From positions 1-34,740 of the forward strand of contig JAJZXF010000021.1 of NCBI GenBank assembly GCA_021802485.1: DNA of 34,740 nucleotides, in the 5' to 3' direction. Every line of letters starts with the position of its first letter. Position 1 is the stretch's first letter. Source of the stretch: Actinomycetes bacterium. Lineage in GTDB: Bacteria; Actinomycetota; Acidimicrobiia; Acidimicrobiales; JAJZXF01. The notes under the pieces are model-generated. The model was given only the letters and a program-made list of their open reading frames with translations, made no database searches and was not told the origin of the DNA. Below, piece after piece: positions 1 through 34,740 of the stretch. Made by a program: the position numbers and the translations under genes.

Positions 1-1052
1 TGAGGGTCGTCTGCGGCCTTGACAGTTTCCTCGTCGGCGACGATGTGGGCGTCCATACGATGGATTCCATCCTCGCGCTCTGTGTCGTTGTCGTGATCAA
101 ATGACCTGTCGCTCAACACCTGGGTTGTCTTGGCGACATCCGCGTCGGTGTAAACGAGGTTGTGGGTGTCAGAGTCCTGTGTGAAGAACGTGAGCACGCT
201 CCTCTTGCGGAAGGGGTCGCGGCCGCAATGCATGACCGCGTGGAAGTCCAGGTCGAAGACCGCCTGGTCCGCGGTAGCGAGCCCGGCGTTGATCATCTGC
301 TCCTCCAAGGCAGCGAGAAAACCGCGCTGGTTGTTGTGGCTGGTGCGATAGGAGTAGTCGGTCAGCGCCGTCTTCTTGGGCATGGTCGCGAGCCTAGCGA
401 ACAGAGCTGCTGCGGGATCGACCAGCAAGATGTCATCGACGTGGGAAACCCGGCGGGCGCCGGTCAGGTTCAGCGCGAGCAGTGACAGCAACCACCTGGT
501 CGCGGGGATGAGCCGGGTGCTCGGGTACCCTGCCCGGCGGACCGGGTCGCACAAATCCAGGCCAACCAGATCGGGGAGGGTCAACAGCACGCCGGCCATC
601 TTGGTGTGCACACGCCTCGGCCATGTTGCGAAGTCGATGACCGACGCCCGGGGTAGTTGGGTGTAGCGGCCGAAGGTGCCCGGTGAGACAGAAGCCTCCG
701 GCGCAGGGTGGCGCAGCAGTCGACCGAACCCTTCGTCGGTGAGGATCTCAGCAACGCTCGTGCGGTTGAGTGGTGTTCCTTCGTTCCCGAGCTGGGTCGA
801 GATCTCATAGGTCGACAGGCCCTGCCGACGTAGCTCGATCACTCGGCCACGAACCCGGTCCTTGGCCGGGGCGACACCTGGGGGTGGACCGGGTTTCCCC
901 GGTGGCGCGAACAGCGCCAGCTTGCCAGCGCGAAAGTCGCGGACCTGGTTCACCACCGACCAGCGGCTGTAGCCGAACCAGGCGCCTGCAGCCGCATCGC
1001 TCAGCCCGTCGACGAAAACCGCCCGCAGCGTCTCGTACCGGCGGCGGTTCAC
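1..1052 (-). CDS. Transposase-like protein, N-terminal part (runs off left edge)
   Basis: The reading frame is open without a stop from the left edge to a GTG at 1052, about 350 codons, so the gene continues outside the window. The N-terminus (MNRRRYETLRAVFVDGLSD) followed by WFGYSRWSVVNQVRDFRAGK reads as a helix-turn-helix. A second HTH-like stretch (LRRQGLSTYEISTQLGNEG) follows a proline-rich linker. Further in are ARRVSHVDDILLVD and FDLDFHAVMHCGRDPF, whose acidic residues could belong to a DDE-type nuclease. The layout matches a group of long actinobacterial proteins annotated as transposases; this is from memory, and no terminal repeats are visible. The GTG start is chosen because an in-frame stop lies shortly upstream; a GAGGAG stretch directly abuts it. 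The last 35 or so residues before the edge look compositionally different and may mark a junction. Confidence 0.6.
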   Translation of the reverse strand, partial: MNRRRYETLRAVFVDGLSDAAAGAWFGYSRWSVVNQVRDFRAGKLALFAPPGKPGPPPGVAPAKDRVRGRVIELRRQGLSTYEISTQLGNEGTPLNRTSVAEILTDEGFGRLLRHPAPEASVSPGTFGRYTQLPRASVIDFATWPRRVHTKMAGVLLTLPDLVGLDLCDPVRRAGYPSTRLIPATRWLLSLLALNLTGARRVSHVDDILLVDPAAALFARLATMPKKTALTDYSYRTSHNNQRGFLAALEEQMINAGLATADQAVFDLDFHAVMHCGRDPFRKRSVLTFFTQDSDTHNLVYTDADVAKTTQVLSDRSFDHDNDTEREDGIHRMDAHIVADEETVKAADDP

Positions 1053-1405
1053 CTCCTCGGGCGACGTAAACCACTCCCCGGCCTCATATTGTCTTGATCA
1101 CGCTGCCATATGTCATGCATACCAGATCGACTGTCGCCAATGGTGGACCCTCTAGCGTCCCCCACTCGATCGGATGATTTGCCAGTTCCCCCGCTCAGAG
1201 CAGGTACGCCTGCCACCGAAGCCGATCCGGCCAGGACGACAGGCAAGTCACAGCCACATCATTCACCAGCTAGAACCCAGCAACTCTCCGAGGTAAGTCC
1301 GATCCGCTCAGGAGGCATAACCACAGGTCACTGGGCTCTTCGACGCAGACGCTTTACCTACTCGAGCACAATGTTTTCACCGAACCAGTTGTGCGGAAAT
1401 CGGCG
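1053..1405. other. Intergenic stretch without recognisable gene
   Basis: I see no convincing coding frame, RNA gene or terminator in these 350 bases between the transposase-like gene and the AbiE-type pair. The short frames present have atypical composition and no ribosome binding site. A GGGCTCTTCGACG stretch near 1335 is reminiscent of the GGCTCTT-type ends of ISL3-family elements, but it has no convincing partner in the window. Confidence 0.4.
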
Positions 1406-2284
1406 CTAGGGACGGGCCGAATCAATCTGGTTCACCAGATCCTGGACTCGTGCGACTGCATCGGAAATCGAGTAGTCAAGCTGCTCGGTCTCCACAAGCC
1501 GTGCCCAGATATCATACCAACCTGGCCACGCGAGGACCGTCGGCGGCCACGGATGTTTGCCACGGAGCCCAAAGATCTCGACGCAGGCATCCCGGAGGTC
1601 AGGCATTTGGTCCTCATCGAGTGCCAGCTCCTCGATAAGGAGGATGTCGGCGAGGTCGCGCGCCCGCTGATTTGGATGCTCCTCGCCCATGTCCTCCGTA
1701 CACGCGTGGAGCTTCTGGGCCACCTGGTAGCGGATGGGGAGGAACGGGATCGACTCTGCCTCGGTGAGCTGGACAGGCGCAAGAGACACGGCCGCCGGGA
1801 GCACCTCGACCTGGTCGAGTGAGCGACCCTCCTCGGGAGACAGCTCCATAGGAACCGTCACGAAGTCCTTGTCCCTGTATAGGAGCTTGACCCGGAAGCG
1901 AACCGGGGGCGTGGCGAGCCCGGTACCCAGGATTGGCTCACCCTCGGTCGTTCTGCCGGTGAACCCGCTCCATCCCCTGCGCACCCCTTCGTCGATGAGG
2001 CCGATCGCCTCGCTCACCTCGCCCCGGTAAGCACCGTCGAGGTCATTCGACGCCCGGGCCCGAAACCCGAACCTGAGCTCGAGGGCGGCCCCTCCCTTGA
2101 AGGCGATCCGCTCCCGGCCTTCCTCGTCCTTGAGGCCTTCGAGCATCTGGATGATCGCCATCACGCCGACCAGGCGACGAAGGCGGCCGGACGTGACTCG
2201 CGCCTCGGCATCTCTGGCCCAGACATCGAGGAGTCGGCTCAAGTGTCCGCGGTCGCCCGGTAGCCGCTGCGGTGGCGTGCTCAC
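1406..2284 (-). CDS. abiEii: Nucleotidyltransferase toxin, AbiEii type (type IV toxin-antitoxin)
   Basis: This 292-residue protein carries the AbiEii/DUF1814 nucleotidyltransferase signature: FKGGAALELRFGFR (the KGG-x-AL motif) followed by a downstream SNDLD that supplies metal-binding acids. The IRYQVAQKLHACTE and NQRARDLADILLIEE segments match the conserved Lys and Arg-Asp regions of the family. Such toxins act as NTP-dependent transferases that block growth, and are described in abortive phage infection and plasmid stabilisation. The ATG overlaps the stop of the upstream antitoxin gene by four bases (ATGA), the usual coupled AbiEi-AbiEii order. Length and motifs look intact, so unlike its neighbour at 3119 it is probably functional. 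Confidence 0.85.
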   Translation of the reverse strand: MSTPPQRLPGDRGHLSRLLDVWARDAEARVTSGRLRRLVGVMAIIQMLEGLKDEEGRERIAFKGGAALELRFGFRARASNDLDGAYRGEVSEAIGLIDEGVRRGWSGFTGRTTEGEPILGTGLATPPVRFRVKLLYRDKDFVTVPMELSPEEGRSLDQVEVLPAAVSLAPVQLTEAESIPFLPIRYQVAQKLHACTEDMGEEHPNQRARDLADILLIEELALDEDQMPDLRDACVEIFGLRGKHPWPPTVLAWPGWYDIWARLVETEQLDYSISDAVARVQDLVNQIDSARP

Positions 2285-2874
2285 GCACGGACCCTCGTCC
2301 TCGTGCCGCCGTGCACACGTGCATTGCGATCAGCCAGCTGCACCCGCAACCTTGCGGCGCCAAGCTCGCCGACGAGTTCCCGTCGCCGAGCGTTCGCGAT
2401 CGCCTGTTCAGCCATGTTGCCCTCAAGCCCTTTGGCAATGGCCTCCTCGATAGCGGCCTGCGGCGCGAGCACGGGAATGCCGTCGACATGGTCGATTTGG
2501 TCCGGCTCGAGGCGCCGTTGACGGAGCCGGAACCGGCGATCATGGGCCCGGCGCACTCGCTGGCCGGCGGGGAGGATGACCTCGATCTCCCGGGGGTTCA
2601 CGTCCGCGAGGCGCCACAGCGCAAGCGCAGCGTCGCCAGCGACAACGCCCTGCCCGCGAGCCGTAAGAACGGCCTCGTGGTATTCATCGAGCGGTCCCAC
2701 AGGCAGTGCCGTTAGGCGGTAGAGGCCTTGGGCTCGCCGTTCGAGGCGGCCCGCCATGGCCAGCCGGCGGAGGTAGTCGGGGCGGATGCCAGCCTTCTCA
2801 GCCTCCTCGGTCCGGACGAAGCCGTGCTGATCGGCAGCCAGTTTAACAAGGCGGTCGTAGGGAGTGGTCGGCAT
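2281..2874 (-). CDS. abiEi: AbiEi-type antitoxin / winged-helix transcriptional regulator
   Basis: The 197-residue protein starts with a winged-helix domain (about residues 5-50: DRLVKLAADQHGFVRTEEA, then YLRRLAMAGRLERRAQGLYR), typical of AbiEi antitoxins and of the AbiEi_4 family. The C-terminal part (VDGIPVLAPQAAIEEAIAKG) corresponds to the antitoxin effector domain. In type IV systems the antitoxin does not bind the toxin directly; it represses its own operon by binding inverted repeats at the promoter. It is the first gene of the pair and overlaps the toxin start by four bases. The ATG at 2874 has only a weak AGG upstream, and a TACACT hexamer six bases before it suggests leaderless transcription. 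Confidence 0.85.
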   Translation of the reverse strand: MPTTPYDRLVKLAADQHGFVRTEEAEKAGIRPDYLRRLAMAGRLERRAQGLYRLTALPVGPLDEYHEAVLTARGQGVVAGDAALALWRLADVNPREIEVILPAGQRVRRAHDRRFRLRQRRLEPDQIDHVDGIPVLAPQAAIEEAIAKGLEGNMAEQAIANARRRELVGELGAARLRVQLADRNARVHGGTRTRVRA

Positions 2875-2880
2875 ACCTGG

Positions 2881-2886
2881 AGTGTA
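2881..2886 (-). promoter_or_regulatory. Possible -10 box for the abiE pair (leaderless)
   Basis: On the minus strand a TACACT hexamer ends six bases before the antitoxin ATG, so transcription would start at or next to the start codon. No good -35 is visible at the normal spacing, so this is weak. Confidence 0.25.
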
Positions 2887-3118
2887 GCAGGTTTAGCACG
2901 GTATGGACGCTCCAACTTGGAAGCTAACGTCAGTACCGTGGCGTTTTGGGCATACTATTGCCATCCTCCAGATGCCGACCCGATAGGGGTGGCCTTGAGG
3001 CGGCCGCCATGGTGTGAGATCCGTGGGCTCTCACGTACCACTACCCCACATGTGGGAGGACAACGGACTCCATAAGGTGAAATCGCGAAGACGTGTTCGC
3101 CATCTGCTGAGTGAATAC

Positions 3119-5346
3119 ATGACCGCCATGGAAGACGATCAGGAGGGGGAGGACCAGTTCGCGCCTGTCGGCTACCTGGCCGATGCCCCGCTTTACGATC
3201 CCGATCGGGATCGCCTCCGACGGGAACCCTTCGCCCATCGGGTCGCTGACACGACTAGCGCCCGAACCGACCCAACGAGTCTCGTGATTGGTATCTACGG
3301 CCGTTGGGGTGAGGGCAAGACGACCGTGCTCAACTTCATCGAGCAGCGACTCGCCGGGTCGGGCACCGTTGTCTGCGTCCGCTTCAACCCCTGGCTCTAC
3401 CAGGGCGAGTCCCAGCCCCTTCTCTCCTTTTTCGAGACTCTTGCAACGGCGATCGGGCGGAGTCTGAAGACGAAGAAGGAGGAGATGGGCAAGTGGCTCC
3501 GGACGCTCGGCTCCGCACTCGGAACGGTTTCCCTCGGGGTGGGCTTTGTCAACGTGAGTCCCGGATCCGCGGTCGAGAACCTTGGGAACAGCCTTTCGTC
3601 CGTTGACATCTATGAGAAGCGTCAGCAACTCGAAGCCCTACTCGCCGAGTCGGGCAGACGGATCGTCATCATGATCGACGACATCGACCGGCTGGACGAC
3701 ACCGAGATCGCCACGATCTTCAAGCTCGTCAAACTCGCAGCGGACTTCACTCACACCGCCTACGTCCTCACCTTCGACCAGGAGGTCGTGTCGAGAGCGC
3801 TCGCCAAGCGCTACGCCAGCTCCGATGAGTCTGGGAGCAGCTTCATCAAGAAGATCGTCCAGGTCCCGATCGAACGTCCGCACGCCGACAGGGACGTTCT
3901 CCAGACGATGACCTTGGAGGCGATGGAGGGCGCCCTCAAGGGCGTCGGTGTGGAACTCGACGATGCGGACGCCAATCGATTTTCGACCGTCTTTGCCGGG
4001 CACCTCGGTTGTCCCCGGATCGACACCCCTCGGATGGTGAAGCGGATCGCCAACGCCATCGAGTTCGTGGTGCCGCTCGTGGCCGGAGAAGTCAACATCA
4101 CCGACCTTCTCCTCATGCAGACGTTCGGCGTGCTCTTCCCCAAGGTCGTGCGCAAAATTCCAAACGGCAAGGACGCCCTGCTGGGAAGGCGTTTGATTAT
4201 GGGTTCCAGAACGTCGAAGACCTTGTGCGTCAACAACTAGAGCCGCTCTTCGAGGGGCTCTCCAAAGAGGAGAGGGACGACGTGACGGGAGCGCTCCGCG
4301 AGCTATTCCCCCGGATCGAGCGGCTCTAGTCGAACTATCACTACGGCCACGAGTCGATCCCCGGTTGGCACAAGGCACAGCGCATCTGCGCTCCGAACTA
4401 CTTCGATCGCTATTTCTCTTACGGCATCCCAGTCGGCGATCTCGCCGACGCTGACCTGAAGGGCTTCCTCTCAGGCGTTGTCAGCATGAGCGAGGAGGAG
4501 TCCGCTGTCGCCCTCGCCCACCTCTACGAGACCTCCAGCGCGAAGCGTTTCGTGGAGAAGCTCAGGCCAGTGGAATCCTCGCTGGACGGTCCGACCCTGC
4601 GGGCCGTGGCCCTTGCGATCTCTGACACGAGCGACAAGCTCCCGGACCATCTTGCAGGACCAATGTCCGGCGTCGTCAGCGCCTTCGACCAAGCAGCCAT
4701 GCACATCGCAGTGGCTCTCGCCCGTCTCGATCCGAGCGAACGGGCTCCGCTCGTGCGGGCGATCATTCAGACGACTCCGTCCCTTCCCTTCGCATCCGAG
4801 GTGCTCCGCAGGTCACGCATCACCTCGGGCGACGACGTCGCCGAAGTGGCACGAGCTCTCACGCCGTCCGAGATCACGGAACTGAAGTCAGTCCTTGCCG
4901 ATCGGATCGCCCAGGAATCTGCAGCCGAGCCTCTGTTCACCTCCATGCCTCGATACGCACCGAACCTTTACTACGACTGGCTTCGTGGCGCAGGCCGGGA
5001 GGCTATCGAGTGTCACCTCAACGAGGCTTGCCACTCCAACGTCGAGACGGCCCTGGCCTTCGTCTGAGCGTTCATGCCGACGGGGTGGAGCATGGTGACC
5101 GGGCTTCGCGTCGGCAGCCAGGTCGAGCGGAATACATACGACTCGATCGCCGGTCTTCTTGACCCGCAAGCCCTCGTCGACATCTTCGCCGAGGCGTACT
5201 GGAGCACGTTGTCGGCTGATCTCCCGGACGACACGCCCTCGCTTACTGCGGAGGAGCGGATCGCCCTCCGGTGGGCGATGATCCATCGCTTCGTCACGAC
5301 CCAGGCCACCGACCCTCTCGATCCCAACCAGGAGTCGGCCGAATAA
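3119..5346 (+). pseudogene. KAP-family P-loop NTPase, disrupted by a frameshift and two stops
   Basis: The first part reads IGIYGRWGEGKTTVLNFIEQ (Walker A), FNPWLYQGESQPLLSFFETL and IVIMIDDIDRLDDTEI (Walker B), then a TFDQEVVSRAL segment. This is the KAP NTPase pattern; such proteins often occur in defence and mobile islands. Near 4180-4190 the reading moves to another frame (KAFDYGFQNVEDLVRQQLEP), runs into TAG at 4327-4329, continues in the same frame as YFDRYFSYGIPVGDLADADL, hits TGA at 5065-5067, and continues to TAA at 5346. Reassembled it would be about 740 residues. Three independent lesions with well-preserved sequence on both sides imply recent decay rather than sequencing error, although single-base errors cannot be excluded. 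The start is taken at MTAMEDDQEG; an upstream ATG at 3014 is possible. Confidence 0.85.
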
Positions 5347-5704
5347 GCGCCGTCCGTCGGCACTTTCGAGCTTGCATGCAACGCGCAGTCCACGGTCATG
5401 CGGCACCGTCCGGCGAGACGCTGGGGCGAAGTCACAAAAAGTGAAGTCGAATGTCGGCGGTCCCATGCAACCCAGATTCAACCTCACGGCGCCATGGCTG
5501 GCCACCAGCGGCGACGTACGGCCACGGGCTCTCAACTCCAAGGCTGCGGCTGATCTGCATATTCGTACGAAGCCGCCGCCCCGGCCCCTGGGAGGAGATA
5601 AGCGAGCCGCTTGTTACCAGTGAGTCCGATTCGGCCGCTCTCGCACCTCTCCTGGTGTTGGAACCGCTCTTATCGTAGTCGATTCGTCTCAGGTCCACGG
5701 GCCG
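5347..5704. other. Intergenic stretch between two pseudogenes
   Basis: About 360 bases with no recognisable gene. The 5' part of the ISL3-type transposase should lie here if the element were intact, but I cannot find its zinc-binding N-terminus or catalytic region in any frame, so that part appears deleted. Confidence 0.5.
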
Positions 5705-6191
5705 ATGGGCTATAGGGCGAAGGTGCTGGTAGACGCCGCCTTCTACCGGGTGCTCATCGCGTCGGACGACAAGACCTTGGCGGGTACGAAGTACTTGTGG
5801 CTGTACCCCAAGGAGAACCTCCCCGAGCGTCACAAGGACCGCTTCGCCACCCTCCGAGGCGGTGATCTGAAGACTGCTCGGGCGCTGGCGATCAAGGAGA
5901 GCCGGCGCGACTTCTGGTCCTACAAGCGCTGGGGCTGGGCGGAGAAGCACTGGAAGCGCTGGTACTTCTGGGCCACCCAGCCAGTGATCGACGCGGCCCA
6001 CACCTTGAAGCGTCGCGAGGCTGGGCTGATGTCCTACTTCGCACATCGCGTGAGCAACGCTGGTGCGGAGCTTAAACAGTCGTATCTAGGCGATCCGGGT
6101 GTCAGCACGCGGGTACCGCAACCGGGAGCACTTCAAGCCTGCAATCTGGTTCCACCTCGGCGGTCTCCAACTTTGCCCCGTTACCCCATGA
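5705..6191 (+). pseudogene. ISL3-family transposase, C-terminal remnant
   Basis: LAGTKYLWLYPKENLPE, KTARALAIKESRRDFW and EAGLMSYFAHRVSNAGAE match the C-terminal third of ISL3-type transposases. After GAE the frame is lost at about 6070, consistent with a two-base deletion. It resumes in a second frame that reads LNSRI, then TAG at 6087-6089 where the family usually has Gln, then RGYRNREHFKPAIWFHLGGL and LQLCPVTP up to a stop at 6189-6191. This is the expected family C-terminus. The catalytic N-terminal two thirds are missing, so the fragment is non-functional. The following bases to about 6223 (ending CCTAGATGCGCCC) could be the decayed right terminal repeat. Confidence 0.8.
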
Positions 6192-6251
6192 CCAGGGCTA
6201 CCCACTGAGAACCTAGATGCGCCCAAAGGCGATGTGCCGGATCGTCCGAGA

Positions 6252-6268
6252 GGTATCCTGTGGATACC
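6252..6268 (+). promoter_or_regulatory. Inverted repeat and TATCCT box over the pgsA start
   Basis: GGTATCC-TGT-GGATACC is a perfect 7-base inverted repeat lying across the GTG start of pgsA. The internal TATCCT could be a -10 box feeding a leaderless transcript at the second start codon, ATG 6269; alternatively GAGAGG just upstream serves the GTG as a ribosome binding site. No convincing -35 is seen. Confidence 0.35.
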
Positions 6269-6880
6269 ATGCCTTCCGACACCTTCGGCCCGTCAGCATT
6301 GCTTACGCCAGCGAACGGCGTTACCCTCGCAAGGCTTCTCGCCGCGGCGCCTTTTGCCGCTGCTGTGGCGGTTGCTGGGCCCTCATGGCTCGCTCTCGCC
6401 TTGTGGGTGCTTCTTGCTTCAAGCGATGGTCTCGACGGATGGGTGGCTCGTAAGCAGGGTGTCACTCACTCCGGAGCCTTTCTCGACCCCCTTGCCGACA
6501 AGTTGCTCGTTCTCGGGGTAATGAGCGCCCTAGTTGCTCTTCGTGAGCTTTGGTGGCTGCCGGTGGCCCTGATCGGCGCGCGCGAGGTGGCAATGAGTGT
6601 CTACAGGTCCTTGGTTGCGACGCGCGGGGTTTCTGTTCCCGCGCGGAACCTAGCGAAGCTCAAGACACTGGTCCAGTATCTGACGGTCAGCTTGGGTCTC
6701 GTGCCTGCTGTGGCTGCTCGCTATGACTTTGCGGTCTCTGCTGCGGCATGGACTGCTGCAGCTTTAACGGTCGCCTCCGGCCTGCAGTACTTGAACGACG
6801 CGACGCGACGTGCACATGTCGGCACAGGGAGCCACGAGATGAGGACCCACGATGAGACGAGGACCTCAAGTGAAGGTTGA
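6260..6880 (+). CDS. pgsA: CDP-diacylglycerol-glycerol-3-phosphate 3-phosphatidyltransferase (CDP-alcohol family)
   Basis: The protein has the CDP-alcohol phosphotransferase signature D-x2-DG-x2-AR-x8-G-x3-D-x3-D, seen as DGLDGWVARKQG followed by GAFLDPLADK around residues 57-82. It is surrounded by hydrophobic segments, consistent with a polytopic membrane enzyme. It would make phosphatidylglycerophosphate from CDP-diacylglycerol and glycerol-3-phosphate, the committed step to phosphatidylglycerol and cardiolipin. The assignment to PgsA rather than a sister enzyme rests on the family pattern and on the actinobacterial pgsA-cinA neighbourhood. GTG 6260 has GAGAGG upstream; ATG 6269 is the alternative. 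The 3' end overlaps the start of cinA. The hydrophilic tail after about residue 185 is probably not conserved. Confidence 0.85.
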   Translation: MDTMPSDTFGPSALLTPANGVTLARLLAAAPFAAAVAVAGPSWLALALWVLLASSDGLDGWVARKQGVTHSGAFLDPLADKLLVLGVMSALVALRELWWLPVALIGAREVAMSVYRSLVATRGVSVPARNLAKLKTLVQYLTVSLGLVPAVAARYDFAVSAAAWTAAALTVASGLQYLNDATRRAHVGTGSHEMRTHDETRTSSEG

Positions 6881-8153
6881 GATCCTGACCGTTGGAACTG
6901 AATTGTTGCTTGGTCACATCGTAGACACGAACGCGGCTTGGCTTGCAGGGGAGCTTGCCGGATCTGGAGTCGATTGTTATCACATCACAACGGTCGGCGA
7001 CCATGTGGATCGGATAGTAGAGGCGCTCTCCGCGGCACTTTCACGTGCTGAGGCGGTGATCGTCTGCGGCGGTCTCGGACCGACCCATGACGACGTGACC
7101 CGTGATGCCCTGGCTGCAGTCATGAAGGTCGCGCTTGTGCGAGACGATGCTCTGGTGGAAAAGATTCGGGGCATGTTCGTGGCCAAAGGACGGACCATGG
7201 CCGCTAGCAATGCTCGCCAGGCGGACGTACCCAGTGGTGCCATGGTGATCCCCCAACGTATCGGGACTGCGCCGGGTCTTATCTGCCCCGTAGAGTCTCC
7301 CACCGGATCGAAGGTGATCTATGCGCTTCCCGGGGTACCCTCAGAGATGAAGGAGATGGCGCTGCGCGCCGTGTTTCCTGAGTTGATCCGTCGTCGTGGG
7401 TCGGGCAGTGTCATCATGAGCCGCGTGATTCGAACCTGGGGCCTTCCCGAGTCTGTCCTAGCGGAGATCCTCGCGCCCCGAATCCGCGAGCTTGACGCGA
7501 ACGCTGCCGATAGCGGTAACGGGATGAGCCCAACGCTCGCCTTTCAGGCAAGCGGGATAGATGGCGTGAAGGTTCGTGTGACGGTCAAGGCAGCAGACGC
7601 CCTGTCGGCGACGATCTTGCTCGATTCAGAGGAAGAGATCGTGCGGGGCCTGCTCGGCGACGCTGTTTTCGGGGTCGACTCGGTTACCATGGAGATTGCC
7701 GTGGGTGCCATGTTGGCAGAAGGTGGTCTCACTCTGGGACTCGCAGAGTCGGTTACTGGAGGGCTCATCGCCTCCAGGATCGTTGCAACGCCCGGCGCGA
7801 GCACCTGGTTCCGAGGCTCCGTTGTCGCTTACGGTTCAGGCGTGAAGCAGGATGTGCTCGGGATCAGCGACGGGCCGGTGGTGAAACGTGAAGCTGCTCG
7901 GGAGATGGCAGAAGCAGCTCGCAGGCTCTTTGGCGCAGCGATCGGGCTTGCAACGACCGGGGTCGCGGGTCCGGACCGTCAGGAGAATGTGGAAGTCGGA
8001 ACGGTGCATGTCGGCCTGTCGGGGCCGGGCGAGCATACTGCGGTCCTCTCGGTGCAGCTTCCGGGAGATCGAGAGCAGGTCAGGCAGTTGGCTTCGATCT
8101 CAGCGCTGGACCTTCTCCGCCGCGAGCTCATCTCCAATTCCAGGCACGTGTAA
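6870..8153 (+). CDS. cinA: CinA family competence/damage-inducible protein
   Basis: Starting at GTG 6870 the protein begins VKVEILTVGTELLLGHIVDT, the canonical CinA opening; an ATG 18 bases upstream is also possible. The N-terminal MoCF-biosynthesis-like (COG1058) domain contains VIVCGGLGPTHDDVTRDAL and YALPGVPSEMKEM. The C-terminal domain shows GLTLGLAESVTGGLIASRI, VVAYGSGVKQDVLG and GLATTGVAGPD, characteristic of the nicotinamide-nucleotide amidohydrolase (PncC-like) part. At about 427 residues it is the full two-domain form, which recycles NMN and/or hydrolyses ADP-ribose-type by-products. It overlaps pgsA by 11 bases and is probably co-transcribed. In several lineages cinA is followed by thpR and recA; here those lie some 10 kb away. 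Confidence 0.93.
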   Translation: MKVEILTVGTELLLGHIVDTNAAWLAGELAGSGVDCYHITTVGDHVDRIVEALSAALSRAEAVIVCGGLGPTHDDVTRDALAAVMKVALVRDDALVEKIRGMFVAKGRTMAASNARQADVPSGAMVIPQRIGTAPGLICPVESPTGSKVIYALPGVPSEMKEMALRAVFPELIRRRGSGSVIMSRVIRTWGLPESVLAEILAPRIRELDANAADSGNGMSPTLAFQASGIDGVKVRVTVKAADALSATILLDSEEEIVRGLLGDAVFGVDSVTMEIAVGAMLAEGGLTLGLAESVTGGLIASRIVATPGASTWFRGSVVAYGSGVKQDVLGISDGPVVKREAAREMAEAARRLFGAAIGLATTGVAGPDRQENVEVGTVHVGLSGPGEHTAVLSVQLPGDREQVRQLASISALDLLRRELISNSRHV

Positions 8154-8277
8154 CGAAAGCTCTTGCGCAGGACCAGACGGAACTCACCAGTGGCAGTATC
8201 GGGTGGTCTGGCGGGCTGGATCCTGTTTTCTCACGAAGTTTCTCAGAGAGGCGCGCCGATCCGCAGTATGCGAGTGG

Positions 8278-8283
8278 TATGCT
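8278..8283 (+). promoter_or_regulatory. Putative -10 box (TATGCT) for a leaderless transcript
   Basis: TATGCT lies seven bases upstream of GTG 8291, placing the expected transcription start on the start codon. No ribosome binding site precedes that GTG. The -35 region is GC-rich and unconvincing. Confidence 0.4.
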
Positions 8284-8290
8284 CTGGCGC

Positions 8291-9202
8291 GTGAGCCCGG
8301 AGGAGATGCCCAGCTTGGACAGTTCATCTGACAGCGACCCGAACGAGCAGGGCAAGCCCGATCGGTCGCCCGATCGGTTGGGAGAGCCCAGCGGCTCTGG
8401 CATGCAGCCGGGAGGACCTGAGCGGCCACGATCCACCAGGAGGTCCACGATGTGGATCCTTGTCGTGGTGACGGTCGTAGTTCTCGCGGGTCTCGGAACG
8501 GGGCTTGGCTTTGCGCTTACCGGTAGCTCTGCCGGGGCCAAGGGCACACGGGTGAAGCAGCGCGCTCGCCTCGTTGCACGATATCCATCGGTGATGGGCC
8601 CCGAGGGTGTCCCCGTGCCCACAGCGCCGGTTCTTGCATCCACTGCGTCTATGGCTCACGGCCAGCCGGTCGATGGCATCCTATGCGAAGTCAACCCGAA
8701 GTTGATCTTGCACGTTCATACCCACCTCGCGGTGTTCGTGAACGGGTCGCCACGCCAGATACCCTATGGAATTGGGATAGTCCCACCTCGCCAGCTGCAG
8801 TTCACGCTGAACGGAGTCTTCGCTGTGAACGGGAAGTGCCTGTACTGGCTGCATACCCACGCTGCCGACGGCATTATCCATATCGAGACCCCCGTGCGCC
8901 GCAAGTTCACCCTGGGAGATTTTTTCGATATCTGGGGACAGCCCCTCGGACCCGACCAGGTTGGACCGGCGCAAGGGCCGGTTACTGCGTTCGTAAACGG
9001 TAAGCGCTTTAGTGGCAATCCGCGGAACATCCTCCTCGGCAAGGTGGTTGTCATACAGCTCGATGTCGGCCAGCCAGCTCCTGCTCCGGTGCCTGTGCAT
9101 TTCCCACCTGCGCTTGCAGGAAAGCGGGGTGCTGGAGCAAATTCCGGCTGTTCGGCGACCGCTCAGGTATGTAAACCGGTTGCACAACATCTGAAGGGCT
9201 AG
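8291..9202 (+). CDS. Membrane-anchored His-rich protein of unknown function
   Basis: I do not recognise a named family. The protein (about 303 residues from GTG 8291; ATG 8279 is possible) has an acidic, Pro/Ser-rich cytoplasmic stretch, then one transmembrane segment (MWILVVVTVVVLAGLGTGLG, roughly residues 54-74), and an exported domain. That domain contains HVHTHLAVFVNG, CLYWLHTHAADGIIHIE and FTLGDFFDIWGQPLGP. The clustered HxHTH, LHTH and IIHIE motifs together with Cys residues suggest a surface metal-binding site, perhaps iron or copper, but this is inference. The tail CSATAQVC could form a disulphide. The last 32 coding bases are nearly duplicated 71 bases further on. Confidence 0.65.
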   Translation: MSPEEMPSLDSSSDSDPNEQGKPDRSPDRLGEPSGSGMQPGGPERPRSTRRSTMWILVVVTVVVLAGLGTGLGFALTGSSAGAKGTRVKQRARLVARYPSVMGPEGVPVPTAPVLASTASMAHGQPVDGILCEVNPKLILHVHTHLAVFVNGSPRQIPYGIGIVPPRQLQFTLNGVFAVNGKCLYWLHTHAADGIIHIETPVRRKFTLGDFFDIWGQPLGPDQVGPAQGPVTAFVNGKRFSGNPRNILLGKVVVIQLDVGQPAPAPVPVHFPPALAGKRGAGANSGCSATAQVCKPVAQHLKG

Positions 9203-9271
9203 AATCTCTTGACACCATAACCAGATAGGTATACGTTCCATGTAAATCGGTTGCGCAACATCTGAAGGGCT
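9169..9271 (+). repeat. Two 32-bp imperfect direct repeats flanking a promoter
   Basis: Positions 9169-9200 and 9240-9271 are identical at 30 of 32 bases. The first copy encodes the C-terminus of the His-rich protein; the second is non-coding in front of the transporter gene. The two differences are codon-like (CCG to TCG, GCA to GCG). The unit offset is 71 bases, and a promoter sits between the copies. Confidence 0.85.
9209..9237 (+). promoter_or_regulatory. Sigma-A-type promoter for the MFS transporter
   Basis: A perfect TTGACA (9209-9214) is followed by TATACG (9230-9235, spacing 15) or TACGTT (9232-9237, spacing 17). It lies about 70 bases upstream of the transporter start, giving a leader that contains the second copy of the 32-bp repeat. 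Confidence 0.6.
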
Positions 9272-9307
9272 CGTGAGGAGGCCTTGGCTCAGCGGACAGG
9301 AGGCTGG

Positions 9308-10981
9308 ATGGAAGGGTCGGATCGAGGTGGAATCGTAGCGGGATTTAGCCATCCGATGTCATTCTGGTCCGGAGCAGCCGCAGTCACCGTTGGGGTTCTG
9401 CTGCAGTTGCCCATGTATTTCAATGCGCGGCATCAGCACTTCGTACTCCGAGGAATGCCGATGGATTCGGAGATGCTGATAGGCATGGTGCTAATGGTTG
9501 TGGGTCTCGCCCTCGTAGCCTACGGCCTGGTGGTTCGTAGCCCATCTGGGTCCTCGGGCAAACCGCGGGGGACAAGCATCGATGTCCGGGCTCTAGACGG
9601 CGCCCGCATCAGCACAGCGCATATCCGCCTCATGGTCGTCCTTGCGGTGGCAATCGCAATCGACACCCTGAAGCCGTACACCTTTACCTTTATCCTCCCT
9701 GGTGTTGCCAAGGAGTATGGCCTCAGCTCGCCTGCACATCATGTGCTTGGGCACGCGCCGGTTGCGCTCCTGCCGTTCTTTGGCATTCTCGGCACGGCAC
9801 TTGGTTCCTTCGTCTGGGGCTACTTGGGCGACAAGATGGGCCGCCGGGCTTCAATGCTTCTCGCGTCTATGATCTTCATCGGCTCGTCGGCCTGCGGAGC
9901 GATGCCCGCATTTTGGGAAAACCAGGTGATGTGCTTCATCATGGGACTTGCTGTCGGGGGTTTCTTGCCAATCGCATACTCACTTCTGGTTGAGACCGTG
10001 CCGTCTGAGCGAAGAGGCCAGGTTGTGGTGCTCGTAGCAGGTGTCGGAACCGCAGCCGGGTTCCTGCTCGCGAGCCTGTCTGCGCACTGGTTGATACCCC
10101 TGTTCAACTGGCGGGTTATGTGGTTCCTGGGTATCCCAACTGGCGTTGCGCTGATCGCCTTGAACCAGTTCATGCCGGAGTCGCCGCGGTTCTTGCTAGC
10201 CATGGGACGTGACGAGGAGGCCCTGGCGATCATGCGGACCTTCGGCGCTGCGATTGTCGAGGCTGTGCCTGGGGAAGGAGAGGACGGAATGCCCGCAATG
10301 GCCTATTCCTCTTCCAAGAGCAGCGTTCGTGAGCTTTTTCACCGCCCGTTCACGGGGCTCACGTCTTCGCTGGTGCTCTACGGGCTCGCTTGGGGAGTCG
10401 TTAGCTTTGGCTTCATAGTCTGGCTGCCCACCGATGTTGCCAGCGCGCGTACCGCAATCGATCAGGCCCAGATCACAGCGATCCTTTCGGAAGCAGCGGT
10501 ATTTTCCATTCCTGGCGCTGTCTTTGCCGCCTGGCTCTATGGCCGTAGTGCGAAGGTCGCCATGGTCTTCTTTTCCGCTACGTGCGCTGCAAGCCTGGGT
10601 CTCTTCGCGGTATTTGGCTCCCAGATCACATCGGACTCCATTGTTCTGACTACGCTGCTTGTGGTTCTACTCGTTTCGATGTGGGGCTCGATCTCTGTGC
10701 TATGCCCGTACAGCGCGGAGGTATATCCGACCCGCATGCGCTCCAGCGGAGCGGGTATTGCTGCTGGTGCTAGCAAGCTTGGTGGCGTGGTCGCACTGGC
10801 TCTTGCTGTGCTTGCGATCTCACCCCCGAGCCTCACCGGCGCAGCGGGGGTGTCAGCTGCCCCAATGTTGGCGGCAGCTGTTGCGATCGCAGTTGTGGGC
10901 GTCGAGACTGCCCGTAGGAGCCTCGACAGGTGTCCTCCACGCGGTCGGAACGTGGAATCGTCCCCAGTGGCTGTTCGCTAG
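9308..10981 (+). CDS. MFS transporter with two extra N-terminal membrane helices
   Basis: A 12-helix major facilitator domain begins near residue 105. It shows the MFS motif GYLGDKMGRRASM after helix 2, AVGGFLPIAYSLLVETVPSERRG, FMPESPRFLL before the central loop, and YPTRMRSSGAG in the C-terminal half. This pattern resembles the sugar-porter/SV2-like group. Ahead of it are two additional hydrophobic segments (FWSGAAAVTVGVLLQLPMYF and MLIGMVLMVVGLALVAYGLV), separated by the polar NARHQHFVLRGMPMDSE, giving about 14 helices. The ATG at 9308 is preferred because AGGAGG lies four bases upstream; a TTG 24 bases earlier is the only alternative. The substrate is not predictable. It converges with the radical-SAM gene and could export a modified peptide, but it could equally be unrelated. 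Confidence 0.85.
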   Translation: MEGSDRGGIVAGFSHPMSFWSGAAAVTVGVLLQLPMYFNARHQHFVLRGMPMDSEMLIGMVLMVVGLALVAYGLVVRSPSGSSGKPRGTSIDVRALDGARISTAHIRLMVVLAVAIAIDTLKPYTFTFILPGVAKEYGLSSPAHHVLGHAPVALLPFFGILGTALGSFVWGYLGDKMGRRASMLLASMIFIGSSACGAMPAFWENQVMCFIMGLAVGGFLPIAYSLLVETVPSERRGQVVVLVAGVGTAAGFLLASLSAHWLIPLFNWRVMWFLGIPTGVALIALNQFMPESPRFLLAMGRDEEALAIMRTFGAAIVEAVPGEGEDGMPAMAYSSSKSSVRELFHRPFTGLTSSLVLYGLAWGVVSFGFIVWLPTDVASARTAIDQAQITAILSEAAVFSIPGAVFAAWLYGRSAKVAMVFFSATCAASLGLFAVFGSQITSDSIVLTTLLVVLLVSMWGSISVLCPYSAEVYPTRMRSSGAGIAAGASKLGGVVALALAVLAISPPSLTGAAGVSAAPMLAAAVAIAVVGVETARRSLDRCPPRGRNVESSPVAVR

Positions 10982-11029
10982 CAAATCTCCGCTGGTAATG
11001 TCCGCGCAACAGCTCGGCCAAGCGCGCTT

Positions 11030-12439
11030 CTATCCCTTCCGATCTGCGATGTTCAAGTCGAAGGTGGTGTGCGTGTCGTCGTCCCAGCCGTCCCACAGGT
11101 ATGCTTCCTCGCGCCCATCTGCGATGAGGCGCATTGCGTAGCGAGCCTGCTCCTGGTAAAAGCCACAGAACGCTCCTCGATGCAGGCTGTCGCCTGCAAG
11201 TTCATGTGCTTCGGCGGGGCAGGGAGCGCCACAGAAGTGGCGAAAGGCGCAGTGCTCGCACGGTTCGATCATCTCGACGCCGCGTTGCGTGACGGAGCGG
11301 AAGGCGCTGGTGTCGAAGCAGTGCTGAAGGTCGCCGCTGAAGATGTTGCCGCCTTTGAAGCCTTCGATGCCGATGAACTCACTACAGGGGAAGAGAGCTC
11401 CGTGTGCATCGACAGCGAAGAAGCAACGGCCGCCGCCACACGGGGAGATGTCGCACATGAGACGCCGCGCGGTTGGTGCAACGATTGCAAGTAAGATATT
11501 TGCGAAGTTCGCGACTATCAGCTTGCGTCCGGTCTCCAGGTACAGCTGGTAGCTGCGATCGAGAGCCCGCGTGTACGCTGCTGCTAGATCGAGGTCTGAA
11601 GGACGAACTCGCCTGCCCCCGTCCAGGGTGCACCGCACCGGGTTCAGCATGCAGGTGGGCACCTCCAGACTGTGGAGGAGTTCCACCATGCGGGTAAGAT
11701 GCTCGAGGTTCTCTGATGTAGCGGTGCATATAACCGAGTAGCTTTCGTAGCCGCGCAAGGAATCGAGAGCCTTGAGCACCCGGTCGTGTACGCTATGTCC
11801 TGAGAAGGTGTGCCGAGTGCGGTCCGTTATCTCGGCAAGCGGACCGTCAAGGGAAAGGCCGATGCTCACCTGTCGCGAGGTCAGGAACTCGATTGCTCCG
11901 TCGTCGAGGAGCGTTCCGTTCGTCTGGATTCCGAACACGAAGTCTTCACCGAAGTGGTCTATCGCCGTAAAGATGGCTTTCCGGTTCATAAGAGGTTCGG
12001 AGCCATGGAAGATCACCTGCGGTCGGTCATTGGCAGGCATCGTCGGGTGGAAGAAGTCGCGAAGTGTCTCAAGTGCCCGGAACAGGTCGTCTCGTGACAT
12101 GTGAATCCCGTGCCTGCGCATTGCTTCTGGCAGGTAGCAATAGGTGCAGTTGAGATTGCATCGTTCAGTCGGGTTGAAGTAAACCGCCGACGGCGTGAGG
12201 CCATACCGCAGGGTCTCCATCTCTGTTGCAAACTCATGCGCATGCTCTCGTACCATTTCCAGGAAGGCCGGATCGCAGATCAAATCTGCAAGCCGGTTCT
12301 TCTTGACGAGAGACCAGAACGCAGTGTCTGGCTCGACCAGAGCGATGTACTTCTCGTGGCCGATGTCCAGTGGTGCGAGCACTGGTCCATCACCGGCATT
12401 GGCCCGCGGCATATCGCGCTTGGCGGCGAGGTTGCTCAT
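11030..12439 (-). CDS. Peptide-modifying radical SAM/SPASM enzyme (CbpB-like)
   Basis: The protein (469 residues from ATG 12439) has a classic radical-SAM CxxxCxxC site, CNLNCTYC at Cys94/98/101, preceded by VYFNPTER. The core continues with QVIFHGSEPLMN and FGIQTNGTLL. The C-terminal SPASM region carries Cys-rich auxiliary-cluster motifs: CDISPCGGGRCFFAVDAHG, FPCSEF and CEHCAFRHFCGAPC. Such enzymes install thioether, C-C or similar crosslinks on ribosomal peptides. The gene lies immediately downstream of a 75-codon peptide gene; the frame is open back to a TTG at 12499 that overlaps the peptide stop, so translational coupling with that TTG start is possible. From memory the pair resembles the NCBI families 'CbpB' and 'CbpA'; an HMM search is needed to confirm. 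No iron-sulphur residue appears missing. Confidence 0.85.
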   Translation of the reverse strand: MSNLAAKRDMPRANAGDGPVLAPLDIGHEKYIALVEPDTAFWSLVKKNRLADLICDPAFLEMVREHAHEFATEMETLRYGLTPSAVYFNPTERCNLNCTYCYLPEAMRRHGIHMSRDDLFRALETLRDFFHPTMPANDRPQVIFHGSEPLMNRKAIFTAIDHFGEDFVFGIQTNGTLLDDGAIEFLTSRQVSIGLSLDGPLAEITDRTRHTFSGHSVHDRVLKALDSLRGYESYSVICTATSENLEHLTRMVELLHSLEVPTCMLNPVRCTLDGGRRVRPSDLDLAAAYTRALDRSYQLYLETGRKLIVANFANILLAIVAPTARRLMCDISPCGGGRCFFAVDAHGALFPCSEFIGIEGFKGGNIFSGDLQHCFDTSAFRSVTQRGVEMIEPCEHCAFRHFCGAPCPAEAHELAGDSLHRGAFCGFYQEQARYAMRLIADGREEAYLWDGWDDDTHTTFDLNIADRKG

Positions 12440-12495
12440 CGGTGGGTGTTGACCACTGCGACCGCCTGGGGTTTGCAGCTTGCCGAACGGTGCGC

Positions 12496-12723
12496 TCAAG
12501 AGCTGGTGGTCGTCAGCTGCTGGCTTTCCTCGCGGGCCGGCTGGTTTTGCGCAGCCCCGGGCTTGCCAGCACCGTCGACCAGCTTGCGCTGTGCCTCAAG
12601 ACTTTTCATCTCAACGGATCCATCGCGCTGTGCCCGCGTCAAGAGCACGTAGTGTGACAGACCGGTTCCGCTCGCCCGGCAGGTCTTGCGATATGAGATC
12701 ACTTCGGGTCGCTCAGATGTCAC
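12496..12723 (-). CDS. Small peptide, probable RiPP-type precursor of the radical SAM enzyme (CbpA-like)
   Basis: This 75-residue frame starts at GTG 12723 behind a strong AAAGGAG five bases upstream. The N-terminal third reads EVISYRKTCRASGTGLSHYV followed by LLTR: a compact block with one Cys, paired Tyr and a GTGLSHY motif. The remaining 50 residues are hydrophilic and low-complexity (Gln, Glu, Ser, Thr rich). It is directly upstream of, and abuts, the radical-SAM/SPASM gene on the same strand, the usual layout of a peptide precursor and its maturase. The core matches my recollection of the CbpA modified-peptide family. If so, the conserved block rather than the C-terminus may be what is modified, which is unlike leader-core RiPPs. 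The modification and role are unknown. Confidence 0.75.
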   Translation of the reverse strand: MTSERPEVISYRKTCRASGTGLSHYVLLTRAQRDGSVEMKSLEAQRKLVDGAGKPGAAQNQPAREESQQLTTTSS

Positions 12724-12816
12724 AGGTTCTCCTTTTATATACTCAAGCTAGTAACAAACGATACTATGTGTATAAACCTCAAGTTATCGCTTCGGGCATG
12801 AAACTATCACGGAGGT
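12724..12816. promoter_or_regulatory. AT-rich divergent promoter region with a TAGTA-N8-TACTA dyad
   Basis: Between the peptide gene and the helicase gene lies a stretch noticeably richer in A/T than its surroundings. It contains candidate -10 hexamers on the minus strand (TAGTAT, TATAAA) and an inverted repeat TAGTA-N8-TACTA at 12749-12766 that could be an operator. I cannot pair a good -35 with any of the -10 candidates, so exact promoters are unresolved. Confidence 0.4.
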
Positions 12817-12847
12817 CCCCCGGCTGGCATGGTGTGCCAGCCGGGGG
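12817..12847 (+). promoter_or_regulatory. Perfect 13-bp hairpin spanning the helicase ribosome binding site
   Basis: CCCCCGGCTGGCA (12817-12829), loop TGGTG, and TGCCAGCCGGGGG (12835-12847) form a perfect stem. The right arm supplies the GGGGGAG ribosome binding site of ATG 12856, and the left arm overlaps the alternative ATG 12829. There is no T-run, so it is not a standard terminator for plus-strand transcription. Translational masking of the helicase start is the simplest reading. Confidence 0.6.
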
Positions 12848-12855
12848 AGCGGCCC

Positions 12856-15800
12856 ATGCAACTGATGGACCCCGCGGCTAACGTTTGGCGAATGACGGCT
12901 GTTCTGAGTGAAGAATGCGACCTGCGGTCTGGTGAGGCGCAGGAGGAGGGCGGCCTTTCCCGAGACGAGCGCTCTGACGACGGGTGGCTAAGGGATCTCT
13001 TCGGTTACGAGGCGACCTTCATTCCCGGCGACCCCCCGAGAACGGGCCGCTTCGCTCTCTTTCAGGCAAGCGCCCCGGTTAGGCGTGCTATCTCACCTGA
13101 CGCGCTCCGGGCGAGAACCGGTGCCGTTGTGGACGAGCTGGAGGTAATCTTTCCGGCGGGGCGAACGGTTCGCCGGAGAATCGTAAGCGCTCTTTTTCTC
13201 TCGGTCGACGAGGCATTGCCGTTGCTGCTAGGGATCGACCGGGACTCCGCGGCCGCAAGCGTCATAGCGTGGTCGACGACGCTCACCGCGGGCCTCGGGC
13301 TGATCGCCCGTGGGCGGATCATTCCCGCAGTGACTCCCGGAGGGCATGATGGATGGAGGACAGGACCCCTCGACCCTGGTGACAATCGTCTCTTGGAAGC
13401 GCTTGCGGCTGCCCTCCCTCCAGTAGCCTTTGCACTGAGGCTTGATGGGCGCTCCCCACTCAGACTCCGTTCACCTGCAGTGCTCATCCGCTCTGTTTGG
13501 GACGCGCTCGCGGATGTCCTGCCACGATCCCCGGCTGCCCCTTTGATCGCCGGCACACCGCTGTTCAGTGCCAGCGAGCCCCAAGACGCAGCGGGTCTGG
13601 AGGCCTGGCTCGCGGAGGCAGGTCGGGGGCTCGAGGGTGGAGCCCAGGTTGCCCTGCGGGTCGAGCTTGACAACAGCCCTGCGGTGCAAGAAGCTCTGGA
13701 GCGACCGGAGGGCGAATCCGGCACGGCCGTGGAATTGGCGAGCGCTGCTCGCGACGGTTCCGCTTTGGTAGCGGCTGGGCAGGAGAGTTCGGCCCGGGCG
13801 ACTCTGCAGCTTACGAGTCGCGCTGATCCTAGCCTCGTCGTAGACGCCCGCGATCTCTTTGCCTCGCCAGCAGCAGTGCTTGCCCGATTCGGGGACGATG
13901 CTGAGACGGACCTTCTTCTCGCGTTACGGCGTGGCGCCAGGGCATGGAAGCCGCTTGAATCCCTACTGCGGGAGCGAGTACCCGGCGACCTCGCACTTGG
14001 AGATGACGACGTCGCGGATCTTCTGGGTGACGGTGCAGCAGCTCTCCAGGGGGCCGGGATCGAGGTGCTCTGGCCAACCGAGATCGTCACCGATGGGCTT
14101 GCGCTCCGTGCTGCAGTAACTGCGGCGCCCGGCGCTGTGGTCTCCGCGGGGCTGGACCTCAAGACCCTGCTTGAGTTCCGCTGGCAGGTTACGCTCGCTG
14201 GCGAGCTGCTCACCGATGATGAACTTGACCAGTTGGCGGAGGCAAAGCGGGGCCTCGTGCGCATCCGCGGCAGGTGGATTGCGGCCGATCCCGCTCTGCT
14301 CGCCCGCCTCCGCCGCCGCCGTTCACGGCGCCTCAGCATGGCAGAGGCACTTGGTGCTCTCCTCGCAGGTGAGATCGAGATCGACGGGGAACGGGTGCCG
14401 ATCGTGGCTGGCGGTTCGGTTGCCACCATCGCTGACCGTCTCCGATCTCTGGCGGATACGAGTTCTGTGGATCTTCCGGCCCCGCCAGGGCTCGCGGCGG
14501 AGTTGCGTCCCTACCAGCAGCGCGGGGTCGCCTGGTTGCACCAGATGTGTGAGCTGCGGATCGGGGGGTGCCTGGCGGATGATATGGGTCTCGGTAAGAC
14601 GATCCAGGTTATAGCGCTTCACCTCCACCGCAAGGCCTCCAAGGCGGGACCGACGCTTGTGATTTGCCCGACCTCGCTTCTTGGGAACTGGGAGCGTGAG
14701 TTGCACAGGTTCGCACCAGGGGTGCCGGTGCGGCGCTATCACGGTGGCGGGCGCCATCTCGATGAGATAGCAGCGGACGAGGTTGTCCTTGCCACCTACG
14801 GCGTCGTGCGCCGAGACCATAGCGAGCTCGCGGGGGCCGGCTTCTCACTTGTTGTCGCTGATGAGGCCCAGCAGGCGAAGAACCCACTTTCTGGCACTGC
14901 GCGGGCACTTCGGGCGATCCCGGCCGAAGTGCGTATAGCACTCTCGGGCACGCCGGTCGAGAATCGTCTCACCGAGCTGTGGTCCATTCTCGATTGGACT
15001 ACGCCTGGGCTTCTCGGTCCACTGGAGCGGTTTCGACGCACCGTGGCGCTTCCGATCGAACGCTACCGCGACCCTGCGGAGACAGAGCGGCTGGCAAACG
15101 TGGTTCGGCCGTTCCTCTTGAGAAGGCGAAAGACCGATCCCGCGATTGCGCCGGACCTGCCGCCGCGGACCGTTACGGACCACGCTGTAGCGCTAAGCAT
15201 CGAGCAGACGACGCTGTACGAGGCGGAAGTGCGCGAGGCTCTTTCCGCTATAGCAGCAGCGGAAGGCATGGAGCGTCGTGGCCTCGTCCTGCGTTTGCTT
15301 ACGGTGCTGAAGCAGATCTGCAACCACCCAGCTCAGTACCTGCACCAGCCTGGCCCGCTCTCAGGCCGGTCTGGCAAGCTCGCGGCCCTTGAGGACCTTA
15401 TCGAGGTCATTCTCGCGGAGAAGGAGTCGATCCTCGTCTTCAGCCAGTACGTCGAGATGTGCTCCCTGATAGAAGCTCGTCTCGCAGCGCTTGGCGTTGC
15501 GACCGTCTTTCTGCATGGCGGTGTGCCGGCGAAGAAGCGTGACGAGATGGTTGCAGCGTTCCAAGCGGGTGAAGCGCCGATCTTCCTCCTGTCCCTCAAA
15601 GCCGGTGGGCTGGGGCTGAACCTCACGAAGGCGACGCATGTCGTGCACTACGACCGCTGGTGGAACCCCGCTGTCGAAGACCAAGCGACCGACCGTGCTC
15701 ACCGTATCGGCCAGAAGCGCTCGGTGCAGGTCCATCGCTTCGTTGCGGAGGGAACCCTTGAGGATCGCATCGCGGAGCTACTCGAACGGAAACGCTCCCT

Positions 15801-15894
15801 TGCTGAGGCCGTGATCGGGGAGGGAGAGGCGTGGCTTACGGAGCTCTCGGATGACCAGCTAGCGGAGTTGGTCCGGCTCGGAGGCGGCGAATGA
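12856..15894 (+). CDS. SNF2-family DEAD/DEAH-type ATPase (bacterial Swi2/Snf2 helicase-like)
   Basis: The C-terminal half has all SNF2 motifs in order: CLADDMGLGKTIQVIAL (I), LVICPTSLLGNWERELHRFA (Ia), VVADEAQQAKN (II), ALSGTPVENRLTELWSILDW (III), ILVFSQYVEMCSLIEARLAA (IV), LLSLKAGGLGLNLTKATHVV (V) and DQATDRAHRIGQ (VI). The N-terminal 500 residues match the layout of the helicase-associated domain of actinobacterial SNF2 proteins. It is an ATP-driven double-stranded-DNA translocase by family, usually linked to transcription recycling or repair. At 1012 residues (ATG 12856) the length is normal. ATG 12829 is an alternative start; its GGAGG lies 13 bases away, while GGGGGAG lies eight bases before 12856. 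The stop overlaps the next start as ATGA. Confidence 0.93.
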   Translation: MQLMDPAANVWRMTAVLSEECDLRSGEAQEEGGLSRDERSDDGWLRDLFGYEATFIPGDPPRTGRFALFQASAPVRRAISPDALRARTGAVVDELEVIFPAGRTVRRRIVSALFLSVDEALPLLLGIDRDSAAASVIAWSTTLTAGLGLIARGRIIPAVTPGGHDGWRTGPLDPGDNRLLEALAAALPPVAFALRLDGRSPLRLRSPAVLIRSVWDALADVLPRSPAAPLIAGTPLFSASEPQDAAGLEAWLAEAGRGLEGGAQVALRVELDNSPAVQEALERPEGESGTAVELASAARDGSALVAAGQESSARATLQLTSRADPSLVVDARDLFASPAAVLARFGDDAETDLLLALRRGARAWKPLESLLRERVPGDLALGDDDVADLLGDGAAALQGAGIEVLWPTEIVTDGLALRAAVTAAPGAVVSAGLDLKTLLEFRWQVTLAGELLTDDELDQLAEAKRGLVRIRGRWIAADPALLARLRRRRSRRLSMAEALGALLAGEIEIDGERVPIVAGGSVATIADRLRSLADTSSVDLPAPPGLAAELRPYQQRGVAWLHQMCELRIGGCLADDMGLGKTIQVIALHLHRKASKAGPTLVICPTSLLGNWERELHRFAPGVPVRRYHGGGRHLDEIAADEVVLATYGVVRRDHSELAGAGFSLVVADEAQQAKNPLSGTARALRAIPAEVRIALSGTPVENRLTELWSILDWTTPGLLGPLERFRRTVALPIERYRDPAETERLANVVRPFLLRRRKTDPAIAPDLPPRTVTDHAVALSIEQTTLYEAEVREALSAIAAAEGMERRGLVLRLLTVLKQICNHPAQYLHQPGPLSGRSGKLAALEDLIEVILAEKESILVFSQYVEMCSLIEARLAALGVATVFLHGGVPAKKRDEMVAAFQAGEAPIFLLSLKAGGLGLNLTKATHVVHYDRWWNPAVEDQATDRAHRIGQKRSVQVHRFVAEGTLEDRIAELLERKRSLAEAVIGEGEAWLTELSDDQLAELVRLGGGE

Positions 15895-17201
15895 GCGCTT
15901 TCAGCAGGAGGCGCTCTGGGCAGGATCGAGGCGACCACTGGTGGCCCGAGTCTGCTGCTCGGCGCCCCGGCAAAGGACCAAAAAGGGCGCAAGGCCGGCG
16001 TGGTTTTGGCAGCACCTGGTGGGGCACTGCATGGGTGGACGCTCTCGAACAGCGTGCACGGCTCGATCCGAACCGGCTTCCGCGCGGACGGACCTATGCG
16101 CGCTCCGGAGCAGTGGAAGGAATCGAGGTCCTTGTGGGAGAGGTTCTCGCGTCCGTGCAGGGTTCCCGCGCGAAGCCATACGACGTTCGGGTCAGGGTGA
16201 GAACCTTCACGGTGGATGAATGGGACCGTGTCCTTGACGCTCTGGCTGAGCAGATTGGGCACTCCGCAGCTCTCATGGATGGAGAGCTGCCGCCTGAGGT
16301 AGCAGATGACGTCCGTTCTGTCGGGCTTGATCTCCTGCCAGGGGCAGGCGAGGTCCAACCTCGCTGCTCGTGCCCGGACTGGGCGGATCCATGCAAGCAC
16401 TCTGCTGCTGTGTGCTACCTGGTGGCTGATGAGCTCGACAAGGACCCTTTCGTCCTGTTTCTCCTGCGTGGTCGCGATCGCAAAGAGCTGCTTTCCGGCC
16501 TCCGGGCTCGCCGGGGACAGCTCCGTGAGGCTGAATCGCCTGGGAAGGCGCCGAGTGACTGGGGCGTCGACGATGGGATCCTTGCTCGCGAAGCATGGGA
16601 GCGCGAGCCCGTTCCGTTTCCGAGCGTTCCGTTGCCACCGCGACGGCCGGGACGGCCAACGGTGCTCGCGGTCGATCCTCCGGAGTGGAGCGGGCTTCAA
16701 GCAGAGACGATGCAGGGCCTAGCTGCTGATGCAGCGTCGCGCGCCTGGTTGTTAGCTGTGGGCCAGCGGAGCACGGTAAGCGACCTCTCGCTCGACGAGG
16801 ATTTTGCTCGCCGTGCCGCGGAACTGCTAGATGTCCCAGAAGGCACCACGATGCGAGGCGGGAACGCGAGGGGCGGGGTTCAGCTCGAGGACCTCGCGCG
16901 CGCTGCGGGAATTACCCAGCGTGACCTCCTGCGCCGCGCACTAGCCTGGCAAGCCGGTGGAGCGGGCGGGCTTGTCGCGCTTGTCGATACTTGGGATGCA
17001 ATGCCAGCCGAACTGGAGGCCGGTAGGGCCTTCTTGGGATCTGGAACCAGGGCCCGCAAGAATCGGCTGACCAACGGGGATCGCCAGCTTCGCCTGGGAA
17101 AGGATGGTAAGTGGTATCCGTTCCGCAGGGCCCGCGGTGCTGATTGGGATCCCGACGGGCCGCCAATGGAATTGAATGGCTTGTCCGACCCGCCGGGTTA
17201 A
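15891..17201 (+). CDS. SWIM zinc-finger protein, partner of the SNF2 ATPase
   Basis: The 436-residue protein contains CSCPDWADPCKHSAAVCYLV near residues 158-177, a SWIM zinc finger (CxC...CxH). The N-terminal FGSTWWGTAWVDALEQRA and GRTYARSGAVEGIEVLVGEV are typical of the actinobacterial SWIM proteins encoded directly after SNF2 helicases. SWIM fingers bind DNA or proteins, and the partner role is inferred from this recurring gene pair. The ATG overlaps the helicase stop by four bases, so the two are translationally coupled. The C-terminal half (VPEGTTMRGGNARGGVQLED and the basic tail) has no motif I recognise. It converges with the yceI gene 45 bases away. Confidence 0.88.
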   Translation: MSAFSRRRSGQDRGDHWWPESAARRPGKGPKRAQGRRGFGSTWWGTAWVDALEQRARLDPNRLPRGRTYARSGAVEGIEVLVGEVLASVQGSRAKPYDVRVRVRTFTVDEWDRVLDALAEQIGHSAALMDGELPPEVADDVRSVGLDLLPGAGEVQPRCSCPDWADPCKHSAAVCYLVADELDKDPFVLFLLRGRDRKELLSGLRARRGQLREAESPGKAPSDWGVDDGILAREAWEREPVPFPSVPLPPRRPGRPTVLAVDPPEWSGLQAETMQGLAADAASRAWLLAVGQRSTVSDLSLDEDFARRAAELLDVPEGTTMRGGNARGGVQLEDLARAAGITQRDLLRRALAWQAGGAGGLVALVDTWDAMPAELEAGRAFLGSGTRARKNRLTNGDRQLRLGKDGKWYPFRRARGADWDPDGPPMELNGLSDPPG

Positions 17202-17213
17202 GAGACGACCCAC

Positions 17214-17238
17214 CGGTTTCCTAGGGAAGCATACCGGA
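17214..17238. terminator. Possible bidirectional hairpin between convergent genes
   Basis: CCGGT-TTCC-TAG-GGAA-GCAT-ACCGG forms a stem with an internal bulge in the 45-base gap between the SWIM gene and yceI. There is no clear T-run on either side, so terminator function is tentative. Confidence 0.3.
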
Positions 17239-17246
17239 CGCGGCCG

Positions 17247-17840
17247 TTACGCCTGACGGATTGCCTCTGCTTCGATTTCGATCTTGACCTGGCGGCCCAC
17301 GACCATTCCTCCTGCCTCTAGGGCTGCGTTCCAGGTAAGGCCGAACTCCTCACGGTCGATCTCTGCGACAGCAGAGACGCCGATCCTTTGGTTTCCGTAA
17401 GGGTCCTGAACCACGCCCTCGAAGGTCGTATCGAGCGCTACCGGCTTTGTGACGTCCCGTATTGTGAGATCGCCCACGACGTTCCATCTTCCCTGACCCG
17501 CTCTTCGGACTTCGGTGCTTCTGAAGGTCATGGTGGGGAAGCGCTCGACATCGAGAAAGTCCGGCGAGCGCAGGTGCGCATCGCGATTTTCTTCACGAGT
17601 ATCGATGCTTGCCGTCTCGATCGTCACCTCTACCGTCGAGTTTGTGGGATCTTCGGCGATTACGACCGTGCCGTCAGCTTTCGCAAAGCGGCCATGTACC
17701 TTCGCCACCATCATGTGCCGCACAGCGAAACCGATTTCGATGTGCGAGGGATCGAGCTTGAAGGTGCCTGGGGAGGGGATAGTGACCCCATCTATGGTCC
17801 TGGTCAATTCGGCTGGAGTGGCGTTCTTGATGTCTGTCAT
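17247..17840 (-). CDS. YceI-family lipocalin-like protein
   Basis: The 197-residue protein has the YceI pattern: FKLDPSHIEIGFAVRHMMVA, VHGRFAKADGTVVI, IETASIDTREENRDAHLRSP (the conserved D-x-HL segment), DFLDVERFPTMTF, and VVGDLTIRDVTKPVALDT. YceI proteins form a beta-barrel that binds long polyisoprenoid or amphiphilic ligands. No signal peptide is seen, so this copy is probably cytoplasmic, as is common in actinobacteria. The ATG has AAAGGAG seven bases upstream. It is divergent from a MarR regulator and shares a 112-base regulatory region with three GTTGC-type dyads, so repression by that regulator is likely. Confidence 0.93.
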   Translation of the reverse strand: MTDIKNATPAELTRTIDGVTIPSPGTFKLDPSHIEIGFAVRHMMVAKVHGRFAKADGTVVIAEDPTNSTVEVTIETASIDTREENRDAHLRSPDFLDVERFPTMTFRSTEVRRAGQGRWNVVGDLTIRDVTKPVALDTTFEGVVQDPYGNQRIGVSAVAEIDREEFGLTWNAALEAGGMVVGRQVKIEIEAEAIRQA

Positions 17841-17868
17841 GACTCATCTCCTTTCGCTTGCGGTTAAC

Positions 17869-17931
17869 TAGTTGCGCGCACTAACGTTGCTCAAGCAACT
17901 AACCTTACATCAAGATCGTTGCGCGTGCAAC
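17869..17931. promoter_or_regulatory. MarR operator cluster (three GTTGC-type dyads) and divergent promoters
   Basis: Three related sites lie between yceI and marR: an imperfect one at 17869-17883 (TAGTTGCGCGCACTA), a perfect dyad GTTGCTCAAGCAAC at 17886-17899, and GTTGCGCGTGCAAC at 17918-17931. The dyad centres of the last two are 32 bases apart, about three helical turns. The third site overlaps the likely -35 of marR, whose -10 is TAGACT at 17940-17945. The first overlaps the likely yceI -10 (TAGTTA on the minus strand). This predicts joint repression of both genes. Confidence 0.7.
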
Positions 17932-17952
17932 TAGCCTGCTAGACTTCTTTGA

Positions 17953-18525
17953 ATGCAGCCAAGACCGTCCCTTGAGCCAAATGCGGGCGCAGATGGAGCT
18001 CCGAGTCCCAGTGAGTCGCTTGACCGCGTTACCACCGTCGGTCTGATCCTTGAAGTGGCTGCTGGCCTACGCAGGACCATTAACCCAATCATCGAAGCAG
18101 AGCTTGGTGTTGGAAGTGGCGATCTCGAGGCTCTCATCCGCCTTGTCCGCAGCCCTGGTGAACGGCTTAGGCTAAGCGACCTCGCCGCTCAGACGGCGCT
18201 CACACCGAGCGGCCTCACCCGTGCTGTTGACCGGCTTGCCGAGTTGCGTCTCGTTCGTCGGCAGGGATGCCCGGATGATCGGCGCGGTGCTTTTGCAGTG
18301 ATGACACCGCGTGGTAAGCAGCAGATGGAACGAGTGATGCGGATCCATCGGCACCAGCTCGACGATCTCTTTGGCAACCTGCTGGAACCTGGGGAGGAGG
18401 AGATGGTCGTCAACGTCCTAAGGCGCTTGCGAGATCGGGTGAACCCGGATGCGGCTCGGTTGAGCGACTCTGCAGAGGGGGGCGTGTCCGAATGTGAAGA
18501 CCAGCGTGGTGAAGATGATGCATGA
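17953..18525 (+). CDS. MarR-family transcriptional regulator
   Basis: The 190-residue protein has a MarR winged helix: LRLSDLAAQTALTPSGLTRA forms the helix-turn-helix, then VDRLAELRLVRRQGCPDDRR and GAFAVMTPRGKQQMERV form the wing with its conserved D-x-R. The ends are variable and hydrophilic. MarR dimers bind short palindromes and release them on binding a small ligand or on oxidation. The divergent yceI gene and the three palindromes between them point to autoregulation and control of yceI. The ATG lies seven bases after a TAGACT box without a ribosome binding site, so the mRNA is probably leaderless. It is followed 9 bases later by thpR. Confidence 0.93.
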   Translation: MQPRPSLEPNAGADGAPSPSESLDRVTTVGLILEVAAGLRRTINPIIEAELGVGSGDLEALIRLVRSPGERLRLSDLAAQTALTPSGLTRAVDRLAELRLVRRQGCPDDRRGAFAVMTPRGKQQMERVMRIHRHQLDDLFGNLLEPGEEEMVVNVLRRLRDRVNPDAARLSDSAEGGVSECEDQRGEDDA

Positions 18526-18534
18526 TGATCGTGT

Positions 18535-19068
18535 ATGCGCATGTTTGTCGCCGTCTGGCCGTCGGTGGAGGTTGTCGATTGCCTGAAACGCCTAGACAGG
18601 CTGCCGCGCGGCGACATGCGCTGGACAACGCCGGAGCAGTGGCACGTTACTCTTAGTTTTCTTGGCAACGACGCGAGCGCTGAATGCTCGAAGGCTGCGC
18701 TCGAGCAGATGGACTTTGCTTCCCTGAGAGGTGCATTGGCCGAGGTGGGGCCAGCGACGGCTTGCTTTGGTCGCCACGTGCTTTACCTTCCGGTCGGCGG
18801 CCTCTCAAGGTTGGCATCCTGTGTCCGTGAGGCGGTGCCGCCCGCTGGCCACGCTGCGCAGCCTGCAACGAACTCATTCACGGGCCATCTCACGCTTGCC
18901 CGGGCACGTGGGAGGACCGGTGATCTCAGAGCCCTAGCGGGCATGCGCTTTTCTGCGACGTGGCCGGTGAACAGCGTTACGCTCGTGGCATCGACGCTCG
19001 CGCATACGGGAGCACGATACGAGGTCGTCGCCTCGATCCCATTCCCGGCGCCGGATGTCCTGGGGTGA
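18535..19068 (+). CDS. thpR: RNA 2',3'-cyclic phosphodiesterase (2H superfamily, LigT/ThpR)
   Basis: The 177-residue protein carries both 2H phosphoesterase motifs: HVTL (His37, Thr39) and HLTL (His118, Thr120). The MRMFVAVWPS opening is typical of ThpR. The family opens 2',3'-cyclic phosphates and can join tRNA half-molecules through 2'-5' links in vitro. ATG 18535 or ATG 18541 could start it. Its position just before recA matches the cinA-thpR-recA order seen in other bacteria, although cinA is 10 kb upstream here. It follows marR closely and may be co-transcribed with it. Confidence 0.9.
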   Translation: MRMFVAVWPSVEVVDCLKRLDRLPRGDMRWTTPEQWHVTLSFLGNDASAECSKAALEQMDFASLRGALAEVGPATACFGRHVLYLPVGGLSRLASCVREAVPPAGHAAQPATNSFTGHLTLARARGRTGDLRALAGMRFSATWPVNSVTLVASTLAHTGARYEVVASIPFPAPDVLG

Positions 19069-19153
19069 CTTCTACTGGTGGGCAGAGCTGTCGCTGCGGG
19101 AGAGGTCCGTGGTCCGATGGCGTCACGACAAGCGGCTATCGCAAATCCGCACA

Positions 19154-19167
19154 CGAACACGCGTTCT
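19154..19167. promoter_or_regulatory. LexA (SOS) box upstream of recA
   Basis: CGAACACGCGTTCT fits the actinobacterial/Gram-positive SOS box pattern CGAAC-N4-GTTCG with one difference at the last base. A -10-like TACACT at 19172-19177 follows five bases later, so bound LexA would cover the promoter. The recA start lies about 220 bases further on, implying a long leader. Confidence 0.75.
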
Positions 19168-19403
19168 GAACTACACTACCATTGCGAGGCAAGGACCACT
19201 GATGTACTGGGATCGCAACAGGTCTAGCAATATGCACATCCACGATGTCACACCCTCCCTGTACTGTGAAGGCAGCGAGGAAAGTGCCGAGGAGCAAGCA
19301 ACCGAGCGTGGGTCCATCAGCGTGCCGCAAAGCGAAGATAGCCCATTTAGGACAAGATGAGAGAAAGTCCGGAGATAACCCGGAACTAAGGAGCAAATCA
19401 GAC

Positions 19404-20615
19404 ATGGAACGTGACAAAGCGCTGGACATGGCCCTGAGTCAGATCGAGAAGAGCTTTGGGAAGGGCTCAATCATGCGAATGGGCGAGAATACCCACATGA
19501 CCGTGGAGTCCATACCTACGGGTGCGCTAGCACTTGACATTGCTCTCGGCGTGGGAGGCCTACCGAGGGGCAGGGTGGTAGAGATTTACGGTCCCGAGTC
19601 ATCTGGGAAGTCCACCTTAGCGATGCATGTTGTCGCGGAGGCGCAGCGGAACGGCGGGATCTGCGCCTACATCGATGCGGAGCACGCCATGGATCCGGTC
19701 TATGCGCGGGGACTGGGGCTGAACATCGACGACTTGCTTATTTCACAACCCGACACGGGTGAGCAAGCTCTTGAGATCGCAGACATGCTGATCCGCTCTG
19801 GGGCCTTGGATGTCCTTGTCATAGACTCCGTTGCAGCACTGACGCCACGAGCTGAAATCGAAGGTGATATGGGGGACACTCATGTGGGCCTGCAGGCTCG
19901 GCTCATGTCGCAGGCCTTGCGGAAGTTGACTGCAACCCTGAGCAGGTCTCGTACGATCGCCATATTCATCAACCAGCTTCGGGAGAAGGTGGGCGTGGTG
20001 TACGGCTCTCCCGAGGTAACGCCTGGGGGCAGGGCGCTCAAGTTCTACTCCTCGGTTCGCTTGGATATTCGCAGAGTGGAGTCGATCAAAGATGGTGCCG
20101 ACATGGTTGGTAACCGTACCCGGGTCAAGGTGGTGAAGAACAAGGTTGCGCCACCTTTCAAGGTTGCGGAGTTCGACATCATGTATGGCAAGGGGATCAG
20201 CCGGGAAGGGTCCTTGCTTGATGTGGGTGTGGAACAGGGCCTTGTCAAGAAGTCTGGAGCGTGGTTCACCTACCAGGGCGAGCAACTCGGCCAGGGAAGG
20301 GAGAACGCCAAGCAGTTCCTCAGGGACAACCCCAAACTCGTGATCGAGCTCAACGATCTGATACGCAAGAACCTTGGGATCGGCGACCCTGCGAGCGCAG
20401 CCAGCCCCGAGGTCGAGCCGAAAGTCGTGAACGCAAGCAAGGATGTCACGAGGGACGGCGCTGAAGTCAGAGGGAGCGGTACCCGGAGCAAGGATGCAAA
20501 GGCGATAAAGTCCACCTCGCTTGCAACGCCAAGATCGACGACACTTGCACCACCGCTGCCAGATCCCGTCCCCGCGCCATCGGTGGTGGCCTCGACGAAC
20601 GGAGCAGCACGCTAG
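19404..20615 (+). CDS. recA: Recombinase RecA
   Basis: From ATG 19404 (AAGGAG ten bases upstream) the protein begins [20 protein letters not shown], the standard RecA start. It has Walker [10 protein letters not shown] (63-71), the [10 protein letters not shown] segment, Walker [16 protein letters not shown]-binding loop 1 ([20 protein letters not shown]), the [20 protein letters not shown] region with loop 2, and [20 protein letters not shown]. It is the central strand-exchange protein and the co-protease of LexA. Length is 403 residues, longer than E. coli RecA because of a Ser/Pro/Ala-rich tail of about 65 residues. No recX follows. The frame is open further upstream to 19245, but that part has no RecA similarity. 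Confidence 0.98.
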
Positions 20616-20786
20616 GCCTGCGCTGCCCGCACAGCGGAAAGCTGGCCCAACCGCTGGAGAGCGAAACGAAGGCGAAAAGACACGGAGCGTCTCGCAACGT
20701 CTAGGTTTTCTGGAAGTGCGAGCCTTCGCTCAGGTGGCCCAGTTTCAGGTCGTGCTGGCGTACTGCAGGTGAGACCCGCGAGCGCT

Positions 20787-21485
20787 CTAGTTGACTTCGC
20801 CCGTGCTGAGAGCAGTGTCTGTGGTCATGTTCTCGTGTGATGGACTGTGAGCACTGAGAGCATGGCGCCCCCATCTCAGCGCCACCCCCTCGCCACGCAT
20901 CATTCGGGTGAACCAAAGCACCGAGAGAACGATGCCAGCTGCTTCGAGCCCGAGTGAAGCAAGTCCTCGCTCGAGTACGAAGGACTTGAGCGAGGACTGG
21001 ATCAGAAACCACATCACGAGGCCCGCGTTGGCGAAAAGCACAACGGACCATAGCAGGGAGATTCTGAGAAAGAAACGCCTGATAAACGGTCGCCGTAGCA
21101 GGTCTGGATCAAAGGGGCAGAAGTCTTTTGCCAGACGTTCCGCAAGTGGGCGTCGAATCAGTGTGGACGCCATGAAGGCGAGTGCCACCGCAGCCGTGGC
21201 AGCGGTTGGCTGGATGAAGTAAAGGAACGCGCTGTGGGTCATAAGGGCGAGGATGCTGCGACCGGTTAGAACAGCCGCCCCCAGAAGCAGGACGCCGGGG
21301 AGCCCGTGGCCCTGGATGATTCGCCGGACTATTGCCGCATAGGTCCATGCCAGCGAAGCTACAAGAGCTCCTTGAAAGCCGACCAAGAGCACGATTATGT
21401 AGAACAGCACCATCGGAGCGACGACTGCCTCGAGGAGTGATGGCAGTGCGTGGCGCGCTAGAGCCCGAGGTGATGGTAGGTGCAA
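20787..21485 (-). CDS. Polytopic membrane protein, VC0807-like
   Basis: About five hydrophobic segments are visible: APMVLFYIIVLLVGFQGALV, GVLLLGAAVLTGRSILALMT, FIQPTAATAAVALAFMAST, LLWSVVLFANAGLVMWFLIQ and LGLEAAGIVLSVLWF. Between them is the conserved-looking loop RRPLAERLAKDFCPFDPDLL. This resembles actinobacterial proteins annotated as the VC0807 family, whose function is unknown. The start is uncertain: the frame is open to 21680, but the first 65 residues look non-conserved and would leave only 30 bases to the divergent neighbour. I place the start at TTG 21485, which gives 232 residues. It converges with recA. Confidence 0.65.
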   Translation of the reverse strand: MHLPSPRALARHALPSLLEAVVAPMVLFYIIVLLVGFQGALVASLAWTYAAIVRRIIQGHGLPGVLLLGAAVLTGRSILALMTHSAFLYFIQPTAATAAVALAFMASTLIRRPLAERLAKDFCPFDPDLLRRPFIRRFFLRISLLWSVVLFANAGLVMWFLIQSSLKSFVLERGLASLGLEAAGIVLSVLWFTRMMRGEGVALRWGRHALSAHSPSHENMTTDTALSTGEVN

Positions 21486-21710
21486 TACCTTGCCTTGAGC
21501 GCCGTCGCTCAAGGTCAATGTTGACAGTGGAGAGGCGCGATGTCCGGAGGTGAGAGATGAGCGAGGAGTGATGAGTTTGGAGTCTAGCAAGAGAATGCTC
21601 TCGCGCCCAAGCAGCGCTCGCTTGCCGGGGGACTTGACGTCAAGACAACGTACTCGCGAGAAAGAGTCTGTACCGCACAACGGGCTCCAGGCGCGCTAAA
21701 CACGGTATCC

Positions 21711-22580
21711 ATGAGCAGAGTCGCGTGGATCGGTACCGGCCTCATGGGACTTCCCATGGCAGCACGGGTGGTTGCAGCTGGACATCGGGTGACCGTATGG
21801 AACAGGACATTGTCGCGAGCGAAGCCGCTCGCCGTGAGGGGAGCAGAGATCGCATCGACACCAGCGGAGGCAGTGCGGGGAGCCGAAGTGGTGATCACCA
21901 TGCTTGCGGGCCCTGACGCGCTGAAAAGTGTTCTGATCGGCGACAGCGGGATGGCGTCGGCTATGTCTGCGGACGCCGTTCTGATAGAGATGTCAACGGT
22001 GGGTCCAGCTGCGGTGCGCGAAGCGGTTACTGTCCTGCCCAAAGGAGCCCAGGTTCTCGACGCGCCGGTCCTCGGGAGCGTTCCTCAGGCGTTAGAGGGC
22101 ACGTTGCGCATCTTCGTCGGAGGCGAGCCCGATATATATGAGCGCTGGGCTGGCCTCCTCTCGGCCATTGGCGATCCCAATTACGTGGGTCCGAGCGGCT
22201 CAGGGGCGGCGATGAAGCTGGTGGTGAACTCCACCTTGGTCGCCTTGATGTCGACCCTTGCAGAGGCGCTATCGCTTGCCGATGCCCTCGCTCTCGACCA
22301 GCGACGAGTGCTGGATATGCTCGCTGATTCACCAATCGGCACGACTGTTCGCTCCAAGCGTGACCACTTGGACTCGGGTCGTTACCCGCCGAGGTTCAGG
22401 CTCGAGCTCGCGGCCAAGGACGCGCGGCTCGCTGTCGAAGCTGCCGAAGGCCACGGTCGCGACCCACGTATTGCCAGGGCCGCTCGCTCATGGCTGGAAG
22501 ATGCCGTGAAAAGCGGTTACGGGGATCTGGACTATTCAGCGGTGATTGCCCATGTCCGGGGTCGTAAACCACTCGCCTGA
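21711..22580 (+). CDS. NAD(P)-dependent beta-hydroxyacid dehydrogenase (3-hydroxyisobutyrate dehydrogenase family)
   Basis: The 289-residue protein starts with the Rossmann motif VAWIGTGLMGLPMAARVVAA, followed by WNRT, which favours NADP by family pattern. VLDAPVLGSVPQALEGTLRI is the substrate-binding segment, and GSGAAMKLVVNS near residue 165 contains the catalytic Lys. The C-terminal helical domain ends with YGDLDYSAVIAHVRGR. The family oxidises or reduces 3-hydroxy acids such as 3-hydroxyisobutyrate, tartronate semialdehyde or succinic semialdehyde; the sequence does not settle the substrate. It stands alone on the plus strand between two minus-strand membrane-protein genes. Confidence 0.9.
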   Translation: MSRVAWIGTGLMGLPMAARVVAAGHRVTVWNRTLSRAKPLAVRGAEIASTPAEAVRGAEVVITMLAGPDALKSVLIGDSGMASAMSADAVLIEMSTVGPAAVREAVTVLPKGAQVLDAPVLGSVPQALEGTLRIFVGGEPDIYERWAGLLSAIGDPNYVGPSGSGAAMKLVVNSTLVALMSTLAEALSLADALALDQRRVLDMLADSPIGTTVRSKRDHLDSGRYPPRFRLELAAKDARLAVEAAEGHGRDPRIARAARSWLEDAVKSGYGDLDYSAVIAHVRGRKPLA

Positions 22581-22606
22581 CGAGCGCTCCGAGGCCAGCG
22601 TAGGGG

Positions 22607-22620
22607 CCGGGCGAGCCCGG
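22607..22620. terminator. GC-rich hairpin between convergent genes
   Basis: CCGGG-CGAG-CCCGG (with an extra C-G pair possible) lies in the 80-base gap between the dehydrogenase and the convergent membrane-protein gene. No T-run follows, so it is only a candidate terminator. Confidence 0.3.
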
Positions 22621-22660
22621 TGGAGGCCGATGATCACGGCGTGTGCCGAGGGTCCGTCTC

Positions 22661-23224
22661 TCAAGGTGTTATAGCTGGAGGTCCAGGCGAGCGCTCCCCC
22701 GGGTCTTCTTGCTGGGATGACTCGCTCCCCCACGAAACGATCAGATCATCGCGGGGTAGATCATCTGTGACTTCGTGCCAGTGCCGTTCGTAGGAGCGCC
22801 TCTCCGCCTCCAGCATCGGGTCCTCCCTCTCGCCCGGGAACGGGTCGATCGGTGCTGGCGGGTCCGGCCCGGTTATGAGCTCCGGTTCGCGGTCTCGTTC
22901 CATGTATGGCGGCATGGAACGAATATCATCGGCCGGATACCGCCACCAGCTGGGCTGGAGAAAGGTCATCCTGATCCAGAAGCTTGCCATGAGTCCCGGA
23001 CCGGCCAGCAAAGTACCGGCGGTCAGTCCGACTATTCCAATGCAAACGGCCATGATAGCTAGCACTTCGAGAACCCCGACAACCTTCCAAAACGGCTTCC
23101 GTTGCTGGCTGCCTACGATGCGCGCTAAGAGTCCACGACCGCTGCCGACCTGGACCGCGAAAAAGACCACAATCAAGCCAAGCTCGAAAACGACCAGAAC
23201 CACGACCGCTGGCACCCACACCAT
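22661..23224 (-). CDS. Small membrane protein with a long polar tail, unknown function
   Basis: I do not recognise the family. The 187-residue protein has two hydrophobic segments (WVPAVVVLVVFELGLIVVFF and LAIMAVCIGIVGLTAGTLLA), then SFWIRMTFLQPSWWRYPADD and an acidic, proline-rich cytoplasmic-type tail (DPPAPIDPFPGEREDP). The start is secure: AAGGAGG precedes ATG 23224 by seven bases. It lies 52 bases downstream of thiC on the same strand and may be transcribed with it, but nothing links it to thiamine synthesis. Confidence 0.7.
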   Translation of the reverse strand: MVWVPAVVVLVVFELGLIVVFFAVQVGSGRGLLARIVGSQQRKPFWKVVGVLEVLAIMAVCIGIVGLTAGTLLAGPGLMASFWIRMTFLQPSWWRYPADDIRSMPPYMERDREPELITGPDPPAPIDPFPGEREDPMLEAERRSYERHWHEVTDDLPRDDLIVSWGSESSQQEDPGERSPGPPAITP

Positions 23225-23276
23225 CGGTCATCCTCCTTGCATCGACGTAGCCCACCAGTACGCCATTGGTCGCAGG

Positions 23277-25318
<2,042 letters not shown>

Positions 25319-25368
25319 TCAAATGTCAAATGCTTCCCCCTAGCGTTGCGGTTCCTTAAGTCTTGCAC

Positions 25369-25397
25369 ATAATGACTTCCTTCGCGGTGCGTTCCAA
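25369..25397 (-). promoter_or_regulatory. Probable thiC promoter
   Basis: On the minus strand TTGGAA (25392-25397), a 17-base spacer and CATTAT (25369-25374) lie about 50 bases upstream of the riboswitch. Confidence 0.5.
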
Positions 25398-25484
25398 CGA
25401 CGATCTCCGTTATTGCCTATCAGCTGCTCCTTTGGGTGAACCAGCATACGGCACGGTCAGACGCGTGTGGTGCAAGGCTCGACA

Positions 25485-25512
25485 TTGGTAACGTCGAAAG
25501 GTGCCTTACAAT
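25485..25512 (+). promoter_or_regulatory. Probable promoter of the PIG-L deacetylase operon
   Basis: TTGGTA (25485-25490), a 16-base spacer and TACAAT (25507-25512) precede ATG 25548 by 35 bases, giving a leader of roughly 30 bases. Confidence 0.55.
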
Positions 25513-25547
25513 CCCAGGATTGCCGATAACGCGACAGCTCAGCAACG

Positions 25548-26303
25548 ATGACGAGCAGCCAGCAGCCCCCTGTATCTCTTATAGATATCGCCGCCGGAGA
25601 GTTTTCCGGTCCCGTACTAGTGGTGTCCGCCCATCCCGATGACGTTGACTTCGGCGCTGGTGGAACGGTCGCAGCGTTGACCTCGAAGGGCATCGAGGTT
25701 TCGTACTGCATAGTCACCGATGGCGCAAAAGGGGCGCTGGACCCCACCATCGCACCCGATGACCTGGTAAAGATCCGTCAGCTTGAGCAACGTGCCGCGG
25801 CTGAGACTCTAGACGTCAGCGAGGTGTTCTTTCTCGGCTACGTCGACGGTTGCCTTGAGCCCACGATTGAGCTGAGAAGAGACTTCACCCGGATCATAAG
25901 GCGACAGCGCCCTCAGCGGATCATCTGCCAGTCGCCGGAGAGGAATTGGTCCAGAATTCACGCAAGCCACCCTGATCACCTAGCAGCCGGAGAGGCGGTC
26001 TTGCGATCCGTCTATCCCGACGCGCGCAACCCGTTTGCTTACCCGGAGCTCTTGGAGGAGGGCCTCGAGCCCCATGTGGTCGAAGAGGTATGGATGATGG
26101 CATCATCGCAGCCGACCGGTGTGGTTGATGTCACGGAGACGTTCGAGTTGAAGCTCGCCGCACTTCGCTGCCACGAGAGCCAGCTTGGCGCTGCGTCCGG
26201 TCTCTCGGAGATGATCCGGGGGTGGCTCCGAGACAATGCCGTTCGTGCGAACCTGGCCGAGGGGCGGCTTGCTGAAGCGTTCCATGTGGTGGACACCAGA
26301 TGA
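25548..26303 (+). CDS. PIG-L/LmbE-family zinc deacetylase
   Basis: The 251-residue protein has the metal-binding motif AHPDDVDFGAGG (AHPDD at 28-32) and the second site HPDHLAAG (141-144), defining the PIG-L family. Members remove N-acetyl groups from GlcNAc-linked substrates, for example in mycothiol, bacillithiol and lipid or glycan precursors. CIVTDGAKGALDP and KIRQLEQRAAAETLDVSEVF are the usual following segments. The exact substrate cannot be read from sequence; MshB-like or glycolipid deacetylation are both possible. The stop lies within the first copy of a 29-bp tandem duplication, and the next gene starts in the second copy. This suggests the two genes were originally coupled by an ATGA overlap. 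Confidence 0.9.
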   Translation: MTSSQQPPVSLIDIAAGEFSGPVLVVSAHPDDVDFGAGGTVAALTSKGIEVSYCIVTDGAKGALDPTIAPDDLVKIRQLEQRAAAETLDVSEVFFLGYVDGCLEPTIELRRDFTRIIRRQRPQRIICQSPERNWSRIHASHPDHLAAGEAVLRSVYPDARNPFAYPELLEEGLEPHVVEEVWMMASSQPTGVVDVTETFELKLAALRCHESQLGAASGLSEMIRGWLRDNAVRANLAEGRLAEAFHVVDTR

Positions 26304-26333
26304 CAGCGTTCCATGTGGTGGACACCAGATGAC
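26276..26333 (+). repeat. Perfect 29-bp tandem duplication at a gene junction
   Basis: Positions 26276-26304 and 26305-26333 are identical and adjacent. Copy 1 encodes the end and stop of the deacetylase, and copy 2 provides the ATG of the following gene. Because 29 is not a multiple of three, the duplication separated a former ATGA stop-start overlap without changing either protein. Confidence 0.95.
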
Positions 26334-29300
26334 ATGGAGGCCCGGAGGGATCTTCGAGACCGGGAACCGCTCTGCGGTCGCGGTCGATGAAAACCTTGAT
26401 GGGAGGGAGTCCGTAGGTACCCAGGGACCCGAGGTCGAGGGGCATGACGATGAAGCGATTCCCGCCCCTCCTGCAGTAGCTGCTGGTGCGTTGTGCGGAC
26501 AAGCTACGCGGCACTCTAAGGTGCGGTGGCCCAAGATCATCATCGGCGCCACGCTGTTTGTGATAACCCTGCCAGACCTTGTGGCCTCAGGCCTTCCGAT
26601 GCACGGGGACATGAGCTTCCCAACAAGCGTGAGCCGTTGGCTGGGAAATTTTATGCCTCTTTGGGATTCGGGCTTGCAGCAGTCGAACCTCCCCTCGATC
26701 GACAGGTTCTGGGCGACGACGCCGTTCCTTTGGGCGGGGCACCTGCTGGGTGTCTCGCTGTCCACCATGTACAAGCTCTACCTGCTAGCGAGCCTCCTGC
26801 TGGCCGCGTACGCGATGTACTTCCTTGTCCGTGCGATCCTCTCCGAGGTTGGGCTCGCCAACTCACGCCTTGGCGAGGCGAGCTCGGTAATTGCCGGTCT
26901 CATCTTTGCCCTCTCACCCTGGGCCGCGCAGCAGTATCAGGCCCCTTTCTACTACCTCGCTTATGCAGGCACGCCAGCGCTTGCCCTGCTCCTGTACAGG
27001 TACCTGGGAAACGGCAACAAGCGCCTTCTTGTCCTGGTGGCGCTCGTTTTCTCGGTGATGGCATCCACTCCCCAGTACACGATCTTCACAGCGGTTGCCT
27101 GTTTGGTTCTGGTCACGATGGCTCTCTGGCAGGCACACCGCCTCATGGAAGGCGAGGCGCGCCGTGAAGCGCTCAAGGTCGTGCTCCGACGATTCTCCTA
27201 CTTCGTCGGTGTTGTGTTCGTCGCGAACCTGTACTGGCTCGTTCCCGGGTTCCTTCTCAGTGCTGACGGTCTCATCACCCCGGGTTACAGGCTCAATGTT
27301 GACATGTTGAAGACCTTGAGCGCTCACAGCTCGATGTTCGACGTCCTGATTGGCAGGAACCTCTGGGTCGACTGGTACCACCCTATTTTCATCACGGGTA
27401 CCGTACGGACCGTCCTGGTGGCTGCTACGCCGGTGCTCGCAATCGTGCTGGCGCTGTTCGTCACCTACCGTCTCCGGCCCCGCTCGCTCCTGCTCAGGTG
27501 GTGCTACCCGATGGGAATCGTAGCGATGCTGGTCTCTGCGTGGCCTGCGGTTCCGGTGCTCAGGAGGTCGTATTACTTCTTCGTGCTCAACATGCCGCTT
27601 GGGTGGGTGCTCCGTGTTCCGGAAAAGGTTTCTTACCTGTGGTGGGTTGCAGAGCCCGTGTTCCTGGCTGTTGGGATAACCGTGGTAGGACACAAGGCCG
27701 GAGCGTGGCTTGCGCAGAGGTTGGCCTCGCGTTCTACCACTTACCCCCGAATAGCGAGGCTGGCCCCGTTTATGGCGAGGTCGGCCGGAGCGCTTGCGAT
27801 CCTGGTCGCGTTTGGGGTGACCAGCGGTGTGAACTCGGTACGGATCCTGGACTACTACTACAAGCCGATCGTCCTTCCCACCGCCTACAGCCGGGCGTTC
27901 GCAAAGATAGCGAGCTTGCGCATTGGCCAAGGCCAGGTCTTCGATCTTGCCCCCTACTACGCGGGTCAAGGTCAGAATAGCCTTCGGGACGAAGCCTCCT
28001 ACACCTGGAACCCTTCCCGGATCATCGGGTATGGCGTAGCGGCGAGCATCCCCGCAAGGACGATTGCGTACTATCACATGACGACGCCGCTTCAGAAGTT
28101 CGCATGGTGGGCGCAGACGCTCGCGATCAGCAATCCGAAGGGCTTCCTCGCCTTGATGCAGGAGGCTGATGTGCATTACGTGCTGTTCCATAACGATGTG
28201 GTCGGAGCGCAGGCAACCGGTGCTGCGCAGCTGAAGACGCTTCAGAGAGTTGCCCACGAGGTCGGCTCGTACGGCAGCGGTGTCTACCTGTTTCGCATCC
28301 CTGGCACGCGCAAGGCGTTCACGCTGTCTGCGGCTGCGCCCCCGCTCTGGGGCCACAGCCTCGTATCAGCTCTAACGAGCCTCTCTCCGACGTCACCGTT
28401 CATAGTCCGTACGCAGAGCCTGCTCCCGTCCCGAGCTAAGGTAGTTCTGGCAAAGATGGAGGCTGGGAGAGCCCCGGGACCACGGGGCTACAGTTCAGCC
28501 AGCCCGGCATGCTCAGCGACGGTGATGGGGATGTCGCAAGTCCTTGGCGATGCCTCCTGCACGTCTCGCGTTATCGCTCCGGCACAGGTGGATTCTTATG
28601 CAACCTCGAACACGCATTGGAACTCGATGCGCACGATGGCGCCGATGGACTCTGGGCTCGGTGGCTGGGACTCTGCGATTCTCGGAGCCGGACTCGCGGA
28701 CAATGGCCTGTTTGACATGAACCAGGGCGTGATAATGGCTAGCGGGACCGTCCAGGGCCAGGTGAGCATGACAGTCCCGTTTGACCTGCGTACAGCTGGT
28801 ACTTACCTCTTGGTTGCGAGAACACTAGTCTCTCCCGTGGGAGGGGGCATCGATTTCAGTGTCGACGGCACTCCAGCGCGTAGCATGCGAACCATTGGAT
28901 CGCATACCCGCTTCGAGTGGGTGGTAGCCGGGAGTTTCCAGGGCCGCAAGGGCGCTAATACGCTTCGCATCGAGAACTACACTGGTACTAACGCGCTGAA
29001 CATCGTGTCAGTGCTTTCGAAGAGCCAAGCTGCAGAGGTAGGGCTTTGGCTGCGGGCACCCCCAGGACTGGTGATATCGGGATGGCAAAGCACTCAAGGC
29101 CCGTCCCCGTCTCGGGTACGTCAGGCCAATGGACCCCGGAGCGTGCCGCTGGCCATTGCGGGAGCGACAGCGAGCTCCTTTTCCATCCGCCTTCCCGCAC
29201 GGCACTCGCCCGAGCTACTCACCACAGACATGCCCTGCCAGGTGGGCTGGCAGGTGAGTATCGCGCGGCCGGGTAACTCTGCAACCCCAGCTATATGCGT

Positions 29301-29529
29301 GGACGGCTTCTGGACGGGGGCTGTCATACCCGCGGGTGCGCCAACCATGGCAACCGTGGTCTATGGACCCGAGACAGTGTGGGTGCCGTGGATGGTTGCG
29401 AGCATCGTCGGGTCCTTGTTGATCGTTTTATTCCTGGCCACAGGCTGGGCAATTGGCAGGAGGCGCGAAGGTGCGGCACTCTGGTTTCGAAGAAACCGGG
29501 CTAGAGGGTCCGGAGAGCCAGCTAAATGA
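26329..29529 (+). CDS. Very large polytopic membrane protein, GT-C glycosyltransferase-like
   Basis: The protein has 1066 residues. After a 60-residue polar start it shows about a dozen hydrophobic segments (for example IIIGATLFVITLPDLVASGL, YLLASLLLAAYAMYFLVRAI, AYAGTPALALLLYRYL, FVGVVFVANLYWLVPGFLLS, LAILVAFGVTSG). A long extracytoplasmic region of about 450 residues follows, then a final helix (VASIVGSLLIVLFLATGWAI) and a basic tail. The architecture resembles GT-C glycosyltransferases that use polyprenyl-linked sugars, such as the AftD/DUF3367 or YfhO-like groups, but I see no decisive motif. A C-terminal beta-rich segment (FDLRTAGTYLLVARTLVSPV) could be a carbohydrate-binding module. The upstream deacetylase suggests a shared envelope-glycan role. 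ATG 26329 is chosen for its former overlap with the deacetylase stop. Confidence 0.75.
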   Translation: MTWRPGGIFETGNRSAVAVDENLDGRESVGTQGPEVEGHDDEAIPAPPAVAAGALCGQATRHSKVRWPKIIIGATLFVITLPDLVASGLPMHGDMSFPTSVSRWLGNFMPLWDSGLQQSNLPSIDRFWATTPFLWAGHLLGVSLSTMYKLYLLASLLLAAYAMYFLVRAILSEVGLANSRLGEASSVIAGLIFALSPWAAQQYQAPFYYLAYAGTPALALLLYRYLGNGNKRLLVLVALVFSVMASTPQYTIFTAVACLVLVTMALWQAHRLMEGEARREALKVVLRRFSYFVGVVFVANLYWLVPGFLLSADGLITPGYRLNVDMLKTLSAHSSMFDVLIGRNLWVDWYHPIFITGTVRTVLVAATPVLAIVLALFVTYRLRPRSLLLRWCYPMGIVAMLVSAWPAVPVLRRSYYFFVLNMPLGWVLRVPEKVSYLWWVAEPVFLAVGITVVGHKAGAWLAQRLASRSTTYPRIARLAPFMARSAGALAILVAFGVTSGVNSVRILDYYYKPIVLPTAYSRAFAKIASLRIGQGQVFDLAPYYAGQGQNSLRDEASYTWNPSRIIGYGVAASIPARTIAYYHMTTPLQKFAWWAQTLAISNPKGFLALMQEADVHYVLFHNDVVGAQATGAAQLKTLQRVAHEVGSYGSGVYLFRIPGTRKAFTLSAAAPPLWGHSLVSALTSLSPTSPFIVRTQSLLPSRAKVVLAKMEAGRAPGPRGYSSASPACSATVMGMSQVLGDASCTSRVIAPAQVDSYATSNTHWNSMRTMAPMDSGLGGWDSAILGAGLADNGLFDMNQGVIMASGTVQGQVSMTVPFDLRTAGTYLLVARTLVSPVGGGIDFSVDGTPARSMRTIGSHTRFEWVVAGSFQGRKGANTLRIENYTGTNALNIVSVLSKSQAAEVGLWLRAPPGLVISGWQSTQGPSPSRVRQANGPRSVPLAIAGATASSFSIRLPARHSPELLTTDMPCQVGWQVSIARPGNSATPAICVDGFWTGAVIPAGAPTMATVVYGPETVWVPWMVASIVGSLLIVLFLATGWAIGRRREGAALWFRRNRARGSGEPAK

Positions 29530-29568
29530 TCGCTGGTGTTAGGGGTGGCAAACGGAGAAGGAGCCGTC

Positions 29569-30912
29569 TTGGGTGAGTCTCTCGCCGTCGTTGGCTTGAA
29601 CCAGCATGCGACATCGATCGATGTGTTCGAGCGCGCCACGCTGTCCGAGGATGCCCTTGCGAAGGCGCTCGAGACCCTATTGGAGCATCCTGAGGTGCGT
29701 GAAGCAGTAGTTCTGTCGACCTGTATGCGTACTGAGGTGTATGCGCTTGTTGACCGTTTCCACGAGGGCGTATCCCATATCTACGATTTTTTTGCGTACC
29801 TGTTGGGCTCCTCATTTACAGAGGTCTCCGACCTTCTCTATTGCAAGTACGAAGAGGCGGTTGCAGCGCATTTGTTCGAGGTGGCAGCGGGACTCGACTC
29901 ACCTGTTCTTGGCGAGGGAGAGGTGCTCGGCCAGGTGCGCCGTGCATGGGAGGTTGCCCACGCGCGAGGTGCGTCCGGGCAAGCGCTATCGAGTCTGTTT
30001 CGCCAGGCGGTCGTAGTGGGGAAACGAGTGCGGTCGGAGACGGCCATAGCAAGAGGGATAACCTCTCTTTCTCATGCTGCGGTCGCGCTCTGTTCAGATC
30101 AAGCAGCTGGGGGCCTTGCGGGCAAGCGGGTGCTACTGCTTGGGGCAGGCGCCATGGGGAAAGGTATGGCCTCTGCTTTGCGTTCTGAGATGCTCGCTGC
30201 AAGGAGCCCCGCGTCAACGCGAGCGCTCGACGCTGCGGGCATCGCGCACCCAGCAGAAGAAGGACTCTGCGCTGACGTGGTGGTTGTCAGCAGGACCACT
30301 GACCGCGCTGCAGAGCTTGCAGCGCAGATGGGGGCCCGTTGGAACAGCCTTGCCAAGCTCGATGACGAGCTCGAAAAGGCTGACATCGTTCTGGTCTCGG
30401 TGGCTACCCCCTCCTTTGTTCTGCACGAAGGCACGGTTCGAAAGGTTATGTCAGCGCGTTCTCACCAGCCCTTGCTCGTAGTGGATCTGGGGGTTCCACG
30501 AAACGTCGAATCGCATGTCGCACAGATTGACGGCGTAACCCTTATCGACTTGGACCGACTCCGGTCTTTTGTGAACGCGCAGATGGCCGGACGTGAGGCT
30601 GAGATCGATAGAGCGAGGGCCATGGTAGGCGAAGAGGTGGTTCGTCACAGGCTCGCGAGACGTGAGCGAGACGTTGCACCCCTTGTCGCTGCTCTGTACA
30701 AGAAAGCTGAGGAGATCCGCCGCTCGGAGATGGACCGTCACCGCCAGCGCATCGATGGTTTGGGTGAGCGAGAACGCGAGGTGCTCGAGTCGCTGACTCA
30801 GGCGATCGTGAGCAAGCTTCTCCACACGCCAGCGGTGAGGCTCAAGGAGGCCGGTCGGTCTGGATCGGCCGATCGGTTAGCAGAGGCGCTGCGTGATTTG
30901 TTCGACCTTTAG
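29569..30912 (+). CDS. hemA: Glutamyl-tRNA reductase
   Basis: HemA reduces glutamyl-tRNA to glutamate-1-semialdehyde, the first step of C5-pathway tetrapyrrole synthesis. From TTG 29569 (AAGGAG five bases upstream) it reads GESLAVVGLNQHATSIDVFE. The catalytic segment is LSTCMRTEVYA with Cys52. GLDSPVLGEGEVLGQVRRAW and VGKRVRSETAIARGITSLSH complete the catalytic domain. GKRVLLLGAGAMGKGM is the NADPH site, and the C-terminal helix carries the dimerisation region. Two features are unusual: Met53 replaces the usual Asn after the catalytic Cys, and about 20-25 extra residues (RSEMLAARSPASTRALDAAG) follow the NADPH-binding loop. GTG 29536 is an alternative start. It leads hemC, cobA-hemD and hemB. 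Confidence 0.95.
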   Translation: MGESLAVVGLNQHATSIDVFERATLSEDALAKALETLLEHPEVREAVVLSTCMRTEVYALVDRFHEGVSHIYDFFAYLLGSSFTEVSDLLYCKYEEAVAAHLFEVAAGLDSPVLGEGEVLGQVRRAWEVAHARGASGQALSSLFRQAVVVGKRVRSETAIARGITSLSHAAVALCSDQAAGGLAGKRVLLLGAGAMGKGMASALRSEMLAARSPASTRALDAAGIAHPAEEGLCADVVVVSRTTDRAAELAAQMGARWNSLAKLDDELEKADIVLVSVATPSFVLHEGTVRKVMSARSHQPLLVVDLGVPRNVESHVAQIDGVTLIDLDRLRSFVNAQMAGREAEIDRARAMVGEEVVRHRLARRERDVAPLVAALYKKAEEIRRSEMDRHRQRIDGLGEREREVLESLTQAIVSKLLHTPAVRLKEAGRSGSADRLAEALRDLFDL

Positions 30913-30962
30913 TTGTCCCGGGCGGTGAGCGGTGTCGCACTTCGCCTGGCCGGTAGTGGCCC

Positions 30963-31976
30963 ATGGTGCCTGCGATAATGCGTGATGAGGCTGTGGCGCG
31001 GCTTGCGACGAGAAAGAGCCCGCTTGCGCTCAAGCAGGCCGAGGAGGTAGCAGCCCTCCTGCAAGCAGCGACTCCTGGGATTGAAATAGAGCTGGTCACA
31101 GTCGATACTCAGGGCGACATCCGCACCGATCTGCCGCTTTCAGCACTGGGCGGCCAGGGGGTTTTTGCAAAGGAGGTCCAAGTCGCGCTTCTGCAGGGGC
31201 GAGCAGACTTTGCGGTCCACTCAGCGAAGGACCTTCCGGCTGTCACGCCGGAGCGCACTTGCATAGCTGCGGTCCCGCTGAGAGCTGACCCGCGCGACGC
31301 CTTGGTCGGCTCTCAGTTGGAGGACTTGCCACCTGGTGGGCTTGTAGCCACCGGATCCGTGCGAAGGAGGGCTCAACTGGCCTGGCTGAGGCCAGATCTA
31401 TGCTTCGCGGACCTGCGGGGAAGCATTGGCACGCGCCTCGCGAAAGCAGCGCATTTCGATGCAGTGGTGATCGCGTTCGCAGCGCTGGTCAGGCTGGGGC
31501 TCGAAAACTGCGCGGACGAGGTCTTGGCGCCGTCGATGATGTTGCCCCAGGTGGGTCAGGGAGCACTCGCGATCGAATGCCGCTCGGACGACGCCGCCGC
31601 GCGGGTACTTGCCGGGGGCATCGACCACATGCCCTCACGGGTGTCCGTCGAGGCCGAGAGAGCTTTCCTGCGCGAGATCGGCGGCACCTGTGACCTGCCG
31701 GTTGCGGGGAATGCAACGATGGACATAGCGAAGGAATCCGGCAATCCCGCAGGCAGCAAGGACGGTCGCAGCGGCATGTCGCTTGCCCTCGAAGGCCTTG
31801 TGGCGAGCCCCGACGGTCGGATCATGTTGAGGAAGGCTGCCGCGGTAGAACAGCCGATTCCGGCCAGCGTGGATGCCTGGGTGCTGCTCGCGAGGACGTT
31901 GGGCGAGGAGCTCGCTCGTTCCCTGATCGACGAGAATGGCGGCAACGCCCTTTTGGGAACCGCCGATGCGAGCTGA
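30963..31976 (+). CDS. hemC: Hydroxymethylbilane synthase (porphobilinogen deaminase)
   Basis: HemC joins four porphobilinogen units into hydroxymethylbilane. Visible motifs are ARLATRKSPLALKQAEEV, TQGDIRTDLPLSALGGQGVF, FAVHSAKDLPA, GSVRRRAQLAWLRPDL, RGSIGTRLAKAA and LPQVGQGALAIECR. The dipyrromethane-cofactor Cys lies in EIGGTCDLPVAG (Cys243 from ATG 30963). The catalytic Asp is in the HSAKDLP segment. ATG 30978 is an alternative start and neither has a clear ribosome binding site. It lies 50 bases after hemA, and its 3' end overlaps the cobA-hemD start by 11 bases. Confidence 0.96.
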   Translation: MVPAIMRDEAVARLATRKSPLALKQAEEVAALLQAATPGIEIELVTVDTQGDIRTDLPLSALGGQGVFAKEVQVALLQGRADFAVHSAKDLPAVTPERTCIAAVPLRADPRDALVGSQLEDLPPGGLVATGSVRRRAQLAWLRPDLCFADLRGSIGTRLAKAAHFDAVVIAFAALVRLGLENCADEVLAPSMMLPQVGQGALAIECRSDDAAARVLAGGIDHMPSRVSVEAERAFLREIGGTCDLPVAGNATMDIAKESGNPAGSKDGRSGMSLALEGLVASPDGRIMLRKAAAVEQPIPASVDAWVLLARTLGEELARSLIDENGGNALLGTADAS

Positions 31977-33543
31977 GTTGCCTAAGCCCGGAACTGTGTA
32001 CCTGGTGGGAGCGGGACCAGGGGATCCGGGCCTAATCACGCTCAGAGGTGCGGAGCTTCTTTCTCGTGCCGAAGTGGTCGTGCACGATCGGCTCGTTCAT
32101 CCGCGGCTGCTTTCGATGGCGCCTGGGTCAGCTGAGCTGATTGACGTCGGCAAGAAGCCCGGCGTGCCCTTTGACCAGGCCGAGATCAACGCTCTGCTTG
32201 TGTCTCAAGCGCGTCTTGGGCGCTGTGTTGTCCGCCTGAAGGGCGGCGATCCGTTCGTTCTCGGTCGGGGGGGTGAAGAGGCGCAAGCTCTGAAGAGTGC
32301 GGGAATTAGTTTTGAAGTTGTGCCGGGGATCACCTCAGCTCTGGCCGCGCCAGCGTTTGCGGGGGTGCCTGTCACCCACCGGGGAGTGTCGACGGGATTT
32401 ACGGTTCTCACGGGCCGTTCCGGGGAGTACAACACGGGTGAGCTGGACTGGGACGCGGCTGCGAAGCTTGGCGGGACCATCGTATTGCTAATGGCGGTGG
32501 CGAACCGCGAAGTGATCGCCGAGCGGCTGCTCGCGGCAGGCCGCGATCCCCTGACGCCGGTTATCGCGGTTGAATGGGGCACATGGGCTGCGCAGCGCAG
32601 CGTGAGAACGACCCTTGGCGGCCTCGCTGCCGCTGAGCTCTGTGCACCAGCGACTATCGTCATCGGCGATGTTGCGGCACTGGACCTTAGCTGGATCGAG
32701 CGCCGCCCGCTCTACGGATGGTCGATAGCTGTTACCAGGGATGTCGCTCAGGCTGGCGAGCTTTCCAATCGGCTCGCTGGTGCGGGAGCCGAGCCTATCC
32801 TCGTCCCGCTCTTGTCGATCGAGCCGTCCTCAGAGATGCTCAGGCAGCTCCGCGACGCTGCGGAGTCTCTCGGTTCATATGATTGGGTGGTCTTCACCTC
32901 GGCGAACTCGGTCGAGAGCTTCCTTGCTCATGTGCGGGATGCGCGAGCGTTTTCGGGCGCGAGGATTGCGGCCGTCGGCTCGGCGACTGCGGCCGCGTTG
33001 AAGAGACATAACCTGGTTGCAGACCTTGTTCCGCAAAGCTATTCAGCGAAGGATCTCGCCAGCGCTCTCGTCTCAGACGGGCGCGGCGAGGGTACTTCAC
33101 GGTTGCTTTTCCCACGCTCGGCGAGGGCGCGTGAGAACCTTGGCAACGCGTTGCGACAAGCGGGGTGGACGGTCGACGAGGTCGAAGCGTACCGCACCGA
33201 GCCCATCGTGCCGGACGCAAGCGGCCTTTCGGAGCTCGCGCGAGCAACAGCGATCACCTTCTGCTCCCCATCTGCGGTAGCTAGCTATGTAGAGCTGTTG
33301 CGTACCGGCATGCTTGCTTCGCCAGGGTCTGCGCTTGCGGGGTACGCCCGGGGCGATCGCAGCGAGGAGCCTAGACGGCAGATATTGGCTTGTATCGGCC
33401 CGACCACTGCAGATGCCGCGGCAGAAGAAGGCCTTGTGATCGACGTGGTTGCTAGATCCCATACTGTCGACGGTCTGGTCGATGCCCTTGTAGAGCGAGC
33501 GACACTCGCACCGAACGGTACCTTCCGAGCTGAGAGGCAATAG
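31966..33543 (+). CDS. cobA-hemD: Uroporphyrinogen-III C-methyltransferase / uroporphyrinogen-III synthase fusion
   Basis: The first half (about residues 1-250) is a SUMT/CobA methyltransferase: VYLVGAGPGDPGLITLRGAE, VVHDRLVH, GRCVVRLKGGDPFVLGRGGE, EVVPGITSALAAPAFAGVPV, THRG and VAVEWGTWAAQRS. It makes precorrin-2 from uroporphyrinogen III. The second half (about 260-525) is HemD: WSIAVTRDVAQAGELSNRLA, WVVFTSANSVESFLAHV, IAAVGSATAAALKRHNL and ITFCSPSAVASYVELL, which closes hydroxymethylbilane to uroporphyrinogen III. Fusion of both activities occurs in several bacterial lineages. The frame is open to 31936, but ATG 31966 (MRAELPKPGTVYLVG) fits the family start and overlaps the hemC stop. Confidence 0.95.
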   Translation: MRAELPKPGTVYLVGAGPGDPGLITLRGAELLSRAEVVVHDRLVHPRLLSMAPGSAELIDVGKKPGVPFDQAEINALLVSQARLGRCVVRLKGGDPFVLGRGGEEAQALKSAGISFEVVPGITSALAAPAFAGVPVTHRGVSTGFTVLTGRSGEYNTGELDWDAAAKLGGTIVLLMAVANREVIAERLLAAGRDPLTPVIAVEWGTWAAQRSVRTTLGGLAAAELCAPATIVIGDVAALDLSWIERRPLYGWSIAVTRDVAQAGELSNRLAGAGAEPILVPLLSIEPSSEMLRQLRDAAESLGSYDWVVFTSANSVESFLAHVRDARAFSGARIAAVGSATAAALKRHNLVADLVPQSYSAKDLASALVSDGRGEGTSRLLFPRSARARENLGNALRQAGWTVDEVEAYRTEPIVPDASGLSELARATAITFCSPSAVASYVELLRTGMLASPGSALAGYARGDRSEEPRRQILACIGPTTADAAAEEGLVIDVVARSHTVDGLVDALVERATLAPNGTFRAERQ

Positions 33544-33552
33544 ACTCTTGTC

Positions 33553-34554
33553 ATGAGCTTTCCAAGCTCCCGCCCCAGGCGCCTGCGGCGTTCTGAAGCC
33601 CTCAGGAACCTAGTGGCCGGCACCGCACTCGCGGTCGACGACCTCGTTGCCCCGCTTTTTATCAGGGAGGGGATTTCTGAACCCGAAGGCGTATCTTCGA
33701 TGCCAGGGGTATTGCAACACACGCTGTCCTCGCTGGTTGAGGAGGTCGAAGAGCTCATGGCGCTCGGAATCCGAGCGGTCATCCTCTTCGGAGTGCCTGA
33801 AGCCAAGGACCCGACCGGATCCGAAGCGAGAAGCCCTGATGGCATCGTTCAACGAGCGCTTTACCAGCTTCGCTCGAAGTTCGGAGATTCGCTGGTGTTA
33901 ATCGCGGACCTGTGCCTGGACGAGTTCACGGACCACGGCCACTGTGGTGTGATCGGCGAGGACGGAGGTGTCGACAATGATCCGACGCTGATGCTCTACG
34001 GCGAGATTGCGATTGCGCAGGCACGTGCGGGTGTCCATATGGTTGCACCGAGCGGCATGATGGATGGCCAGGTTGCCGCTGTGCGCTCGGCCCTTGACAG
34101 CGATGGTCACCAGGAGGTGGGAATACTTGCCTACTCGGCAAAGTACGCATCAGCGCTTTATGCACCATTCCGGGATGCCGCACAGGTGCGTATCGCTTCG
34201 AGCGAGACAGTTTGCGACCGAAGCACTTATCAGCAGGATCCTCGCAATGCAAGGGAGGCGTTGGTCGAGGTGGCTCTCGATGTGGAAGAGGGCGCTGACA
34301 TTATCATGGTGAAGCCCGCGATCGCTTATTTGGACGTGATAGCAGCGATCCGTGAAGCCGTAAATGTCCCGGTTGCGGCTTTTCAAGTGAGCGGCGAGTA
34401 CGCGATGATCCAGGCTGGTGCGCTCGCGGGCTGGATCGATGGCCCAGCGGTGATGCTTGAGCAGGTAACCGCGATCAAGCGAGCCGGAGCCGGCATAGTA
34501 CTTACTTACTTTGCCAAGGACCTTGCGAGGGCAATTGCACGGTCAACCACCTGA
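33553..34554 (+). CDS. hemB: Delta-aminolevulinic acid dehydratase (porphobilinogen synthase)
   Basis: HemB condenses two 5-aminolevulinate molecules to porphobilinogen. Family segments are RPRRLRRSEALRNLVAGTAL, DDLVAPLFIREGI, the metal region ADLCLDEFTDHGHCGVI, YGEIAIAQARAGVHMVAPSG, the first Schiff-base Lys in YSAKYASALYAPFRDA, and the second in DIIMVKPAIAYLDVI. The metal loop has Cys-x-Asp...Cys, as in many actinobacterial enzymes, rather than the three Cys of the E. coli zinc enzyme. Length (333) is normal. It follows cobA-hemD after nine bases and is the last gene of the operon. Confidence 0.97.
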   Translation: MSFPSSRPRRLRRSEALRNLVAGTALAVDDLVAPLFIREGISEPEGVSSMPGVLQHTLSSLVEEVEELMALGIRAVILFGVPEAKDPTGSEARSPDGIVQRALYQLRSKFGDSLVLIADLCLDEFTDHGHCGVIGEDGGVDNDPTLMLYGEIAIAQARAGVHMVAPSGMMDGQVAAVRSALDSDGHQEVGILAYSAKYASALYAPFRDAAQVRIASSETVCDRSTYQQDPRNAREALVEVALDVEEGADIIMVKPAIAYLDVIAAIREAVNVPVAAFQVSGEYAMIQAGALAGWIDGPAVMLEQVTAIKRAGAGIVLTYFAKDLARAIARSTT

Positions 34555-34567
34555 CGGCTATAGCCGT

Positions 34568-34594
34568 GGGCTTAGGGGAATCTCCCCCAAGTCC
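34568..34594 (+). terminator. Hairpin after hemB, possible terminator
   Basis: GGGCTTAGGGGA, loop ATC, and TCCCCCAAGTCC form a 12-base stem with two imperfect positions, directly after hemB. The T-run expected for an intrinsic terminator is absent, so termination is only suggested. Confidence 0.4.
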
Positions 34595-34634
34595 AGGTTG
34601 ACCAGACCAAGACATCGAAAAGGAGGTGAACAAG

Positions 34635-34740
34635 ATGTCTACGTTGTACGAAAGCGAGAAGACCCACCAGCAGATGCTTCCTCAGTCTGTCGATGCGCAA
34701 TCCGCGCCAGCAGACAACCTACAGGGTAAGGACGAAACGG
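34635..34740 (+). CDS. Start of an unidentified gene (cut by right edge)
   Basis: AAAAGGAGGTGA, a near-perfect ribosome binding site, precedes ATG 34635 by a few bases. Thirty-five hydrophilic codons are visible (MSTLYESEKTHQQMLPQSVD, continuing with Ala, Gln, Asp and Lys). I do not recognise the protein. The polar, low-complexity start and very strong translation signal would fit a small abundant protein or peptide precursor, but a longer protein with a disordered N-terminus is equally possible. Confidence 0.6.
   Translation, partial: MSTLYESEKTHQQMLPQSVDAQSAPADNLQGKDET

Follow-up and report, generated by a model that had tools for sequence, protein, structure and literature searches.

The window analyzed here, a 34,740-nucleotide stretch of the genome of an actinobacterium of the order Acidimicrobiales, contains the gene pair cbpA and cbpB, whose features are collected in Table 1. 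The cbpA gene lies directly upstream of cbpB, with 56 nt between its stop codon and the cbpB ATG, and an AAAGGAG sequence ends 5 nt upstream of its GTG start codon. An initial annotation had described a 75-residue peptide with a strong ribosome binding site immediately upstream of a radical-SAM enzyme, and genes and site were found as described. The same annotation had likened the two genes to the CbpA and CbpB families of NCBI; when the NCBIfam models were run, both curated cut-offs were exceeded, by the peptide for TIGR04164 (44 bits against a cut-off of 35, E 1.1e-11) and by the enzyme for TIGR04163 (681 bits against 375, covering profile positions 1–428 of 428). A longer cbpB reading frame, starting from a TTG at 12499, is possible, but the homologues agree with the ATG.

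Table 1. Features of the cbpAB locus, in positions of the window.
Feature	Position	Strand	Description
cbpB	11030..12439	minus	469-aa radical-SAM/SPASM protein, predicted peptide-modifying enzyme; ATG start; TIGR04163 match
CbpB residues 20-80	12200..12382	minus	predicted beta3-alpha3 N-terminal domain, RRE-like; from model secondary structure
cbpA	12496..12723	minus	75-aa precursor (MTSERPEVISYRKTCRASGTGLSHYVLL...); GTG start at 12723; TIGR04164 match
CbpA core block (VISYRKTCRASGTGLSHYVLL)	12640..12702	minus	residues 8-28; coordinates derived from the CbpA frame
CbpA C-terminal tail	12499..12639	minus	47 aa, low complexity, lineage-specific
cbpA ribosome binding site region (AAAGGAGAACCT)	12724..12735	minus	read from the sequence

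CbpB carries both the CX3CX2C motif (C94, C98, and C101) and the full SPASM region that had been attributed to it, the latter as a complete seven-cysteine pattern (C334-x12-G-x4-C352, C394-x2-C397-x5-C403-x3-C407, and C425), even though the Pfam SPASM model scored just below its cut-off (18.7 bits against 21.5). The cysteines of both motifs were invariant among 42 homologues, save C397 (at least 90%), and C263 and C270 were likewise invariant. In the AlphaFold model of the enzyme (pLDDT 82), the N-terminal stretch is predicted to adopt a beta3-alpha3 topology, which is that of the RRE peptide-recognition domain; nothing in Pfam scored above cut-off over this stretch.

A scan of bacteria with one genome per species yielded 79 further CbpB loci, and in all 79 a homologous small peptide was encoded just upstream of cbpB, in the gene order of the window. 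The pairing is thus obligate, and cbpA–cbpB is a real two-gene system whose families were already named in NCBI. Two hallmarks of a RiPP pathway are thus present, a ribosomally made precursor in which a core is conserved and a dedicated enzyme predicted to modify it. We searched the literature for TIGR04163/4, for the CbpA/CbpB radical-SAM pair, and for a cobalamin-riboswitch RiPP, and found no paper. A phage origin of the pair was rejected (0 matches among 50,697 phage records), as was spread on plasmids, for which there was a single plasmid record.

The core block of CbpA follows the consensus [AS]x-R-[KRQ]-x-C-x3-G-x-G-L-[SA]-H-Y. Across 81 loci (the 79 relatives, the window, and a congener) 83 blocks were compared, and R5, C8, G12, G14, L15, H17, and Y18 (core numbering) were invariant in all of them; the pattern by which the blocks were cut itself demanded C, G, G, L, [SA], H, and Y, and it returned a block from every locus, with none lost. 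Random substitution of the block among relatives, on which the initial annotation would have been abandoned, is therefore not what is seen. A codon-by-codon comparison of the 83 blocks found 2 to 6 synonymous codons at each of the seven invariant positions, pointing to strong constraint at the protein level. Lys6 and Ala3 were almost fixed, and position 10, two residues after the Cys, was occupied by Pro in 58 blocks, Ala in 22, and Thr in 3, and by nothing else. The blocks come from Actinomycetota, Pseudomonadota, Verrucomicrobiota, Omnitrophota, Nitrospirota, and Myxococcota, and the block, given the TIGR04164 E-value and its presence in all 79 relatives, is not due to chance. Beyond it, CbpA is not conserved among relatives. 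Since the core is invariant while the leader varies freely, the product is more probably a single constant compound that meets a constant partner, be it a metal, a cofactor, or a host protein, than a bacteriocin. In two gammaproteobacterial loci (L015 and L039) the block occurs twice in tandem inside one peptide, as in multi-core RiPP precursors.

The conserved block of the window CbpA had been seen as N-terminal, with a low-complexity tail behind it, the reverse of a leader–core layout. This description holds for the window's genus but not for most relatives, in which only 3–6 residues follow the block, so that the ordinary leader-then-core order applies there; most other actinobacterial loci have 15–17 residues after it. 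Among the 81 loci, 47 residues behind the block were found in the window CbpA only, and the congener has a tail of comparable length and unrelated sequence. The long tail is a peculiarity of the window's genus, and it distinguishes that genus from other TIGR04164/TIGR04163 pairs, as does the lack of an upstream cobalamin riboswitch.

The comparison of the 79 related loci, which is new here, ties cbpAB to B12 and cobalt metabolism. Of 28 related loci searched with Rfam, 22 had the cobalamin riboswitch RF00174 immediately before cbpA (60–138 bits, gathering threshold 31.5). A DNA profile built from these matches and run on all loci placed a cobalamin riboswitch on the same strand, at most 700 nt before cbpA, in 64 of the 79, with 65 to 321 nt between the end of the aptamer and the core. 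Thirteen of the 15 riboswitch-less relatives have cbpAB within B12-synthesis or cobalt-transport operons; the other two are a locus that ends at a contig edge (L010) and one without a B12 link (L025). Taken together, 77 of the 79 relatives have either the riboswitch or a B12/cobalt operon around cbpAB, a context that does not enter into NCBI's cut-off. The short names given to the families by NCBI, cobo_pep and rSAM_cobopep, suggest that the curators may have noticed a cobalamin link.

In Verrucomicrobiota the gene order of the operon is cobQ-cbiB-btuR-cbiA-cbiC-cbpA-cbpB-cbiM-cbiN-cbiQ-cbiO-cbiD-cbiE-cbiL, and in Omnitrophota and allies it is cobT-cobS-cobD-cobC-(AsnB-like)-cbpA-cbpB-(DUF71/Dph6-like)-btuF-btuC-btuD-btuR. 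Three loci (L013, L068, and L075) have a gene for a CbiM-like cobalt permease ahead of cbpAB and cbiX behind, and one form of the operon has the CbiM-like gene and cbiF on one side of the pair and cbiX on the other. Neighbors checked with Pfam were CbiM (two), CbiX, CbiC, CbiZ, CbiQ, CbiD, CobD, CobS, CobT, FecCD, Peripla_BP_2, BtuR, GATase_3/CbiA, and TP methylases; others were assigned by eye from clusters. On this evidence, we conclude that cbpA and cbpB are a known, functionally uncharacterized RiPP-type pair belonging to B12/cobalt metabolism.

Additional enzymes accompany the pair in some branches. An AsnB-like ATPase gene (PF00733) directly precedes cbpA in L016, L018, L045, L072, L074, and L077, where the pair belongs to B12 operons and the hosts are Omnitrophota, Nitrospirota, and a Syntrophaceae bin, and in most of these loci a DUF71/Dph6-like gene (PF01902) follows cbpB immediately. 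The two are possible further tailoring enzymes in that branch, and their confinement to it led us to reject them as constant partners. Five actinobacterial loci (L005, L006, L007, L011, and L012) have, about 1 kb or less downstream of cbpB, a second radical-SAM gene (MSVETPFVVMAKPIGPVCNLRC...) whose product clusters with CbpB and resembles a sulfatase maturase.

Co-occurrence was assessed in 200 genomes from the family of Dechloromonas denitrificans, 19 of which encode CbpB. True CobD/CbiB (E below 1e-70), tallied by hand from a table, was present in 19 of 19 CbpB-positive genomes versus 126 of the 200 overall (one-sided p about 9e-5, a value that, like the next two, takes no account of shared ancestry). 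CbiD, which marks the early-cobalt pathway, was present in 14 of the 19 versus 45 of the other 181 (p about 4e-5, and about 0.01 inside CobD-positive genomes); since five CbpB-positive genomes lack it, cbpAB is not strictly tied to the anaerobic route.

We tentatively favor, with slightly less than even confidence, a reading in which cbpA and cbpB together form a RiPP-type cassette that belongs to B12 metabolism and whose modified core handles cobalt or a corrinoid. CbpB would recognize CbpA through its RRE-like N-terminal domain, and its SPASM radical-SAM site would make a single covalent change to the core R-K-x-C-x3-G-x-G-L-S-H-Y, most likely a thioether that joins the one invariant Cys to a backbone or side-chain carbon close by. 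After processing, the core would help to obtain, deliver, or insert cobalt or a corrinoid, either within the cell or as a chelator released from it, with Cys, His, and Tyr as candidate ligands. Cobalamin riboswitches turn expression off when B12 is plentiful, and in most relatives the peptide would be made under B12 scarcity; in the window's genus the riboswitch would have been lost or replaced and control exerted by other means. Cobalt or corrinoid handling is the leading guess because in one lineage cbpAB stands between the genes for cobalt import and chelation, and in a second it immediately precedes the cobalt importer; binding of either ligand by the CbpA core is a guess from this gene association. 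In a narrower version, which we consider rather doubtful, modified CbpA would be a cobaltophore or cobalt metallochaperone, made during B12 shortage and acting between CbiMNQO uptake and insertion by CbiX or CobN, and it would be the cobalt counterpart of methanobactin. A radical-SAM-modified peptide under B12 regulation would add a component to a pathway generally thought complete, and in its genomic context the hitherto anonymous RiPP pair poses a question that can be tested in culturable hosts such as Dechloromonas or Aromatoleum: does a modified peptide aid bacterial cobalt acquisition or insertion?

The modified core might instead be a peptide-derived redox cofactor or an activator for an enzyme of the corrin pathway, rather than a ligand of metal or corrinoid. 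PqqA/PqqE and the mycofactocin pair MftA/MftC give rise to peptide-derived cofactors, and they share with cbpAB an invariant core, a variable leader, and a single radical-SAM/SPASM partner, a logic that fits a single product with a cytoplasmic partner. The neighborhoods of relatives show no conserved exporter or protease next to cbpAB, which leaves secretion or excision of the core without support; unlike PqqA/PqqE and MftA/MftC, moreover, cbpAB has no constant downstream protease or tailoring genes. The neighbors include corrin methylases, CbiC, and CbiD besides cobalt transport, and the copy on the Methylovirgula plasmid pHY1 (L122:5319-13753), which is without a cobalamin riboswitch, has pqqADE and another radical-SAM gene nearby. 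However, no pathway enzyme is always adjacent, the neighbors ranging from cobalt uptake to lower-ligand attachment, and we regard a cofactor or activator as unlikely.

As for the chemistry of our preferred cassette, a Foldseek search of the CbpB model against the PDB returned the thioether maturase CteB as the best match (E 1.4e-19, 452–470 columns; PDB 5wgg and 5why), with an RRE-like N-terminal domain and SPASM region shared, followed by anSME (PDB 4k36–4k39). The Aux I cysteine motif of CbpB, PCSEFIG, has the PCxxF spacing of PCHQFVG in CteB and departs from the PCD of anSME. The nearest fold and this motif make a thioether the first choice, and together with the single invariant Cys they suggest a Cys-to-carbon link in CbpA by analogy with the maturases of SCIFF peptides. 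SCIFF precursors have six cysteines, whereas CbpA has one, and the SCIFF maturase model (TIGR03974) gave CbpB 104 bits, below its cut-off of 425. PapB and DynA were among the next-best NCBIfam models; the ranthipeptide maturase PapB (NF047865) reached 136 bits against a cut-off of 340.

Two other modifications were weighed against the thioether. H17 and Y18 are both invariant, and several cyclophane-forming maturase families were secondary matches of CbpB, as would be expected if the enzyme made a carbon–carbon or cyclophane cross-link at the His–Tyr pair and left the Cys unused; but these families scored below PapB and DynA, the nearest fold is a thioether enzyme, and the core Cys is invariant too, which makes such a link quite improbable. 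Conversion of the Cys to formylglycine in the manner of anaerobic sulfatase maturases, giving an aldehyde-bearing peptide, would account for the likeness of C-x-[P/A/T]-x-G in the core to the sulfatase C-x-[P/A]-x-R, in which the substrate Cys is likewise followed by x-[P/A], and for the fold match to anSME, which is accompanied by a strong secondary family match (TIGR03942, 114 bits, below the cut-off of 349). The Asp that follows the Aux I Cys in anSME is catalytic. In CbpB it is replaced by a Ser that, like the next residue, Glu, is invariant in homologues; the Arg of the sulfatase motif is a Gly in the core; and CteB fits better than anSME, which lacks the N-terminal domain (the alignment begins at anSME residue 6 and CbpB residue 86). 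Formylglycine formation is thus very unlikely.

The window copy, like that on the Methylovirgula plasmid, is an exception to the B12 context of the family. At cbpA (12400–13300) the Rfam cobalamin families gave no match at E up to 10 and the DNA profile none, by which a hidden riboswitch was rejected; the whole genome contained zero matches to RF00174, and cbpAB has neither a riboswitch nor an adjoining B12 gene in the window or in the congener. The B12 link is therefore invisible in the window, and the host's B12 operon sits on another contig. Surveyed by family searches and in two stretches, that operon includes CobD, a CobC-like aminotransferase, CobQ, and a CobN-type chelatase (all but CobD assigned by eye), and B12-binding enzymes are present in the genome. 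In the tree, the window and congener copies, whose CbpB proteins are 75% identical, fall inside an actinobacterial clade (100/100) whose 11 other members are all riboswitch-linked, so that loss or replacement in the genus is the simple reading; the B12 role of the window pair would accordingly follow from orthology and not from local context. Recruitment of the pair in this genus to a role unrelated to B12, which the bare surroundings and the genus-specific long tail would fit, has only a slim chance of being right given the intact core, the place of CbpB in a riboswitch-linked clade, and the B12 genes that the genome keeps.

An imperfect palindrome in the cbpA promoter region (TAGTAACAAACGATACTA, 12749–12766), noticed by eye, is a possible operator in place of the lost riboswitch. 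Further upstream, between the divergent cbpA and SNF2-type helicase genes, stands an inverted repeat whose 14-bp arms match perfectly around a loop of 5 nt (12816–12848; TCCCCCGGCTGGCA / TGCCAGCCGGGGGA); it overlaps the first ATG of the helicase gene, which therefore probably starts later, and it was rejected as a repeated element, as the genome contains one copy. The SNF2-type helicase (12829–15894) and a SWIM-type protein (15891–17201) separate cbpA from a YceI-like gene, which immediately precedes cbpA in the congener (L082, L101), indicating that the helicase/SWIM pair was gained in the window or lost in the congener. Tetrapyrrole genes assigned by eye (hemA, hemC, a fused cobA/hemD-like gene, and hemB) occupy 29536–34554, about 17 kb from cbpAB, and an ordinary TPP riboswitch (RF00059, 57 bits, 25215–25323, minus strand) precedes a thiC-like gene.
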